From NCBI GenBank assembly GCA_017307505.1, contig JAFKEE010000018.1:246737-310736 (forward strand): a DNA stretch of 64,000 nucleotides, read 5' to 3'. Within the stretch, counting starts at the first letter, position 1, and the number at the start of each line of letters is the position of its first letter. This document shows positions 1 to 64,000 of this stretch, piece by piece. The notes below the pieces were generated by a model. It made no database searches and had not been told where the DNA came from. It worked only from the letters and a program-made list of their open reading frames with translations. The DNA is from Acidobacteriota bacterium (GTDB lineage: Bacteria; Acidobacteriota; Terriglobia; Bryobacterales; Bryobacteraceae). Both the position numbers and the translations under genes were made by a program.

Positions 1-1001
1 CCGTCGACGTTATTCAGGTTGAAGCGTCCGAAGAGTTGCCCCTTGTCCGAGAGCTTGTGATCGAGCCGGATGGAGAACTGGTCTGTCACGGTGCGGACTT
101 TGGAGGAAGTGGCATAAGTGCGCGCGCCGTAGGGGCCTTGGGGATCGTTCGGGAGCGGGTATCGGGCCAACACCTTGGCGATCTGCGGGTCCACCGGAAT
201 GAATAGAGTGTCACCGGGAAAGGCTGTCGTGTTGAGGCCGTTGCGCTCGTCCGGCGTGGGTACGGGCAAGACCTGGGTAGTGCCCAACACCTGCCGGAAG
301 CCCTGGTACTGGCCGAAGTAGTAGGTCCGGTTGCGGCCGTTGTAGAGGCCGGGAATGACGAGAGGACCTCCGTTGGTGAAGCCGAACTCATTGCGGACGA
401 AGGGCGGAATGCGGCCGGGTTGGGCAATGCTCCGGCGGTCGAAGAAGTTGCGGGCGTCCAGCACCGCGTTGCGCAGGAACTCGAAGATGCTGCCATGCAG
501 GTCGTTGGTGCCGGACTTGGAGACAACTTCGGTGTAGCCCGCGGCGCCATGCCCAATCTCGGCCGGCATCACACCGGCGCTGGACTTGATCTCCTGAATG
601 GCGTCGACGTTGAAGTTGGAGAAGGTCGCGCCGCCCATCTCGGGATCCGTGGTGTCGATGCCGTCCATGGCGAAGACGGTGGCGCTGCCGCGCTGACCAT
701 TGACGGTGAACTGCTGTGTGAAGTTCGCGGCGCCGTTGGTGTCAGTCTGCGTACCGGCGGCCAGCAGCAGCAACTGGCTGAAGTCGCGCTTGTTCAGAGG
801 GAGAGCGGAGACCTGCTTGTCGGAGAGTTGCTCGCCGCCCGCAGCGATGGGTTCCTGGGCTGCTTTCTTCGCCTCTGCCGGCGGCTTGTCCAATTTGGGT
901 TGATCCTGCGCAAAGGCAGTTGAGGCCAGCAAAAGGGCCGCCAGAAGGGCGAGCGAGCGCCTAGCAGATCCATACTCCGTGCCTGCATGGCGACGGGCCA
1001 T
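1..1001 (-). CDS. TonB-dependent receptor, N-terminal part (cut by window edge)
   Basis: The gene runs off the left edge, so only about 333 N-terminal codons are present. The ATG at 1001-999 starts MARRHAGTEYGS, then a hydrophobic stretch (LALLAALLLASTAFA) followed by AQDQ, which fits a signal peptide. After a short charged linker come plug-domain features: ALPLNKRDFSQLLLLAAG, FTVNGQRGSATVFAMDGID, and SKSGTNDLHGSIFEFLRN. This is the pattern of Oar-like outer-membrane receptors, which are thought to import or display substrates using TonB energy. Unlike the three other receptors in the window, no carboxypeptidase-regulatory-like domain is visible between signal and plug. The barrel lies outside the window, so the substrate cannot be guessed. 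Confidence 0.85.
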   Translation of the reverse strand, partial: MARRHAGTEYGSARRSLALLAALLLASTAFAQDQPKLDKPPAEAKKAAQEPIAAGGEQLSDKQVSALPLNKRDFSQLLLLAAGTQTDTNGAANFTQQFTVNGQRGSATVFAMDGIDTTDPEMGGATFSNFNVDAIQEIKSSAGVMPAEIGHGAAGYTEVVSKSGTNDLHGSIFEFLRNAVLDARNFFDRRSIAQPGRIPPFVRNEFGFTNGGPLVIPGLYNGRNRTYYFGQYQGFRQVLGTTQVLPVPTPDERNGLNTTAFPGDTLFIPVDPQIAKVLARYPLPNDPQGPYGARTYATSSKVRTVTDQFSIRLDHKLSDKGQLFGRFNLNNVD

Positions 1002-1129
1002 TCTCTTCCGGTCGGAGGAGGAGACGTGCACAAACACTGCGAGTACAGAGGAGGACCGGATCTGCATGACTCATTCTTTCGCGAACACGCCGATTTGGCA
1101 ATTCGAAGGGGCCCGCGCCGGATGGGAAA

Positions 1130-1933
1130 CTATGGCATCGCCCCGGCCAGGGTGCGCAGGATGGCCGCGGAGTCTTCATCGGCCGGGAAGAAGCTCTCGA
1201 TGGCGAGCTCAGAGAGTGTGATGTCCAGAGGGGTTCCAAAGACCATCGTGGTGCTGATCAGGGAGACGAGCCCGCCGGGCGTCTCAAGTTGCAACGGAAC
1301 GGCTACGCCGGAATACTGCTCGTTCGCGGGCATGCGGCGAGGGGGGCCCTCGGGCAGTGGGTAATTGCTGAGCTCCTTGTAAAGCGCCATCAGGATCTCG
1401 TCGGCGGTGGCATCGATCTGCTGCAGGAGCCGGTGCAGGATGTGTGCCTTCCATTCCGCGGCATTCCCGATGCGCGGCGCGAGACCGGCCGGGTGCAGGC
1501 TCAGCCGCAGGACATTCACCGGCGGTTGTAGCAGGGATGGATCGATCCCTTCGAGCAACGGGGCGACGGCCCGGTTCGCGGCCTTCAGCGTCCAGTGGCG
1601 ATCGACGGCCAGGGCGGGATAGGGCTCGTGGCCGTTGAGCACCAGTTCGACCGCCTTGAGACCGGCGGCAAGAGCCGGGTCATTGAGACTTCGCTCTGGA
1701 TAGACAGAGGCAAAACCGCCGGCAGCCAGGAGAGTGTTCTTCTCCCTGGATGGGATCCTCAGATGATCGGCAAGCTGCAGAATCATGCCGCGGCTGGGTT
1801 GCGAACGGCCGGTCTCAATGAAGCTCAGGTGCCGGCTGGAGATCTCTGCTTCGCAAGCCAGGTCGAGCTGGCTCATGCGGCGGCGCTGACGCCATTCCCG
1901 GAGTAATGCGCCCACGTGGGCTGTGTGCTCCAT
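1130..1933 (-). CDS. XRE-family transcriptional regulator with MmyB-like ligand domain
   Basis: 267 residues. Residues about 8-65 form a helix-turn-helix of the XRE/Cro type (LREWRQRRRMSQLDLACEAE, then SSRHLSFIETGRSQPS). The remaining 200 residues match the MmyB-like ligand-binding domain, a PAS-like fold found in actinobacterial and acidobacterial regulators (ALAVDRHWTLKAANRAVAPL is typical of it). Such regulators usually control a divergent oxidoreductase or NTF2-like gene. Here the divergent gene at 2020 is NTF2-like, and a perfect 17-bp palindrome lies between the two starts. The family call is strong; the effector is unknown. Confidence 0.9.
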   Translation of the reverse strand: MEHTAHVGALLREWRQRRRMSQLDLACEAEISSRHLSFIETGRSQPSRGMILQLADHLRIPSREKNTLLAAGGFASVYPERSLNDPALAAGLKAVELVLNGHEPYPALAVDRHWTLKAANRAVAPLLEGIDPSLLQPPVNVLRLSLHPAGLAPRIGNAAEWKAHILHRLLQQIDATADEILMALYKELSNYPLPEGPPRRMPANEQYSGVAVPLQLETPGGLVSLISTTMVFGTPLDITLSELAIESFFPADEDSAAILRTLAGAMP

Positions 1934-1968
1934 AGGCCCAAGATAGCGAACGGCGCGGTCCCGGCTCC

Positions 1969-1985
1969 ATTACCTGTGAGGTAAT
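1969..1985. promoter_or_regulatory. Palindromic operator between XRE regulator and NTF2-like gene
   Basis: ATTACCT GTG AGGTAAT is a perfect inverted repeat with 7-bp arms and a 3-bp spacer. It lies 35 bp from both divergent start codons (1933 and 2020). That position and symmetry fit a dimeric helix-turn-helix binding site controlling both genes, most simply the XRE protein itself. Binding is inferred. Confidence 0.7.
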
Positions 1986-2003
1986 TGAGAACCCGCTCGC
2001 AGC

Positions 2004-2018
2004 ACCGCAAAATGCGGT
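2004..2018 (+). promoter_or_regulatory. Hairpin immediately before the NTF2-like start codon
   Basis: ACCGCA AAA TGCGGT is a perfect 6-bp stem with a 3-nt loop ending one base before the ATG at 2020. No Shine-Dalgarno sequence is visible there. The hairpin would occupy the ribosome-binding region, or the repeat could be a second protein-binding site. Confidence 0.45.
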
Positions 2019-2019
2019 C

Positions 2020-2394
2020 ATGAACCACCTCACTGAATTGATTGACCGGTATTTTGCGATCTGGAACGAAACGGATGCCGCAGCGCGGCGGGCGCTCATC
2101 GCGCGCACCTGGACGGAGGACGCGACGTACGTCGACCCACTGATCCAGGCGCAGGGCCACGACGGCATCAACGCCATGGTGGAAGGGGTCCAGCGCCAGT
2201 TCGCAGGCTGCCAGTTCCACCGTGCGGGCCAGGTCGATGGCCACAACGATCGAGCCCGGTTTACGTGGGAGTTGAAGCCGCAGGGCGATACAGCCATCGC
2301 CGGCGGAGTCGATTTTGCGGCGATCGTGGAAGGACGCCTGCGCGCGGTGACGGGCTTCCTGGACTTCGCTCCCATTGCGGCCAGGCAGCAGTAG
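2020..2394 (+). CDS. NTF2-like (SnoaL-type) small protein
   Basis: 124 residues, the usual size of a single NTF2-like cone-shaped domain. The N-terminal helix (LTELIDRYFAIWNETDAAAR) followed by WTEDATYVDPL and a string of beta strands is typical of the SnoaL/steroid-isomerase-like superfamily. Members bind small hydrophobic molecules and may be enzymes or carriers; no catalytic residues can be assigned here. It diverges from an XRE/MmyB-type regulator across a shared palindrome, which suggests induction by a small ligand. A hairpin terminator follows the stop. Confidence 0.8.
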   Translation: MNHLTELIDRYFAIWNETDAAARRALIARTWTEDATYVDPLIQAQGHDGINAMVEGVQRQFAGCQFHRAGQVDGHNDRARFTWELKPQGDTAIAGGVDFAAIVEGRLRAVTGFLDFAPIAARQQ

Positions 2395-2399
2395 TTGTT

Positions 2400-2443
2400 G
2401 GGCGGCCTTGCCGGGTTCGGCTGGCCGGGCCGCCCTTTCTCTT
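2400..2443 (+). terminator. Intrinsic terminator after NTF2-like gene
   Basis: GGGCGGCC (2400-2407) pairs with GGCCGCCC (2428-2435), with a further GCC/GGC pairing inside, followed by TTTCTCTTT. It lies just after the stop at 2394 and before the convergent phoD stop. Confidence 0.7.
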
Positions 2444-2447
2444 TCCT

Positions 2448-3947
2448 CTAGGCCGGCTGCAGCACTTTGCGGCCATCCTCAACTACGAACTTGGCGCGGG
2501 TCGAGATGGGCGCTCCGGGTTTAGTGACGAACGGCATGACGCGGTACTCCGTTTGCCATTCCTTCGGCGTGACCGTGCACTTCACATAGCCTCGCTGCGC
2601 GTTGAAGAAGCGAAGATGCGGATTCTCGGCGAGCTGCTTCGGGGTGTCCGGACGTGCATCCATTCCATCGCCTGAGGACGTGATGGAAGTACCCACGAAC
2701 TCGACGCCCAGCGCCTCAGACTTTGGATCCTGCCAGTTCTTCTTCAAATCGAAGGCCCAGTTGGAGTGGACGTCGCCAGTGATGACGACGGGATTTTGCG
2801 GCTTCCTCTTGGAAAGAAAATCCAGGACGGTGTTGCGCGAGGCTTCGTAGCCGCTCCACTTGTCCATCGAGAAGCCGATCTCCGGCCCGACCTTGAAGTC
2901 CGCCGGCGCGAAGATCACCTGGTTGGCCAGGACATTCCAGCGCGCCTTGGATTGATCCAGCCCGTCGAGCAGCCACCTGGTCTGCGCAGCGCCAAGGATG
3001 GTGCGCTTCGGGTCCTGCGATTCCGCGCAGACGGGGCGTGTGCCGGAGCCGCCGCAGGGCTGCGGATCGCGGTACTGGCGGGTGTCGAGGACGTGGAATT
3101 CCGCCAGATTGCCGTACGACAGCCGCCGGTAAAGCTGCAGGGCCGTGCCGTGGTGCTTCTGGCCGATGCGCAGCGGCATGTGTTCGTAGTAGGCCTGATA
3201 GGCGGCGGCGCGACGCTCCAGGAAAGTGGTCCGGTCCATGCCGTGCTCCTGGTGGTCGTTGGCATAGTCGTTGTCGACCTCATGGTCGTCCCAGGTGACG
3301 ATCCAGGGGGCGTAGGCGTGCGCGCGCTGTAGTTTCTCGTCGCTCCGATACAGTGTGTAGCGATTGCGATAGTCCGACAGGCTCATGATCTCCGGACCGT
3401 TGTGGCGGCGCACCCTGCCATCGCTGGGGCCGTTCTCGTAGATGTAGTCGCCGAGGAAGACGATGAGGTCGAGATCTTCCTGAACCATGTGATCGTAGGC
3501 GGTGTAGAGGCCCGTCTCATAGTGCTGGCAGGAGGCGAAGGCGAAGCGCAAGTGGTCGAGGCCCGCGGTAGCGGCGGGCGCTGTGCGCGTGCGGCCGATG
3601 GGCGATTCCTCCTTGCCGGCAGTGAAGCGGTACCAGTAGGGGCGATTCGGAGCGAGGCCGCTGACCTCGACGTGAACCGAATGGGCGAGCTCTGGGGCAG
3701 CCGTCGCCACGCCCTGTTTCACGACCTTGGTGCACTTCTCGTCGGAGGCGACCATCCACCGCACAGGCACTGGAGCCTTGAGGTTTTCGTCCATCAGGCG
3801 GGTCCACAGCACGGCGCCGTCGGGGGCCGGATCGCCCGAGGCTACGCCCAGTTGAAAAGGGTTCGATGCGAACTTGGGAGTTTCCTGGCCTGGCAGGCCT
3901 TCGGCCAGGGCGAAGCTGAGTGCGGAAAGGAAGGTGCGGCGGCGCAT
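2448..3947 (-). CDS. phoD: PhoD-family alkaline phosphatase
   Basis: 499 residues from the ATG at 3947. That start gives [20 protein letters not shown], a twin-arginine-like signal, so export in folded form is likely; an in-frame extension to 4079 lacks signal character. The N-terminal PhoD domain begins with [20 protein letters not shown], which is diagnostic. The metallophosphatase core shows [21 protein letters not shown] and ITGDVHSNW, which carry the metal ligands. Members hydrolyse phosphodiesters and monoesters in the periplasm and use Fe3+/Ca2+. It is convergent with the NTF2-like gene and divergent from hslR. No Pho box was identified. Confidence 0.93.
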
Positions 3948-4100
3948 GGGCGAAAGAATACCACGGCAGTATTGATTCAGCGTTACAGGCGGCAGATAGG
4001 GGCCAGGGATTCCCGCCTGCCGGAACCGCGCCGGAATTGGGCTAGTCCCAGGTGCTGTTGCGGATCGCCGCCTGCTCACGCTTCATACGAGAATGAAGGC

Positions 4101-4481
4101 ATGACCGGCGTGAGGATGGACAAATGGCTGTGGGCTGCCCGATTCTTCAAGACGCGGGCCTTGGCTTCGAAGGCCTGTGAACTGGGGCGGATCCTGTCCA
4201 ATGGACAGACGGCGAAAGCAGCCCGTGAGGTGAAGCTGGGCGACATGCTGCAAATCACCAACGACAGCGGCGACTTCCAGGTGGAAGTGCTTGCGCTGAG
4301 TGAGATGCGCGGTCCGGCGGCAGTGGCGCAGACCCTGTACCGGGAGACGGACGAGAGCCGCGCCCTGCGTCAGAAGGTGGCGGAAGAGCGGAAGTCGATG
4401 CCTCACTTCGAAGCCATGCGCGATGGAAAGCCGTCAAAGCGCGACCGGAGGGAGCTCAGCCGCTTCCGCGGGCGCGGCTGA
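4101..4481 (+). CDS. hslR: Hsp15-like S4-domain RNA-binding protein
   Basis: 126 residues, close to E. coli Hsp15 (133). The S4 domain fills residues 6-65 with the family signature RMDKWLWAARFFKTRALA. The basic C-terminal tail (RKSMPHFEAMRDGKPSKRDR, ending RFRGRG) matches the Hsp15 arrangement. In E. coli this protein binds 50S subunits carrying stalled nascent chains and helps recycle them. ATG 4101 is chosen; ATG 4116 (MDKWLW) is an alternative. It is divergent from phoD and convergent with the aldo/keto reductase. Confidence 0.9.
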   Translation: MTGVRMDKWLWAARFFKTRALASKACELGRILSNGQTAKAAREVKLGDMLQITNDSGDFQVEVLALSEMRGPAAVAQTLYRETDESRALRQKVAEERKSMPHFEAMRDGKPSKRDRRELSRFRGRG

Positions 4482-4490
4482 GGGCCGCCG

Positions 4491-5342
4491 CTAGTTCACA
4501 GCGTCTTCGATCTCCTTCAGTTCCGCGGCGGAAAGCTCGATATCGGCTGCCTTGAGATTCTCTTCCAGGTGTGCGACGGAGGATGTGCCGGGGATGGGCA
4601 GCATGACTGGACTGCGATGAAGCAGCCAGGCTATGGAGAGTTGAGCGACCGTGGCTCCATGCCGCTTCGAAATCGAATCCAGCGTTCCGCCTGGTTTCGC
4701 CAGTTTTCCGGCGGCCACCGGGAACCAGGGAATGAAACCGATCTGGTGAGACTGGCAGTATTGGACGACGTCTTCGTGCTGCCGGTTGCCTACGTTATAG
4801 AGGTTCTGGACGCTGACGATCGTGGCCACTTTGCGCGCCCGCTCGATGTCCGGTACCTTCACTTCGCTCAGGCCGATATGCCGGATCTTTCCCTGTTTCT
4901 GGAGTTTGACGATCACCGCCAGCGACTCTTCGACAGGCACCTTGGGGTCGATGCGGTGCAGTTGCCACAGATCGATCGTGTCGGTCCGCAGAAATCGCAA
5001 ACTCAATTCGACCTGCTGCTGCAGGTACTCCGGCCTGGCCACAGGCCGCCACTGGTCAGGACCCTGGCGTGTCAGGCCCGCTTTGGTCGCGATGACGAGT
5101 CCCTTGGGGTAGGGCGCCAAGGTCTCTCCAATCAAGGGTTCGCTCACGGCGGGGCCATAGCTGTCGGCCGTGTCGATGAAGTTCACGCCGAGTTCCACAG
5201 CGCGTTTCAGCACGCGCTTCGCTTCGGCTGGATCGGCGGGTGGGCCCCAGACTCCGGGGCCGACGATGCGCATCGCACCGAATCCAAGGCGATTGATTTC
5301 CATGTCGCCGCCGATGCGGAATGTCTTGGGGAACAGGCTCAT
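4491..5342 (-). CDS. Aldo/keto reductase
   Basis: 283 residues. The start at 5342 (MSLFPKTF) has GGAG seven bases upstream; a longer frame to 5405 adds an unlikely basic leader. The catalytic tetrad of the family is visible as D57 and Y62 (FIDTADSYG), K87 (IATKAG) and H129 (WQLHRID). The C-terminal IPGTSSVAHLEENLKA is the NADPH-binding loop. It is a cytosolic NADPH-dependent carbonyl reductase of the oxidoreductase subgroup; the substrate cannot be predicted. The 263 bp upstream, shared with the divergent ankyrin gene, shows no clear promoter or repeat. Confidence 0.93.
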   Translation of the reverse strand: MSLFPKTFRIGGDMEINRLGFGAMRIVGPGVWGPPADPAEAKRVLKRAVELGVNFIDTADSYGPAVSEPLIGETLAPYPKGLVIATKAGLTRQGPDQWRPVARPEYLQQQVELSLRFLRTDTIDLWQLHRIDPKVPVEESLAVIVKLQKQGKIRHIGLSEVKVPDIERARKVATIVSVQNLYNVGNRQHEDVVQYCQSHQIGFIPWFPVAAGKLAKPGGTLDSISKRHGATVAQLSIAWLLHRSPVMLPIPGTSSVAHLEENLKAADIELSAAELKEIEDAVN

Positions 5343-5605
5343 GTCGATCTCCAGTCGGGCAGTGAAGTGCCAGTGTCGCGTCCTGCCGGGCCACAGCCAC
5401 AGCACGGATCGATGGCACTCCTTCTGAGATTCCCGCAGCTGCCGGGAGGTGGCAAATATCTAGCGGTCTGTCGACAGCCTGCGGCCCGGCGCGCGCACCG
5501 CCCAGGCCGAGTTGCTGGCTATGTGGACGGATAGCCCCCGAGGCAAACCGGAATGTTACTCTCGCAGAAGCGACTTTCTGGGAAAACTGCCCGCGATTAA
5601 CCACC

Positions 5606-7336
5606 ATGCCCGAGTCACCTCGCCATCAACTGGATCGTGCCCTGGCGGCCGATGATCTGCCTCGGGTCGAGGCGCTCGTTCAAGCGCATCCCGAATTGTT
5701 GAATGCCGCACGCTGCAGGCCGCTCCTCCTGGCGGCGCGCAGTGTCAGCACGGCTCGCAGGCTGTTGAGCCTGGGGGCTGAAGTGGAGGCTGTTTCCAAG
5801 TGGTGGTCCGGTGGGATGGGTACGGTTCAGGCCGATCCGGCTGTTGGCCGGTTCCTGGTGGATCAAGGCGCACGCCTGACGGTCCATGCCGCCGCCGGTC
5901 TCGGGCTCGTGGAGCCGGTGTCGCGCATGTTGGATGCGGACGCGTCCCTGATCGACGCGAAGGGTGTGGATAGCTGCACGCCTCTACACTTTGCTCGGAA
6001 TGTGGAGACGGCCCAGTTGCTGCTGGCGCGGGGAGCCCGTATCGATGCCCGCGACGAGGATCACTGGTCGACCCCCGCCCAGTGGTTGATCGGCGATGCG
6101 CCGGAGGTGGCGCGATTCCTGCTGTCACAAGGGGCGTCGCCCGACATCTTTCTGGCGGCGGCGTTGGGGGATCGGAGCCTGGCCGAGTCGCTGATCCGCT
6201 CAGACCCAGGCTGTGTGGCCCACCGCATTGGCCGCATGCCGCACTTCCCTCCACTGGGCCAGGGCCGCGGCGGAACTATCTACCAATGGACGCTCGGCTT
6301 CAACTCCTATCCGCACCAGATCGCGTGGAAGAAAGGGCATCAGGACCTCTTCGACTATCTGTACGAGCACAGCAGTACGTCCATTCGCCTGATCGTGTCC
6401 TGTCTGTTGGGCCGCCGGACGGAAGCGGAAGCGATCGCGGCTGCGAATCCCGGATTGGTGGCATCTCTCGCGCCCGAGGAGCATGAACTGGTGGCCCGCT
6501 ATTGCTGGGAGACCAATCTGGATGTCGAGGCCGTGCGGCTCATGTTGGATGTCGGATTCCCGCTGACGCATCCCGAGCGGAGCCACGGGTACACTCCGCT
6601 CCACAACGCAGCCTGGGCGGGCAATGCGGAACTGGTGGATCTGCTGCTGGAGCGCGGGCATCCCGTAGACATTGAAGATCCCGGCTATCATGCCACACCG
6701 CTGGGCTACGCTCTGCACGACTGTCTGGTGGAGAAGCGTCACCCCGAGGGGGACTTCGTCCACGTCGTCGGAGCGCTGCTGGACGCCGGATCTCCCTGGG
6801 ATGCGCTCGACTATCCGACGGGGGACCCGGATATCGACGAGGTCTTTCGCTCACGCCTGCTCACGAGGATTGATGGTGCGGCCCTGCTGGGCGATGAGAC
6901 GGCGGTAATGCGGCTGCTCAACGAGAAGCCCGGTTCTGATTCGCTGTCGAGCGCACTGGCGGGTGCCGCCAAGGGTGGACACCTGGAGTTGTGCCGGCGG
7001 CTGCTGGAACTGGGCGCGCCTGTGGATGGCGTGGCTGGACGGGACAGACTCACGCCCCTGATGTACGCCGCCGCTGCCTCGGGGTTGCCGGTGGTTTCGC
7101 TGCTGTTGCAGCACGGAGCGAGCACTGCCGCAAAGAATCGCAATGGCTCCAGCGTGCTTCATCTCGCCGTCGCGAACAATGCGGATCTGGAAATCATTCG
7201 TCTGTTGCTGGACTCCGGTGCCGGTGTGCATGCTGACGCCGTGAATGCCTTTGGACTGACTCCCAGGAAGCTGGCTGAAAAGGCAGGCCGCCAAGAACTG
7301 GTGGAACTTCTGCGAGTTTTCACCGGCGGCGCCTGA
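5606..7336 (+). CDS. Ankyrin-repeat protein
   Basis: 576 residues with many ankyrin repeats across the whole length, for example DSCTPLHFARNVETAQLLLA, YTPLHNAAWAGNAELVDLLL and LTPLMYAAAASGLPVVSLLL. No signal peptide or transmembrane segment is seen, so it is probably cytosolic. Degenerate repeats between residues 190 and 290 (LAESLIRSDPGCVAHR, FPPLGQGRGGTIYQW) interrupt the regular pattern. Ankyrin arrays mediate protein contacts; the partner is unknown and no toxin or enzyme domain is attached. It stands alone, with divergent and downstream genes of unrelated type. Confidence 0.85.
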   Translation: MPESPRHQLDRALAADDLPRVEALVQAHPELLNAARCRPLLLAARSVSTARRLLSLGAEVEAVSKWWSGGMGTVQADPAVGRFLVDQGARLTVHAAAGLGLVEPVSRMLDADASLIDAKGVDSCTPLHFARNVETAQLLLARGARIDARDEDHWSTPAQWLIGDAPEVARFLLSQGASPDIFLAAALGDRSLAESLIRSDPGCVAHRIGRMPHFPPLGQGRGGTIYQWTLGFNSYPHQIAWKKGHQDLFDYLYEHSSTSIRLIVSCLLGRRTEAEAIAAANPGLVASLAPEEHELVARYCWETNLDVEAVRLMLDVGFPLTHPERSHGYTPLHNAAWAGNAELVDLLLERGHPVDIEDPGYHATPLGYALHDCLVEKRHPEGDFVHVVGALLDAGSPWDALDYPTGDPDIDEVFRSRLLTRIDGAALLGDETAVMRLLNEKPGSDSLSSALAGAAKGGHLELCRRLLELGAPVDGVAGRDRLTPLMYAAAASGLPVVSLLLQHGASTAAKNRNGSSVLHLAVANNADLEIIRLLLDSGAGVHADAVNAFGLTPRKLAEKAGRQELVELLRVFTGGA

Positions 7337-7392
7337 CGGGACTCTCTGACAAAGTGACAATATTCATGCTCGCGATTGCCGTAGAATTCGGC

Positions 7393-7398
7393 TATGAT
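7393..7398 (+). promoter_or_regulatory. Possible -10 element of a leaderless message
   Basis: TATGAT ends nine bases before the ATG at 7407, which would place the transcription start within a base or two of the start codon. No convincing -35 hexamer and no Shine-Dalgarno are seen. Suggestive only. Confidence 0.3.
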
Positions 7399-7406
7399 TT
7401 GACTCC

Positions 7407-7862
7407 ATGGCGTCCAACTCAGAAATCCTGATCCGATTTATTAATGAGTGCTGGAACGTGCGGAGCAGATCGATCGCCAACGAACTTCTCGCGCCGGACT
7501 ATGAGCATTACATGCCGGGTGTGGAGCAGCCCACCGTGGGTCCTGATTCGTATCAGCAGTTGGTCGATTCCTTCATCGTGGGTTTTCCCGACATCCACTT
7601 TGAGGTGGATGAGGCATTCGGCGAGGGCGACCGTGTGTGTCTGATGTGGACGGCCAGCGGTACACACAAGGGCGTATTCAGCGGTCTGCCGCCCACCAAT
7701 AATCACGTCACGATTCACGGGGTTGCGGTTGCGCGAATCACTGGCGGCAGGATCACGAGAATCGTCTCGATGTTCGACAATGCCAGCTTTACGAGTCAAC
7801 TCAACGCGCCGCCGGAGAAGGCAGCGGAGTCGTGGAGATCCACGGCGCGCTCGGCCGGCTAA
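7407..7862 (+). CDS. SnoaL-like ester cyclase-type protein
   Basis: 151 residues, one NTF2-like domain. NSEILIRFINECWNVRS, ELLAPDYEHYMPG, FPDIHFEVDEAFGEGDRV and WTASGTHKGVFSGLPPTNN are typical of the SnoaL-like polyketide cyclase/ester cyclase family. The GTHKGxFxGxPPT segment is the most conserved part. Function in non-antibiotic clusters is usually unknown, and there are no polyketide genes nearby. No signal peptide. It sits between the ankyrin gene and a secreted unknown, both on the same strand but separated by 70 and 120 bp, so an operon is not compelling. Confidence 0.82.
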   Translation: MASNSEILIRFINECWNVRSRSIANELLAPDYEHYMPGVEQPTVGPDSYQQLVDSFIVGFPDIHFEVDEAFGEGDRVCLMWTASGTHKGVFSGLPPTNNHVTIHGVAVARITGGRITRIVSMFDNASFTSQLNAPPEKAAESWRSTARSAG

Positions 7863-7982
7863 AGCACCTCGAACATCCTCCGATATCCGGCTTGTCACTG
7901 CGGGTGCGTCGGCCTACGATGGTGAATTGTGAGTGCACGCGTTCGTCATTAACGCGCAAAGCTTCAAAATACAGAGGAAGTG

Positions 7983-9341
7983 ATGCGGCACCGAAATCTG
8001 GTGTTATGGTCCTGGCCGCTGTTCCTGCTGTGCGTCTCCACGGCCGCACAAGTACCCGCGCAAACCGTTGACCCGCGCGAGATCAAAGGCTCAAAAACGC
8101 CGGAGCGGATCCCCGATCGTTACGCGTATCCAGCGCTCTTCCAGCGGCTCGCCGGGGCGGAAGCTGACCTGATGAAACCGAGCTTTCTCCGCGATAGCGG
8201 CATGTCCGAGGCAGATGCCCATGTCGTCTTCCGGGAAGCGGAGTACTTTGAACAGTTTTCCAACCAAACCATGGCTCGCCTGGCGGAAGCGAGGAAGAAT
8301 GCACCCCGGCCCCTGCCGCCGGCGGTGCTCGACCTTTACCGTGTCGCGAATGAGCAGAGGAATTCCGCCGTGGACGACGCGAAGCGAAAGTTCGAACGCG
8401 AGTTGAGCGCAAAGGGTCTGGAGCAGCTCGAGGCGTACCTGCTGAATCATGTGAAGCGCAGTATGACCGTGCATCTGGGCAATGCGGATATAGCGGCGGG
8501 TCTGGGTCCGGCACCGGCTCCTGGCCAGGTTCCAACGGGCACCCTGACGTCCCGAGTGATCCCGGCGCGGCGGCCAGCCGATCGCCTGATCCAACCAACC
8601 GCACAGGAGGTCGCGGCGGCGATCGAGGAGACATCGAAGGCTCTCAGCGTATTGCGTGTGGTAGAGCGGGAGCAGGATGCCATTGTGGAACTTTGGAACG
8701 GCTCACCGAAACCCATCGCGGCTTTCCAGCTTGCAATCTGCGCTCCAGCGCTGTTTCAGGGCTCCGGTATGGACACATTCGCCAGGCCCGATTCCGCCAT
8801 CCCGACCGGTTCTACGTACCAGATGAATGTTTCGAAGCGGAGCCGGCCGCGCTGCGAAGCGATGACTCCCAAGGCTGTGGCCGTGGTCTTCGAGGACGGA
8901 ACCAGCATCGGGCTGAAACGCGAGATTGAGACCATCAAGTTCCGCCGTCTGGCAAGAATGGCCGAGTCGGAGCGAATCTGCCGGATTCTCAGCGCGGTGC
9001 CGGACGGGAAGACTCCGGAGGTGGCGGCACTTCGGCAGCAAATTGGAGAGGTGCCGGAACAGGCAGAAGGGGCGGTGAAGGCCGTGGCCGAGTCCGGAAT
9101 GGCGGATCTCGATCAGGCTGAATTGAAGGCTCTGAGCCATGCTGCGGAGTCCGCCCTGTTTGGAGGGGTGGCGGCCGCGCGATCCTCCTTTCTCCATACC
9201 CTGGACCAATTGCCGTCCACTGGTGCCTCCTGGTCAGACGGCCAGCGTCTTCTCTGGCAGAACCTCCGTGAAAGGCTTCGCCAGGATACCGAAGCATTCC
9301 AGGAATTCCGTCGGCGCTCCGCCGGCAGTCTTTACCACTGA
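7983..9341 (+). CDS. Secreted protein of unknown function
   Basis: 452 residues; not recognised. The start MRHRNLVLWSWPLFLLCVST is a clear signal peptide, with AGAGGAAG just before the ATG at 7983; a GTG one codon upstream is also possible. The mature part is mostly alpha-helical and charged: residues 50-140 (LFQRLAGAEADLMKPSF to LSAKGLEQLEAYL) look like a helical bundle. A middle region resembling a beta-sandwich (ELWNGSPKPIAAFQLAICAP) suggests an immunoglobulin-like fold, and a helical tail follows. No catalytic motif is visible. Convergent with the AraC regulator. Confidence 0.65.
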   Translation: MRHRNLVLWSWPLFLLCVSTAAQVPAQTVDPREIKGSKTPERIPDRYAYPALFQRLAGAEADLMKPSFLRDSGMSEADAHVVFREAEYFEQFSNQTMARLAEARKNAPRPLPPAVLDLYRVANEQRNSAVDDAKRKFERELSAKGLEQLEAYLLNHVKRSMTVHLGNADIAAGLGPAPAPGQVPTGTLTSRVIPARRPADRLIQPTAQEVAAAIEETSKALSVLRVVEREQDAIVELWNGSPKPIAAFQLAICAPALFQGSGMDTFARPDSAIPTGSTYQMNVSKRSRPRCEAMTPKAVAVVFEDGTSIGLKREIETIKFRRLARMAESERICRILSAVPDGKTPEVAALRQQIGEVPEQAEGAVKAVAESGMADLDQAELKALSHAAESALFGGVAAARSSFLHTLDQLPSTGASWSDGQRLLWQNLRERLRQDTEAFQEFRRRSAGSLYH

Positions 9342-9456
9342 CCACCCGGCCGGCTCACCTGCGGCCGCATGCCCGAGCCGCTAAGATGCAATCTGGTGCT
9401 CCCGCTTGCCGACCCGCCGGATCCGCTGGTGAAAGCGATCCGCCGCTGATGCGGGC

Positions 9457-10377
9457 CTACAGAGCCAGGATCCCGGCGCGACGCCCGCCTTCGCCCCGGA
9501 TCTCTTTCGGTGTGACGCCGAACTCCTGCCGGAATCGCGCGGTGAAATGGCTGGGTGTTCTGAAGCCGGCGTCCAGCGCAATATCCAGCGCTGAGCGGCG
9601 CGTCCGCTGCAGCAGTTCACGGGCATGCGCCAGCCGCCGCGCCATCACGTAGCGAAACGGCGTCATACCGACCGTCGCCGCGAAAGCCCGGGCGAAGTGC
9701 GCCGGACTCAGGCCGGCCACCTGTGCGAGCACCGGCACATCCAATTCCTCCGCGAGACTGCTCTCCACGAAATCGCGCAACCTTCGGACGGTGTGATTCG
9801 CCAGTTGTTCCCGGCCGCGGCGGGTGGGCTCGCGTTTGCTTCCTCGACGTGTCAGGGCCGCGAGAATCTCGCGCAACGCCTGGTCCGCGAACAGATGCTG
9901 GCCCGGCGCGTCCTCCGACAGTTCCTGCCACAGTGTCAGGACCAGCTCAGCCAAGTGGGGATCGCGGAACGACTCCTCCTGCCGCACATGCACCCGACGG
10001 CCCGAATCCTCCGAGAACTCCTCCACAACGGATTTGGGGATCGCAACCGTGAGAACGTGCGCCGGCGCATCCGCCACAAACTCGCAGCAGGTATCCGCGG
10101 GCGCCAGTAGCAAGGAGCCCGGCGACACAGCCACCCACCGCGGCCGGCGATTGAACCCGACGCGCAGCAATGGCGCGGATCTCAGCAGGAGATGCAGCGC
10201 GTATTCCGGCACCGCCGGCTCCACCAGGGCTCCGGCTGGGGGAGAGACGTTGATGAGTTGGACCGGCCCCGCCTGGAAGACGCGGTCCTCCTGTGGCACA
10301 AGGGTTCGGTGCAGTTGCGGAACGGAGGAGAGAGGACCGTCCCGGTACCAGTCGTGATAGCTGCGGATCTGCGTCAT
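9457..10377 (-). CDS. AraC-family transcriptional regulator
   Basis: 306 residues from ATG 10377 (MTQIRSYHD). The N-terminal 170 residues form a cupin-like sensor (AraC_binding type), and the C-terminal 100 residues carry the double helix-turn-helix: LDVPVLAQVAGLSPAHFARA followed by RRSALDIALDAGFRTPSHFT and the conserved GVTPKEIR. AraC proteins of this type usually activate an adjacent gene upon ligand binding. The divergent hydrolase at 10500 is the natural candidate; the 122-bp gap between them is the expected control region, though no repeat stands out there. Confidence 0.93.
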   Translation of the reverse strand: MTQIRSYHDWYRDGPLSSVPQLHRTLVPQEDRVFQAGPVQLINVSPPAGALVEPAVPEYALHLLLRSAPLLRVGFNRRPRWVAVSPGSLLLAPADTCCEFVADAPAHVLTVAIPKSVVEEFSEDSGRRVHVRQEESFRDPHLAELVLTLWQELSEDAPGQHLFADQALREILAALTRRGSKREPTRRGREQLANHTVRRLRDFVESSLAEELDVPVLAQVAGLSPAHFARAFAATVGMTPFRYVMARRLAHARELLQRTRRSALDIALDAGFRTPSHFTARFRQEFGVTPKEIRGEGGRRAGILAL

Positions 10378-10499
10378 CGTGAGCAGTGCGCCGCACGGGA
10401 CTGACACGGCCGCCTTTGCCCAGAATAGCCCAGCTCAGGCGTTACCTCTGTCGCAGTTTTGCGACAGACGGGGCGCCAGTTCCGCCGTACCGTGGGTGC

Positions 10500-11474
10500 A
10501 TGACACGCAGGACATACTTACTGAAATCGGCCGTTGCGGCGGGTGTTCTGTCCGCCGCCCGGGCGCTGCCGTTCAACGAAGGGCCGGCCGCCCGGGCAAT
10601 GACGGCCGGCGAATTCCACGCCTCGCGCCAGTTCGTCGACGCACGCTTCGGCCGCATCGCTTATGTGGAACGGGGCAGCGGCCAGGCCGCCATCTTCCTT
10701 CACGGCCTGCCTCTCAATGGCTTCCAGTGGCGCGGGGCGCTCACTCGCCTCTCCTCCCACCGCCGCTGCATCGCCCCCGATTTCCTGGGGCTCGGCTATA
10801 CCGAGACACGGCCCGATCAGGACCTGGCGCCGGTTACGCAGGCCGCTATGATCGACGCGTTCCTGGAAGCGCTCTCGATCCCTGCCGCCGACGTGGTGGC
10901 GAACGATAGCGGCGGCGCCGTGGCGCAGTTGCTCACCGCCAGGTATCCGAAGCGGGTTCGAACTCTTCTGCTGACCAACTGCGACGTGAACACCAACAGT
11001 CCGCCGAAGGCCATGGCTCCGCACCTGGAGGCCGCGCGCAGGGGAGAGCTTGCACCTGCGCTCGCGCGTCAGGTTGCGGACAAGGCGGTGGCCCGGTCCG
11101 GCGAAGGACTGGGTGGGGTCTGCTACACGAATCCGGCCAATCTGACGGACGAGGCCATCGATACCTACCTGACGCCGCTGGTGAGTTCGGATGTGCGCCG
11201 CGCGCAGCTGCACGGCTACCTGCTGGCCTTCGAACCCAACCCACTGCCCGCCATCGAGCCGTTGTTGAGGAAGCGCCGTCTGCCGGTCCGCATGGTGTGG
11301 GGCACGGCCGATCAGTTCTTCGACGCGACGTGGGCGGACTGGTTGAATCGGACGTTCCCGCATTCGAGAGGGGTCCGGCGCGTGGAAGGCGCGAAGCTCT
11401 TCTTCCCCGAGGAGATGCCGGATCTGATCGCGGAAGAGGCGTTGAGGCTGTGGACGGGAGAGCGGTCGGTCTGA
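10500..11474 (+). CDS. Secreted alpha/beta-hydrolase, haloalkane-dehalogenase-like
   Basis: 324 residues from ATG 10500. TRRTYLLKSAVAAGVLSAA is a twin-arginine-type signal. The hydrolase fold shows the oxyanion motif FLHGLP (about 67-72), the nucleophile elbow VVANDSGGA (132-140) and the acid loop VWGTADQFF. In the elbow pattern small-x-nucleophile-x-small, the nucleophile position is D136, as in haloalkane dehalogenases and epoxide hydrolases, not serine. The strand where the catalytic histidine normally sits reads VEGAKLFFPEE, with no histidine. The reaction is therefore open; it may be a ligand-binding or altered enzyme. Divergent from the AraC regulator. Confidence 0.85.
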   Translation: MTRRTYLLKSAVAAGVLSAARALPFNEGPAARAMTAGEFHASRQFVDARFGRIAYVERGSGQAAIFLHGLPLNGFQWRGALTRLSSHRRCIAPDFLGLGYTETRPDQDLAPVTQAAMIDAFLEALSIPAADVVANDSGGAVAQLLTARYPKRVRTLLLTNCDVNTNSPPKAMAPHLEAARRGELAPALARQVADKAVARSGEGLGGVCYTNPANLTDEAIDTYLTPLVSSDVRRAQLHGYLLAFEPNPLPAIEPLLRKRRLPVRMVWGTADQFFDATWADWLNRTFPHSRGVRRVEGAKLFFPEEMPDLIAEEALRLWTGERSV

Positions 11475-11519
11475 CGAAGTGCATCTGCACATCGGCGCGG
11501 CGCGGAGCGTCAACCTGAT

Positions 11520-12548
11520 GTGCAGTTGTCGCGGGCCAAGTGGTCCAGAGTCCTCAGAGCCATTGGGATGCGGATAGCCTGCTACGGGTCCATTCTTGCC
11601 ATGGCTGCGTGGTGGATGTTCTGGCCCCCCGGCGGCGTCGCAGACCTTCGACTGGCCAGGGAGGCGAACCTCGATTCCCTGGCCCTCCGACTGCGCCGCG
11701 ATGTCGAGGTCCTGGCTGGCGAGATCGGGGAGCGCAATCTCTCCTTCAAGCCGCAGCAACTGGAGCAGGCTGCTGCGTTCGTCGAGACCTCCCTGAAGAG
11801 CGTGGGATACTCCACTGAATCCCAGCGATACAGAGTCGACACAGCGTATGCGCGGAACGTGGAAGCTGAGTTGGCGGGCTCTTTCCTGTCGCGCGAGGTT
11901 GTCGTCGTGGGCGCGCACTATGACAGTGTTGCGGACAGCCCTGGAGCCGATGACAACGCCAGCGGCGTGGCCGTCATGCTAGCGCTGGCTCGTGACTTCG
12001 CGTCCACGAAGCCGCGGCGCACAGTCCGGTTCGTCGGCTTCACGAATGAGGAGTCCCCCTACTTCTGGACTGATGACATGGGCAGCCTGGTCTATGCGAA
12101 GAGATGCAGGCAGCAGGGTGAAAACGTCGTGGCGATGCTCAGTCTCGAGTCGGCCGGTTTCTACTCGGACGCAGATGCGAGCCAGCGCTATCCCGCTGGT
12201 CTGGGGCTGCTCTACCCTTCGAAGGGCGATTTTCTGGCCTTTGTTGGCAACCTGAAATCCCGACCGCTGCTCCATACCGTGATGCGTGAGTTTCGGGGCG
12301 CGGTTGGTTTACCCGCGATTGGGGCATCTCTGCCAAATGCTGTGCCGGGAGCAGGCTGGTCCGATCACTGGTCGTTCTGGCAGCAGGGCTTTCCCGCGAT
12401 TCAGGTGACGGACACGGCCCCGTACCGCAATCCTTACTACCACACACCGATGGACACGCCGGACCGACTCGACTACGCCCGTCTCGCACGCCTGACTCAC
12501 GGTTTGCAGGCAGCTCTGCATTCACTTGCGAACCCGCGTGATTATTGA
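11520..12548 (+). CDS. M28-family zinc aminopeptidase
   Basis: 342 residues from GTG 11520, with ATG 11568 (MRIACYGSILAMAAW) as an alternative start. One N-terminal hydrophobic segment suggests membrane anchoring or export. The M28 domain begins near residue 60 and shows the di-zinc ligands: VGAHYDSV (His), PGADDNASG (bridging Asp), FTNEESP (catalytic Glu), a second Glu in SLESAG, and YYHTPMDTPD (His). Members release N-terminal amino acids from peptides in the periplasm or outside the cell. It follows the hydrolase gene by 45 bp on the same strand, so it may be cotranscribed. A strong hairpin follows. Confidence 0.92.
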   Translation: MQLSRAKWSRVLRAIGMRIACYGSILAMAAWWMFWPPGGVADLRLAREANLDSLALRLRRDVEVLAGEIGERNLSFKPQQLEQAAAFVETSLKSVGYSTESQRYRVDTAYARNVEAELAGSFLSREVVVVGAHYDSVADSPGADDNASGVAVMLALARDFASTKPRRTVRFVGFTNEESPYFWTDDMGSLVYAKRCRQQGENVVAMLSLESAGFYSDADASQRYPAGLGLLYPSKGDFLAFVGNLKSRPLLHTVMREFRGAVGLPAIGASLPNAVPGAGWSDHWSFWQQGFPAIQVTDTAPYRNPYYHTPMDTPDRLDYARLARLTHGLQAALHSLANPRDY

Positions 12549-12602
12549 GGAGGAAAGGAGAGGGATTGGGGGCGGGAAATTCGGCGGGATCCGAGACCGT
12601 CG

Positions 12603-12636
12603 CCTCCGCGCCCGAATCCACTTCCGGGCGCGGAGG
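12603..12636. terminator. Hairpin between convergent M28 and DUF6807 genes
   Basis: CCTCCGCGCCCG (12603-12614) pairs perfectly with CGGGCGCGGAGG (12625-12636) around a 10-nt loop. It lies in the 99-bp gap between two convergent genes. The T-rich tail is weak (ATTTCC on the plus strand), so it could act as a terminator or an mRNA-end stabiliser. Confidence 0.6.
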
Positions 12637-12647
12637 ATTTCCGGTGG

Positions 12648-13598
12648 TTACTTGGTTGCTTCGTACTTCGTATAAAGCTCAGGAAGCTTTGCGGCGGCCG
12701 CATCACCCGGGTGGATCACCACACGGTAGCGGAAGCGCAGCGAGTCCTTCGGCATCAGCGTCATGCTGCCGCTCTTCGTCTTGTCGCCCGTGAACACGGC
12801 CAGCCCGAAGGGATTGGCCGCGAACAGCCCGTAGCCGCGCACATGCCAGCGCACCGGATGACGCGGGTTTCCCGGATGATCGAAGATCGCGATGCCCAGT
12901 TTCTCGCCGTTGACATCGCCCGAGTAGTCCACCCAGTTGGAGGGCTTGCCCCACACGGCCTTTTCCGTCTCCAGCCCTTCGGCGTTCACGATCTTGCCGC
13001 TGTGCTTCTGCTCCTGCAGGTCCGGACGGATGCGCAGGCCAAAGACACCGTCCTTTTCGTCATGGAACGTACTGGGCGCCACAGCGGTGAGAGTGATGTC
13101 GAAGTCCACCATCCGCAGGTCGCCTTCCTTGCGGAACGTCATTAAACGGGACTCCGTCAGGAGAATGGAGCCGGACAGGTCCATCCATTCGAACGTTGCC
13201 TGAATGGAGCCCTGGTCCTTGCCGCTCTTCACCGCACCCAGTTTCTTCAGGGCGATACGGCCGCGGTTCTTTGTTGTGTACGACGCTTCGTTGTTCCAGA
13301 AGTCGAGCTCGTTCACTTTCGCGTGTGCGAACCAGAGGCCGCGCTGGTGCTTGTGGTCAGTGGGTTCGCCCGCCACTTCGGCCATCGGCCACATGCGCGT
13401 CACATACGTGCCGGAGGCGGCGCGCAACGGGTGCAGGTAAGGCTTGGTCACCTCGGCGCCGGCGACGAAGAAATCAGTGAATGGTTTGCCGTCAATTTCG
13501 ACGCTGACCTTCTCGGGGCCGGAGGTGATCTTCACCTGGGCGGTCATCACAGGCAGAAGGGCGAGTATCGGGAGCAGGAATCGAAGTACTGGCTTCAT
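12648..13598 (-). CDS. DUF6807 (PmoA-like) secreted protein
   Basis: 316 residues from ATG 13598, giving the signal MKPVLRFLLPILALLPVMTA. The mature protein matches the family described as 'methane oxygenase PmoA-like' or DUF6807, common in Acidobacteria and Planctomycetes: FFVAGAEVTKPYLHPLRAAS, PTDHKHQRGLWFAH and HPGNPRHPVRWHVRGYGLF are typical. Despite the name there is no sign of a methane monooxygenase; the fold is beta-rich and the proteins usually occur with carbohydrate-utilisation genes. The next genes upstream on the same strand are a dehydrogenase and a ThuA protein. Confidence 0.8.
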   Translation of the reverse strand: MKPVLRFLLPILALLPVMTAQVKITSGPEKVSVEIDGKPFTDFFVAGAEVTKPYLHPLRAASGTYVTRMWPMAEVAGEPTDHKHQRGLWFAHAKVNELDFWNNEASYTTKNRGRIALKKLGAVKSGKDQGSIQATFEWMDLSGSILLTESRLMTFRKEGDLRMVDFDITLTAVAPSTFHDEKDGVFGLRIRPDLQEQKHSGKIVNAEGLETEKAVWGKPSNWVDYSGDVNGEKLGIAIFDHPGNPRHPVRWHVRGYGLFAANPFGLAVFTGDKTKSGSMTLMPKDSLRFRYRVVIHPGDAAAAKLPELYTKYEATK

Positions 13599-13664
13599 AA
13601 GCCCTTCGATTCTATCGCGACACGCCGCCACTGGCATTTCAGAAAGAGTTCGGGGGACAGGCCC

Positions 13665-14657
13665 CTACCAGAGCGGAACCGCTTCCTTGTGCTCTTCTTT
13701 GGCACGCACCGGGCTGGCGCTGGCTACGACGCCGCGCCGCAGGCAGTCGATGAGAAACCGGTCACGCCGCGCTTTGACTTCACTCGCCAGGCCCGCCGGC
13801 CACTCATGGAAGCCGCGCCCCGACATCGCCCCCGTCTCGCCTGCCGCGATCTTGCGGTCGAACAACGCCGGAGCCTTCGGATCGTTATTGAGGTCCGCCG
13901 CAACATAGCCGCAGATTTGCCGGCCCAATTCCAGGCCCACCAGATCCTGATGCTCCAGCACGCCGTAGACGGGCAGCCGCAGTCCGAAGCCCAGCTTCGC
14001 CGCGACATCCACGTCCCGCGCGTCGGCAATGCCTTCCTGCACGATGTTCACTGCTTCCCGTACCAGTGCCATTTGCATGCGGTTCCCGAGTTGGCCCGGC
14101 CGGTCCTTCTTTACGACCACGGGCACCTTGCCGCAGTGGGCCAGCAGCGCCCGGACGGTCTCCACTACGCCGTCGGAGCTCTTGTCGCCGCGCACCACCT
14201 CCACCAAGGGCATCAGATGCGGCGGATTCCAGAAATGCGTGGTCACCACGCGTTCCGGATGCTGGCAGCGCGACGCGATGGCCGTGATGCTGAGCCCGGA
14301 TGTGTTCGAAGTCAGAATCGTATCCGGCCTCGTCAATCCATCCAGCTTTGCGAACAGTTCCTGCTTGAACTCCATGTTCTCGGGAGCCGACTCGATCACC
14401 AGATCGGCCTCGGCGGCAGCCGATTCCAGGCTGCTGGTCGCCTGCAGCAGCATCCGCGCTCTTGTTACATCCGTGGCGTGAATCAGTTGATGTTCCGCCA
14501 GCTGGGACAATTGTCTCCAGGCCTGGTCGAGGCCCTTCTGGGCGCCCGCCTCAGTCCGGCTCGCAATGGTCGACGCCACGCCCCCCAGCGCCAGCGTCGC
14601 CGCAATCCCCGGTCCCATCATCCCGGTCCCGATAACGACCGCTTTCTCAATCTTCAT
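13665..14657 (-). CDS. 3-hydroxyacyl-CoA dehydrogenase family protein
   Basis: 330 residues. The Rossmann motif AVVIGTGMMGPGIAATLAL is at residues 6-24. Active-site landmarks of L-3-hydroxyacyl-CoA dehydrogenases are present: ESAPENMEFK, LTSNTSGLSI, and THFWNPPHLMPLVEVV with the catalytic His. The C-terminal dimerisation domain includes GQLGNRMQMALVREA and ends near GRGFHEW. The single-domain form also includes L-gulonate 3-dehydrogenase and carnitine dehydrogenase, so the substrate is uncertain. The start codon follows the ThuA stop by two bases and its Shine-Dalgarno (GGAG) lies in the ThuA 3' end, so the two are probably cotranscribed. Confidence 0.9.
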   Translation of the reverse strand: MKIEKAVVIGTGMMGPGIAATLALGGVASTIASRTEAGAQKGLDQAWRQLSQLAEHQLIHATDVTRARMLLQATSSLESAAAEADLVIESAPENMEFKQELFAKLDGLTRPDTILTSNTSGLSITAIASRCQHPERVVTTHFWNPPHLMPLVEVVRGDKSSDGVVETVRALLAHCGKVPVVVKKDRPGQLGNRMQMALVREAVNIVQEGIADARDVDVAAKLGFGLRLPVYGVLEHQDLVGLELGRQICGYVAADLNNDPKAPALFDRKIAAGETGAMSGRGFHEWPAGLASEVKARRDRFLIDCLRRGVVASASPVRAKEEHKEAVPLW

Positions 14658-14659
14658 TT

Positions 14660-15649
14660 CTACTCCAGGTCCGACGGCTTTTTGCCCTTCACGAAACCAC
14701 CGAACTTGAACGGGGAAGGCCGGTAGTCTCCAACCAGATCAACATTGCTCTTAGCGGGGAGCTTTTTCTCCAGGCCCAGGGCCCAGTAACAGCCATTCAC
14801 GACAAGGCGCCGCAGCGCCTCGTTTTGCAAATCATTGGCAGCGCCCATTGTAGTTGTAAAAACCCTGCCGCGCTTGCCACTTTCCGAAAGGTAGGATTTC
14901 GTCCATGCCACCGGCATCATCGGATCGTTCTTCGGTCCCGGCAGCGCCGGATCGTCCGGCTTCATGCCGGTCAAAACCTGACCGAATACCAGCGGCACGC
15001 TGTCGCCAAACAGGGGCTGCTTTGTCGTGTACACATCGCTGGGCGCCCAGATTTCTCCGCTGCGAATGCCGCGGAGAATAGGATGCCGCTCTTGACCTGG
15101 AGCGAAAATCCCGCGTGTACTCTCGATCGCATGCCTGCCGTGGTGATTGATCCACGTTTCTCCCAGAATCTGCCGGCCGAAGCCGCCATCCCATTCCTTG
15201 CTGTTATAACTGTAACGCTTATACGTCGCACTCGTCTTGAGCAGAAAGGCGTGGGTGGCTGTCCGGAGTCCGACAATCGGCCGGCCCGAGTTCACATAAT
15301 CCACCACGTGCTTCATCTGATCGTCGGGCAGATCGCGAAAGCGCGTGAACAGAATCATCAGGTCGGCTTTGTCCAGAGCCTCGAGTCCGGGGATGTTGTC
15401 GTTCTGATCCGGGTTGATCGTGCCGTCCTTGCGGTCGATGGCGAACAGCACTGTGCAGTGGAAGCCGTGCCGGGTCGAGAGGATCTTTGCCAACTGCGGC
15501 AGTGCCTCTTCGGAACGGTACTCCTCGTCCCCGCCGACCAGGACGATATGCTTGCCTTTGCCGGGGCCCTTGCCGCCCGGGTAGTCCAACCATTGGCCGC
15601 CAAATAGGGTGGCGGCGAGTAGTGAAGTGAGCAGGATGAGGCGATTCAT
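14660..15649 (-). CDS. Secreted ThuA-domain protein
   Basis: 329 residues from ATG 15649; MNRLILLTSLLAATLFGGQW is a signal peptide. The ThuA domain, a class I glutamine-amidotransferase-like fold, fills the rest: HIVLVGGDEEYRSEEALPQL, LMILFTRFRDLPDDQMKHV, GRPIVGLRTATHAF and GKRGRVFTTTMGAAND. The family is named after trehalose utilisation in rhizobia, but most members work on unknown sugars or glycosides. A cysteine nucleophile of true amidotransferases is not present. A terminator lies upstream, so this gene has its own promoter and likely heads the unit with the dehydrogenase. Confidence 0.88.
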   Translation of the reverse strand: MNRLILLTSLLAATLFGGQWLDYPGGKGPGKGKHIVLVGGDEEYRSEEALPQLAKILSTRHGFHCTVLFAIDRKDGTINPDQNDNIPGLEALDKADLMILFTRFRDLPDDQMKHVVDYVNSGRPIVGLRTATHAFLLKTSATYKRYSYNSKEWDGGFGRQILGETWINHHGRHAIESTRGIFAPGQERHPILRGIRSGEIWAPSDVYTTKQPLFGDSVPLVFGQVLTGMKPDDPALPGPKNDPMMPVAWTKSYLSESGKRGRVFTTTMGAANDLQNEALRRLVVNGCYWALGLEKKLPAKSNVDLVGDYRPSPFKFGGFVKGKKPSDLE

Positions 15650-15673
15650 GCCGGTAACCTGCATAACACAAAT

Positions 15674-15703
15674 GGCAGGTCTCCGGGGGTACGGAGACCT
15701 GCC
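15674..15703 (-). terminator. Terminator of the tonB gene
   Basis: On the minus strand GGCAGGTCTCCG pairs perfectly with CGGAGACCTGCC around the 6-nt loop TACCCC, followed by ATTTGTG. It lies 72 bp after the tonB stop and before thuA, on the same strand. Confidence 0.72.
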
Positions 15704-15775
15704 GTAAGAGGCGGAGCCGCAGGGGGAGGCTCGCCCTCGACCGAGAATCGGGTCAAAACCCGGCAAGGAGGATCG

Positions 15776-16537
15776 TCAATTGTTGAGGATGAATTTCACT
15801 TCGATGGGTGCCACGACTTCCACCGGTTCGCCGTTCAGAAGAGTAGGCCGGTAGCGCCACTGCCTGACCGCTTCCGTCGCGGCCTGGATAAACAATGGAT
15901 GGCCCGAGACCAGTTGCAGCTGTTGGATGGTGCCATCCCTGGCGATGATGGCGGTGAAGGTTACGACGCCCTGTAGCCTTGCTTGCAATGCGAGCTTTGG
16001 GTAGACAGGGAGCGTGCGGGAGATAATCTTTGCCTCCAGCACATTGCCGCCGAGACGCGTGCGCTCAATCGACTTCTGCTGCTGCACAACCGGCTTAGCC
16101 GCCGGAGGAGGGTCGGCCGGCTTGGGCGGAGTATTTGCCAGTTGGTTGATGAGTGAGTTGCTGACGGAGTTGGGAACTCCGCTCTCTATGCTTCCAACGA
16201 CGCCCGGGCCCTGATCCGAAGTGTGGGGATCTTCAATCAATTCCACCTTGTCCGGGATGCGCGTGTACGCAATCAGTGATCCCTCGCGCAACATCCTGGA
16301 AGGAGCCTTGCGAGCCGTGGTCGGCTGCATCGGTTGCACCGGCGGCGTTGGTGCCGGCGGCAGCGGCGGAGTGGCCAGATACGTGCTCAGTATCCCATTG
16401 CGTGGCAGCATTTCCGGGTTCATCAGCGGGACAATCACACCCGCGCTGATCAGAGTGACTTGCAGGCATGAGGAGACCACAACAGGCCATCCCCGATTCG
16501 TTTTGACGGTTCCCTCGACGAAGCTTTGCTCGAACAT
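15776..16537 (-). CDS. tonB: TonB-family energy transducer
   Basis: 253 residues from ATG 16537, preceded by GAAAGG. One transmembrane segment (SSCLQVTLISAGVIVPLM, about 22-39) is followed by a proline-rich periplasmic spacer (PPLPPAPTPPVQPMQP, then PPKPADPPPAAKP) and a C-terminal TonB domain: RTLPVYPKLALQARLQGVVT, and EAVRQWRYRPTLLNGEPVEV near the end. TonB links the inner-membrane proton-motive force to outer-membrane receptors, of which four occur in this window. No exbB or exbD lies beside it, so it must borrow a motor encoded elsewhere. Divergent from the phosphatidyltransferase gene. Confidence 0.9.
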   Translation of the reverse strand: MFEQSFVEGTVKTNRGWPVVVSSCLQVTLISAGVIVPLMNPEMLPRNGILSTYLATPPLPPAPTPPVQPMQPTTARKAPSRMLREGSLIAYTRIPDKVELIEDPHTSDQGPGVVGSIESGVPNSVSNSLINQLANTPPKPADPPPAAKPVVQQQKSIERTRLGGNVLEAKIISRTLPVYPKLALQARLQGVVTFTAIIARDGTIQQLQLVSGHPLFIQAATEAVRQWRYRPTLLNGEPVEVVAPIEVKFILNN

Positions 16538-16663
16538 ATACGTGCCTTTCTTTTCTCGTTCGTCGCCGGCGCCTGCGATTCCGATCTTCTGCACCATTGG
16601 ACAACAGCACCCGTTCTTTGTTCCCGAATTCGTTCCGCATAAATGCAAAGGAGCGCACACAAA

Positions 16664-17365
16664 ATGACAATTTCCAGCGTGACACCAGATACCCAAAAAG
16701 AGTTCCAGCCCGCCGCCCGGCAACAGACCAGCCTCCTGTCGTCCCTCGAAAAACGCGCGCTCATTCACCTTGCCGGGCATCTTCCACGAGCCGTCAATTC
16801 CGACCACCTCACAGCCCTCGGCTTCTTGGCCATGGTGGCCGCCGGAGCCTGTTATTACTGGGCTGCCAGTAATCCGGGGGCCGGCTTGGCCGCGGTTACC
16901 CTCTGCCTCGCCCTGAACTGGTTTGGAGACAGCCTGGACGGCACGCTCGCCCGGGTCCGCAACCAGCAGCGGCCCCGCTACGGCTTCTACCTCGATCACA
17001 TCCTTGACTCGGCCGGATCCATCTTCCTGTTTGGCGGACTCGCTATTTCCGGATATATGAGTCCTGGAATTGCCGCTGCATTATTAGTGGCTTATCTTCT
17101 CCTGAGCATTGAGGTTTTTCTTGCCACTTATACTGTCGGAAAGTTTCAGATCAGCTTCGGCGCCTTCAGTCCCACCGAACTCCGCCTCCTGCTGGCCATC
17201 GGCAATGTTGTGCTGCTGTGGAAGCCGGTAGTCGTGATCTTCGGCCGGCAGTTCCTGCTCTTCGACGTTGGTGGCGCCTGCGGCATCGCAGGTATGCTGG
17301 TGATCGTGGTTCACTCCATCGCGAAGCACACGGCCCAGCTCTACCGGGAGGAGACAACCTGGTGA
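16664..17365 (+). CDS. CDP-alcohol phosphatidyltransferase family membrane protein
   Basis: 233 residues. ATG 16664 is preferred because AAAGGAG lies ten bases before it; the earlier ATG at 16643 would overlap that site. The CDP-alcohol phosphotransferase motif DSLDGTLAR, then G-x3-D-x3-D (GFYLDHILD), is complete at residues 93-119. About six transmembrane segments follow the usual layout. These enzymes transfer a phosphatidyl or phospho-alcohol group from CDP-alcohols in phospholipid or related synthesis; the acceptor cannot be told. The stop overlaps the GtrA gene start by four bases, so they are translationally coupled. Confidence 0.9.
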   Translation: MTISSVTPDTQKEFQPAARQQTSLLSSLEKRALIHLAGHLPRAVNSDHLTALGFLAMVAAGACYYWAASNPGAGLAAVTLCLALNWFGDSLDGTLARVRNQQRPRYGFYLDHILDSAGSIFLFGGLAISGYMSPGIAAALLVAYLLLSIEVFLATYTVGKFQISFGAFSPTELRLLLAIGNVVLLWKPVVVIFGRQFLLFDVGGACGIAGMLVIVVHSIAKHTAQLYREETTW

Positions 17366-17763
17366 GCATCGGAGTCCGCTGGCTGAAGTTCAACGCCGTA
17401 GGCGTGCTGGGCATCGGCGTCCAACTCGCGGCGCTGCAGCTATTTGCCGGACTGCTTCACTGGCACTACCTCGTCGCGACGGCCGCCGCGGTTGAGACCG
17501 CCGTGCTTCACAACTTCTTCTGGCATGTCGTCTGGACCTGGCGGGGCCAACCGCAGCCCGTCGCCAGCCGCCTGCTGCGTTTCCACCTCGGCAATGGACT
17601 CGTCTCGTTGGCCGCAAACGTTGGGCTGATGCGCCTGTTCGCAGGCGTCCTGCGCATGCCCCTCCTTCCGGCCAACATCATCTGCATCGGCCTGGCCGCC
17701 CTTGCCAACTTCGCCGTCAGCGAATGGTGGGTCTTTGCTCCTCGCCGCGGCAGCGCAGGCTGA
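17362..17763 (+). CDS. GtrA-family membrane protein
   Basis: 133 residues from GTG 17362, overlapping the previous stop in a GTGA junction; GGGAGGAG lies upstream. Four transmembrane segments match GtrA: VRWLKFNAVGVLGIGVQLAA, LVATAAAVETAVLHNFFWHV, LLRFHLGNGLVSLAANVGLM and IICIGLAALANFAVSEWWVF. The motifs FLWHxxWTW and NFxxSExWVF are family hallmarks. GtrA proteins are thought to flip polyprenyl-linked sugars across the inner membrane or to assist such steps. Coupling with a phosphatidyltransferase suggests a shared role in a lipid or envelope glycoconjugate. Confidence 0.9.
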   Translation: MSIGVRWLKFNAVGVLGIGVQLAALQLFAGLLHWHYLVATAAAVETAVLHNFFWHVVWTWRGQPQPVASRLLRFHLGNGLVSLAANVGLMRLFAGVLRMPLLPANIICIGLAALANFAVSEWWVFAPRRGSAG

Positions 17764-17828
17764 CAGTACTGTCGCCTCTGCCTGACAATCGCGGCTCCTC
17801 CCTGTTCGGGTACCCTGGATCTGAGCCC

Positions 17829-18599
17829 ATGAGCCTGCGAGATAAAGTCATTCCGGTTACCGGCGCGGGCCGGGGCATTGGCGAAGGCCTGTCGCGCGAC
17901 CTCGGCGCGCAAGGCGCCCGCATCGGCGTCCACTACCTGAACGAAGACTCCGCGGCCCAGGCCACCTGCCAGGCCATCCGCGCCGCCGGTGGCCAGGCGG
18001 AACCCTTCCAGGCCGACCTCTCCTCCGTTCCAGCCTGCCTCGACCTCGTCCAGCGCACTGCCGCCCACTTTGGCCGGCTCGATGTCCTGATCAACAATGC
18101 CGGACTCGACCCCGGGCTGATGGACCTGTTCGATATCACCGAAGAGCGCTTCGACCAGGTCATGAACGTGAACCTCAAGGGCGTCTTCTTCTGCGCCCAG
18201 GCCGCGGCACGGCAGATGCTACGCCAGGGCGGACCCGGCCGCATCATCAGCATCAGCTCCATTCATGCCCGGGTCACGCTCGCCGGACGCAGCGCCTACG
18301 TCTCTTCCAAAGGCGGAGTCGAAGCCATGACCAGGGCGCTGGCCATGGACCTCGCGTCGCACGGGATCACTGTAAATGCCATCGCGCCGGGCTTCATTGA
18401 AGTGGAGCGCAGCATCCACGTCATCCCCGGCTATGACCGGCAGGCGGTCGGCCAGTCTCTACCCATCGGCCGCGTGGGCCTGCCTTCCGACATCAGCGCC
18501 CTAGCCTCGTTTCTGGCGTCCGACGAGTCCAGCTTTATCACCGGCCAGGTGATTGTCTCCGACGGCGGCACCACCACCCGTATGAACTTCCGGATTTAG
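17829..18599 (+). CDS. Short-chain dehydrogenase/reductase
   Basis: 256 residues from ATG 17829, a classic single-domain SDR. The NAD(P) motif TGAGRGIG is at residues 11-18, INNAG at about 87-91, and the catalytic Ser-Tyr-Lys triad appears as ISISS and AYVSSK. The C-terminal part shows VNAIAPGFIEVERS and ITGQVIVSDGGTT, typical of FabG-like and glucose-1-dehydrogenase-like enzymes. Substrate unknown. It starts 65 bp after gtrA on the same strand and ends three bases before the convergent permease gene. Confidence 0.92.
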   Translation: MSLRDKVIPVTGAGRGIGEGLSRDLGAQGARIGVHYLNEDSAAQATCQAIRAAGGQAEPFQADLSSVPACLDLVQRTAAHFGRLDVLINNAGLDPGLMDLFDITEERFDQVMNVNLKGVFFCAQAAARQMLRQGGPGRIISISSIHARVTLAGRSAYVSSKGGVEAMTRALAMDLASHGITVNAIAPGFIEVERSIHVIPGYDRQAVGQSLPIGRVGLPSDISALASFLASDESSFITGQVIVSDGGTTTRMNFRI

Positions 18600-18602
18600 G
18601 CG

Positions 18603-21191
18603 TCAGTCCTCGCGCAGCGACTTCATCGGATCGAGTTGTGCCGCGCGCCGCGCCGGTCCCAGGCAGGCCAGCAGCGAGATCAGCACCAGCAGCGCCGGCA
18701 CCGAAGTATAAGCCCATGGATCGAAGGTCCTGATCGCAAAGACGGACGACGCGGCCAGTTTCGACAGTGCCAGGCAGACCGGCAGCCCCACCAGCAGGCC
18801 CCCGGCGATGAATCGTCCCGCTTCGGAAAGTGTTCGCGTCATCACCTGGCGCGGAGAGGCGCCCAGCGCGACGTGGATCCCAAACTCCTTGCGGCGCTGC
18901 ATCACCGCATAGTTCACCACCCCGTACAATCCGACGCCCGTCAGTAGCAGGGCCAGTAACCCGAGGACGCCGGCCACCGCCGCTGCGGCCTGGAACGGGA
19001 AGCGCTGCAGGGAGGCGACCTGGCGCAGGCTCGCCGGTTCGCAGCCCACGGGGGTCTGCGCAGTCTCGGCGCAGGCGGTGCGCAACGCAGCCGCCGCCGC
19101 GACAGGATTGCCATTCACGCGGACCATGACGGAGGAGACACCCCGGGCCCCCGCGCTTGCGGGCAGGTAGACAGCCGTCGGGTCGGCCCCCTCGAAGATC
19201 CAGCCGCTTACCACATTCGGGACGACGCCGATTACTTCATAGTGGCCGGCCGTCGTTGAATCCTCGCCTGGCTCGGCGGTCAGTTCCAGGCCCTTGCCGA
19301 TGGCGGTGGGCGCATCGGGCCACAACTTCCGTGCCGTGGCCGTGCTGATCACTGTGACCCGGGCACTGGTCTCCGCTTCATTTCGCGTGAAGCCGCGTCC
19401 TTCAAGCAGAGGTACGGCCAGTGTCTCGAAGTAGCGGTGGTCCACCTGATTGAACGCGACCGTTGTCGCTTTGCCATCGAGTCTCGCTGCGTGTAGATTC
19501 AGCCGGCCATACAGGGGAACGCGGCTGACAGCAGAGATCGCCGCGACGGAGTCGAGCCGGCTCAACCGGTCGACGAGCCCGGGTGAGAGTTGGTCAACCT
19601 TGAGGTCCAGGACGTGGTCGAGGTCGTAGCCTGTCGCGACCGAATCGAGTTGGCGAATGTTCCGGATCAGCACGCCGGCCAGGATCAGCAGCACCAGTGA
19701 GGCCGCGATCTGACCTCCGATCAGGAGTCCGCGTAAGCGCCTGGGCCGGACGCGCCCTTCCCGCTTGGTCGAGGCGGTCAGGCTGGGCGTCGTCGACTCC
19801 ACTGCGGGCAGAAGCCCGAAAGTGATTCCGGCAACAAGGCCTAATACGGCTGTGTACGCAAACACGCGCCAATCCATCGTCACCGGGAGCAGGGTGATTC
19901 CGAGGCCCATCATGCTGGAGAAGAGATAGTCCTGCACCTGCTGGATTCCGAGGGCCGCCAGGGCGATTGCGGCGAGCGCCCCCAGAATGCCGATCACGGC
20001 GCTCTCGGTGAGCAGTTGGCGGATGATTCGCCAGCGGGACGCTCCCAGGGAAAGGCGCATCGCGATCTCCTGAGTCCGAGAGGCAGCCCGGGCCAGATGC
20101 AGGTTGGCCAGGTTGGCACAGGCGATGAGCAGGACGATCAGAAACGCCGCGAAAACGAGCCCGCACGCCGCGGAAACTTCCTCGTTTCGCGTAAAAAGGG
20201 ACGGGCGCGGCTCGATTTCGACCGCCGCGATACGCTCTTCGTCCCGCCGGTCCAGATGAGAAGCAACACTCAATAAGGCGGATTGTGCTTGTGCCAGCGA
20301 GATGCCCGGCCGCAGGAAGCCGGATATGAAGAACCGCGGTTCCGGTGAGCCGGGTTCGCGCGGGCGGAGGAGGAGGAAGTTGCCGGTCGATGTCCAGAAT
20401 TCAGGAACGACGGGTTCGGTCCCGGTGAACTCCGGCGCCATCACTCCGGCAATCGTATAGGCGGTGGAGCGGATGCGCAGGGTTTGGCCAATGACATTCG
20501 GATCGGCCGCGAAGAGCTTGCGCCAGCCGGAGTCGCTCAGCACCACCAGCGGCAGCCGGTCCTCGTTGATTCCAAAGGTCCGGCCCAGGCGCGCACGGCC
20601 GCCCATGACCTGGAAGTAGTCCGCGGAAACGGTCGAAACCAGCACCTGGCGCTGCACTGGCTTCAGCATTAACACCTGGAATGTACTGTATGAGTAGAGT
20701 GACTCGACCTGATTGGAGGCCCCGCTTGCCAGCAGGCGCATCTCCGGCACGGTCCAACTGGAAATCCGCCGGGCTTCGGCGTTGCGGGCGTTCAGGTCGA
20801 AGTGCCGCTCCGCGCTGGGCACGGGGAGCGGCTTCACGAAGAAACTGTTGAACAGGGTGAACAGGACGCTGTTCGCGCCGATGGCCAGCGCCAGGATGGT
20901 GATGGACGCGGCAAAGAAGCCGGGACTTTTGCGCAATCCACGGACGGCATACCGCACATCTGACCGCAATTCGTCCAGCACCCGGTAGCCGAGTGCGGCC
21001 CGGCATTCTTCCTGGTAATGACCGGCGGCTCCGAACTCGAGCCGGGCGCGGCGCTCCGCTTCTGCCTGGGTGGCTCCCTGGGCGACAAGGTGGGCAATAC
21101 GGGCTTCGCGGTGGAACTCGAGTTCCTCCTGCATGTCCGCCTCGATGGAGCGGCGGCGGAAGAGCCGCATAAACCAGTTCGTACTGATCAT
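18603..21191 (-). CDS. ADOP-family FtsX-type permease (acidobacterial duplicated orphan permease)
   Basis: 862 residues. The first 60 residues (FRRRSIEADMQEELEFHREA, then TQAEAERRARLEFGAAGHYQ) form the short cytoplasmic domain typical of ADOP proteins. Two MacB_PCD/FtsX halves follow, each with a first transmembrane segment, a large periplasmic domain and three more segments: one set around residues 95-115 and 360-470, the other from about 500 and 735-850. No ATPase is encoded beside it, hence 'orphan'. Known relatives such as MacB move or shear periplasmic substrates; ADOP function is unproven. The start overlaps the padR stop by four bases, so padR-ADOP is one unit. Confidence 0.93.
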   Translation of the reverse strand: MISTNWFMRLFRRRSIEADMQEELEFHREARIAHLVAQGATQAEAERRARLEFGAAGHYQEECRAALGYRVLDELRSDVRYAVRGLRKSPGFFAASITILALAIGANSVLFTLFNSFFVKPLPVPSAERHFDLNARNAEARRISSWTVPEMRLLASGASNQVESLYSYSTFQVLMLKPVQRQVLVSTVSADYFQVMGGRARLGRTFGINEDRLPLVVLSDSGWRKLFAADPNVIGQTLRIRSTAYTIAGVMAPEFTGTEPVVPEFWTSTGNFLLLRPREPGSPEPRFFISGFLRPGISLAQAQSALLSVASHLDRRDEERIAAVEIEPRPSLFTRNEEVSAACGLVFAAFLIVLLIACANLANLHLARAASRTQEIAMRLSLGASRWRIIRQLLTESAVIGILGALAAIALAALGIQQVQDYLFSSMMGLGITLLPVTMDWRVFAYTAVLGLVAGITFGLLPAVESTTPSLTASTKREGRVRPRRLRGLLIGGQIAASLVLLILAGVLIRNIRQLDSVATGYDLDHVLDLKVDQLSPGLVDRLSRLDSVAAISAVSRVPLYGRLNLHAARLDGKATTVAFNQVDHRYFETLAVPLLEGRGFTRNEAETSARVTVISTATARKLWPDAPTAIGKGLELTAEPGEDSTTAGHYEVIGVVPNVVSGWIFEGADPTAVYLPASAGARGVSSVMVRVNGNPVAAAAALRTACAETAQTPVGCEPASLRQVASLQRFPFQAAAAVAGVLGLLALLLTGVGLYGVVNYAVMQRRKEFGIHVALGASPRQVMTRTLSEAGRFIAGGLLVGLPVCLALSKLAASSVFAIRTFDPWAYTSVPALLVLISLLACLGPARRAAQLDPMKSLRED

Positions 21192-21529
21192 TGGCCGCTC
21201 GCTTTGGCGGCAAGGGCCAGGTTCATGCCCTCGACGAGCCGGTCCCAGGCCGTAAGTTCTTCGCGGAGTTGGGCTTCGCCAGCTGCGGTGAGGGTATAGA
21301 ACTTGGCGCGCCGCCTATTTTCCGACTGGCCCCACTCAGATTGGATCAGCCCTTTTGTTTCCAGGCGATAGAGGGCCGGGTAGAGGGCGCCCTGCTCGAT
21401 CAGGAGGTTGCCTCCGGAAGTCTGCTCGATTCGCAACAGGATTCCATAGCCGTGCTGCGGGCCGAGCGAGATGGCTTTGAGAACGAGTAAGTCCAGTGTT
21501 CCTGGGAGGATGGAGGCGGGGGCTGGCAT
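21188..21529 (-). CDS. PadR-family transcriptional regulator
   Basis: 113 residues. The winged helix is clear: LPGTLDLLVLKAISLGPQHG, YGILLRIEQTSG, EQGALYPALYRLETKGLI and the wing ENRRRAKFYTLTAAGEAQL. PadR proteins repress neighbouring genes and in Acidobacteria usually accompany ADOP permeases. The stop overlaps the permease start (ATGA). A near-consensus promoter with a 12-bp direct repeat lies directly upstream, so autoregulation is likely. Confidence 0.93.
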   Translation of the reverse strand: MPAPASILPGTLDLLVLKAISLGPQHGYGILLRIEQTSGGNLLIEQGALYPALYRLETKGLIQSEWGQSENRRRAKFYTLTAAGEAQLREELTAWDRLVEGMNLALAAKASGQ

Positions 21530-21534
21530 GGCTT

Positions 21535-21575
21535 CTCTCCTAAGCTACTTAATGGTAGCCGGGCTCTCCTAAGCT
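21535..21575 (-). repeat. 12-bp direct repeat in padR control region
   Basis: AGCTTAGGAGAG (minus strand) occurs exactly at 21575-21564 and again at 21546-21535, 29 bp apart. The first copy lies in the promoter spacer and the second contains the Shine-Dalgarno sequence. An 11-bp inverted repeat, CATGGCTTCTC (21527-21537) and GAGAAGCCATG (21582-21592), encloses the whole region. Confidence 0.65.
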
Positions 21576-21580
21576 GTCAA
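21552..21580 (-). promoter_or_regulatory. Promoter of padR-ADOP
   Basis: On the minus strand TTGACA (21580-21575), a 17-bp spacer and TACCAT (21557-21552) form a near-consensus sigma-70 promoter. The predicted start near 21545 leaves a short leader containing TTAGGAGAG before the ATG at 21529. Confidence 0.7.
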
Positions 21581-21603
21581 GGAGAAGCCATGCCGTCGGA
21601 GCG

Positions 21604-21990
21604 TCAGGCGTGGACGCTGGTCTGGAACAAAGCCTGGAACGTGTGCCGGACGCTATAGGCTGTCAGCATCCAGAGAATGGTCACCACGATGGCCATCCCC
21701 AAGCCGGCCGGGGCCATAAATACATGGAACAAAACGATATTCACAATCACTGGTGCCAGCAGAGTGAGCGCCAGTGGAACGTACCGGTTCGCCAGCAACA
21801 GGACACCAGTTCCCAGTTGCAAGGCAAAGACGACCGCCATGTAGTGGGAAGCCATCAGGGCGGTCACGAACTGCAGCGCCAGTCCCTCAGGCATCGCCTG
21901 CATCGGCAGGAAGTGCAGGAATCCATTGAGTCCAAAGACCGTGAAGATGAGCCCCAGAAGGGTTCGGGCAGCGGTGAAGGTGAGTTTCAT
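21604..21990 (-). CDS. DoxX-like membrane protein
   Basis: 128 residues from ATG 21990, which has AAAGGG six bases upstream. Four transmembrane segments: AARTLLGLIFTVFGLNGFLH, ALMASHYMAVVFALQLGTGV, PLALTLLAPVIVNIVLFHVF and GMAIVVTILWMLTAYSVRHT. The N-terminal LGLIFTVFGLNGFLHFLP is a DoxX/DoxD-like signature. The family is linked loosely to redox balance, but most members are uncharacterised. It diverges from a TetR regulator across a 116-bp region with repeated ACAnnTGT sites, so TetR control is probable. Confidence 0.82.
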   Translation of the reverse strand: MKLTFTAARTLLGLIFTVFGLNGFLHFLPMQAMPEGLALQFVTALMASHYMAVVFALQLGTGVLLLANRYVPLALTLLAPVIVNIVLFHVFMAPAGLGMAIVVTILWMLTAYSVRHTFQALFQTSVHA

Positions 21991-22006
21991 GGGTAACCCT
22001 TTCACG

Positions 22007-22075
22007 ACATCTGATGGTTAAACAACATTTGTCGATTCAGGAATAACCAACATGTGTCGTTTAAACAACAGATGT
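22007..22075. promoter_or_regulatory. Operator cluster between doxX-like and tetR genes
   Basis: AACANNTGT occurs three times: AACATTTGT (22024-22032), AACATGTGT (22049-22057) and AACAGATGT (22067-22075). Each contains the palindrome ACA-NN-TGT. A diverged copy, ACATCTGA, lies at 22007-22014. The 10-mer TTAAACAACA is also repeated (22018-22027 and 22061-22070). The array lies between divergent starts, which fits binding by the TetR protein. Confidence 0.6.
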
Positions 22076-22106
22076 TCCGGCGTCTGGTATTCTGAAGGCA
22101 GTTGCC

Positions 22107-22697
22107 ATGACGCACGAAACCGAATCGAGCCTGGACCGCCGGAGCCGCCGGAGCCGCAAAATGCTGCAGACGGCCCTGGACAAGTTGCTGCAAAATAAGG
22201 ATTTTGAGCAGATCACGGTACAGGACATAGCGGATGAGGCGGAGCTGAACCGGGCCACGTTCTACGACCACTTCGGCGACAAATACTGCCTGTTGGAAAG
22301 CCTGGTTGGGGACCGGTTCCAGGAACTGCTGGCCGAACGCCATGTGCGGTTTGACAACACCTGTTCCACGGCGCTAGAGGCCATGGTCCTGGCGGTGAAC
22401 GATTACCTGACGAAGTTGCAGGGATCCGATGGCAAGCGCCCGCTGGAACCACACACAGAACGGGCGATTATCGCGGTGGTCCGCCGTATCTTATTGGATG
22501 GGTTGAGGAAACACCAGCCATCAGAAGAAGCGCCGACCGAGATGATCGCGGCCGCGGCGAGTTGGGCGCTCTACGGCATGGTGAAGGAATCGAGGCGTAT
22601 GGCCGACGGCGGTAAGCCCGAAGAGATGGCCGACACCGTGGCGATCCTGCTGACCCCGATGCTGCGGCTGATTTACGATCCGGATACAGAGGATTGA
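22107..22697 (+). CDS. TetR-family transcriptional regulator
   Basis: 196 residues. The N-terminal DNA-binding domain is clear: RSRKMLQTALDKLLQNKDFE, ITVQDIADEAELNRATFYDH and FGDKYCLLESLVGD. The C-terminal half is helical, as expected for a TetR ligand domain, and ends DPDTED. It lies divergent from a DoxX-like membrane protein, with several symmetric ACAnnTGT sites between them. Its 3' end comes within seven bases of the 3' end of an unusual tRNA gene on the other strand. Confidence 0.93.
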   Translation: MTHETESSLDRRSRRSRKMLQTALDKLLQNKDFEQITVQDIADEAELNRATFYDHFGDKYCLLESLVGDRFQELLAERHVRFDNTCSTALEAMVLAVNDYLTKLQGSDGKRPLEPHTERAIIAVVRRILLDGLRKHQPSEEAPTEMIAAAASWALYGMVKESRRMADGGKPEEMADTVAILLTPMLRLIYDPDTED

Positions 22698-22703
22698 GCA
22701 GGA

Positions 22704-22797
22704 TGGAGACCGGTCTCGGAATCGAACCGAGCGGCAACCCGTTCGGGATGCCCGGCGGGTTTGCAGCCCGCGAGGAGCCCAGCCCCTTCTACCGGCC
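22704..22797 (-). tRNA. Type II tRNA, anticodon GCA (Cys identity), long variable arm
   Basis: 94 nt including an encoded CCA (22706-22704). Acceptor stem GGCCGGT (22797-22791) pairs with ACCGGTC (22714-22708), one G-U pair, with U73 at 22707, the cysteine discriminator. The D arm is AGGGG-CTGGG-CTCCT, preceded by a 3-nt linker AGA, so the near-universal U8 is missing. Anticodon arm GCGGG-CTGCAAA-CCCGC gives anticodon GCA (22764-22762). The variable region is 23 nt and can fold (CGG/CCG outer, CCC/GGG inner, GAAC loop). The T arm CTCGG-TTCGATT-CCGAG is perfect. Normal bacterial tRNA-Cys is type I, about 74 nt; a long arm and a non-U8 core recall tRNA-Sec, whose usual anticodon is UCA. It is probably a minor Cys or Sec-like tRNA. 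Confidence 0.82.
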
Positions 22798-22860
22798 ACT
22801 CGAGGGAGGGAAGCTACCCTCATTGGATGGGATGGTACCCTATAAGTTTCTACTCCTGAC

Positions 22861-23904
22861 ATGCCGCTGATGGGATCTTTGTATGGCCGCTGGATGAGCC
22901 AGTGGGAAGAACGCCTCTGTTTTGCCGCGACCAATCGCGTGGTCCGGCCATTCGAATGGGGGCTCGATTGGTCCCAACGCTGGCCCATTGCGGACCGGGT
23001 GCATCAGAACGGCGATTCGCCGCTGGAGTACCTGAAGAAGATCAACCGGGCGGCGATCGAGCACAGCGACGACTTCTTCCGCCATCGCACTCCGAGCGAC
23101 TACCACCTGAGCGGCAACTTGTTGCGCTTCAGTTCGTGCGTTCAGACGCGCTATCCGGAGAACAATGTGGTGCACGGACAGTGGTTTCCGGGGAAGAATC
23201 CCAAGAAGGCCGTGCTGGTGCTGCCGCACTGGAACGCTCCGCACGACGCCCACAATGCACTGGCCCGCGGGTTCCAGAAGTTTGGCGCGAGTGCACTGCG
23301 GCTGAGCCTGCCGTATCACGACTACCGGATGCCGGCCGAGTTGCAGCGGGCCGATTACGCCGTGAGTTCCAACGTCGGCCGGACCATCGATGCGACGAGG
23401 CAAGCCGTGCTGGATATCCGCTGTGCGGCGGACTGGCTGGAATCGCAGGGGGTTGAGAAGATCGCGATTGTCGGTACGAGCCTCGGGTCCTGCTATGCCT
23501 TCCTGGCCAGCGCCCACGATTCACGCTTCCGCGTGAACGCGTTCAACCACTGCTCGACTTACTTCGCCGACGTGGTCTGGACTGGCTTGTCCACGATCCA
23601 CGTCAAGCAGGGTCTGGAAGGCCAGGTGGACCGGGAGACGCTGCGCGAACTCTGGCTCGCGATCAGTCCGACGGTCTACTTCGACAAGTTCAAGGCGCAG
23701 AAGAACAAGTCGCTGTTCCTCTACGCCAAGTACGACACGACGTTTCTGCCGGAGCTCTCGAAGGAAACAATCCAGATGTGCGATGCGTACGGGCTGGACT
23801 TCAAGAAAGTCGTGTTGCCGTGCGGGCACTATACGCTGGGCGAGTCGCCGTTCAAGTTCATTGACGGGTATCAGTTGATCAGTTTCGTTCTGAAGAACCT
23901 GTAG
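22861..23904 (+). CDS. Alpha/beta-hydrolase (abhydrolase_18-like)
   Basis: 347 residues. The nucleophile elbow IVGTSLGSCYAF (about 203-214) gives Ser in GxSxG. The acid is probably in FLYAKYDTTFLPEL and the His in PCGHYTLGESPFK. The N-terminal 90 residues are specific to this family (ERLCFAATNRVVRPFEWGLD). The fold resembles the DUF2048/abhydrolase_18 group, whose substrates are unknown. No signal peptide. The start is not well fixed, since no Shine-Dalgarno is seen before 22861; ATG 22870 is possible. Upstream is the tRNA gene on the opposite strand. Confidence 0.8.
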   Translation: MPLMGSLYGRWMSQWEERLCFAATNRVVRPFEWGLDWSQRWPIADRVHQNGDSPLEYLKKINRAAIEHSDDFFRHRTPSDYHLSGNLLRFSSCVQTRYPENNVVHGQWFPGKNPKKAVLVLPHWNAPHDAHNALARGFQKFGASALRLSLPYHDYRMPAELQRADYAVSSNVGRTIDATRQAVLDIRCAADWLESQGVEKIAIVGTSLGSCYAFLASAHDSRFRVNAFNHCSTYFADVVWTGLSTIHVKQGLEGQVDRETLRELWLAISPTVYFDKFKAQKNKSLFLYAKYDTTFLPELSKETIQMCDAYGLDFKKVVLPCGHYTLGESPFKFIDGYQLISFVLKNL

Positions 23905-23912
23905 CCGACTCA

Positions 23913-24872
23913 CTAGTCCATGATGCCGTGGATCTTCATGGCCACCAGGTCGTCGATGGAGGCTTTGCGGATGCCGCGATCCTGGACTTTGCGGATGAAT
24001 TCGGGGCTGACGCCGTGGATGCGCATGGCTACGAGCTGATCGATGCCGGGGTGGCCGTAGCCCAGGTCGGAAACCTGTTTCATGAACTCGGGGGTGACAC
24101 CGTGGATGCGCATGGCGACCATCTGATCCAGCGACACAGAGTTGTAGCCCTGCTTCTTCAGGTCCCGGGCAAACTCCGGCGTCACGCCATGAATGCGGAG
24201 GGCGACTAGATTGTCGGGTTTGGGGTCGTAGCCCATGTCCTTCAAGCTCTTCGCGAACTCGGCGGTGACGCCGTGGATGCGCATGGCCACAAGGTTGTCT
24301 CCGGAGAGATTGCTGGTGCCAAGGGTCTTCATTTCCCGCACATACTGGCCGGTCACATTGTGGATGCGGAGGGCGAGCAGCATGTCCTTGTTCCGGATCT
24401 GGACGCCTTCGCTCTTCAGCTCCTTCACATAAGCCGTGGAGACGTCGTGAAGAGCCATGGCGAAGACGAGGTCATCCGAGAGTCCGTCGAAGCCGAGAGA
24501 GCGCATGTTCTGGAGAAAGGCGGGGTTCTGGGTGAAAGTGAACGAGCCGCCGCCGGTGCCGGCCTGCAGGGTGCCGGAGCACTCGATGCGCCCGGCTTCG
24601 CGGGCGATGGCAAAGCGGACCGGGCTGGAGGCAGCCTTGAGCTGGGCGGCCGTGAGTCCGGTGAGCTGGTTCAGCTTCCACGAGTTGGAGCTGTTCATGT
24701 TGCTGTGCTCGGTCCGGCGAAAGAGCATCAGCTCCACTTCATCGGCCTGATTGGAGGGGCTGATGGCCCAGCCGCCCTGGATGGTGGAGGCGGCAGGCGC
24801 CTTCTGAAGCAGCCCCGCGCAGAGGAGCGCGGCTGTGAGCACACTGGTAGCCAGTGCTTTCCTGAGAGTCAT
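23913..24872 (-). CDS. Secreted protein with 28-29-residue tandem repeats
   Basis: 319 residues. A signal peptide (TSVLTAALLCAGLLQKAPA) is followed by a beta-rich region of about 90 residues and then about seven tandem repeats of 28-29 residues. The consensus is DQLVAMRIHGVTPEF followed by about 5 residues, then LGY and a short linker. The same repeat forms the C-terminal part of the M56 peptidase encoded 40 bp upstream on the same strand, so the two genes are related by domain duplication and are probably cotranscribed with blaI. Function is unknown; a periplasmic partner or decoy of the membrane peptidase is an inference. Confidence 0.75.
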   Translation of the reverse strand: MTLRKALATSVLTAALLCAGLLQKAPAASTIQGGWAISPSNQADEVELMLFRRTEHSNMNSSNSWKLNQLTGLTAAQLKAASSPVRFAIAREAGRIECSGTLQAGTGGGSFTFTQNPAFLQNMRSLGFDGLSDDLVFAMALHDVSTAYVKELKSEGVQIRNKDMLLALRIHNVTGQYVREMKTLGTSNLSGDNLVAMRIHGVTAEFAKSLKDMGYDPKPDNLVALRIHGVTPEFARDLKKQGYNSVSLDQMVAMRIHGVTPEFMKQVSDLGYGHPGIDQLVAMRIHGVSPEFIRKVQDRGIRKASIDDLVAMKIHGIMD

Positions 24873-24912
24873 TGCGTTGTCCTTTCCGTGACCGGAGTTT
24901 CTGAGCGGGCCG

Positions 24913-26691
24913 CTATTCCTTGTCGAGCAGGCCGAACTGCTTCAGCTTCACCAGGCGATCGAAGTCGAGGTTCTTGAAGCCGTGCTTCTGGGCCTGCCGG
25001 ATGAAGTCGGGCGTGATGTTGAAGATGCGCATCTCGATCACCTGGTCAGCTGAGGGGATGCGGTAGCCGAGCGCCTCCACCGCCTTCACTTCCGCGACGG
25101 TGGCGTTGTGAATGCGCAAGGCGATGAGTTTGTCGATGTCCAGATCCTGGATACCGGCCTGTTTCCAGGCGGCGGCGAATTCGGGGTCAACGCCGTGGAT
25201 GCGCATGGCGATCAACTGGTCGAAGCTCGCCTTGCCGTAGCCCAGTCCATTGAGGGCGCGGGCGGTGTCGGGGGTGAGGCCGTGAATCTTCATGGCAACG
25301 GCGTTGTCAGCATCGAGCTGGTAGCCGAGCTGTTTCATCGCCGCGATGCTGGCCGAATCGACCCCATGGATCTTGAAGGCTACGAGTTGATCCAGCGACG
25401 GAGACCAGCCGAGGCCCTTGATCTCGTGAATGAACTCGGGGGTGACGCCGTGAATGCGCAAGGCGACGAGCTGGTCCGGGTTAGGTTGGAAGCCTTCGGC
25501 GCGGATGGACTGGATGAAGTCCCCGGTGACCCCATGGATCTTGAAGGCGACCATCTGATCGACGGTGAGATCCTTGACGCCCGCGCGTTCGAGGTTGTCG
25601 AGGAATGTCTCGCCGTTTGCATTCGAAGGTTTGGGGGAAGGGCTGGGTTTGGGCGCCGGTTGCGCGGTGGGTTTGGGCGCCGGTTGGACGGCCTGCGCCG
25701 CGAAGGGCAGGACCCTGGCGGAGACGCGCAGGGAGGGGGCGGCCCAGACGGCCAGTGTCACCGCGAAGAGTCCGCAGACGGTGAGCCAGAGCGCGGCCGG
25801 TGCCGTGCGCGCAGGCTGAGGCAGGATGAGGCGCTCGATGCGCTTGAGAAGAGAGCCTCCGCTGGCCGCCATGGCTAAGGCGGGCATCTGAAAGCGGAGT
25901 TGCTCGAGGTCGGCCAGAGCGCGGGCGTAGACGACCGGGTCGCCGCAGACCTGCACGGCGATGTCGTCGCAGCAGTTTTCGCGCTCCTGCCGCATGCAGC
26001 GGCCCACCCACCAGACGGCGGGGTGGTAGAAGAAGAGCGTCTCGACGGACGTCTGCAGCAGGTTGACGAGGTAGTCGTGGCGCAGGATGTGGGCGAGTTC
26101 GTGCGCGAGGAGAGCTTCCACCTGGCCCGGTGTCAATTGGGTGAGGGCGCTCAAGGGGATCAGGATGACCGGCCGGAACCAGCCGACGACCGCAGGCACA
26201 TCTGCAATGGCCGATTCATAGAGTCGGATGGGGCGGCGCAGGCGGAGGCGTTCGGCTAGGATATGCACGCTGCGCTGCCACTGCTGTTCGACAGGCCTGA
26301 TGGCGATGCGTCGGTAGCGCTGAAGGATGGTCCACTGGCCGAGCATGCGGAGGCTGAGAAGAAGGACTCCGCCCATCCAGGCGTAGGAGAGCCAAGGGAG
26401 GAAGTCGCGATTGGAGTCGGCGAACGCGCGTGCCGTGTGCAGGGTGGGAGCCAGGGCCGCCGCGACAGAGGCAGCCGGGGGAAGGGAGGAAGGTGCAGCG
26501 GTCGAGGGCGTCAGGTAAAGGAAGGTCGCGAGCCCGCAGAGGGGCATGGCCAGCACAGCAACCGCCGCGGCTGCGTAGCGGGCGCGGGCCGACGATGAGG
26601 CGAGAAGTCGCCGTGCCAGTGCGAAGACGAGCGACAGCAGGGTGCCCTGCCAGAGGAAATGGATGAGGGTCCAGGCCAGAGTGTTCAACAT
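24913..26691 (-). CDS. BlaR1-type M56 membrane metallopeptidase with C-terminal repeats
   Basis: 592 residues from ATG 26691, preceded by GGAAGG. Transmembrane segments lie near 8-28, 38-60, 98-118 and 299-318. The cytoplasmic zinc protease motif HELAH is at 197-201, with E238 (RQERENCCDD) as likely third ligand. In BlaR1/MecR1 the region after the last segment is a penicillin-binding sensor; here it is a Pro-rich linker (about 337-360) and about 7.5 copies of a 28-29-residue repeat (DQLVALRIHGVTPEF-type). By analogy, signal sensing outside activates the protease, which then inactivates the BlaI repressor encoded one base upstream. The ligand is unknown and there is no beta-lactamase here. 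Confidence 0.92.
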   Translation of the reverse strand: MLNTLAWTLIHFLWQGTLLSLVFALARRLLASSSARARYAAAAVAVLAMPLCGLATFLYLTPSTAAPSSLPPAASVAAALAPTLHTARAFADSNRDFLPWLSYAWMGGVLLLSLRMLGQWTILQRYRRIAIRPVEQQWQRSVHILAERLRLRRPIRLYESAIADVPAVVGWFRPVILIPLSALTQLTPGQVEALLAHELAHILRHDYLVNLLQTSVETLFFYHPAVWWVGRCMRQERENCCDDIAVQVCGDPVVYARALADLEQLRFQMPALAMAASGGSLLKRIERLILPQPARTAPAALWLTVCGLFAVTLAVWAAPSLRVSARVLPFAAQAVQPAPKPTAQPAPKPSPSPKPSNANGETFLDNLERAGVKDLTVDQMVAFKIHGVTGDFIQSIRAEGFQPNPDQLVALRIHGVTPEFIHEIKGLGWSPSLDQLVAFKIHGVDSASIAAMKQLGYQLDADNAVAMKIHGLTPDTARALNGLGYGKASFDQLIAMRIHGVDPEFAAAWKQAGIQDLDIDKLIALRIHNATVAEVKAVEALGYRIPSADQVIEMRIFNITPDFIRQAQKHGFKNLDFDRLVKLKQFGLLDKE

Positions 26692-26692
26692 A

Positions 26693-27082
26693 TCAGCGCC
26701 TTCCTTTTTCAGCTTGATCGAGCAAACGGCGGATCTTATCCAGTTCGCCAGGGGTTGCGCGGTTGCTTTCGAGGGCGCGCATGGCGAGTTCCAGGGCCGA
26801 GCCGCCAAAGGCGCGCTGGGCGAGATCGCGGACGAGTTCGCTCTGGGTGGCTTCGCGGGGGACGGCAGATTCGTAGACGTGGACGCGGTGCTGTTCGCGG
26901 CGGGTGATCAGGCCTTTGTCCATCATGATCTGCATGAACTTCAATACGGTGGTGTAGCCGGTTGGTTTCCTGAGAGAGAGCTCTTCGTGGACTTCGCGAA
27001 CAGTGGCGGCACCTTTGTCCCAGAGAACGCCGAGGATTTCGAGTTCGGAGTCTGTGGGGCGGGAGCTGCTGGGTCGTGGCAT
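26693..27082 (-). CDS. BlaI/MecI/CopY-family repressor
   Basis: 129 residues. The winged-helix domain reads PTDSELEILGVLWDKGAATV, REVHEELSLRKPTGYTTVLK and FMQIMMDKGLITRREQ, a standard BlaI pattern. The C-terminal 50 residues form the dimerisation region that partner proteases cleave. The stop is followed after one base by the start of the M56 peptidase gene. Its own promoter lies inside a large palindrome, so autoregulation is very likely. The predicted transcription start coincides with the A of the ATG at 27082, implying a leaderless message. Confidence 0.93.
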   Translation of the reverse strand: MPRPSSSRPTDSELEILGVLWDKGAATVREVHEELSLRKPTGYTTVLKFMQIMMDKGLITRREQHRVHVYESAVPREATQSELVRDLAQRAFGGSALELAMRALESNRATPGELDKIRRLLDQAEKGRR

Positions 27083-27088
27083 GAGTCG

Positions 27089-27132
27089 AGGGTATTACGA
27101 ATAGTTTCGTGTGTCAACGAAGTTATTCGTAA
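27089..27132 (-). promoter_or_regulatory. blaI promoter embedded in 38-bp interrupted palindrome
   Basis: Minus strand: TTGACA (27117-27112), exactly 17 bp, then TACCCT (27094-27089), seven bases from the ATG. The palindrome runs 27095-27132: outer arms TTACGAATA and TATTCGTAA (9 bp), then TTCGT and ACGAA (5 bp). It covers the spacer and the -35 box, so a bound repressor would block RNA polymerase. Confidence 0.78.
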
Positions 27133-27259
27133 CAAAACCAAGCTGACCAGTGTGCCGGCCGGAGCTCCCCGGATACCGCCCCGGCGCGCCGCCTGATTCG
27201 TGGGATATTCTCCGTCTGTTTATCGGAGTAAATCCGGAACAAGTGCCCGATTTCAGATT

Positions 27260-27272
27260 GGAAGCGCTTTCC
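27260..27272. promoter_or_regulatory. LacI-type half-symmetric site
   Basis: GGAAGCGCTTTCC has a central palindrome AAGCGCTT, the form of many LacI-family operators, though the outer arms are one base out of register. It lies 33 bp upstream of the -35 box of the receptor gene. No LacI gene is present in the window. Confidence 0.35.
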
Positions 27273-27304
27273 TGGTACGCGGTTAACAAACTTAATAAAA
27301 AGTA

Positions 27305-27333
27305 TTGAATTGTCCGGCTTGGATATTTACAAT
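27305..27333 (+). promoter_or_regulatory. Promoter of TonB-dependent receptor gene
   Basis: TTGAAT (27305-27310), a 17-bp spacer and TACAAT (27328-27333) form a good sigma-70 promoter. The predicted start near 27340 gives a leader of about 44 nt before ATG 27384. Confidence 0.65.
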
Positions 27334-27383
27334 CGTCCCAACCAGGTCTCAGTCACGACCTACCTATCTGGAAATGGACTCCC

Positions 27384-30300
27384 ATGAGCACCAAGTTTGC
27401 ATTGCTCTTAGTGTGCGCGAACTCCTTTTGCTTCGCGCAGGAATTCAGAGCCTCAATTCTGGGGCAAGTCACTGACTCGACAGGCGCGGCGGTCCCCAGC
27501 GTCAAGGTTCGGGCCACAAAGATAGACACCAACGTGAGCCGGGAGGTGGATACCACGTCGGATGGTTTCTACACCATCCCGGGCCTGGATCCCGGGCGAT
27601 ACAACGTGACGATTGCGAAAGAGGGGTTTCGGACGGTCCATCGCAACGACATTGTCCTGCAGGTGGCCGAGAAGCTTGGCCTGAGTATCCGCATGGAAGT
27701 AGGGGCTGTGAACCAGGAGATCACAGTGGTGGGCCAGCAGGAACTGGTGCAGACGGCCTCCGCGAGCCGAGGTCTGGTATTCGATCCGGTGCAGATGCAG
27801 GAGATTCCTCTGAATGGCCGGCAGGCTTACATGCTGATGCGGCTGTCACCTGGGGTAATGTTCGCGCAACGGCAGTTCGGTTCCTCGGGCTTTTCGGGTA
27901 CTCGCGGGTGGGACGTCAATGGGAGTTTCGTCATCAACGGCGGACGTTCCGGCTCGAACCAGTTTCTGTTGAATGGCGCTCCGATCTCGAGCGACGGCAC
28001 GTTCAACCTGTCGCCGAATGTGGAAGCCGTGCAGGAGATGAAGGTGATGGTGAACACCTACGACGTGCAGTATGCACGATCGGGTGGCGGGCATGTGAAC
28101 ACGACGTTGAAGTCGGGCACGAACGAGTGGCACGGGACGTTATTCGACTTCTGGCGGAACCGCGTTCTCGACGCGAATACGCGACAGAACAACGCGCTGG
28201 GCGTGGGCCGCGGTTTCCGCAATCAGCACCAGTTTGGAGGAACGCTGGGATTTGCCCTGCGGAAAAACAAGGATTTCGTCTTCTTTTCGTTTGAGGGCTG
28301 GAGGGAAGTGGTGCCATTTCCCTCGAATGTGAGCGTTCCGCCGGTGGAGATCCGGGCCGGGGCTTTTGGCGGTTTCGTGCCGCAGGGGCAGACCGGGCCG
28401 ATCCAGGTGTACGACCCGATGACTTCGCAGGCCTGCGGAGGGGTGGTTACCTGCAATTCGGGCGGGGTGTACAAGCGGGATCCTTTCCCGGGCAATGCCA
28501 TTCCGGCGTCGAGGATCAGTCCGATTGGGATGAAGGTGCTGGGCTACTATCCGTCGCCGAACTTCCAGCCGCGATCGCTGGTGAACAACTTCACGAGGCC
28601 CGACAACCTGGGGCGCTACCGGTATGAGCAGCCGATGGCGCGCTATGACAAGATCCTGACGGACAAGGACCGGCTGTACTTCCTGTTCACCTTCCAGGAC
28701 GGATCAGAGTTCCGAAATTCCAACGGGTTCGATCCGCCGGCGCAGAACGGGAACATGCCGGGGACCGTGCGCCGCGACCAGAACTATCTGGTGAGCTACG
28801 ACAGGACGTTGTCGCCGACGCGCCTGCTGCATGTGCAGGCGAACTACAACCGGTTTGAACAGAACTTCCCCGACGTGTCGGACTACAGCTTTACGGTGGA
28901 CAAGCTGGGGATGAACCCGCTGCCACGCGTGGGGACGTTCCCGACGACGCTGGCTCCGAGGATGAATGTCAGTGGCTATGCGGCGCTGTTCGGTAACCAG
29001 TTTGTGAACGAAAGCTCGCGGCAGCAGATCAACTTCCAGGCCAACATCAACGAGGCGCGGGGTAAGCATTCGCTGAAATATGGTGTGGAGCTGGCGCAAC
29101 TGATCAACCACAACCGGGCCTCGGGCCGCGCGGGCGGCGAGTTCACCTTCGACAACCGGTGGTCGCGCCAGTATTTCGGGATCAGCCAGGGTGCGCGGGA
29201 CGGAAGCTCAGTGGCGGATCTGCTGCTGGGCAACATCGGCAGCGGCTTCATGGCCTACAACGACACCTTCCTGCGGCGTCAGCCGTACATGGGCGGCTTC
29301 ATCCAGGACGACTGGAAGGTGAGGCCCAATCTGACCCTGAACCTGGGCCTGCGCTATGACGTGCAGTTCCCGCTGATCGAGATCCACGACCGGTTGAATC
29401 GCGGTTTTGACTATACGGGGATCCAGCCGAACAGCGGTGACATTGTGGCGCGCTGGAACGAACTGGCGGGAACGGCCGGGGCCGGATACCCCGCGACTCC
29501 ACAGAACATTCGGGGTGGGCTGTTGTTCGCCAATGTCGGAGGCCAGCCGCGACGGGTGTACAACTTCGACCTCACGAACATCCAGCCACGCTTTGGTTTT
29601 GCGTGGAACTTCCATTCGAAGACCGTGCTGCGCGGGGGCTTCGGAATCTTCCACCGGACGGACACACGGGGCAACATCTCGACGGGCTTCAGCCTGAACA
29701 CGGATTACATCAATTCGTTGAACGCCGGGTTGACACCGTCCAGCGGGTTGACCGGTCCGTACTCGCTGGCAACGCCCTTCCCGGATGGTGTCGTGACTCC
29801 TTATGGATCGCAGTTCGGACTGGCCACTGGCTTTGGCGGCAGCGTCAGCTTCGATAACCCCAACCGGCCGATTCCCCGGACGCGACAATGGTCCGTGACG
29901 CTGGAGCGGGAGTTGGGGGCGGGCATGGTGCTGGAGGCGAGCTATGTCGGGTCCCGCACGACGCAGGAGGGCCGCGGCATCCAGATCGGCGACATGCCGC
30001 AGGCCGACTGGGATCGCGCGCAGGATCCGGCGAACATCGCCTACTACCAGCAGGCGGTGCCGAACCCTTTCTTCGGGCTGGCACGGCCGGGCACGACGAT
30101 GGCGTCGCAGAGGAACATCACGCGGCGCGATCTGCTGCGGGCCTACCCGGGATTCACAGGTGTCTTCGACAATGTCAACCCGTCGGGCCGTGTCTGGTAC
30201 CACGCTCTCCAGGTTCGATTCGAAAAGCGTATGATGAGCGACCGTGCGCGGACGGGTGCGTTGTCAGTAGTGACGGCGTACACGTGGTCGAAGCAGATGG

Positions 30301-30905
30301 AGAACTTCCTGCGCAACGATTACGCCTTCGCGTGGCAGGAGATGCGGAACCAGGTGACGGCGGAAGACCGGACGCACAATCTGACAACGGCAGCGATCTG
30401 GGATCTGCCATTCGGGAAGGGCAGGGCGCGAGCGAGCAACCTGCCGAAGTATGCGGAGTATGCGGTGGGCGGCTGGACCGCGAATATGAACCTGATTTAC
30501 CAGGCGGGAGTACCTCTCGGCGCGTATCGCGACTGGTCGTTCCAGTGCGGCGATCCGCGGAGCGGGGTGAACATTGGGGAGAGTTCCTGGCTATTCAATG
30601 ACCGTACGCGTTTCAGCGAATGCTGGAGGCAGTTGCGGCCCTTCGAGTACCGCCAGTTGCCGAACCGGTTCAGCCAGATCCGGAGTCACACGGCGCCGCA
30701 ATTCGACCTGATGCTGTCGAAGAAGTTCGCGGTGAGCGAGAGGTGGTCCCTGGAGTTCCGGGCCGAGGCATTCAACGCGTTCAATACGCCGCTGCGAGGG
30801 GATCCGAATACGACCAATCCGAGTGGAGCGGACTTTGGGATTCTGCCAGTGGCGCAGTTGAACTTTCCGAGGAATGTGCAGTTGGGGGCACGGGTGCGGT
30901 TCTGA
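27384..30905 (+). CDS. Oar-like TonB-dependent receptor
   Basis: 1173 residues. Signal peptide MSTKFALLLVCANSFCFAQ, then a carboxypeptidase-regulatory-like domain (ASILGQVTDSTGAAVPSVKV to about residue 105), a plug (EIPLNGRQAYMLMRLSPGVM, FVINGGRSGSNQFLLNGAPI, YARSGGGHVNTTLKSGTNEW) and a large beta-barrel ending in VQLGARVRF with a terminal Phe. This architecture is expanded in Acidobacteria and is thought to take up large or polymeric substrates. No SusD-like partner is encoded next to it. It has its own promoter with a LacI-like site upstream, which hints at sugar control. Confidence 0.92.
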   Translation: MSTKFALLLVCANSFCFAQEFRASILGQVTDSTGAAVPSVKVRATKIDTNVSREVDTTSDGFYTIPGLDPGRYNVTIAKEGFRTVHRNDIVLQVAEKLGLSIRMEVGAVNQEITVVGQQELVQTASASRGLVFDPVQMQEIPLNGRQAYMLMRLSPGVMFAQRQFGSSGFSGTRGWDVNGSFVINGGRSGSNQFLLNGAPISSDGTFNLSPNVEAVQEMKVMVNTYDVQYARSGGGHVNTTLKSGTNEWHGTLFDFWRNRVLDANTRQNNALGVGRGFRNQHQFGGTLGFALRKNKDFVFFSFEGWREVVPFPSNVSVPPVEIRAGAFGGFVPQGQTGPIQVYDPMTSQACGGVVTCNSGGVYKRDPFPGNAIPASRISPIGMKVLGYYPSPNFQPRSLVNNFTRPDNLGRYRYEQPMARYDKILTDKDRLYFLFTFQDGSEFRNSNGFDPPAQNGNMPGTVRRDQNYLVSYDRTLSPTRLLHVQANYNRFEQNFPDVSDYSFTVDKLGMNPLPRVGTFPTTLAPRMNVSGYAALFGNQFVNESSRQQINFQANINEARGKHSLKYGVELAQLINHNRASGRAGGEFTFDNRWSRQYFGISQGARDGSSVADLLLGNIGSGFMAYNDTFLRRQPYMGGFIQDDWKVRPNLTLNLGLRYDVQFPLIEIHDRLNRGFDYTGIQPNSGDIVARWNELAGTAGAGYPATPQNIRGGLLFANVGGQPRRVYNFDLTNIQPRFGFAWNFHSKTVLRGGFGIFHRTDTRGNISTGFSLNTDYINSLNAGLTPSSGLTGPYSLATPFPDGVVTPYGSQFGLATGFGGSVSFDNPNRPIPRTRQWSVTLERELGAGMVLEASYVGSRTTQEGRGIQIGDMPQADWDRAQDPANIAYYQQAVPNPFFGLARPGTTMASQRNITRRDLLRAYPGFTGVFDNVNPSGRVWYHALQVRFEKRMMSDRARTGALSVVTAYTWSKQMENFLRNDYAFAWQEMRNQVTAEDRTHNLTTAAIWDLPFGKGRARASNLPKYAEYAVGGWTANMNLIYQAGVPLGAYRDWSFQCGDPRSGVNIGESSWLFNDRTRFSECWRQLRPFEYRQLPNRFSQIRSHTAPQFDLMLSKKFAVSERWSLEFRAEAFNAFNTPLRGDPNTTNPSGADFGILPVAQLNFPRNVQLGARVRF

Positions 30906-30919
30906 AGAGTGAAGGTGGG

Positions 30920-30961
30920 GCTGGGAGCGCACCGTCCTGCCTGGCTGTGGGCACTCCCAGC
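30920..30961 (+). terminator. Weak hairpin after receptor gene
   Basis: GCTGGGAG (30920-30927) pairs with CTCCCAGC (30954-30961) across a 26-nt loop. There is no T tract, so termination is uncertain. Confidence 0.3.
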
Positions 30962-31016
30962 TCTCGAGACTGGTGACGCAAAAAGTTGATTTCCCGTCCG
31001 GCGGCGTCCGGTGATA

Positions 31017-31748
31017 ATGGGCTCTATGCTTTACCGCCGTACCGTACTCGCTGTGCTGTCCCTGGGACTCGGGCTGGGTCTCTCCGCCTGGGGCCAATCG
31101 AGTTCTGCTGCCCACCCGGGCCGGGTCTATCAGGTCGTCTTCCTGAAGCGGAATCCCGCCCGGACGACGTTGAGCAAAGAAGAAGGCGAGCGGATCCAGG
31201 CTGCCCATATGGCCAATATCCACGCCATGGCGGACCGGGGTGTGCTGGTGTCCGCAGGCCCGTTCGACGATAAGCCTTCCGTGATCAGCGGCGTGTTCAT
31301 CTTCAATACTCCGACGCTGGAAGAGGCCAGGAAGATCGCTGAAGGGGATCCGACGGTGGTGGAGCATCGCAACACCGTGGAGGCGTTTTCGTGGCATGGT
31401 CCGGCGGGATTGGGGGAAGAGTACAAGCGGCTGCACAAGGAGAATCCGGCGACTCCGGAGGACATGGGCGTGCACCCGTTTGTGATTCTGCGGCGGGCCG
31501 GGCAAGGGCTGAACAAGGCGGTGATGGCGAAGCACTCGGCCTATTGGGCCGGGCTGCGGGTCTCCGGGAAGGTGCTGGCGGCCGGGGCGGTGGAGGGGGA
31601 TGCGTCCGCGGTGGGGCTGGTGGTCTTCGACCGGATTGCGGATGCCGAGGCGGCGAAGCTGGCGGCGGAGGATCCGGCGGTGAGCGGGGGATTGTTGACG
31701 GTGGAAGCGCACCGGTGGTGGTCGGCCGCGCATGTGTTCCCGAAGTGA
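31017..31748 (+). CDS. Secreted protein with two YCII-related domains
   Basis: 243 residues; the exact start is unsure (GTG 31011, ATG 31017 or ATG 31026), as no ribosome-binding site stands out. A signal peptide (YRRTVLAVLSLGLGLGLSAW) is followed by two tandem YCII-like ferredoxin-fold domains of about 100 residues. The first shows QVVFLKRNPARTTLS, HMANIHAMADRGVLVSAGPF and IAEGDPTVVEHRNTVEAFSW; the second HPFVILRRAGQGLN, GLRVSGKVLAAGAVEG and LAAEDPAVSGGLLTVEAHRW. YCII proteins are small and often of unknown function; the tandem secreted form is less common. It precedes a VOC protein gene on the same strand. Confidence 0.82.
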   Translation: MGSMLYRRTVLAVLSLGLGLGLSAWGQSSSAAHPGRVYQVVFLKRNPARTTLSKEEGERIQAAHMANIHAMADRGVLVSAGPFDDKPSVISGVFIFNTPTLEEARKIAEGDPTVVEHRNTVEAFSWHGPAGLGEEYKRLHKENPATPEDMGVHPFVILRRAGQGLNKAVMAKHSAYWAGLRVSGKVLAAGAVEGDASAVGLVVFDRIADAEAAKLAAEDPAVSGGLLTVEAHRWWSAAHVFPK

Positions 31749-31789
31749 GGCGGGCGGGGATGAGTTCAGCGAATGAGGAGGGTGGGCCC

Positions 31790-32224
31790 ATGAGCGATTC
31801 CGGAAAAGCGTGTCCCGTGAAATTTGGGGCGATCACGCCGGTACTGCGGGTGGCAAATGCCATGGCGAGCCGCGAGTATTATGTCCGCGCGCTGGGGTTC
31901 AGCGTGAACTTCGAGTCGGAGGATTTCGTTTCGATCTCGCGAGGGGACTGTTCCTTGTTCCTATGTGAAGGGGATCAGGGGCATCCAGGGTCGTGGGTGT
32001 GGATTGACGGGCAGGATGTCGATGCGGTTTATGAGGAGTATCTGGCGTCGGGCGCCAAGATCCGGCATCCTCCCACGAATTACTCCTGGGCCCTGGAGAT
32101 GCAGGTGGAGGATTTGGATGGAAACATCCTGCGGCTTGGCTCGGATCCGAGAGAAGGGGAGCCGGATGGGGAGTGGCTGGATATGTATGGGCGGCGGTGG
32201 TTGAACGGAGGGCGGGTGGAGTGA
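31790..32224 (+). CDS. VOC-family (glyoxalase/bleomycin-resistance-like) protein
   Basis: 144 residues from ATG 31790, which has GAGGAGGGT seven bases upstream; ATG 31760 is a weaker choice. A two-module vicinal-oxygen-chelate fold is seen: FGAITPVLRVANAMASREYY, ALGFSVNFESEDFVSISRGD, WVWIDGQDVDAVYEEYLASG and EMQVEDLDGNILRLGSDP. The last motif (DLDGNILRL) is diagnostic. Bleomycin-resistance-like members bind drugs or act as dioxygenases or isomerases; metal ligands are incomplete here. It follows the YCII gene by 41 bp and is likely cotranscribed. Confidence 0.87.
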   Translation: MSDSGKACPVKFGAITPVLRVANAMASREYYVRALGFSVNFESEDFVSISRGDCSLFLCEGDQGHPGSWVWIDGQDVDAVYEEYLASGAKIRHPPTNYSWALEMQVEDLDGNILRLGSDPREGEPDGEWLDMYGRRWLNGGRVE

Positions 32225-32245
32225 CGGCCTCATTGACGGATTCGA

Positions 32246-33256
32246 TCATGGCCGGAGCCTGTTCGTTGGAATTGGATCGCACGATCGGATGGAGCTTCTG
32301 GCTCGGTCCAGACAATATGCATGCGCGACGCCATCGTCCTGCCATTCGATTCGCACAGTCCCAACTGGATCCGCTGTCATCCGGAGATCCCTGGCATTGG
32401 CTGTCACCTGCGTGATCCGGTCGATTGGCGTTGTCCAGATGCTTTCCCCATAACTGCCGCCGGATTTCTTCTGGAACTGATCTTTCTTTTCCAGCTCTGG
32501 CCGCACGACCACAACGAAGTATTGGTAACGGACTTGAATGATGAGAGACTGGGCGTACTTTGCGTCCGGGCCCGGCAATTGGACTGTGGCAGACTCGCGC
32601 TCCAGCGGGGTGGAAATGGAGAATCCAACCACCGCACAAGGTGAACCCGACCCGCCAGCGCAGTATTCAAGCTTGTAAGTCCCCGGCTCTGAAGGTGGCA
32701 TGCCCAGGCTGTCAAAACCTGCGCAAACTATGCACCGGTCTGCCCCCCAGAGGGTCTGTCTCTCCAGTTTCTGGCCCGGAGCGAGGGTGAGCGTGGGGGC
32801 ATCCCAAGGGATGGGCAAATCCTGAATCCCGTAAGACTCCAGGGGTTCCCAGTGGTTGAATCCGTCCTTGTTCGTGTCTCCCCACTGGTCTAGTTCCAGC
32901 CGCCTCGAGGCTGCCGCGAACGGGTCCAAGACTTGGAGCGGTTCATTCGTGGGATTGCGCACGCTCAAGGTGAGCCGGGGCGCCTCGCCTGCGAAATTGG
33001 CTATCGGCTCAATCGCCAATCCAAGTTTGACCTTCCGGGTATTCTCGAGGATCAGGCGCCGGTGTTCGTCAGTCGGCGGGTTCGAATCGAGCGGTACTGC
33101 CTGGCCCATCGCCGGCACGAAGAGAAAGATCGCCGAGGCCAATGTTGCTGCGGTGTGCAGTATCCAGAATATACAGGGGTGCGAATAGAGCCTGGGGTGG
33201 TCGCCGGCACGGGCCGCCATCGACCAGAGGAGCACGCCGTTGACGCCTTCCACCAT
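32246..33256 (-). CDS. Secreted protein of unknown function
   Basis: 336 residues at most; not recognised. The start is uncertain (33256, or ATG 33220), as no ribosome-binding site is seen. A hydrophobic segment (FWILHTAATLASAIFLFVPA) at about residues 30-50 serves as signal or anchor. The following part looks like an immunoglobulin-like beta-sandwich (LGLAIEPIANFAGEAPRLTL, LTLAPGQKLERQTLWGADRC). Six cysteines in the exported part (including RCIVCAGF, YCAGGSGSPC) could form disulfides. Convergent with the VOC gene. Confidence 0.6.
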   Translation of the reverse strand: MVEGVNGVLLWSMAARAGDHPRLYSHPCIFWILHTAATLASAIFLFVPAMGQAVPLDSNPPTDEHRRLILENTRKVKLGLAIEPIANFAGEAPRLTLSVRNPTNEPLQVLDPFAAASRRLELDQWGDTNKDGFNHWEPLESYGIQDLPIPWDAPTLTLAPGQKLERQTLWGADRCIVCAGFDSLGMPPSEPGTYKLEYCAGGSGSPCAVVGFSISTPLERESATVQLPGPDAKYAQSLIIQVRYQYFVVVVRPELEKKDQFQKKSGGSYGESIWTTPIDRITQVTANARDLRMTADPVGTVRIEWQDDGVAHAYCLDRARSSIRSCDPIPTNRLRP

Positions 33257-33471
33257 GAGCTAAAGGTAGTTCATTCGCCCTGGCGTGTCACGCGGGTATT
33301 TGCCCTAGTCCTCTGAATTAACTCGCAATAGTATGCATTATGTCGAGGAGGTCCGACCAGAATAATGTGGGATTTCCGCTTGGTCGGAGCCTTTATGCGG
33401 GGCGAGAGCATTCATTTCATGGTGCGGGCTTGTGCTTCCGCGAAGGCCCGAACGATTGTGTTGCCGCGCGA

Positions 33472-35061
33472 TTACGGCAGGCTCAGCGTGATGAGCGCGG
33501 CGCCCGAGGCGATGGTCACATACTGCTTGCCGTTCACCATGTATGTGATCGGGGCGGTGGCGATTTCCGAGCCCGTCTGGAGTTTCCATAGCAACTCGCC
33601 GGATTTGGCGTCCAGCGCTACCAGATAGCCGTCGGCGTCTCCGGCAAAGACCAAACCGCCGGTGGTCGACATCGTACCGCCCCAGCCGGCGTGGTAGAAC
33701 TTGAACTCCCATTTGCCTTCGCCGGTGAGCGGATCCAGCGCCTTCACGACGCCCCATTCCTTCTCGTCGCTCACGCCTCGGGTCGCCGTGCCCCAGTAGG
33801 CTTTGCCTTCGACAAACTTTGGCGGCGTGCTGAAGTAGATGTCGCACTGTTCGCGGTAAGGCACGTAGAAGAGCTGCAGGTCCGGGTTGTAGGAGGGCGC
33901 CATCCAGTTGGCTCCTCCGGCCAGTCCGGGGCAGAGGCGAGTGCCTTGCTCGCTGGGTTCGGTGTTGGGTAGCGGGACGGGCCGGCCCTTGGCATCGAAC
34001 TCTTTCAACCACGACTGCCTGGCGTAGGACTTCGCCATCAGGAACTCGCCGTTGGTGCGGTCCAACACATAGAAGAACGCATTGCGGTTGGCCTGGACGA
34101 GGAGCTTGCGTATCTGGCCCTTCCAGGGCAGGTCCAGCAGCATCGGGGTTTCGTTGGCGTCCCAGTCGTGCGTGTCGTGCGGAGAGAACTGGTAGTGCCA
34201 TTTCATCTTGCCAGTGCCAGGGTCGATGGCCACGACGGAGCACGAATACAGGTTGTCGCCCAGGCGGTCCTGGCCATAGAGGTCGGGTCCGGGGTTGCCG
34301 ACACCCCAGTAGACGGTGTCGAGCTCGGGATCGTAGGTGCCGGTCATCCAGGTGGGCGCGCCGCCGCGCTTCCAGGAATCCGCCTGCCAGGTGTCGCCTC
34401 CGGGCTCGCCCTTTTCAGGGATCGTGTAGAGACGCCAGGCGCGCTGGCCGGACTTGGCGTCGTAGGCGTCGATGAAACCGCGGATGCCGAACTCGCCGCC
34501 GCCCACGCCGACGATGATCTTGTCTTTCACGGCCAGAGGCGCGAGCGTGATGCTGTAGCCCGCCTTGGCTGAAGCCACTTCCGTATTCCAGAGGAGCTGC
34601 CCGTTCGTGCTGTCGAGGCAGACCAGGTGGCCGTCGACCGTGCCCATGTAGAGCCTGTCGTTGAGGATCGCCAGGCCGCGGTTCAGGCCGTCGGCGGTGC
34701 CTTCCGCCGGCTTGTATTGGTAGTGCCAGAGCTGGCGGCCGCTGCGGGCGTCCACTGAAAAGGCATGGCCGTTCTGGGCGGTGAAGAACATGACTCCGTC
34801 GACGACTAGGGGGACGGTTTCGAAGCGGCCGGTGGTGGGGATCTGGAAGATCCAGTCGACGCGGAGATTCTTCACATTGGCCGTGTTGACCTGGTTCAAG
34901 GCGCGATGGCGCACGCCTTTGTAGTCGCCGAAATAGGTCAGCCAGTTCTGGGGCTCGTCGAGCGCCTTGACGATGCGGGCGGCGGGCACGTCGACGGGAT
35001 AAGGAGAGTTCTGGGCTAGTGCAGAGGCAGCCAGGAGCAGGGCGGGGAAGACGGGTTTCAT
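33472..35061 (-). CDS. PQQ-dependent alcohol dehydrogenase-type quinoprotein
   Basis: 529 residues. Signal peptide MKPVFPALLLAASALAQ, then an eight-bladed beta-propeller: NWLTYFGDYKGVRHRALNQV opens it, and blade motifs include ARSGRQLWHYQYKPA, STNGQLLWNTEVASA and DPLTGEGKWEFKFYHAGWGG. The segment HDTHDWDANETPMLLDL matches the conserved DWD region at the PQQ site. Members oxidise alcohols or sugars in the periplasm and pass electrons to a cytochrome c. The start overlaps the stop of a diheme cytochrome c gene by four bases, so the two form an obvious redox pair. PQQ synthesis genes are not in the window. Confidence 0.92.
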   Translation of the reverse strand: MKPVFPALLLAASALAQNSPYPVDVPAARIVKALDEPQNWLTYFGDYKGVRHRALNQVNTANVKNLRVDWIFQIPTTGRFETVPLVVDGVMFFTAQNGHAFSVDARSGRQLWHYQYKPAEGTADGLNRGLAILNDRLYMGTVDGHLVCLDSTNGQLLWNTEVASAKAGYSITLAPLAVKDKIIVGVGGGEFGIRGFIDAYDAKSGQRAWRLYTIPEKGEPGGDTWQADSWKRGGAPTWMTGTYDPELDTVYWGVGNPGPDLYGQDRLGDNLYSCSVVAIDPGTGKMKWHYQFSPHDTHDWDANETPMLLDLPWKGQIRKLLVQANRNAFFYVLDRTNGEFLMAKSYARQSWLKEFDAKGRPVPLPNTEPSEQGTRLCPGLAGGANWMAPSYNPDLQLFYVPYREQCDIYFSTPPKFVEGKAYWGTATRGVSDEKEWGVVKALDPLTGEGKWEFKFYHAGWGGTMSTTGGLVFAGDADGYLVALDAKSGELLWKLQTGSEIATAPITYMVNGKQYVTIASGAALITLSLP

Positions 35062-35822
35062 CGGATGCCCTCCGCTTGTCTGGTCTGATTGCCGGCGGGG
35101 CCGCCCTGCAGGGAGGCGAGGTAGGCGACGAGGTCGTCGAGGTCTTTGGGCGGCAGATTGTAGGGCGGCATGAGGGAGCGGGGCGCGTCCTGAACCATTT
35201 GAACTTCGTCCTTCTGGAAGAGGCGGAACTTCTGGGTGAGGTCGCGGAGCTGCACGCTGAAGGTGTCCTCATTGATGCGGATGCCCGAGACGCGGGTGCC
35301 GTCGCGCAGGGTGACGATGACGCCCTGGTATTCCGGCATGATATCGGCGGCCGGTTTGGTGAGGGATTCGCGAAGGTAGGCGGCGGAGCGGCCGGCGCCG
35401 ACGCGGCTGAGGTCGGGTCCGAAGACGCTGCCTTCGCTGCCGATGCGGTGGCACATGGCGCACTTGTTCGACTGGTAGAGGACGGCGCCGTGGGCGCGGT
35501 CGCCGGGAATGGCCTGGCCTCCGGCGGAGCGACTGGAGAGCGATTTCACGTAGAGAACGAGGTCAGTGAGAGAAGGCTCTTCGAAGTTGCCGAAGCCGGG
35601 CATCTGGGAGCCCGGGACGCCTCTGGTGATGACGCGGCGGAGGCTGGCCTCATCGCGGCCGTGGACGGATTGCGCGGTGGTGAGGTTGGGTCCGCGGCCG
35701 CCCTCGCCGGTGGTGCCGTGGCAGAACGCGCAGTTTGAGACGAAGGCGGCCCGGCCCGCCGCCAGGTCGCGGGATTGCGCCGAGAGAGCGCCGGCAGCCA
35801 TCAATAACAGCAATAGACGCAT
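35058..35822 (-). CDS. Secreted diheme cytochrome c
   Basis: 254 residues. Signal MRLLLLLMAAGALSAQ, then two haem-binding CXXCH motifs: CAFCH at 31-35 and CAMCH at 121-125. Met ligands are likely in SQMPGFGNF for the first haem and in a later MPPYN segment for the second. Between the second motif and the end lies YQGVIVTLRDGTRVSGIRIN, typical of the putative haem-binding domain found in planctomycetal and acidobacterial cytochromes. It overlaps the PQQ dehydrogenase start by four bases, and the natural role is accepting its electrons. Confidence 0.92.
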   Translation of the reverse strand: MRLLLLLMAAGALSAQSRDLAAGRAAFVSNCAFCHGTTGEGGRGPNLTTAQSVHGRDEASLRRVITRGVPGSQMPGFGNFEEPSLTDLVLYVKSLSSRSAGGQAIPGDRAHGAVLYQSNKCAMCHRIGSEGSVFGPDLSRVGAGRSAAYLRESLTKPAADIMPEYQGVIVTLRDGTRVSGIRINEDTFSVQLRDLTQKFRLFQKDEVQMVQDAPRSLMPPYNLPPKDLDDLVAYLASLQGGPAGNQTRQAEGIR

Positions 35823-35855
35823 ACCGATCTCGTCCTTCTTTGGTGGGTGGTGTGC

Positions 35856-36728
35856 TTATTCCTGCGGTTCGTCGGGAGTTGCCGGGGGCTGGCCGGCTCG
35901 TTCGCGGGCCTCGCCCTTATTGGGCGGGCGCTCGGTACGGCCTCCGCCGGCTTTGCGGAGCTGGCGGATCTCGTCGGGTGTCAGGTGGCGCCAACTGCCG
36001 ATGTTGAGATCCATGATGCGGACGGTGCCGATGGCGACACGGACCAGCTTGAGAACCTTGCTGTCGAGGGCTTCCACCATGCGGCGCACCTGGCGGTTGC
36101 GGCCTTCGGTGATGGTGATCTCGAAGAAGGTGCGGGTCTCGGAGTCCCGGATGCGCTTCACTTTGGCGGGCCGGGTGGGGCCGTCCTTGAGCTCCAGGCC
36201 GTTGCGGAGCTGGTCGAGTTGTTCGTCAGTAAGGAGCGTGGAGGACTTGACGAGATAGGTCTTCGGGACGTGGTGGTCAGGATTGGTGATGTACTCGGCG
36301 AACTCGGTGTCGTTGGTCAGAATGAGGAGGCCGGAGGTGTCCTGGTCGAGGCGGCCGACGGGGAAGACCCACTGGTCGAGGTCGGTGAGCAGGTTGTAGA
36401 CGGTGGGACGGCCGTCGGGGTCTTTGTAGGTGGTGAGGAAACCCTTGGGCTTGTAGAGCAGCAGGTGCAGGCGCTTTTCGGCGCGCAAAGGGCGGCCGTC
36501 GAGGCTGATCTTGTCGTGATCGATGGAAACCCAGTGCTCCGGATCCTTGATGGGTTTGCCGTTGACTTTGACGCGGCCGCGGACAATCCAGTCGGCGGCT
36601 TCGGTGCGCGAGCAGATGCCCGCCTTGGACAGGACGCGATCCAAAGTCTTTAGCGTGGACTGCTTTTTGGTAGCGGATTTCGGCGGAGCCGGAGCGACCG
36701 GACGCTTTTCGGGCTTACGATGCCTCAA
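35856..36728 (-). CDS. RluB/RsuA-family 23S/16S rRNA pseudouridine synthase
   Basis: 290 residues. A basic N-terminal tail is followed by an S4 RNA-binding domain (LDRVLSKAGICSRTEAADWI, about residues 29-75) and a pseudouridine synthase domain with the catalytic GRLDQDTSGLLILTND (Asp in GRLD) and TEGRNRQVRRMVEALDSKV. The C-terminal 40 residues are Pro/Glu/Arg-rich. This is the RsuA/RluB/RluE/RluF group; RluB is the best guess by length and the LLLYKPKGFLTTYKDPDGR motif. The start overlaps the TPR gene stop by four bases, so it is the third gene of a tight operon. Confidence 0.92.
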   Translation of the reverse strand: MRHRKPEKRPVAPAPPKSATKKQSTLKTLDRVLSKAGICSRTEAADWIVRGRVKVNGKPIKDPEHWVSIDHDKISLDGRPLRAEKRLHLLLYKPKGFLTTYKDPDGRPTVYNLLTDLDQWVFPVGRLDQDTSGLLILTNDTEFAEYITNPDHHVPKTYLVKSSTLLTDEQLDQLRNGLELKDGPTRPAKVKRIRDSETRTFFEITITEGRNRQVRRMVEALDSKVLKLVRVAIGTVRIMDLNIGSWRHLTPDEIRQLRKAGGGRTERPPNKGEARERAGQPPATPDEPQE

Positions 36729-37732
36729 GAATGAGATTGTACCCCGAAGTAGCCCAGGGCCAGCGAGGGATCGGCCTGGACGGCTCTCCGGTAGTGCAGC
36801 CGCGCGAGTTCATTCTCCCCGCAGGCCTGCCATGCCTGGGCCAGCCGGAGGGAGAGCGGGGCGGAGACGACGCCCAGCGCGCGAACCGCGCGGTCGTGGC
36901 GTTCGGCGGCATCGAGGTCGCCCTGCGCGAGGGCCAGGGCGGCTAAGGCCAGAAGCGAATCCGTGGCATTGGGTTCGGCGCTGCATGCGGCTTCAAAGGC
37001 CTGCTGCGCCAGCTCGGGCTGGGCCAGGTTCAGGTGACACAGGCCGAGGTTGTAGGCGGCCAGCGCCAGATGCGCGCTGTCGCCCATGGCCCGATGAAGA
37101 CTATCGATCGCCTCGGCGCAGTCGCCCATGCGCATCTGCAGCAGGCCGAGCCGCAGCCAGGCCTCGAACATATTGGGCGCGGCGACGGTGGTGCGTTTGT
37201 ACCAGTAAACAGCCTCGGAATCGCAGCCGGAGGCTTCCAGCAGCCAGGCCAGCCGGTAGAGCGGTGCGGGCTCATTCGGGCTGATGGCGCAGGCGTGAGT
37301 GAGCATGGCGATCGCTTCCGCGGTCTCGCCTTGGGCTTCGAGGATCAGTGCCTGGTTGTAGCGCGGCTGCCAGGCGGCGGAGTCGGACAGAGCGGCGCGG
37401 CGGTAAAGGTCGGACGCGTCGTCGAAACGGCCTTCCTGGTGCAGCAGGTAGCCCAGGGCCAGGAGGGTTTCGGTATGGTTGGGCGAGTTGCGGAGGCTCT
37501 GCTCCAGCAGCCGGGCTGATTCCTGGGTGTTGCCCTTTTCCAGGGCATCGAGTGCTTCTGCGAGCAGGGATTCGACTGCGGTGGTGGTGCGTTCCGCGGC
37601 GGTGGATGGGGCGACGCCTTCGATCTGGAAGGACTCCGGCGACAGCGGCGTGACGTAGCGGATGCCTGGCGTCGAGCCCGACGCGGCGGGCTTCTGATTC
37701 AACGTAATCACGCGGGCGGATTGGGCTGACAT
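36725..37732 (-). CDS. TPR-repeat protein
   Basis: 335 residues with at least six tetratricopeptide repeats from residue about 50 on: ETLLALGYLLHQEGRFDDAS, YNQALILEAQGETAEAIAML, LYRLAWLLEASGCDSEAVYW, WLRLGLLQMRMGDCAEAIDS, AYNLGLCHLNLAQPELAQQA. No signal peptide, so it is cytosolic. The first 45 residues are unstructured. Its start codon abuts the stop of the upstream gene (TAA then ATG), and it overlaps the pseudouridine synthase by four bases, so all three are made from one message. TPRs bind protein partners, which are not known here. Confidence 0.87.
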   Translation of the reverse strand: MSAQSARVITLNQKPAASGSTPGIRYVTPLSPESFQIEGVAPSTAAERTTTAVESLLAEALDALEKGNTQESARLLEQSLRNSPNHTETLLALGYLLHQEGRFDDASDLYRRAALSDSAAWQPRYNQALILEAQGETAEAIAMLTHACAISPNEPAPLYRLAWLLEASGCDSEAVYWYKRTTVAAPNMFEAWLRLGLLQMRMGDCAEAIDSLHRAMGDSAHLALAAYNLGLCHLNLAQPELAQQAFEAACSAEPNATDSLLALAALALAQGDLDAAERHDRAVRALGVVSAPLSLRLAQAWQACGENELARLHYRRAVQADPSLALGYFGVQSHS

Positions 37733-39448
37733 TTAGGCTCGCCACCTCCCGATCTGGAGTTGCGGCCGCGCATCTGGAGCCGGGAGCGAACTGCGCAGAG
37801 AGAAAACGAACGCGGGTCCGGGCACTTCCGGAACCCTGGTCTGGCCCAGTTCTCCATAGGCTTTCGGAAGGAGCAGGAACCTGCGCCAGAGGGTCCGGGG
37901 GTGGCTGCGGGTGCGGAACTTCCCGGGTGCGGCCGGAAGCAGGTCTTCCGAAGGATCGCCCTGGCAGTCGACGAAAGGCATTCCGCTGACCAACTCCGCC
38001 TGGAAGCGCGGCTGGTTGCCGGCGATCAGGATGGTGGGGCGAAGGCTCGAGTAATCTGGAACACGTTGTACGAACGGCAGCGCGGACGGCTTCAGCAGGC
38101 CGCCGAGATCCACGAGGGCACTGAACAAGGGGGGCGGGAGTTCCCGCCATGTCAGGCCGGAGCCCATGATCTGGGGTGCTGCGTAGGCGTAGCCCTGGGA
38201 CGCGCTGGCCGGAGTTCCGGCGGTTGGGGCAAGTCCGATTGGCGCCAGGCCCTGGGTCGCAACGGGCCATCCGGGCATTGTGCCGGACGGCAAGGCGGCG
38301 GTCTGACCGGACGGAGCGGGAGAGACAACACCGGGGACGCCGGCCGGCGCGCTGGTCAGGTAAGGCGCTCCGGCGATGGGAGGTGTCGAAAGGTTCAAAG
38401 CGACGGGCTGCGGCAGAGGGACCCCCGCCATTGTGGGCGGCGGCATCCTCAGCCCAGCCGGCTGCGAAGCCGGCATTGGAATGTTGCCGGGCATCATCGG
38501 CTGGCCCAGCATGCCAGCCGGTGCGATGGGGGGCTCCATCTGGCCGGCGGCCGGCGCGGACGGTCCAGGCATCCCGCCGGGGGGAGGCGCCAGATCCGGC
38601 ATGCCGCCTATGGGCGCGGCAGATTGCGGCGGTGCGGCCGAATGGGCGGCACCGCCCATCGGCATGGCGTGCTGAGGTTGGGGAGCCAGTTGTGGACGGG
38701 AGGGCGGAACTATCGCCCAGTTCGTCCAGGGTGCGCTGATGGGATAAGCAGAAAGGACGGGCGCGAGGTCTGGTACCGTGGCCGCGAGCGCTTCGGCCAT
38801 CCAGCCCCAGGCGTGCTCCTGGATCCACTGTTGGGTTGTCCGTCCGACGGCATACCGGCGGGCGTCTTCCGCGGCGCTCCGGCGGGGATCCGCCGGCACC
38901 CGGATGGGCGACATCGGCATGTGGCCCTGGATCCGTCCGAGAACATGCTGGGGCAGAATCGCGGGAAATGACGTGGCGAGGAGGACACCCTGCGGACCTA
39001 ATTGCGGCTCGTCTCCGAGCTGCACCCACAGGAACTTGTCCTCATCTTCCTTTTCCTTGCTGGCGGCGAGGGCGCTGGGCGGGAGGCCTTCGATGTCGGC
39101 CATCTTGCTGAAAATGCGCCACTGCTGGGCCTTGGTCTTCTTTTCCGGAACTTCCTCGGCGGCTTTCGGCTGGGGAACCTCTTCCAGCGGATCCGGATCG
39201 GCCTCGAAGAGGAAAATTGCCTCGGGCGGATCGGGTTGTTCCACTTCGGCCGGCTGAACGGTATCCTCATCGGCCTCCTGGGAGGCCGGCTTGTAGAGCG
39301 TGGGGATCCGGCGAAGATCTTTGACGATCTGCTCGTTCAGGCGAACGAGGTCAACGGCGAACTCATCCTTATGTTCCTTGGAGCAGAAGTCGCCAAAGCG
39401 CCAACGCTCCAGAATCCCGATTCGAGCTCCACAGAATCTACATTTCAT
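37733..39448 (-). CDS. Zinc-ribbon/proline-rich protein of unknown function
   Basis: 571 residues; not recognised. The N-terminus has CRFCGARIGILERWRFGDFC followed by SKEHKDEF, a FCS-like zinc-binding pattern that often binds RNA or protein. An acidic segment (about 55-110) follows, then a helical part (QWRIFSKMADIEGLPPSALA), a long Pro/Ala/Gly/Met-rich region (about 245-440) and a folded C-terminal part (LTWRELPPPLFSALVDLGGL to the end). It heads the operon with the TPR protein and the pseudouridine synthase. No transmembrane segment is seen. It could be an adaptor, but this is a guess. Confidence 0.72.
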   Translation of the reverse strand: MKCRFCGARIGILERWRFGDFCSKEHKDEFAVDLVRLNEQIVKDLRRIPTLYKPASQEADEDTVQPAEVEQPDPPEAIFLFEADPDPLEEVPQPKAAEEVPEKKTKAQQWRIFSKMADIEGLPPSALAASKEKEDEDKFLWVQLGDEPQLGPQGVLLATSFPAILPQHVLGRIQGHMPMSPIRVPADPRRSAAEDARRYAVGRTTQQWIQEHAWGWMAEALAATVPDLAPVLSAYPISAPWTNWAIVPPSRPQLAPQPQHAMPMGGAAHSAAPPQSAAPIGGMPDLAPPPGGMPGPSAPAAGQMEPPIAPAGMLGQPMMPGNIPMPASQPAGLRMPPPTMAGVPLPQPVALNLSTPPIAGAPYLTSAPAGVPGVVSPAPSGQTAALPSGTMPGWPVATQGLAPIGLAPTAGTPASASQGYAYAAPQIMGSGLTWRELPPPLFSALVDLGGLLKPSALPFVQRVPDYSSLRPTILIAGNQPRFQAELVSGMPFVDCQGDPSEDLLPAAPGKFRTRSHPRTLWRRFLLLPKAYGELGQTRVPEVPGPAFVFSLRSSLPAPDARPQLQIGRWRA

Positions 39449-39674
39449 GGGTTTAGCCAGCGCGGCGGCCTGACAGGCCGTTCTTTGGGATCCTCCGGCT
39501 CAACGTGACATCAGACTGGAGAATCCGCACCGCGTCACATACTGCCATCTAAACAGCAGGGTCTACTGGTGTAAATCGGCGGATAGCTTTAGCACTTTAG
39601 CCGCTCAGGACCCATTTAGGTCAGTTCCCGCGAGATCTTCCGTTGGTGGTACGGCTCTAAGGTCTGTGCTAAGC

Positions 39675-39714
39675 AAAAAGGCCCTGAGACTCCAGTAGGA
39701 GCCTCAGGGCCTTA
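39675..39714 (-). terminator. Strong intrinsic terminator of receptor gene
   Basis: On the minus strand AAGGCCCTGAG-G-CTCC, loop TACT, GGAG-T-CTCAGGGCCTT forms a 15-bp stem with one mismatch, followed by TTTGC. It lies 24 bp after the receptor stop at 39738. The remaining 226 bp up to the next gene (39449-39674) hold no gene or recognisable riboswitch, but must carry that operon's promoter. Confidence 0.85.
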
Positions 39715-39737
39715 GGTACTACGTTGGTCTTACTTAC

Positions 39738-42700
39738 TTAGAAGACGAACTTCACCATCACGCGGCCGGCGAAACCGGGGTTGAAGAGGTCGGCCATGCC
39801 GTAGCGCGGATCGTAGGGATCCTTGCCGGTGGCGGCGATGGACTTCAGCATGCCCAGGTAGTCGTAGCCGTTGAACAGGTTGGTGTTCGTGAGGTCCAGA
39901 GCCGAGGCGGGGTCGCCGCTGGCGTTGCCGCGGTTCAGCTGGTTGAAGGTGTGGCGGGAAGTCTTCTGATTGAAGACGTTCTGTGCGTTGAACTCGAAGC
40001 GCAGGCGCTTGGTTTCGCCGAACTTGAGCTCGTGTCCAATCACCAGATCGGTCTGGGTGAGGAGCGGGGTGCGGCCCATCGAGCCGCGGCCTTCCACAAA
40101 CAGCGGGATGCGCTGGCGCTGCATGACCACGGTGCTCATGGGTGTGCCGCTGCCGCCGTAGAAGAAGCCGCCGATGTCGGTGCCCCACTTGAACTTATAG
40201 CTGCCGTAGGCCTTGAAGACGTGCGGACGATCGGTGGCCAGGCGGCCGGTGACGAAGTTGCCGTGGGCATCGAACAGGTACTGGTCGAGATCCCAGGCTC
40301 GGCTACCGGTGCTGCCCGGACGGGCAATGCTGCCGCCGGACTGCTGGGTGGTCGCCGAGGAGGTGCCTGTGGTGGGGGTCCGGATTTCATCCGAGTTGCC
40401 CAGCCCGGCGTAGTTGCCGTACAGGCGGCTATAGACGTAGTTCGCCGAAGCGAAGAAGCGATTGGAGAAGCGCTTGTTGATGGAGAGTTCCAGGGCGTCG
40501 TAATCGCGCTGCGGCTTGGGGGTGTCGAACACCGGGGTCGCGGTGCTGGTGGCGAACTTCTTCGCCTCGCCCTCACCGGGGTTGGCGAAGATGTACGTTT
40601 CGCTACCGTTTACGAGGGCGCCCATGTCTTCGATGGTGCGGACCAGGTGGTTGCGGACGTAGCCGGCGCGAACCACCAGCGAATTGGAGAGCATGTACTC
40701 GACGCCGGCGTTGTAGATGTCGGTGGACATCGGCTTCAGGTCCTTGGCCACCGCGTCGAAGCTGGCCAGGCGGCGGTCTTCGTAGTCGCCGAAGGGCCAG
40801 ATATTGCGGCCGGGCAGGTTGGTGCCGGAGAGGGAGAAGACGTCGGTGGTGTCGAGCGAACGGTACTTGACCGTCCAGAAGTCGCCGCCGAACGTGCCGC
40901 GCGAGGTCTCATACTTGACCCAGTCGTAGTAACGGCCGTAGCTGGCATAGACCTTCAGCTTGCCTTTGCCGGTAACATCCCAGCTCATACCCAGGCGGGG
41001 CGACAGCTTCTGCGAGAAACCGAACGAGAAGGCGTCGTCGCGGACGGCGCGATTGAAGGAGGGGACATGCTCGTTCTCCGTGCGGAGGCCGAGTGTGAGG
41101 CTGAGGCGGGGGGTGATGCGCCAGTGATCCTGGATGTACATGTTCACCATGCGTCCGCCGGTGCCGCCGCGCGTACCGGTGTTGTCCACTTCGTAATAGC
41201 CATACTTGCCGCCGTCGGTGCCGCCGCCCGGGATGTTGAGCGGGGTGCCCCAGTAGACCCACACATAGCCGCCGCCCGGATAGGACACGTCGACCGAGTT
41301 GACGTTCTTCTGAACGCCGGCGCCGATCTTGATGTCATGGCTGCCCAGGAAGCCGCTGAGGAACTTGCTGAAGTCGGTCTGGAAGTAGGTGCGCGTGGTG
41401 ATGTCGTAGAAGGTCTGCTGCGTACGCGGGGTGTTGAGGAAGCCGGCGGCCTGCTGCATGTTGGCCGGGACATCCGGAATGCCCACGCTGGAGGTCTGAT
41501 AGGTGACGCTGGAGTTCGTCGGGATGCCCCAGGTACGGAAGTTATCCCAGAAGCGGCCGCCGCGGAAGCTGAGGAGCGAGGTGCTGGAGACGGTCCAATC
41601 CACCTGGCCGCTGTAGTTGCTCTGCGGCTGCGTCCAGCCCTGCGTCTTCAATGGGGCATTGGCCGCCTTGGATGCGATCACGGCGTTGCCGTAACCGTTG
41701 TAGGCGGGCAGGATGCCAGTGTTCTTGGTGGGGGTCCACAGCCAGCTGGCGGTGACGCGCACGTTCTTCGCTGCATTCCAGCTCGCCTTGTTGAAGAGCT
41801 GCTGGCTGGTTACCTTGTTCTCGATGGTGTCGCGCTCGGTGCCGCTGCTGAAGAGGTAAGTATTCTCGCGGCGGGCGAACTGCGGGGAGTAAGACGAGAA
41901 GAACCAGAGGCGATCCTTGACGAGGTAGCCGCCCAGGGATCCGCCGACTTCGTGCTGGTTGTTGGGGTTCTTTGCGTCCTGCTGATAGGACGGGTTGATG
42001 CCAGCATTCGAATAAGGGTTGAGCAACAGCAGGCGTTCGACGGGGCCCGCGGAGATCCCGCTGCCGGCGTAGAAGTAGTGCGCTTCGCCGTGGAACTGAT
42101 TGCCGCCCGATTTCGTGATGGCACTGACCACGCCGCCGAGGGCGCCGCCGTATTCGGCGTCGATACCGCCGGTCTTCACCTGCACTTCCTGCAGGAACTC
42201 AAAGGCGCCGTTCTGGCGCGACCGGCCATCCACAAGGCTGTTGGTGGATACGCCGTCCACAAAGAACTGATTTTCCGCGCCGCTGGCGCCGTTGATCTGG
42301 AAGCCGCCTTCAATCTGGCCTGAATTCACGCCAGGCGAGAGGAGGACCACAGATTGGAAGCTGCGTGCCTTGGGGAGGAGGTTGAACTCTTCGGAAGTTA
42401 CGTTGGACGAAATCGTCACGCCGCCGGTGTCGATGAGCGGAGCCGCCTCGGTGACCTGCACCGCCTGTTGAGTGGCGCCGATTTCCAGTACCGCATCGGC
42501 TGTGGTTTCGCGGCCGAGTGTAAGCGAGACGTCTTTCAGATCGACACGCGCGAAGCCGGACTTTTCGAACTTGATCTCATAACGTCCAGGCTCAAGGTTG
42601 CGGGCGATGTAAATGCCAGTGTCGTTGGTTTCTGCCGAGGTGGGACGACCTGTTTCGGAGTTTATCAATGTAACAGAAACACCGGGGATGACTGATCCGG

Positions 42701-42827
42701 ATGCGTCCTTGACAACACCGCGAATGGTGCTGAAGCGCTCCTGCGCCATCATCAGCGTCCCCATCAGAACGGCGAGCGCCATTGCGCCACGCGCGATTTG
42801 ATGAAACGGATGTGAGTGTAGTCTCAT
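39738..42827 (-). CDS. Oar-like TonB-dependent receptor
   Basis: 1029 residues from ATG 42827 (MRLHSHPFHQIARG); the open frame extends upstream but without signal character. A signal peptide (MALAVLMGTLMMAQ) precedes a carboxypeptidase-regulatory-like domain (FSTIRGVVKDASGSVIPGVS, ending near residue 110), the plug (LPKARSFQSVVLLSPGVNSG, FFVDGVSTNSLVDGR, AEYGGALGGVVSAITKSGGN) and a long barrel ending MVKFVF. Like the other receptors it has no SusD partner nearby. A strong terminator follows. Upstream, TTCAAC, a 16-bp spacer and TACGAT on the minus strand near 42933-42960 could be its promoter. Confidence 0.92.
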   Translation of the reverse strand: MRLHSHPFHQIARGAMALAVLMGTLMMAQERFSTIRGVVKDASGSVIPGVSVTLINSETGRPTSAETNDTGIYIARNLEPGRYEIKFEKSGFARVDLKDVSLTLGRETTADAVLEIGATQQAVQVTEAAPLIDTGGVTISSNVTSEEFNLLPKARSFQSVVLLSPGVNSGQIEGGFQINGASGAENQFFVDGVSTNSLVDGRSRQNGAFEFLQEVQVKTGGIDAEYGGALGGVVSAITKSGGNQFHGEAHYFYAGSGISAGPVERLLLLNPYSNAGINPSYQQDAKNPNNQHEVGGSLGGYLVKDRLWFFSSYSPQFARRENTYLFSSGTERDTIENKVTSQQLFNKASWNAAKNVRVTASWLWTPTKNTGILPAYNGYGNAVIASKAANAPLKTQGWTQPQSNYSGQVDWTVSSTSLLSFRGGRFWDNFRTWGIPTNSSVTYQTSSVGIPDVPANMQQAAGFLNTPRTQQTFYDITTRTYFQTDFSKFLSGFLGSHDIKIGAGVQKNVNSVDVSYPGGGYVWVYWGTPLNIPGGGTDGGKYGYYEVDNTGTRGGTGGRMVNMYIQDHWRITPRLSLTLGLRTENEHVPSFNRAVRDDAFSFGFSQKLSPRLGMSWDVTGKGKLKVYASYGRYYDWVKYETSRGTFGGDFWTVKYRSLDTTDVFSLSGTNLPGRNIWPFGDYEDRRLASFDAVAKDLKPMSTDIYNAGVEYMLSNSLVVRAGYVRNHLVRTIEDMGALVNGSETYIFANPGEGEAKKFATSTATPVFDTPKPQRDYDALELSINKRFSNRFFASANYVYSRLYGNYAGLGNSDEIRTPTTGTSSATTQQSGGSIARPGSTGSRAWDLDQYLFDAHGNFVTGRLATDRPHVFKAYGSYKFKWGTDIGGFFYGGSGTPMSTVVMQRQRIPLFVEGRGSMGRTPLLTQTDLVIGHELKFGETKRLRFEFNAQNVFNQKTSRHTFNQLNRGNASGDPASALDLTNTNLFNGYDYLGMLKSIAATGKDPYDPRYGMADLFNPGFAGRVMVKFVF

Positions 42828-43031
42828 TGTTGACCTGCAATTCAGATACTTTTTCAGGGGGGGGATCCCGGATGGACGAGCCCGCGTCGACACGGACCAC
42901 AGGCATAAGATAGGAATCGGACGACCCTGAAACGCAATCGTATTGTCACAGGTTTTTCGTTGAATAAGTATCAAATCTTGCCCGCATTAAGAGCCCTATT
43001 CGCTTGCAGTTGTAACGGGCGGTAACCGTTG

Positions 43032-43844
43032 TTACAGGCTCGCGGGGATGCCTTGGCGGTAAGACGGGTAACGCAACCGCACCCCAAGCAGGCGGCAGAC
43101 GGCACGGCCATCGACGCGCCGGTCTGCCCTTCTTGTCTCGTGAAGTTGTTCTTTTGAAACGGATTGCGGCATGGGGCAACCCAAAAGTTCGCAGACAAAG
43201 GCGGCCAGATCGCGAGAGCGGGCGGGTTCCTCATCCGCGACCGGCCAGGCGCCTGTAGCATCTGCAAACATTGCGGCTTCGGCCAGCGCCGCAAGGTCAT
43301 CTACATGAAGTCGTGAAACAAAATTCATACCGTCTCCGGCCAGGTGAAACGTTCCGCGGGGTATGGAGACGTGCGCGCCGCGGCCCGGGCCGTAAATGGC
43401 TGCAGGGCGCAACACCATGCCGGACCAGGGGCCGTGGAGAACGGCGAGTTCCGTTTCTACCCGCAGTTGGGAGGAGGCGGAGACCGGTGCGGCCGGCGAG
43501 TGTTCGTTTACTTCGTGTTGAGCACCGTACACGCCGGTCGTGGAAAGGTACACAATTCGCTTTATATTTCGGCCTATCTCCGTCAGAATCGCCTGGCTGG
43601 CGTCACGCAGACTCTCGGGGACGGGCAGCGAGTGCAGCACAGTGAGGCCTTGCGGCAATTCAGCCGCGAGGTCCGCGATGCTGGAGGGCTTTTCCGAATC
43701 CAGGCAGCGGCCCTGGATCCCGGGGAGATCGACGCCGTTGCGCGCCGTAGCCCAGACTTCGTAGCCTCTGGCGGCGAGGCGCTGAGCGACGCGTCGGCCC
43801 GTGAAGCCGCAGCCAAGTATCAGAAAAGGTCCAGCGGTCACCAT
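43032..43844 (-). CDS. Atypical SDR / NAD-dependent epimerase-like protein
   Basis: 270 residues. The nucleotide-binding motif FLILGCGFTGRRVAQRLAAR is at about 7-26. The middle shows RIVYLSTTGVYGAQHEVNEH, a SDR strand with Thr/Tyr of YxxxK-like type but no clear Lys partner, and RPAAIYGPGRG. The overall form matches the YeeZ-like extended SDRs often annotated 'SDR family oxidoreductase' or epimerase. It is the last gene of a four-gene operon with an acyl-CoA dehydrogenase (7 bp upstream), so it may act on a related acyl-CoA or sugar intermediate. TGTAAC/GTTACA repeats overlap its stop codon. Confidence 0.82.
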   Translation of the reverse strand: MVTAGPFLILGCGFTGRRVAQRLAARGYEVWATARNGVDLPGIQGRCLDSEKPSSIADLAAELPQGLTVLHSLPVPESLRDASQAILTEIGRNIKRIVYLSTTGVYGAQHEVNEHSPAAPVSASSQLRVETELAVLHGPWSGMVLRPAAIYGPGRGAHVSIPRGTFHLAGDGMNFVSRLHVDDLAALAEAAMFADATGAWPVADEEPARSRDLAAFVCELLGCPMPQSVSKEQLHETRRADRRVDGRAVCRLLGVRLRYPSYRQGIPASL

Positions 43845-43851
43845 TGCTCCA

Positions 43852-45045
43852 TCATTGCGGCGTAGTCTGATAGCGTTTCAATTCGAGTTTGGCGATGGAC
43901 TCGCTGTGCACTTCGTCGGGCCCGTCGGCCAGGCGCAGGGTGCGGATCTGCGCCCATGCATAAGCGAGCGGGAAGTCGTCGCAGACCCCGGCCCCGCCGT
44001 GCGCCTGGATAGCGCGGTCGATCACGCGCAGAGCCATATTGGGCGCGACCACTTTAATCATGGCAATTTCGCGGCGCGCGGCTTTGTTGCCGGCCTCATC
44101 CATCCGGGCGGCAGCGGACATCACCAGCAGACGCGCCTGTTCAATTTCGATGCGGGAATCGGCGATCCATTGGCGGATGACACCCTGTTCCGCGATGGCT
44201 TTGCCGAAAGCCTGGCGGGCGAGTGTCCGGCGGCACATCAACTCCAGCGCCCGTTCCGCCATGCCGATGCAGCGCATGCAGTGATGGATGCGGCCCGGCC
44301 CCAGGCGGCCCTGGGCGATTTCGAAACCGCGTCCTTCCCCTAGCAGGATATTCGCGGCGGGCACCCGTACATTCTCGAAGGAAAGTTCGCCATGGCCGTG
44401 GGGCGCATCATCGTAGCCGAAGACGTTCAGCATGCGCTTCACCTGCAAACCCGGCGTATCCATGGGCACGAGGATCATCGACTGCCTGAGATGGCGCGGC
44501 GCCTGCGCATCCGTGCAGCCCATCACAATGGCGACGCGGCAGCGCGGATCGCCGGCACCGGAGGTCCACCACTTGCGTCCATTAATGACGTAGCTGTCGC
44601 CATCAGGCCGGATGGATGCGCGAATATTCGTTGCGTCGGAAGACGCCACGTCCGGTTCAGTCATCGCGAAACAGGAGCGGATGTCTCCGGCCAGCAGCGG
44701 ATTGAGCCAGGCGCGCTGCTGTTCCTGGTTCCCGTAGCGGGAGAGTACTTCCATATTCCCCGTGTCCGGGGCCGAGCAATTGAAGACTTCCGGAGCGAGG
44801 AACGACCGGCCCATCACTTCGCACAGTGGTGCGTAGTCGAGGTTGGGCAATTCCATGAAGAGATTCCAGAGACCGGCGGCCTGCGCCTTCGGCTTCAATT
44901 CCTCGATGACGGCCGATGGCTGCCAGCGGTCAGGCTGCTGCTTCTCCGCGGAATAGAGCTTCTCGTTGGGGTAGACGTGTTCGTCCATGAACGCCGTGAG
45001 GCGACGTTCAAGGTCGAGGGAACGGTCGGAACGGACGATCGGCAT
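43852..45045 (-). CDS. Acyl-CoA dehydrogenase, ACAD11-like
   Basis: 397 residues, usual family length. The FAD-binding middle domain shows [20 protein letters not shown] and the segment [20 protein letters not shown], strongly reminiscent of ACAD10/ACAD11. The C-terminal helical domain has [20 protein letters not shown] and [20 protein letters not shown], leading into [17 protein letters not shown]11-type enzymes act with a linked kinase to convert 4-hydroxyacyl-CoAs into substrates for beta-oxidation. Here the kinase-like gene is separate, two genes upstream, in the same operon. Confidence 0.93.
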
Positions 45046-45056
45046 CGCAGGCCAGT

Positions 45057-45776
45057 TTAACGGAACGTGCGCAGGCGCGCCTCGGTGAGGTGTGGCGCGG
45101 CGTTGAACAGGGCCAGATAGAGCTCATCCTGCCGCCAATGCATGACGGTGATGCTGGAGTTCACGGCCGATGCCGCCAGTTTCATGATGTGGGTCGGATT
45201 CCGGCTGTCGAACGCCGCCGCGCCCCAGATGGAGATGGGCGTGGCGGAGGTAAAGACCGCCACCCTGGTATCGTGCGGCAGATGGCGGAAGCCTTCCCCC
45301 GCGGCGCGGATGCGATCGACAAAGCCGCCCCAGGTTTCACCCGGGCAGGGATAGGCGTCTTCGATCCAGGCACGCATCACGGCAGTGTCGGCGCGAGTCC
45401 ACTTGCGATGAATAGCTCCATCGCCGGCAAGCACCATTCGAGTCTGCTCCTCAAATTCCGCGCGGAATGCCTCGTCGGCCGCGGCGATTTGCGGCGCGAT
45501 GCCCTCGTAGACCACATCCAGATCGAATTCGTTCCAGTTCTGATCGTGTTGAACCTCGCCCGGCGGCAGACCCGCTTCGTTCAAAGCTGCCAATACGGCT
45601 TCGGCGGTTTCGCGCTGCCTGCGGAGTCCGCCGATGATCACTTTGTCAAAGCGCAGGCGTTCGCCGCTCACCCAGGCGCCAAGGCGCCGGGCCTGCTCGT
45701 GGCCCAGTTCAGACAGTCGGTCGTAGTCGTCACGCAGCCCGGCCTGGCCGTGGCGGAACAGATAGATAGTGCTCAA
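45057..45776 (-). CDS. Histidine-phosphatase-family protein lacking the second active-site His
   Basis: 239 residues. The phosphoglycerate-mutase-like fold begins with the catalytic [20 protein letters not shown]. The Arg segment reads [16 protein letters not shown]. Where canonical members have a second His (SHG), this one has [14 protein letters not shown], with no His. The same lack appears to be a feature of family members located beside phosphotransferase and acyl-CoA dehydrogenase genes, so this is probably not decay. It may be a phosphatase with altered chemistry or a binding protein. It lies between the kinase-like and dehydrogenase genes, with gaps of 21 and 11 bp. Confidence 0.87.
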
Positions 45777-45797
45777 GGATTTACTCTCTTCACGGGG

Positions 45798-46808
45798 TTA
45801 AGGCAGCAAGCGTGCCGCCGTGGCGCCCAACTCTCTTACCATTTCATCAAAGTGAGCGAACCGCGCGTCGGCCGTTTGTCCCTGGCGCCAGCGGAAGTAA
45901 ATCTGTTGGACGATGACGGCGAGCTTGAAAACGCCGAAGATCTCGTACCAGCCAAGAAGAGAGACGTCGCGACGGGTCCGGCGCGAATAGGCCTGAACGA
46001 CTGAGTCGCGGTCCCAGAAGCCCGGCTCGGAAGTGATTCTGCTCAAGCGGGGGGCGTGACACCAGTAAGTGAGTGCGACGCCCAGATCAAACAAAGGGTC
46101 CCCGATAGTGGCCATCTCCCAGTCGAGCACCGCCGTGACGGTTGGGGCGTCGTCAGCCAATACAAGGTTATCCAGTTTGAAGTCGTTATGAACCAGGGTG
46201 ACGCCGGAGAGTGGCGGAATGTTCTGCTCCAGCCAAGTCAAGACTTTGCGGATATCCGGCACGGGCTCGAGTTCGGCTTTAACCCAGCGGCCACCCCAGC
46301 CAGAAACCTGCCGTTCGAGAAAACCCTTCGGTTTGCCCAGCGCGCCGATGGCGGGTCGCCCGGCGTCGACGGCGTGCAGGGCTGCGAGCGTCTCCACAAA
46401 GGCCTGGCTCAAAAGACCACGTTCCGGCAGCGGAGGAGCCATGTCCCGCAGGATGCGTCCCCGCCGGAGTTCCATCAGGAAGAAGTCGCAGCCCAGGACG
46501 GCGGAATCCTGGCAGAGACGCAGTGGGCGGGGCGCCAGCGGGAACTGTTCGTGTACTGCCTGGAGCAGATGGTACTCCCGAGCCATGTCGTGTGCTTTAG
46601 GAGCCAACGGACCCTTCGGAGGCCGTCGCAAAACCATTTCCTGGGGAAGGTGCGCCACGGCACCATGTCCCTGGATGCGAATCATGTAGGTGAGATTGGA
46701 GTGGCCGCCTGGAAACTGGCGGATTTCCACAGGTGCGCCCAGCCAGCGGGCGAGGGATTCCCCGTCCACCTCCTCCCCGATTCGTGCATGGCCCGCATCT
46801 TCGCGCAT
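45798..46808 (-). CDS. APH-family phosphotransferase, ACAD10/11 kinase-domain-like
   Basis: 336 residues from ATG 46808 (MREDAGHARIGEEV); an extension to 46883 looks unlike protein of this family. The aminoglycoside-phosphotransferase-like kinase fold shows FPGGHSNLTYMIRI (nucleotide loop), EMVLRRPPKGPLAPKAHDMA, the catalytic loop VTLVHNDFKLDNLVLADD and the metal-binding VLDWEMATIGDPLFDLG. The same domain forms the N-terminal half of human ACAD11 and acts on 4-hydroxyacyl-CoAs; the bacterial LvaA kinase of levulinate catabolism is a relative. It heads a four-gene operon containing a matching dehydrogenase. Confidence 0.92.
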   Translation of the reverse strand: MREDAGHARIGEEVDGESLARWLGAPVEIRQFPGGHSNLTYMIRIQGHGAVAHLPQEMVLRRPPKGPLAPKAHDMAREYHLLQAVHEQFPLAPRPLRLCQDSAVLGCDFFLMELRRGRILRDMAPPLPERGLLSQAFVETLAALHAVDAGRPAIGALGKPKGFLERQVSGWGGRWVKAELEPVPDIRKVLTWLEQNIPPLSGVTLVHNDFKLDNLVLADDAPTVTAVLDWEMATIGDPLFDLGVALTYWCHAPRLSRITSEPGFWDRDSVVQAYSRRTRRDVSLLGWYEIFGVFKLAVIVQQIYFRWRQGQTADARFAHFDEMVRELGATAARLLP

Positions 46809-47271
46809 ACCCAAAAGAGAGTAGTCGGTGGAGCGATTTCTGTAAAGCAGCCGCGGACCTGAACGGTCCAGCTTGGCTAACAAACTGCAATGATTGAGTA
46901 TTCCCTGTCGCCCGCCGGCAGTTCATAATAGGGAGATGCCTCCAGGCGCGGTCGAGCGAACCGGATCTTTTCCGCAACGCGGCAGGGCCGGAGCGCGTTC
47001 AATGATACTTGAGGCCAGATGTCTTGAGTCCGCCAGGTTTCGACCTGCCGGTTAAGGTGCATGTGGCCGTTTTTGCTGTCTGGACCGGCCGGTGGAGTGC
47101 CGGTGACCCGCTCGCTCAGCGCGACCGGCACCAGACTGCTAGTACTTGCCGCTGGGATGGCGTGTGGAAGATCAGGCCGCGCTCAGGCGTGGCGATTGAC
47201 GGCGGCGCTGGTTAGGCTGCGTCCGCGCGGCAGTGGTAATTTGTGTGTAAGACTTAGTGCATCCACGGAAT
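46809..47271. other. Non-coding gap between divergent genes
   Basis: No credible gene is seen. The stretch separates the phosphotransferase operon from the receptor gene at 47421 and must hold the operon's promoter, which I could not identify. No repeat or RNA structure stands out. Confidence 0.5.
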
Positions 47272-47300
47272 TTGTGCGGTTCGTAAGGTAAAGTTATGTT
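47272..47300 (+). promoter_or_regulatory. Promoter of receptor/NHL operon
   Basis: TTGTGC (47272-47277), a 17-bp spacer and TATGTT (47295-47300). The predicted start near 47307 leaves a leader of about 114 nt before ATG 47421, in which AAGGAG (47411-47416) is the ribosome-binding site. Confidence 0.5.
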
Positions 47301-47420
47301 AACGGTCGAAGGCGCGCCTACAAGTGTGCGAACCTACGTCCGTTCGACGGCATTGGAATCCGTGCCGGCCCCTGCGTCCTTTAGGACGGGATGGCACGAG
47401 ATCAGATATTAAGGAGTCTC

Positions 47421-50400
47421 ATGCGCTTCAGGTGTATCGCGCCTACGGCGGCAGTGTGTGCGTTGGTGTTGGTAAGTTCAGCCGTTCAGGCGCAATCGAG
47501 CGCGGCGTTGTCCGGGCAGATCGTCGATCCGAGCAAGGCGAACATTGTTGGCGCAAAGGTGACTCTGACGGACTTGCAGCACGGGTCAACGCGGAATACC
47601 ACCACGAACGATTCGGGCATCTACATTTTCGACCCGGTGGAGCCCGGTGAGTATTCGGTGGTCGTTCAGGCCAAAGGTTTCGCTGAACTGAAACTGAATC
47701 GAATTGAGTTGAAGGTTCGGGACCGGCGGTCGCTCAAGCTTGAGATGGCGCTGGAATCCGCTTCCTCTTCGGTGACGGTGGAAGGCGAGACGCTGGGCAT
47801 TTCGGCCGATGCCTCGGCCGGTGTCGCGGTGGATGAGAACTTTCTCCGCCACCTGCCCGTGAACGGACGAACTGTGAACGACCTGCTCCAGATGGCGCCG
47901 GGCATCGTCGTTGGCTTGGGGCAGGCCGGCGAGCTGAATTCGAACGGGCTGCGATCGAACACCAATTACTACATGCTGGATGGAGTCAGCTACACTGGCG
48001 GCGCCGGCCTGCTGGGCGGACCGGGTGGGGGTGGCGGCGGCTTTAGGGGACCTGCGCTGGCTATGGGCGCCGGCGGCGCCACCGGGCTGAACAGCCCCAC
48101 GCTGGATTCCTTGCAGGAAGTGCGCATTCAGACCTCCACGTTTGCGCCCGAGTTTGGCCGCACGCCTGGTGCGCAGATCTCGATGACAAGCCGCAGCGGC
48201 ACCAATGCGCTGCACGGCTCGGCCTACGAGTACTTCCGGAACAATAAGTTCAACGCCAACGACTGGTTTGCCAACGCGGCGGGTCTGGACCGCGGTGACA
48301 TGCGCCAGAATCAGTTCGGCGGCACGCTGGGCGGTGCCCTGGTCAAGAACAAGACCTTCCTGTTCGGCTCGGCCGATCTGGCGTTGCGCCAGGTGCCGCA
48401 GACTGTGGTGGCCAACGTTCCGTCGCTGCTGGCCCGCAATGCGGCGCCCGCCATTCTGCGTCCTTACCTGCGTGCGTTTCCGCTGGCGAACGGTCCGGAC
48501 CTGGATAACGGCGCGGCGCGCTTTACCGCGGTGACAACGAATCCCCAGAATCGCAAGTCGTATGCCGCCCGGCTCGATCACACTTTCAGTCCGGGCAACG
48601 TGGTCTTCGCCCGCTACAGCTTCACGCCTTCCAATAGCGATCAGCGGGGCTCAGAATTCCAGTCACCCAGCGTGATCAGCTCGCAGGATGCGAAGTCGCA
48701 TAGCGTGACCGGCGCCTGGGTGAAGTCGTTGAGTGCGCGTACGGTGAACGACCTGCGCATGAACTTCACTTCGAATACGATGTCGGCCTCGGGCACCATG
48801 GATACCTTCGGCGGGGCGATCCCGTTGCGCTCGGCCGTTGTCTTCCCCTCGGGTGTGGACGTTTCGAATGGCGCCTTCAACCTGAACGTGCTGGGCCTGT
48901 CCAGCTACACGTTTGGCGCGCGCGGCAGTAACGACCAGAAGCAGATCAATGTCGTGGACGGACTGAGCATCACGGCTGGTTCGCATTCCTACAAGGTGGG
49001 CTTTGACTACCGGCGCTCGATGGTGACGAACCACAACGTGCCCTACACCGTGAATGCCACCTTCAATGGACTGGGTCCGGATGACGGCTCGCTGCTGTCC
49101 GGGACGGCCACCAATGTTTCCGTCAGCTCGAACGTGGCGGCTGTCTACCCGGTGACGTCCAACTACTCCGCCTACATTCAGGACACCTGGCATGTCAGCG
49201 CCGCTACCACCATCACGTACGGTCTGCGGTGGGATGTGAATCCGGCCCCGTCCGTGTCGAAGGGGGAGCGGCCCTACGCCATCTCATCCTTCCTCTCCAA
49301 TCGCGTGACGCAGGGTGAACCGCTTTACGACACCCGCTGGGCGGATCTTTCGCCTCGCCTGGGCTTCGCCCGCCAGATTCGTTCGACCCCTGGCAAGGAG
49401 TGGATGCTGCGCGGTGGCTTCGGCGTATTTCGTGACATCGGATATGGCACCAGCCTGAGCGCCTTCAGCGGCGCTCCGTATGCCAATGTGCGCACGCTGA
49501 CGCTGGCGGCCTTCCCGCTGTTTGCCAGCGACCTGGTGGTCCCCGGATTGCCCGCCACCAAGCCCTTCGGCCGCTTGGGTGCGGCGGACCGCGGCCTGCA
49601 GTCGCCCTCGATCTGGCAGTGGAACATGACCTTGGAGCGGTCGTACGGACCGGGTCAGGTCCTGAGCGTGGGCTACGCCGGCACGCGCGGCCGGAAGCTG
49701 ATGCGCACTGAGAGCCAGCCCTCCTTCTCCGGCGACTTCGATCTTCTGACGCTCGCCACCAACGGGGCCGAATCCTCCTACCATGCCCTGCAGGTGCAGT
49801 ACCGGCGCCGCTACGTGAAGAACCTGCAGACGCAGGTGAGCTACACGTGGTCCCACTCCATCGATACGGCCTCGAACGATCTGGGACTGGGCGGCTTTGC
49901 CACCCTCTATGACAGCGAACGCGGTAACTCAGACTACGACGTCCGTCACAATCTGAACGTAAGCGGGTCCTACCTGCTGCCGTCGCCGAAGGATTCCTTC
50001 ATGACGGCGGTGCTCAAGAACTGGTACACAGACTTCATGTTCGCCGCTCGGACGGGCACTTCCTTCGACATCGTGGGTGTCAGCGCCGTTTCCAGCGCCG
50101 GCGTCGGCGGTCTGGGCCAGGGCCTGTTTGCACAGGTGCGGCCCGATTACAACGGCAACATGGTCTGGCTGGTGGACGATACCGTGCCCGGCGGGCAACG
50201 CCTGAATAAAGCGGCCTTCGACAGCCCCACGGGTTATGCCCAGGGCAATCTCGGCCGGAACGCGCTGCGTGGCCTTGGCCTCACGCAGTTGGATCTCTCC
50301 ATTCGCCGGCGTGTCGATCTTGGAGAACATGGTGCGCTCCACCTTTCCGTGGCGGCCATGAATCTGTTGAACCACCCCAGCTTCGCGAATCCATCGAGGA

Positions 50401-50531
50401 ACGAAGGCGCGAACATGACCAGCGTCAACTTTGGAGTTTCGACCCGGACGCAGGCCGGCGGCGGGTTTGGTTCGTTGTATCAGAGCGGCGGTCCCCGATC
50501 GCTCGAGTTTGTCCTGCGGTATCAGTTCTAG
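47421..50531 (+). CDS. Oar-like TonB-dependent receptor
   Basis: 1036 residues from ATG 47421, which has AAGGAG five bases upstream. A signal peptide (APTAAVCALVLVSSAVQAQ) is followed by a carboxypeptidase-regulatory-like domain (SAALSGQIVDPSKANIVGAK), the plug (LPVNGRTVNDLLQMAPGIVV, NYYMLDGVSYTGGAG, then a Gly-rich insert GGPGGGGGGFRGPALAMGAG) and FGRTPGAQISMTSRSGTNAL. The barrel ends in LEFVLRYQF. The Gly-rich plug insert is unusual. Two genes follow at once: an outer-membrane barrel and an NHL protein, so the receptor heads a three-gene unit. Confidence 0.92.
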   Translation: MRFRCIAPTAAVCALVLVSSAVQAQSSAALSGQIVDPSKANIVGAKVTLTDLQHGSTRNTTTNDSGIYIFDPVEPGEYSVVVQAKGFAELKLNRIELKVRDRRSLKLEMALESASSSVTVEGETLGISADASAGVAVDENFLRHLPVNGRTVNDLLQMAPGIVVGLGQAGELNSNGLRSNTNYYMLDGVSYTGGAGLLGGPGGGGGGFRGPALAMGAGGATGLNSPTLDSLQEVRIQTSTFAPEFGRTPGAQISMTSRSGTNALHGSAYEYFRNNKFNANDWFANAAGLDRGDMRQNQFGGTLGGALVKNKTFLFGSADLALRQVPQTVVANVPSLLARNAAPAILRPYLRAFPLANGPDLDNGAARFTAVTTNPQNRKSYAARLDHTFSPGNVVFARYSFTPSNSDQRGSEFQSPSVISSQDAKSHSVTGAWVKSLSARTVNDLRMNFTSNTMSASGTMDTFGGAIPLRSAVVFPSGVDVSNGAFNLNVLGLSSYTFGARGSNDQKQINVVDGLSITAGSHSYKVGFDYRRSMVTNHNVPYTVNATFNGLGPDDGSLLSGTATNVSVSSNVAAVYPVTSNYSAYIQDTWHVSAATTITYGLRWDVNPAPSVSKGERPYAISSFLSNRVTQGEPLYDTRWADLSPRLGFARQIRSTPGKEWMLRGGFGVFRDIGYGTSLSAFSGAPYANVRTLTLAAFPLFASDLVVPGLPATKPFGRLGAADRGLQSPSIWQWNMTLERSYGPGQVLSVGYAGTRGRKLMRTESQPSFSGDFDLLTLATNGAESSYHALQVQYRRRYVKNLQTQVSYTWSHSIDTASNDLGLGGFATLYDSERGNSDYDVRHNLNVSGSYLLPSPKDSFMTAVLKNWYTDFMFAARTGTSFDIVGVSAVSSAGVGGLGQGLFAQVRPDYNGNMVWLVDDTVPGGQRLNKAAFDSPTGYAQGNLGRNALRGLGLTQLDLSIRRRVDLGEHGALHLSVAAMNLLNHPSFANPSRNEGANMTSVNFGVSTRTQAGGGFGSLYQSGGPRSLEFVLRYQF

Positions 50532-50540
50532 GGAATTTGC

Positions 50541-51419
50541 GTGAGTATGAAGAGCCTCAAATACAACTCTGTTCGCGGGCCTGTGCTGGCATTGAGCATG
50601 GCGCTGTGCCTGGCTAACGCGGCGGCTGCAGACGATACCGAGCAGCAGCAGCCGGAGCCGGCCAAGACGGAGCCTGCAAAACCAGCGGCCGGGGCGGAGA
50701 AGCCCAAGGCGCCCGTGAAATCCAAGTCCACCCTGCAGGCAGCCGACGGCTCCTATGTGAGACGGTTCTCGGCGGGCGGTTCGATCAGCGTTATCGCCTT
50801 CCCGATCGTGCCGTCGAAGACGAATGACGTCACGATCAATACCGGACTCAGTGTGAATTCGAAGACCGACTCGACCAACAGGCGGGTGGGTGGCGGAGTC
50901 GACTTTCAGGCGACGCTGACCAACCGGTTCGCCGTGAACGTAGGTGTGATGATGCGGCGTGTGCGCTTCGCAACGACGGACACGACGTACTATGGCGTGG
51001 ACGACACCGCCACAACAGTGGACGAGCGGACGAAGATGATTGTGGAGCGGGGGACCAGGGCGACGATCCTCGATTACCCGATCCTGTTCCGCTTCTACTC
51101 GAAGAGCCATCGGGCGCCGGGCCGCCGCTGGTTCTATGAAGCCGGCGGGGCGTTCCGCCAGGTGACAGGCATTCACACCATCGGCCAGACCACCCAGACC
51201 GACGGCACTGTGGATTGCTGCGACGAGCAGCCTTTGAAACCGACGAACCGGATCATCCCCGGATATGTGGTGGGTGCCGGATTACAAATGATCGATGAGT
51301 TCGGTATCCGGTTTGTACCGGAAATTCGATACACGCGCTGGGCGCGCCGGACTTTCGATACTCAATCGACACGGATGCAGACGAACCAGGTGGAGTTCGT
51401 ACTGTCGCTCACATTTTGA
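50541..51419 (+). CDS. Secreted protein, probable outer-membrane beta-barrel
   Basis: 292 residues from GTG 50541, with AGGGAA five bases upstream; ATG 50547 is a near alternative. Signal peptide (PVLALSMALCLANAAAA), then a Glu/Pro/Lys/Ala-rich spacer (residues 33-65), then alternating polar and hydrophobic strands ending QTNQVEFVLSLTF. The last residue Phe and the strand pattern (FQATLTNRFAVNVGVMMRRV, IIPGYVVGAGLQMIDEFGIR) fit an 8-10-strand outer-membrane barrel. Family not recognised. It sits nine bases after the receptor stop, so it is very likely cotranscribed. Confidence 0.7.
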   Translation: MSMKSLKYNSVRGPVLALSMALCLANAAAADDTEQQQPEPAKTEPAKPAAGAEKPKAPVKSKSTLQAADGSYVRRFSAGGSISVIAFPIVPSKTNDVTINTGLSVNSKTDSTNRRVGGGVDFQATLTNRFAVNVGVMMRRVRFATTDTTYYGVDDTATTVDERTKMIVERGTRATILDYPILFRFYSKSHRAPGRRWFYEAGGAFRQVTGIHTIGQTTQTDGTVDCCDEQPLKPTNRIIPGYVVGAGLQMIDEFGIRFVPEIRYTRWARRTFDTQSTRMQTNQVEFVLSLTF

Positions 51420-51421
51420 GA

Positions 51422-53491
51422 ATGAATGCCATGAGAATCTATCGGAACCTGCTGTTGATGGCAGCGCTGGCGGGCCTTTCGTCCGTCGCGCAAACTCTGC
51501 CGAATACGGCATACACGGTCCAGTCGGTGTACGGCGCCGGCTGGAAGGGAGACGGTGGTCCGGCAGTGGATGCACTGCTCGACGGGCCGTCGGGGATGGC
51601 GGAAGACTCAGCCGGCAATGTCTATATCTCGGAGCAGAACGCCGGGATCATCCGGCGCGTGAAGCCGGACGGATCCATTGAGCGCTTTGCCGGAACGGGC
51701 ATCCTGAGCTACGGCGCCGCCGGCCAGCAGGCCCTGGCCACGAATCTGTACAGCCCCACGGTCCTGCTGATCGACAACGATGGCGGACTGATCTTCTACG
51801 AAGCGCAATACTGCCGGATCCGCAAAGTCCAGACCGACGGCACCGTCAAGGACATCGCCGGAACAGGCCGTTGTGGAACCAGCCTGCAGGGGATTTCCGG
51901 CAGCTACCGCGAGCGCAAGGCCCTGGAAACCGATATCGGCTCGATCGGCGGCATGGTCGTCGACAACCAGGGGCGCCTGGTGTTCAGCGAAGTAGACCGG
52001 AATGTCGTGCGCCGCATCGATTCCGACGGCTATATCCGAGTGATTGTCGGCACAGGCGATGCCGGCTCCACTGGCGACTCGCACGAAGCCACTTCGGCCA
52101 CGCTGAATGGGCCGGCCGGCCTCGCAAAGGATCCCGCCGGCAACATCTATATCGCTGACGGCATCAGTTGCCGCGTACGCCGCCTGGACACGAATGGAGA
52201 TATCTGGCCTTTCGCCGGCGCGGGCCGCTGCGCGGTGGCTTCCGATACCTACGTCGGCAGTTCCTCGACTCCTTTGGAGCGGGTGACCTCCATTGCCTAC
52301 GACAGCGTGAACAGGGCGATGTATATCGCGATGCCGCGCGCGTACCGCGTTGTCCGCATGGACTTCGACACGGCGCGCATCGGCCTCTACCTGGGCAATG
52401 GTGTGCTTGGGGCAGCTGAGGCTTCCCAACCCCTGAACCTGTCGCTGAATGCACCCAGCACGGTCATCGTTTCGGCACAGCACGGTGTGCTGGTCTCCTC
52501 CCAGGACTCTTACCAGGTGTATATGGTTCAGTCCGGTGTGGTTTCGCGCTTTGCCGGCAACTGGGCACGACCCGATCTGGGAACCAACTGCTCATCGGCA
52601 AAGTTCATGCGGCCTCGCGGACTCTACCGGGTCCCGGACGGTTCACTTCTGATCTCTGATTCCGGAGCAGGCATGCTGCTTCGCTGCAGCGACCCGGATG
52701 CCATCGCGGGTGTCGCCGGCAAGTCATTCCCGGCAGGCTACACGAGGGGCGACGGTGGGGCCGCCACGGATGCGGTTCTCGACCAACCCAATCGAATCCT
52801 GCAGGCTCCCGACGGCCGGATCTACTTCAGCGAGGCGACCCGCATCCGTGTCATCGACACGAACGGTACGGTTCGCACCCTGCGGTCCGGTCTCAGCAAT
52901 CCCACGGGCTTGGCTCTCGATTCACTGGCCCGGTTGGTGTATGCGGAGACGGGCAGCCATCGTGTCGTGCAGTACGATCTCAACTCCAACACCGCCACGG
53001 TGATCGCCGGCAACGGTGTGGCTGGCATGTTCGGTGACGGCGGCGTCGCAACGTCCGCACGGCTGAATTCGCCGGGGGACATCGCCTATGATTCCAAGGG
53101 CAACCTCCTCATCGCCGACCGCGGCAACCACAGGATTCGCCGCTTGAAAACGGACGGCACCATCGAGACGATCGCCGGTTCCGGCCTTGGTCTGAGCTAT
53201 GCGGACATCACGGGACTGCAGGCGAGGCGAACCGGCTTTGGTTCGCTGGACGGGATGGTGATCGGGCCCGATGACCGCATCTATCTGTCGGAGTCGGTCC
53301 GAGTGGACGTGATCAACAAGGACGGCACAGTCCGGGTGATCACCGGGTTCCTGGGCGAAGATGACAACGGCGTGCCCTCTTATCTGGATGGGCCGCTGAA
53401 TGGCGCGGACGGTCTGGTGGTCGATTCTTCCGGAAGGCTGCTGTTTGCCGTCAGGCGGGAAGGCCGCATTTTCTCGGCCGTCCCTAAATAG
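51422..53491 (+). CDS. Secreted NHL-repeat beta-propeller protein
   Basis: 689 residues from ATG 51422 (ATG 51431 also possible). A signal peptide (YRNLLLMAALAGLSSVAQ) is followed by NHL repeats along the whole chain: GAGWKGDGGPAVDALLDGPS, GMAEDSAGNVYISEQNAGII, LNGPAGLAKDPAGNIYIADG, LNSPGDIAYDSKGNLLIADR and GNHRIRRLKTDGTIETIAGS. Two six-bladed propellers would fit the length. NHL propellers bind protein or ligands; many acidobacterial members are exported with no known role. It follows the barrel gene with a 2-bp gap, and a strong terminator ends the unit. Confidence 0.87.
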   Translation: MNAMRIYRNLLLMAALAGLSSVAQTLPNTAYTVQSVYGAGWKGDGGPAVDALLDGPSGMAEDSAGNVYISEQNAGIIRRVKPDGSIERFAGTGILSYGAAGQQALATNLYSPTVLLIDNDGGLIFYEAQYCRIRKVQTDGTVKDIAGTGRCGTSLQGISGSYRERKALETDIGSIGGMVVDNQGRLVFSEVDRNVVRRIDSDGYIRVIVGTGDAGSTGDSHEATSATLNGPAGLAKDPAGNIYIADGISCRVRRLDTNGDIWPFAGAGRCAVASDTYVGSSSTPLERVTSIAYDSVNRAMYIAMPRAYRVVRMDFDTARIGLYLGNGVLGAAEASQPLNLSLNAPSTVIVSAQHGVLVSSQDSYQVYMVQSGVVSRFAGNWARPDLGTNCSSAKFMRPRGLYRVPDGSLLISDSGAGMLLRCSDPDAIAGVAGKSFPAGYTRGDGGAATDAVLDQPNRILQAPDGRIYFSEATRIRVIDTNGTVRTLRSGLSNPTGLALDSLARLVYAETGSHRVVQYDLNSNTATVIAGNGVAGMFGDGGVATSARLNSPGDIAYDSKGNLLIADRGNHRIRRLKTDGTIETIAGSGLGLSYADITGLQARRTGFGSLDGMVIGPDDRIYLSESVRVDVINKDGTVRVITGFLGEDDNGVPSYLDGPLNGADGLVVDSSGRLLFAVRREGRIFSAVPK

Positions 53492-53518
53492 AAACCAGCG
53501 CGTTCCTGCATCGGAACA

Positions 53519-53550
53519 AGGGCAGCTTCCAAGAGGAGGCTGCCCTTTTC
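53519..53550 (+). terminator. Intrinsic terminator after NHL gene
   Basis: AGGGCAGCTTCC (53519-53530), loop AAGA, GGAGGCTGCCCT (53535-53546), then TTTCC. The stem has 12 bp with one G-T pair. It lies just before the stop of the convergent gene (53555) and could serve both strands. Confidence 0.82.
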
Positions 53551-53554
53551 CATT

Positions 53555-55753
53555 TCACCCATTGGCTGCCACGGCCCGCAGAGGCCGCATCAGCGAACGC
53601 GCCAGTCGCGGAGAGACGACCACGGCGCGGGCGTTCGCCTGGCGTCCCGCAGCGGCGTCCATCGCCAAGAGCCCCCAAGGGTCGCCGAAGGTGGACTGGT
53701 TGCCAGCCACCGCGTCACCCAAGGCATCAATCAGGGCTTTCCGGCGCTTCCTGAATTCATTGTTCTCCTGCAGTCCGGCTGGTGAGACTGTCTTCAGGAA
53801 GCTCTCCATCTCCACCAGCGACCTGGCTGCCAGCGCCATGCTCCCGGCCCACCACACGATCAGTGAGTAATCAGACCGTATGACGCCCAGTTGGACGCCC
53901 TGGTTCAGAGGTGGGGGCAGGACAAATGGGAAACCCGGTTGACCGGAGGCACGCAGTCTGGCCCACAACTGGTCATCCTCCAATGGAATGTGACGAAAGT
54001 CGTCCGGATCGCCCGCCACCAGGGAGAGCATCGCCTCCCGGCCGATCCGCTCATACTCCGCCTGCGGTCTGGGGTTTCCGGAGCCGTCCACAAACAGAGC
54101 CCGAAATGCGGCTGGGTCAAACTCAGTTTCCAGTAGCACCGTCGAATTGCCGAACTGGGTAATCCCCTGTAGTGCGTTTCTGCGTTCGTCCGGCGACAAA
54201 AGCCCCAGCGCGACCACCGCGTCCAGGTTGTCGGCCATGGTCCTGTTGTTCGTCGTCTGGTGGAACTCGAAGTAGCTCTGCGATGCCGTGAATTCGTGCG
54301 ACAACGTCAGCCGTGAGGCGTTGTAGGCCGCAGTCACCATCAGGGACTCGAAGACGGCCTTGCGCAGTTTCTGGCCGTCCGCTTCCAGGGGCCGGGAACT
54401 GACGCTGATCTTCTCGCTGCTGACCTTGTCGGCGATGACCAGCGCGCCCGAAATGGGTTCGAATGTCACGCTGCCAGATCGGACGAGCTCGCTGATGGAG
54501 ATCGTATTCACGATTCCAAGCAGGTTGACCCGCAGCGAGACGCCCCGCTTGCGGAGCTCGCTCGTGATGTTTCGGACTGGGGTAACTCCTGGCAGGCTCA
54601 GGTCCTGCAGTCCGGTCAGGCCGGAGAAGTCGCCATCCAAGGCATGATGCACAGCGAGGGCGGAGTCGTGGTTGAGCTGGTCCAGTTTGATCTCATACAG
54701 AAACGCGGCTTCGTCGGAGCGCAGGGCCGAAAACTGGAATTCGAGGGCGACCGACAGGCTGCGGTTGATCCCGGCCTGAACGGCATCCTGAATGGCTGCG
54801 ATTTGCGTGTCCGACAGACCCGCGTCAGACAACTGCTGTGCATCGGCGGCCGGGTCGCTGCTGATCTTCTTCATCAGGACCGAGAAGAAGTCCTTGCTGA
54901 ACGAAGTCGCGGAGACCCCGGCGCTGGCATTGACATCAAACGTGAACTGCGTGCCCGCCCGCTTATAGAGCCCCAACCGAACCGTATTGGCTGCCACCTT
55001 CTGCGCACGGATCTGATACTCGCCCGAGACACGGATCCTCGCACCCACATCCAGTGAGGCGCCCGCGTTCAGGCTCAGTGGGCTACCCACCAGCGGCAAC
55101 TTGGGTGTTGCTAACGGGTTGATGGCCGTCGCCAGGTCGAAGCTGCCGGAGATCTGGAAAGATCCGGTTCCGGTGACGGCTGAGACAGCACCCTCCGGCA
55201 TGGCGGCCAAGTCCTGAACGTCGCCGGGTATCGAGAAAGTCCTGATCACTTCGGAGAGAGTGTCGCCCATCGTCCGGGCCCCTGGACCAGCGGGGAACAG
55301 CCGGCAGGATCGAACGTCGATGGAGGTGCCGGCGTTGAATCCGAAGCTCAGGTCGCTCTCCCCGCCCGCGATGCCCAGCTTGAGGGCTGGCTGGAACGAG
55401 AACCAGACGTAAGCCATTCCGTCTGGGACCTCAATCGGCTCACCGAAGTGCTCCTGATCGAATAAGGAAGAAGGAGCCATGGCCGTGACTCCAGCCTGCG
55501 CGTGAAAGGCCGTACCGATCGTCCATTCCGTGTTGGCCGCGCCGAACTCCAGGGCATTGGTGAAGTTCAGGCCGAAGTTCAGGACGAAGTTCTTGCCCGG
55601 CGTCAGCGGCTTGGGTATCGCCTTCACCAGTTCCGGCGCCGCCAGGAGGATGGCTAGGTCGCCTTTCAGGTACTTGGCGAATGCGGAATCCGCGGTGGGG
55701 GCGACGACCAGCAGGTCAGCGCTCAGGTTGTCGAGAATTTTGATGGTAGGCAC
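53555..55753 (-). CDS. Large protein of unknown function
   Basis: 732 residues from GTG 55753 (PTIKILDNLSADL), with AGGA seven bases upstream; TTG 55792 is possible. Not recognised. No signal peptide or membrane segment. The first 280 residues are beta-rich and repetitive (FVLNFGLNFTNALEFGAANT, PLSLNAGASLDVGARIRVSG), like stacked beta-sandwiches. The middle is mixed (KRGVSLRVNLLGIVNTISIS), and the C-terminal 200 residues are mainly helical (QAEYERIGREAMLSLVAGDP). No neighbours on the same strand. It may be a large cytosolic or secreted-without-signal protein. Confidence 0.7.
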   Translation of the reverse strand: MPTIKILDNLSADLLVVAPTADSAFAKYLKGDLAILLAAPELVKAIPKPLTPGKNFVLNFGLNFTNALEFGAANTEWTIGTAFHAQAGVTAMAPSSLFDQEHFGEPIEVPDGMAYVWFSFQPALKLGIAGGESDLSFGFNAGTSIDVRSCRLFPAGPGARTMGDTLSEVIRTFSIPGDVQDLAAMPEGAVSAVTGTGSFQISGSFDLATAINPLATPKLPLVGSPLSLNAGASLDVGARIRVSGEYQIRAQKVAANTVRLGLYKRAGTQFTFDVNASAGVSATSFSKDFFSVLMKKISSDPAADAQQLSDAGLSDTQIAAIQDAVQAGINRSLSVALEFQFSALRSDEAAFLYEIKLDQLNHDSALAVHHALDGDFSGLTGLQDLSLPGVTPVRNITSELRKRGVSLRVNLLGIVNTISISELVRSGSVTFEPISGALVIADKVSSEKISVSSRPLEADGQKLRKAVFESLMVTAAYNASRLTLSHEFTASQSYFEFHQTTNNRTMADNLDAVVALGLLSPDERRNALQGITQFGNSTVLLETEFDPAAFRALFVDGSGNPRPQAEYERIGREAMLSLVAGDPDDFRHIPLEDDQLWARLRASGQPGFPFVLPPPLNQGVQLGVIRSDYSLIVWWAGSMALAARSLVEMESFLKTVSPAGLQENNEFRKRRKALIDALGDAVAGNQSTFGDPWGLLAMDAAAGRQANARAVVVSPRLARSLMRPLRAVAANG

Positions 55754-56694
55754 GGTACGATCCTGTCCAACTGCATGCTCCTCAAGCCCCAAGCGAGAGC
55801 GGAACCGAACTCTGCTCGCGTGATCCGGCTGGATTGCATCCCTCGCCCTGGGCTCAAACTCTTCCTAACACCCTAGCCGTTTTTCGAGGCATTGACCAGA
55901 AGTTTGTTATTTCCGGGGCCATGCGCAGCGGACCCCGAGGGGGCCTTGAGGATCGCCTTTTATTCCTCCCTGCGGCACGCCGTGCATAATTCCATGCTTT
56001 GGGACCGTCGTCTCTTTTTTTGATCGCGCATCCTGCTGATTCATCTATTCGGGCGTAGAAGAGCGTGGACTAAGGATACTTCACAAGTGTAAGAAGCATT
56101 ACTTAAGCAGAACTGCCGCGGGACGATCGTTGATTGTGAGCGGCTATCCACAGTAGTGGCGCGAATCACCTCCGGCTTGCCAGAGGGCGGCGGTCCTCGC
56201 ATTGGTTGCTCTTTGTGGTCACACGGAGCGATTGTGCGGCGGCGGGAAGCCTCGGGGGTCCGTGCGGACTGCCGGTGCATTAAATCCGTCCAGGACCAGC
56301 AGCCGGTCTGCATTTGTAGATAGCACTTCGAATTTCAAATAAAACAAATGAAGTCACATTAAATGCCGATTGAGTTCTGGCTCAAAATGAGCTTTATCGC
56401 TGTATGTATGTAACTGGGTGCCGTCAGGGAAAGCTCGCTCTGCCTGGAGCTGTCCACGCGCCGGAGAATCACGAGAACGTGCCTCCGTGCCGGTGATGCA
56501 TGGCCGGGGGACACCTCGGTCCCATCGGCCGCGCCTGTGATCAATCTGCTTCTCAAGGCACAGAATCCACGGCAATTAAAGAACTTCAATCTGACAAGGG
56601 GGCCTGAGTGCCCTATCTTTCGGACGCGGGCCTGGCTGGCCCGTAGCCAGTGCGAAGCCGTTCTGGGAGCAACGGGTCTTCCCTCAGTCAAAAA
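55754..56694. other. Long non-coding stretch
   Basis: About 940 bp without a credible gene, with visibly lower GC than its surroundings in parts, notably 56310-56410. Short open frames on both strands lack ribosome-binding sites and protein character. It separates the unknown protein gene from the PEP-CTERM gene and may be a decayed region or long control region. Confidence 0.5.
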
Positions 56695-56695
56695 C

Positions 56696-56731
56696 CCTAG
56701 TTCAACACTAGGAAATTAAGTTGTACTAAGG
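56696..56731 (+). promoter_or_regulatory. CCTAG/CTAGG repeat cluster upstream of PEP-CTERM gene
   Basis: CCTAG (56696-56700), seven bases, CTAGG (56708-56712) form an inverted repeat, and a related ACTAAGG follows at 56725-56731. It lies about 43 bp before the -35 element, where an activator would bind. Confidence 0.4.
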
Positions 56732-56774
56732 TTAATCGGGTCGCAGGAAGCACGCCTTTTCCATCATGATGGAC

Positions 56775-56803
56775 TTGGCATAGTTCTAGGACTGTGGTTT
56801 AAT
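56775..56803 (+). promoter_or_regulatory. Promoter of PEP-CTERM gene
   Basis: TTGGCA (56775-56780), a 17-bp spacer, TTTAAT (56798-56803). The transcript would start near 56810 with a leader of about 77 nt. Confidence 0.55.
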
Positions 56804-56817
56804 TCTCATAGCGGGTT

Positions 56818-56834
56818 GGGGGGTACCACCCCCC
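56818..56834 (+). promoter_or_regulatory. GC-only hairpin at the 5' end of the PEP-CTERM message
   Basis: GGGGGGT (56818-56824), loop ACC, ACCCCCC (56828-56834): a perfect 7-bp stem within about ten bases of the predicted transcript start. Likely protects the 5' end or affects expression. Confidence 0.5.
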
Positions 56835-56886
56835 GGTACGGTCAACTACAACAAAACTCGCATCCGCAGGTTCTTGGAGGAGGATC

Positions 56887-57786
56887 ATGAGACGGTCAAT
56901 CATAGGGCTAGTCTTCTCTCTGCTGGTTGGGGTGCCGAGCTTTGCTGTTCCGGTTTACTACCAGTACGATCTTGGCGCGCTTGGCGTTGCGAACGCGGAT
57001 GCCGGGAATCAGTTTGATTCCAACAATCCGGGTGCCTGGACTGGGATTTGGGGTGGGGACCTCTTCAGCAAGGGCAACGTCAACGTAGCTTTCAATTCCG
57101 CATCAAAGACCGGCGACGCAGCGCTGCAGAGCGACGGCCGGCTGAACTCAGTACCTTTTAGTATTGCTTCGACCGGCAACCAGTCCTGGAGTGCGCGGCG
57201 GGCTGTGATCGACCAGGGGTTGGCTTCGGATGCGCCGGTTTCGCTCCAACTGAACACGAACGTCAACAATGCAGAAGTAGTATTTCTGATGATGAATACT
57301 ACGTGGGGCCGCACTTCGCCCTCCGTGGAAATCGTGCTTCAGTTCCAGCATGGCCCGTCGGTGACCTACACACTGACCGGTGGCACCCAGATCCGGGACA
57401 GCAACGATTCTCAGGTGAACACCAATCTGCTTCTCTGGCCCAATTCAATCAACACGAACCTGATCCCGAACTCCACGGGTGGCAACACCGCGTCGGTGAA
57501 CGATGAGGTCCATGACATGACGTACCAGGGCCGGCCGTTCCGCGACTACCGCGACGTTGTGGGTCTGTTCATCGACCCGGCCTATGCAATGGATACCCTC
57601 ACCGGTGTGTTGATCCGGGATATCGGACAGAATTCGACGGCAGGCTACGATCCCAACGCCAGCCGCGCCTTCGTCTGGGGCGTTACGATTGCAGCCGGCA
57701 GCCCGCAAGGGGTACCGGAACCAGCTTCGATGGGCCTATTAGGTGCGGGTTTGGCGATTCTTGCAATTGCCCGCCGCCGCAAGTAA
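56887..57786 (+). CDS. PEP-CTERM sorted exoprotein
   Basis: 299 residues; GGAGGAGG lies just upstream of the ATG. Signal peptide (MRRSIIGLVFSLLVGVPSFA), a 240-residue beta-rich exported domain with no recognised family, and a C-terminal PEP-CTERM tail: VPEPASMG, a hydrophobic helix and ARRRK at the end. The tail is a sorting signal cut by an exosortase, which anchors or releases the protein in the exopolysaccharide layer. No exosortase gene is in the window. The exported part is poor in Cys and rich in Asn, Thr and Ser (LQLNTNVNNAEVVFLMMNTT). It has its own promoter and terminator. Confidence 0.9.
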   Translation: MRRSIIGLVFSLLVGVPSFAVPVYYQYDLGALGVANADAGNQFDSNNPGAWTGIWGGDLFSKGNVNVAFNSASKTGDAALQSDGRLNSVPFSIASTGNQSWSARRAVIDQGLASDAPVSLQLNTNVNNAEVVFLMMNTTWGRTSPSVEIVLQFQHGPSVTYTLTGGTQIRDSNDSQVNTNLLLWPNSINTNLIPNSTGGNTASVNDEVHDMTYQGRPFRDYRDVVGLFIDPAYAMDTLTGVLIRDIGQNSTAGYDPNASRAFVWGVTIAAGSPQGVPEPASMGLLGAGLAILAIARRRK

Positions 57787-57812
57787 TAGCGCACCTCCTG
57801 AACCTGTAGAAA

Positions 57813-57841
57813 AGGGCATCTCCTCCGGGAGATGCCTTTTT
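57813..57841 (+). terminator. Intrinsic terminator of PEP-CTERM gene
   Basis: GGCATCTCC (57815-57823), loop TCCG, GGAGATGCC (57828-57836), then TTTTT. A perfect 9-bp stem 28 bp after the stop. Confidence 0.9.
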
Positions 57842-58335
57842 GCGTCCGTGCCTACGATCCTGCCTCCAAAAATCGCAGCTTTTTTCGCCGCGATCCTCAG
57901 TCATTCTCCAGGCGGCCACGTGTCGAGGGCCGAGGCCTGACCGTCAAGCTGTTCATCTCGGTACTTGTTGAGCTACGGCCAGTTACAGACCATCCGCAGA
58001 TCGACGGCCCTGGGTTGTGGGAGGCACACCGGGAGCGGAAGCCTTCAGCTCGCAAGGCAAATCTCCGAGGGTTGGCCCCATCGCGGGCCAGAATACGATG
58101 GAATTTCTTAAAAACAGTTAATGTCATCTTGGGGGTAAGTCATGAATGGCGTGACCGACTCCTGTTTTTCCAACTGAGATGTATAAATGTTCATAATTCC
58201 CGGCCAAATCGGCCCAGCCGCAGGACCTGGCTCGCGGCCACCCAACCGGGCGAGGCGCAAGTGCATCCTGCGGCAGTAACGAGTTGGGCAAGCAAGCAAG
58301 GCGCAGGCAGCTACAATGGAAAGACTCTCACGAAC
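57842..58335 (+). other. Upstream region of the PIG-L gene
   Basis: About 490 bp between a terminator and ATG 58336. An open frame runs through it in phase with the PIG-L gene, but it lacks protein character and a start signal. It must hold the promoter; none is clear, and no conserved RNA was recognised. Confidence 0.45.
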
Positions 58336-60858
58336 ATGACCAAGACTCGCGTGCAGTGCCACTCTGCCCTTCTGACCGCGCTGACTGTGGCGGCTTCGAT
58401 TCTATTCGCCATTCCGGCACCGGCCGAGGTCCGTAAAACGACCGGGGCGGCTGCGCTCGAGAAACAGTTGGAAGGCCTGCGTGTGGTCGGCAGCGTCCTG
58501 ATGATTGCCGCCCATCCCGATGACGAAAACACCGCTTTGCTAGCCTATTGCGCGCAGGGGCGGAAGTATCGGACCGCCTACCTGTCGTTGACGCGTGGCG
58601 AAGGTGGCCAGAATCTCATCGGCAGCGAGCAGGGTGACCTTCTCGGTGTCATTCGTACGCAGGAACTGCTGGCGGCCCGCCGGGTCGACGGCGCCGAGCA
58701 GTTCTTCTCCCGCGCCATCGACTTCGGTTTCTCCAAGACCGCCAACGAGACCCTGGAGAAGTGGGGCCGCGAGAAGGTGCTGTCCGACGTGGTCTGGGTC
58801 ATCCGCCGTTACCGCCCGGACGTCATCTTTCTTCGCTTCTCCGGCACGCCGCGCGACGGCCACGGCCACCACCAGTCGTCCTCCATCCTGGGCAAGGAAG
58901 CTTTCAAACTGGCGGCCGACCCTGCCGCATTTCCCGAGCAGTTGAAATACGTCCAGCCTTGGCAAGCCAAGCGCATCATGTGGAACGGGTTCAGCTTCAA
59001 CCGCCAGCAGGAGCAGGAGATGGACAAGATGCCGGACCGCCTCATGGTGGATACGGGCGAGTTCGATCCTGTCCTCGGCCTGTCTTACGGTGAGCTCGCG
59101 GGCATCAGCCGCAGCCAGCACCGTAGCCAGGGCATGGGTTCGCCCGAACGCAAGGGCGCCGCACCAAACTATCTCTTCTTATATGGAGGCGAGCCGGCCA
59201 AAAAGGACTTTATGGACGGTGTGGACACATCCTGGAACCGCCTGCCCGGCGGAGCCGCCGTCCAGAAAGCGCTTGACGAAGCTTTGGCAGCGTACTCCAT
59301 GGAGTCGCCCGAGAAGGTCATCGCCCCTCTGTTGAAGGCCCGCAAACTGATCGCCGCCATCGATCAGCCGGACGCCCGCCGGAAACTTGCTGATCTCGAT
59401 GAAGCGCTCGCCATGGCTGCCGGCCTCTGGCTGGAAGTCAGCGCCGCGAAGGCCGAAGCGACACCCGGCAGCGCCGTCACGCTGAACCTTACGGCTGTCA
59501 GCCGCGGCCGGGCCAAAGTGGAATTGGAAGGGGTCAAGGCTGGAAACGCCGTTTCGTTCCCGGGCGCCGCACTCGCCTACAACCAGCCCTATACCGCCAA
59601 GGCCGACTGGCAGGTGCCGGAGACGGCGCCGCTTACCCAGCCTCTCCAGTTACGGGAACCGCGATCCGGCAACCTCTATACGATCTCCGACCAGCGCAAG
59701 ATCGGGCTGGCGGAGGATGAGCCGGTGCTTACCGCGAAGTTCCGGGTGCGGATTGAAGGGGAGTCGATCGAACTGAGCCGGCCTGTCGAGAATCGCTATG
59801 TCGACCGCGTGCGCGGCGAACTGTCTCGCCCCCTCATCATCGTGCCGCCCGTTTCGCTGAAGCTTTCTGAGACCGCTCTACTGTTTGCCGAGCGGAAGGC
59901 CCGGCCCGTCACCGTAGAAGTTGTGGCCCGGCGGCCCAACCAGTCGGGCTCGGTATCGCTGCAGGCGCCCTCCGGCTGGCAGGTGGAACCGGCCGAGAAC
60001 TCGTTCCAACTAGCCGAAGCCGGCCAGATGGTCACCGTCACGTTTCAGGTGACGCCGCCTGCCGCCACGGCCCGGGCGGCAATCCGAGCCAGCGCTCGTA
60101 TCGGCAACCTGGCCATTGCCAACGGAATGACGCAGTTGACCTATGATCACATTCCGGTCCAGACGATCTTCCCGGCGGCGAAGACCCCCGTCGTGCGCGT
60201 GGATGCCAAAGTGAGTGCGAAGCGGATCGGCTACGTTATGGGCGCGGGCGATGAGGTGCCCGCGGCGCTGAAGGAACTCGGCTGCGATGTCACCTTCCTG
60301 GAGGCGGGCGACCTCGCTCACGGCGACCTCAGCCGGTTCGATGCCATCGTCACCGGTGTACGCGCCTGGAATGTACGGGAGGACCTCCGCACGAGCCACG
60401 ACCGGCTGCGGCAGTACATGGAAGCAGGCGGCACCGTTGTGGTGCAGTACAACATCCTCGATGGGGCGTTCTTCAGCACGGAGCAGGGAACCGTGAAGAA
60501 CATGGGGCCCTTCCCCATCAAGCTGGGCCGTGATCGCACCACTGTGGAAGAGGCGCCCGTGCAGTTCCTCAAGCCCGATGATCGCCTGCTGCAGATCCCG
60601 AACACCATCAGCGCGTCCGACTTCGACGGCTGGGTGCAGGAACGCGCCCTCTACTTCCCCTCCGAATGGGATCCCAAGTATACTGCCCTGCTGGAGACCC
60701 ACGATCCCGGCGAGGCTGTCCAGAAGGGCGGCCTGCTCTACGCCCGGGTCGGCAAAGGCGCGTACGTCTTCACCTGCTACTCCTGGTTCCGGCAACTGCC
60801 GGCCGGTGTGCCGGGCGCCTATCGAATCTTCGCGAATCTGGTCAGCGCAGGCCGCTGA
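58336..60858 (+). CDS. Secreted PIG-L-family deacetylase, large multidomain form
   Basis: 840 residues from ATG 58336. Signal peptide (ALLTALTVAASILFAIPAPA), then a PIG-L/LmbE domain with zinc ligands in MIAAHPDDENTALLAY (H, D) and DGHGHHQSSS (H) to about residue 290. The family removes acetyl groups from GlcNAc-containing molecules. The remaining 500 residues include two Ig-like regions (TPGSAVTLNLTAVSRGRAKV and SLKLSETALLFAERKARPVT) and a C-terminal flavodoxin/amidotransferase-like domain (RIGYVMGAGDEVPAALKELG, FDAIVTGVRAWNVREDL). It is followed at 22 bp by a small membrane peptide and a symporter gene. Confidence 0.9.
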   Translation: MTKTRVQCHSALLTALTVAASILFAIPAPAEVRKTTGAAALEKQLEGLRVVGSVLMIAAHPDDENTALLAYCAQGRKYRTAYLSLTRGEGGQNLIGSEQGDLLGVIRTQELLAARRVDGAEQFFSRAIDFGFSKTANETLEKWGREKVLSDVVWVIRRYRPDVIFLRFSGTPRDGHGHHQSSSILGKEAFKLAADPAAFPEQLKYVQPWQAKRIMWNGFSFNRQQEQEMDKMPDRLMVDTGEFDPVLGLSYGELAGISRSQHRSQGMGSPERKGAAPNYLFLYGGEPAKKDFMDGVDTSWNRLPGGAAVQKALDEALAAYSMESPEKVIAPLLKARKLIAAIDQPDARRKLADLDEALAMAAGLWLEVSAAKAEATPGSAVTLNLTAVSRGRAKVELEGVKAGNAVSFPGAALAYNQPYTAKADWQVPETAPLTQPLQLREPRSGNLYTISDQRKIGLAEDEPVLTAKFRVRIEGESIELSRPVENRYVDRVRGELSRPLIIVPPVSLKLSETALLFAERKARPVTVEVVARRPNQSGSVSLQAPSGWQVEPAENSFQLAEAGQMVTVTFQVTPPAATARAAIRASARIGNLAIANGMTQLTYDHIPVQTIFPAAKTPVVRVDAKVSAKRIGYVMGAGDEVPAALKELGCDVTFLEAGDLAHGDLSRFDAIVTGVRAWNVREDLRTSHDRLRQYMEAGGTVVVQYNILDGAFFSTEQGTVKNMGPFPIKLGRDRTTVEEAPVQFLKPDDRLLQIPNTISASDFDGWVQERALYFPSEWDPKYTALLETHDPGEAVQKGGLLYARVGKGAYVFTCYSWFRQLPAGVPGAYRIFANLVSAGR

Positions 60859-60880
60859 GCCGCCTGGGGAGCGTGGAAGC

Positions 60881-61000
60881 ATGAACGACGAACGGCCTCC
60901 GTTCTTCAAGACCTGGGGGCGGCTCTACACCGCCGTGATCGTGTTCCTGGTCGCCGTCATCGCGCTGTTTGATCAGTTCACGCGGAGCTTCAACCGGTGA
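60881..61000 (+). CDS. 39-residue single-span membrane peptide
   Basis: 39 residues: a charged N-terminus (MNDERPPFFKTWGRLY), one transmembrane helix (TAVIVFLVAVIALFDQF) and TRSFNR. The ATG has GGAAGC just upstream, and its stop overlaps the symporter start in a GTGA junction, so translation is coupled. Small partners of sodium:solute symporters are known for other transporters, which makes an accessory subunit the best guess. It is not a known family to me. Confidence 0.75.
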   Translation: MNDERPPFFKTWGRLYTAVIVFLVAVIALFDQFTRSFNR

Positions 61001-62682
61001 GGCCGCTCGACTGGCTGGTGATGGTTTGCGCGCTGGCGGGTGTCGTCCTCTACGGTCTCTATCGTTCGCGCGGCAGCAACACAACTTCGGGCTACCTGCT
61101 GGCCAACAAGACAATGCCCTGGTATGCCATGGCCCTGTCGATCATGGCGACGCAGGCCAGCGCCATCACCTTCATCTCCACCACGGGACAAAGCTATGTA
61201 GACGGCATGCGCTTTGTCCAGTTCTACTTCGGGCTGCCGGTGGCCATGATCCTGGTGGCCGCGGTGGCCGTCCCCCGCTTTCTGAATAGCGGCGTGTACA
61301 CCGCGTATGAATACCTGGAACGCCGCTTCGACTCCAAAACCCGGACGCTCGTCAGCGCCGTATTCCTGGCCCAGCGCGGCCTTGGCGTCGGCGTTGCGCT
61401 TTCGGCTCCCTCCGTGGTCCTTACCGCGATTCTCGGCTGGCCCGACCAATGGACCGCGCTTATCGTCGGCATCGTGGTCATCGCCTACACGGTCACCGGC
61501 GGCATCACGGCCATTACCTGGGCCGATTTTATCCAGATGCTGATTATGAGCATCGGCCTCATCGTCGCCCTGACGGCGGCCATAGCTCTGCTCCCTTCGG
61601 ATGTCTCTTTTGGCGATGCAGTGGCAGTAGCCGGCGCCGCCAGCCGGTTGAATCCCGTGGTCTGGAAGTTCGATCCCAGCGACCGCTATAACGTCTGGAG
61701 CGGCCTGATCGGCGGCATGTTCCTGATGCTCGCCTACTTCGGCTGCGACCAGAGCCAGGTGCAGCGTTACCTCACCGGCAAGAGCATCTCGCAGAGCCGC
61801 CTCAGCCTGCTGTTCAACGCGGTCGTCAAGATTCCGATGCAGTTCTTCATCCTCTTCATCGGAGCCATGGTTTTTGTCTTCTTCACCTTCGAGAAGCCGC
61901 CCGTCCTGTTCAATAACGTGGCCTTGACCCGGGCCGTGCAGAAGCCGGAGTTCGCGCAGATCCAGGGCGCCTACGATCGTGCCTTCGACCATCGCAAGGC
62001 CGCCGCGCAGGACATCGTCAATGCTCGCCGCTCCAGTGATGCCGAAGCGGAAACGCAGGGCGTCCAGCGTTTCAAGGCGGCACAGAAGGAACTGGACGGC
62101 GCGCGCAAGGAGGCCGCCCACCTCGCCGCCGACGGCAACGGGACGGTCATCGACACCAACTACATCTTCCTGACCTTTGTGACGAAGTACCTGCCCGCGG
62201 GCCTGGTCGGCCTGCTGCTGGCGGCCATCTTCGGTGCCGCAATGTCGGTGAGTTCCGCGGAGATCAACTCACTCGCCACCGTGTCCGTGATCGACGTCTA
62301 CAAACGCCACTGGAAGTCGAACGGTGACGACCACCACTATCTGCGGGCCTCGCAATGGGCCACAGCTTTTTGGGGCGTCTACGCGGTGATCACCGCTCAG
62401 TTCGCAAAGAACCTTGGCTCGCTGGTCGAGGCGGTGAATCTGCTGGGATCGTTCTTCTACGGCGGACTGCTCGGCGTCTTCGCCCTGGCCTTCTTCTTTC
62501 CGCGTGTCAAAGGCACAGCTGCCTTCCTGGGCGTGCTCGGTGGAGAGGTTGCGATCTTCGCCACCTGGAAGTTCACGAGTGTGGCCTTCCTCTGGTACAA
62601 CGTCGTGGGCTGTGTCGGGGTTGTCAGCCTGGGCTTGCTCTTCTCACTTTTCGTGAAGGAAGACACGAAGGGCCAGGCGTAA
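60997..62682 (+). CDS. Sodium:solute symporter (SSS family)
   Basis: 561 residues from GTG 60997. About 13 transmembrane segments of the SSS/LeuT type, with the family motif LLANKTMPWYAMALSIMATQ and the signature-like IFGAAMSVSSAEINSLATVS. An unusual hydrophilic, highly charged helical insertion lies at about residues 298-385 (KPEFAQIQGAYDRAFDHRKA, then AQKELDGARKEAAHL). It should lie in one large loop and form a coiled coil. Substrate is unknown; the linked PIG-L gene suggests an amino-sugar or its derivative. Coupled to the small membrane peptide. Confidence 0.92.
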   Translation: MRPLDWLVMVCALAGVVLYGLYRSRGSNTTSGYLLANKTMPWYAMALSIMATQASAITFISTTGQSYVDGMRFVQFYFGLPVAMILVAAVAVPRFLNSGVYTAYEYLERRFDSKTRTLVSAVFLAQRGLGVGVALSAPSVVLTAILGWPDQWTALIVGIVVIAYTVTGGITAITWADFIQMLIMSIGLIVALTAAIALLPSDVSFGDAVAVAGAASRLNPVVWKFDPSDRYNVWSGLIGGMFLMLAYFGCDQSQVQRYLTGKSISQSRLSLLFNAVVKIPMQFFILFIGAMVFVFFTFEKPPVLFNNVALTRAVQKPEFAQIQGAYDRAFDHRKAAAQDIVNARRSSDAEAETQGVQRFKAAQKELDGARKEAAHLAADGNGTVIDTNYIFLTFVTKYLPAGLVGLLLAAIFGAAMSVSSAEINSLATVSVIDVYKRHWKSNGDDHHYLRASQWATAFWGVYAVITAQFAKNLGSLVEAVNLLGSFFYGGLLGVFALAFFFPRVKGTAAFLGVLGGEVAIFATWKFTSVAFLWYNVVGCVGVVSLGLLFSLFVKEDTKGQA

Positions 62683-62709
62683 GCCCGGCCCCTTCGCGCA
62701 CAGCTCAAA

Positions 62710-63963
62710 CTAGACTTCGATGGAACTGACCTGGACCCGCGAACGGCGTCCTTCCACCACGACAATCCCCGACTCGGTGACGTGGTACTTCTGCTTGTCG
62801 GCCTCGAGATCGTAGCCGATCACCGTGTCCTCCGCCAAGTGGACGTTCTTGTCGAGAATCGCCTTGCGCACCTTGCAGCGGCGGCCGATGTCGCAGTTGT
62901 CGAAGACAATGGAGTCTTCCACCGTCGATCCTGTATGAATGCGGACGCCCCTGCCAATGATGGAGTTCCGCACCATGCCGCCGGAGAAGATCGAGCCGGC
63001 CGAGACGATGGAGTCCACTGCGCTGCCGCGGCGGCCTTCCTCGTCGAAGGTGAACTTCGGCGGCGGATCATCGTAGCTGGCGGTGCGTAGCGGCCATTGG
63101 CGGTTATACAGGTTCAGAGCCGGCGTCACCATGCGCAGATCCATGGTGGCTTCGTAATACGCATCGATGTTGCCGACGTCGCGCCAGTACACCGGAGCTC
63201 CGATGGGATCACCGGGAATCCGGTTCGTCTGGAAATCATAGGCGAAGACGTCTCCGCGGCTCACCCACCGCGGCAGGATGTCGCGGCCGAAATCGTGCGA
63301 CGTCTTCTCCATCTTGCTGTCCTCATAGAGGAACTTCAGCAGAGGACCCGTGGAGAAGATGTAGTTGCCCATCGACGCCAGGACCATGTCCGGATTCCCG
63401 GGCATCGTCGGCGCGTCCGGATTCTTCTCGTGGAACGCAATCACGCGCCCGTCGCCCGCGATTTCGATCACGCCGAATTCCGAGGCGAACTCCTTGGGCA
63501 CGGGGATGGCCGCTACCGTTGCCTGGGCGCGCTTCTGTTCATGGAATTCGATCATTTCACGAATGTTCATGCGGTAAATGTGATCCGCACCGAACACAGC
63601 CACGACATGCGGGTCCGATTGCTCGATCAGGTTCACGTTCTGAAAGATCGCATCCGCTGTGCCCCGATACCAGGTCTCACCCGGCGAGCGCATCTGCGCC
63701 GGGACAGGGATAATGTACCGGTCCTTCAGGATTCCGGAGAACTCCCATCCGTCCCGCAGGTGCTGCAGCAGCGACTGGCTCTTGAACTGAATCAAGACGT
63801 AGATCGAATGTATGCCGGAATTAACCAGGTTCGAGAGGACGAAATCGATGATGCGGTATTGGCCGCCGAAGGGTACGGCGGGCTTCGCTCGCTCCTTGGT
63901 GAGCGGGTAAAGGCGGGTCCCTTTACCGCCGGCGAGTACGAAAGACAATACTCGAAGCTGCAT
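62710..63963 (-). CDS. glgC: Glucose-1-phosphate adenylyltransferase
   Basis: 417 residues from ATG 63963, with GGAGAG upstream; E. coli GlgC has 431. The nucleotidyltransferase domain starts SFVLAGGKGTRLYPLTKERA and has KPAVPFGGQYRIIDFVLSNL and FGADHIYRMN; the C-terminal left-handed beta-helix shows SIVSAGSIFSGGMVRNSIIG and KAILDKNVHLAEDTVIGYDL. The enzyme makes ADP-glucose from ATP and glucose-1-phosphate, the committed step of bacterial glycogen synthesis, and is allosterically regulated. No other glg gene lies in the window. Confidence 0.95.
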   Translation of the reverse strand: MQLRVLSFVLAGGKGTRLYPLTKERAKPAVPFGGQYRIIDFVLSNLVNSGIHSIYVLIQFKSQSLLQHLRDGWEFSGILKDRYIIPVPAQMRSPGETWYRGTADAIFQNVNLIEQSDPHVVAVFGADHIYRMNIREMIEFHEQKRAQATVAAIPVPKEFASEFGVIEIAGDGRVIAFHEKNPDAPTMPGNPDMVLASMGNYIFSTGPLLKFLYEDSKMEKTSHDFGRDILPRWVSRGDVFAYDFQTNRIPGDPIGAPVYWRDVGNIDAYYEATMDLRMVTPALNLYNRQWPLRTASYDDPPPKFTFDEEGRRGSAVDSIVSAGSIFSGGMVRNSIIGRGVRIHTGSTVEDSIVFDNCDIGRRCKVRKAILDKNVHLAEDTVIGYDLEADKQKYHVTESGIVVVEGRRSRVQVSSIEV

Positions 63964-64000
63964 GCGGCATCTCTCCTTGTGCGTGCATGATACCACCGGA

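Follow-up and report, generated by a model that had tools for sequence, protein, structure and literature searches.

The 64-kb stretch of acidobacterial DNA that we analysed, hereafter called the window, carries on its minus strand what is confirmed to be a real tRNA gene. Its RNA has the body of a selenocysteine tRNA (a D stem of 6 bp, a D loop of 3 nt, no U8 and a long variable arm), and this body is combined with the cysteine identity elements GCA and U73 and with an acceptor/T branch of the 7/5 type. Judging from the sequences, we put the probability at roughly 55% that we are dealing with an additional tRNA-Cys(GCA) on a tRNA-Sec body, related to the selC* group and with a 7/5 branch, which was probably acquired horizontally and would serve as a minor cysteine isoacceptor charged by CysRS. 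The gene, its parts and its two neighbours lie in the window as follows.

22704..22797, minus strand: whole gene of the Sec-shaped tRNA-Cys(GCA), 94 nt including CCA (ARAGORN, Rfam RF01852, relatives, covariation)
22791..22797, minus strand: 5' strand of the acceptor stem, positions 1-7 (fold and clade alignment)
22788..22790, minus strand: linker AGA, with A8 in place of U8 (clade alignment)
22773..22787, minus strand: D arm of the selenocysteine type, 6-bp stem and 3-nt loop UGG (fold and alignment)
22755..22771, minus strand: anticodon arm, 5 bp, loop CUGCAAA, anticodon GCA at 22764-22762 (ARAGORN and alignment)
22732..22754, minus strand: variable region of 23 nt, long arm (fold and alignment)
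22715..22731, minus strand: T arm, 5 bp, canonical loop UUCGAUU (fold and alignment)
22708..22714, minus strand: 3' strand of the acceptor stem (fold and alignment)
22704..22707, minus strand: discriminator U73 and encoded CCA (sequence)
22107..22697, plus strand: TetR-family regulator gene, convergent with the tRNA and 6 nt from its 3' end; a neighbour only
22861..23904, plus strand: alpha/beta-hydrolase-like gene with sub-cut-off Pfam matches only, divergent from the tRNA; a neighbour

In the 64 kb, ARAGORN called a single tRNA, this tRNA-Cys(GCA) (minus strand, 22704-22797). The acceptor stem (GGCCGGU/ACCGGUC, 7 bp) includes a G2:U71 pair, and the minimum-energy fold is the described cloverleaf, with a folding energy that is unremarkable for the composition (z = -1.61; 12 of 200 shuffles were equal or better). 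A preliminary description of this DNA had noted the GCA anticodon, U73, the long variable arm and the lack of U8, which the sequence and ARAGORN bear out, as well as the 7/5 pairing of acceptor and T arms, the canonical T loop and anticodon arm, the encoded CCA, the variable region of 23 nt and A8, all of which check; the selenocysteine-type D arm was missing from it. Scored against covariance models, as that description had proposed, the tRNA has its best Rfam match in RF01852, the tRNA-Sec model, with 46.2 bits (E = 2e-8 in a search of 301 bases). This narrowly misses the gathering score of 47, and at gathering thresholds Rfam gave no match in the window; from the 46 places that RF00005, the model for tRNAs in general, picked out in the whole genome the window tRNA was absent. 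The RF01852 E-value, together with the covariation in five helices described below, argues that the structure is beyond chance. A promoter and terminator scan returned 0 and 0.

The genome of the window (G000, 9.39 Mb in 75 contigs) also carries an ordinary tRNA-Cys(GCA) (L048), with a short D stem and a short variable region, and an ordinary tRNA-Sec (L062) with the anticodon UCA and G73. The UCA tRNA was identified with ARAGORN, since RF01852 is unspecific when applied loosely: at E 0.001 it matches all 200 genomes searched in the family and all 14 controls, and over its cut-off 183 of the 200 and 5 of the 14. Profile searches for SelB, CysRS and SelA, each over 16 chosen genomes, gave one of each over the curated cut-off in G000 and in three genomes with relatives of the tRNA (G100, G145 and G124); in a fourth, G072, which is 74% complete, there was one SelB, one CysRS and no SelA over the cut-off. 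No second SelB or CysRS over the cut-off was found in G000. The normal tRNA-Cys, tRNA-Sec(UCA), SelA and SelB that the preliminary description had wanted searched for are all present, and with both ordinary tRNAs and a single SelA, SelB and CysRS over the cut-off, the window gene is thus an extra tRNA. A minor Cys tRNA, one of the earlier suggestions, is the best fit, considering U73, GCA and the two ordinary tRNAs in the same genome. CCA is encoded in the window tRNA as it is in all 47 other tRNA genes of G000.

A BLASTN search of 200 family genomes recovered four further full-length relatives, two in the same genus (G100 with 92% identity to the window tRNA and G145 with 87%) and two in other genera (G124 with 84% and G072 with 81%). 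At E 0.1 there were matches in 92 of the 200 genomes, mostly short and partial, and five were full length with the own genome included. A covariance model, R1, found the same five carriers among 237 family genomes at E 1e-9, but it was built from the five members that it recovers and their scores are no independent support; it gives the window tRNA 106.2 bits, the own tRNA-Sec 43.2 and the own tRNA-Cys 34.0. The family can do without the gene: at E 1e-9, 232 of the 237 genomes have no match. G100 and G145 repeat the order of the window, with the hydrolase-like gene on one side of the tRNA and the TetR gene on the other, so that synteny is kept in three species of the genus. The hydrolase has been retained in five further species of this genus, at 78-81% identity, but the tRNA is missing beside it and so, over the 1.5 kb fetched, is the TetR gene; in a sixth, G173, the hydrolase is present only as a fragment at a contig end. 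The surroundings are different in G124 and in G072, where a distant hydrolase homologue (49%) lies 3.5 kb off. Elsewhere in the window, at 23913-26808, two neighbouring proteins, one of them with a BlaR1-type peptidase domain, have in common repeat runs like 'VAMRIHGVTPEF'.

A pattern for Sec-like tRNAs with GCA matched two of 396 sampled genomes of the phylum, the window's own and G300, and over GTDB genomes it matched at least 119 stretches, the record titles of those listed naming Nitrospirae, deltaproteobacteria, Bacillota, Actinobacteria and Cloacimonadota among other groups. After 25 of the listed 119 had been set aside as chance matches or not Sec-like and three repeats had been removed, 91 Sec-like loci were left, including one from Acidobacteriota (L186) and eight from Cloacimonadota with G73. 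The 25 were sorted out by hand from stem scores, and some with fair acceptor stems (L134, L151, L202) may be other tRNAs. The match in G300 (L281) is a Sec-like GCA tRNA with C73 by a simple rule and an unusual linker, and R1 gives it 71.5 bits. In the Sec-like GCA tRNAs of Cloacimonadota (L129, L137, L161, L177, L178, L207, L217 and L219) the same kind of rule gives G73 and leaves 1.72 unpaired; these could be selenocysteine tRNAs with a cysteine anticodon, or odd cysteine tRNAs, and in the genomes of L177 and L137 there was no tRNA-Sec(UCA) among the loci fetched. Of 15 genomes that carry a Sec-like tRNA with GCA, ten had a tRNA-Sec(UCA) among the matches listed, and an incomplete assembly or a gap in the set of fetched loci may account for its absence from the remaining five. 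One tRNA-Sec-like sequence with a UCA-type anticodon loop (L332, in G632) is without an ARAGORN call.

The closest sequences outside the family, among the matches listed, are three from Planctomycetota MAGs (L214 with 80%, L158 with 76% and L205 with 75% identity) and one from a Vicinamibacteria MAG (L186, 79%), and a gene of Thermosulfurimonas dismutans (L124) reaches 78% by a cruder cut. Within the clade formed by the family members, L186 and the three Planctomycetota genes the identity to the window tRNA is 75-92%, and the nearest sequences found are all other Sec-like GCA tRNAs. The best of 41 tRNA-Sec(UCA) reaches only 66%, the own tRNA-Cys 56% and the own tRNA-Sec 52%. Since the closest sequences are Sec-like GCA tRNAs elsewhere and the two ordinary tRNAs of the genome are distant, arrival from another lineage is favoured over local duplication of either of them, which we reject at such low identities. 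Horizontal transfer probably brought the gene into a few Bryobacterales-like Acidobacteria, a view that we take from similarity and not from a tree. A phage-borne copy was also considered and rejected: ten viral contigs fit the pattern (L233 and L235 are repeats), and the Sec-type D arm was found in none of the eight that were scored.

The alignment of the nine clade members (window included: five from the family, one from Vicinamibacteria and three from Planctomycetota) leaves out two distant 7/5 genes, L126 (C73 by the simple rule) and L218 (U73). In all nine, the T loop is followed by 12 nt on the 3' side, and position 8 is an A or a G that faces a G (A.G or G.G) and cannot pair, which makes the branch 7/5; an 8/4 pairing, with position 8 opposite that G, was discarded for all nine. 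The same alignment shows that the cloverleaf is kept by compensatory changes. Out of 279 cells in 31 counted pairs, 96.1% are standard pairs, and 14 of the 31 pairs have changed on both sides, across all five helices; none of 500 shuffles reached either value. Structures slid by 1-3 columns are 33-53% paired, a comparison in which the scored structure is favoured, as it was drawn from the same sequences. The variable arm changes most, with double changes in seven of its eight pairs and 90.3% of its cells paired, while the D, T and acceptor stems are fully paired in all nine. U73, GCA and G1:C72 are invariant, and the pair at 2:71 is G2:U71 in six members and G2:C71 in three. Single-sequence folds of the other eight members give z from -0.60 to -3.02, the cloverleaf of L214 not being its minimum-energy fold, and the RF01852 gathering score is passed by three of the eight (L214, L205 and L079) and missed by five.

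Some copies in the clade look less well kept. Mutations that break the stems in relatives had been named in the preliminary description as something to look for, and the outcome is divided: alongside the compensatory changes in all five helices, the anticodon stem of G124 is broken, with G30.G40 and A31.C39, and this copy lacks CCA and gets no ARAGORN call. At least this one copy may be decaying. The mismatch A31.C39 occurs in three of the nine (G145, G124 and L158), and CCA is encoded in two, the window and G145, and absent in the other seven, including G100 and G072.

The group of known tRNAs that comes closest is selC* tRNA-Cys (Mukai et al. 2017, as described in the review PMC7609411), which has a modified 8/4 branch with a bulged A51a. 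These tRNAs are like the window tRNA in the Sec-like body, the long variable arm, the GCA anticodon (or UCA there), U73 and the role as an extra cysteine isoacceptor, but the window clade has a plain 7/5 branch with no bulge, and we therefore see the clade as a variant beside selC* and not as a member of it. The selC* phyla named in the review are Firmicutes, Thermodesulfobacteria, Nitrospirae and Proteobacteria, without Acidobacteria or Planctomycetota. Only some selC* groups have a companion selB* or cysS* (PMC7609411), so that it does not strictly define the kind; the window genome has one SelB and one CysRS over the cut-off, with neither of them adjacent to the tRNA and no SelB within 4 kb of it. 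Bacterial tRNA-Sec (RF01852) shares with the window tRNA the 6-bp D stem with a short loop, the lack of U8 and the long variable arm, and differs from it in UCA and G73 (own copy) against GCA and U73 and in a branch of 13 bp (PMC7609411) against 12 bp. Allo-tRNAs, which are likewise extra tRNAs with a Sec-like look and a 12-bp branch, are 8/4 or 9/3 with serine or alanine identity according to the same review, and the preliminary description's pointer to unusual tRNAs of this kind in Acidobacteria is inapplicable to a 7/5 tRNA. The ordinary tRNA-Cys of the genome agrees in GCA and U73 and differs in its short D stem and short variable region; the window tRNA has 23 nt in that region, and A8 where the ordinary class has U8. 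The words YedF, SelD, double-cubane and Planctomycet are absent from the main text of PMC7609411, and in titles and abstract beginnings we found nothing on a 7/5 form, on members in Acidobacteria or Planctomycetota, or on a link to YedE or YedF; the original selC* paper may say more.

That link comes from the genes around the 91 listed loci, where we searched for relatives of nine reference proteins by tblastn within 4 kb. At least 48 of the loci have a selenium-type gene in this range, against none of the 25 chance matches of the pattern, a weak control that is unmatched for taxon or lifestyle. Many loci are pieces of at most 8 kb, and the counts for each neighbour are thus lower bounds: SelB at 23 loci, YedF at 21, the double-cubane reductase at 13, the activase at 12, YedE at 6, SelD and an SclA-like protein at 3 each, and SelA at 1. 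Activases, reductases and desulfurases of these families also occur outside selenium metabolism, and L118 is counted on reductase and activase alone; the SelB calls rest on tblastn, save two with TIGR00475 support (L116, L171). A LysR gene is a neighbour at ten loci, and both of those tested are the selenium-associated regulator NF040786. The genes for YedE, YedF, LysR_Se, Sec lyase and SelD are reported to co-occur with selenium use, with those for 2-hydroxyglutaryl-CoA dehydratase and activase among their associates (PMC5322559). The surroundings of L218 comprise SelD, double-cubane reductase, activase, tRNA, SclA-like protein and YedF; NCBIfam gives SelD, the reductase, the activase, YedF and a cysteine desulfurase family protein there (the SclA match is sub-cut-off), and at L126 it confirms YedE, with a YedF match below the cut-off.

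The branch type varies over the wider set as well. From a table judged by eye, most of the deltaproteobacterial genes among the matches listed are 8/4 with a bulge, and most of those from Nitrospirae are 8/5, with 13 nt and a paired position 8. Twenty-one genes combine 12 nt, a paired position 8 and an interrupted T stem, and 17 of these have a SelB neighbour in a first neighbour list; a second list lost L154 and gained L112 and L191. Among the matches listed, SelB lies within 4 kb of none of the 11 genes with a 7/5 branch versus 23 of 85 other loci, which is suggestive only of a tie between SelB neighbourhood and branch type.

Two of the three Planctomycetota members of the clade are among the 48 loci. 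Around L158 (as L335) YedE, a Cys-rich/TusA open frame (the Cys-rich stretch and the TusA domain share one frame), DsrE, the tRNA and a methionine-synthase-domain protein follow on one strand. At L214 (as L336) the tRNA is preceded, at a distance of 40 nt and in the same orientation, by a Cys-rich gene, while YedE and TusA follow about 1.7 kb downstream of the tRNA and are encoded on the opposite strand. The small Cys-rich protein in both (L336:270-596, L335:10381-10659) has the motif CxxC...CGH...P.CxACLA, and the L336 copy has no Pfam match at E 0.01. The gene adjoining the tRNA at L335:7851-9425 encodes a methionine-synthase domain of the cobalamin-independent type, and its match to TusA is below the cut-off. 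L186 and L205 have no selenium-type neighbour in the fetched surroundings, and 56 nt downstream of the former ARAGORN finds a tRNA-Val(CAC) (L186:6029-6103).

These neighbourhoods, above all those of L218 and L158 and the 48 loci set against the 25, speak for a specialised cysteine tRNA linked to selenium or sulfur that is still such in Acidobacteria, and that would supply Cys-tRNA for a dedicated use (a SelB-type delivery, or a tRNA-dependent enzyme of selenium/sulfur trafficking) instead of bulk translation. For the window tRNA itself we think this unlikely, as no selenium-type gene lies within 4 kb of any of the five Bryobacterales-like loci or, at E 1e-3, anywhere in the window, and YedF had no match at E 0.001 in any of the 16 family genomes searched (8 of 14 control genomes match, below the cut-off). 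With the minor isoacceptor that we prefer, U73 and GCA, which are CysRS identity elements (PMC7609411), would lead to charging with cysteine by the one CysRS of the host. The tRNA would then read UGC and UGU. SelB prefers the longer acceptor branch of tRNA-Sec, and because its own branch is 12 bp the tRNA would be taken by EF-Tu rather than by SelB. The Sec-like core would have been inherited from ancestors tied to selenium metabolism, with no dedicated SelB serving it here.

It is rather unlikely that the acquired gene is now a relic or nearly neutral. The patchy spread in 5 of 237 family genomes, the missing CCA in G100, G072 and G124 and the broken anticodon stem of G124 would all agree with this, but against it stand the D, T and acceptor stems, which are fully paired in every one of the nine members and include double changes, and the synteny in three species of the genus. 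Since the long variable arm is a feature of SerRS, a pure cysteine identity of the window tRNA is not certain. Serine insertion has been described for allo-tRNAs in PMC7609411, and a Sec-like body with such an arm could be charged by SerRS and put serine at cysteine codons, as a mistranslator of the kind proposed for allo-tRNAs. We find this improbable, since the cysteine elements U73 and GCA are invariant in all nine members and the branch is neither 8/4 nor 9/3. A tRNA-Sec that reads cysteine codons, another of the earlier suggestions, could point to the RF01852 match and to SelA, SelB and tRNA-Sec in the genome, but it is very improbable against U73 (the own tRNA-Sec has G73), the 7/5 branch of 12 bp and the presence of an ordinary tRNA-Sec(UCA); a tRNA-Sec with merely a changed anticodon is rejected by U73 and the 12-bp branch. 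The regulatory or other non-translational RNA that had also been considered is least probable of all: the tRNA gene does stand alone in the window genome, but the invariant anticodon loop, T loop and U73 and the covarying cloverleaf fit a working tRNA.

The similar tRNAs beside selenium-handling genes in other phyla hint at a selenium-linked second cysteine tRNA. A tentative and still doubtful extension is that many phyla have a second, Sec-shaped cysteine tRNA that belongs to operons of selenium and sulfur trafficking and makes up a separate pool of Cys-tRNA for a selenium-linked purpose, and that the clade of Acidobacteria and Planctomycetota is its 7/5 branch, which would probably be independent of SelB and would still function in the organism of the window. 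The selenium-gene setting, with concrete clusters in several phyla, makes the purpose of selC*-like cysteine tRNAs testable. The window tRNA joins a Sec-type core to a 7/5 branch of canonical length and to cysteine elements, alongside tRNA-Cys and tRNA-Sec in one genome, and it offers a means of testing which elements of the Sec body are relevant to SelA, SelB, EF-Tu and CysRS.
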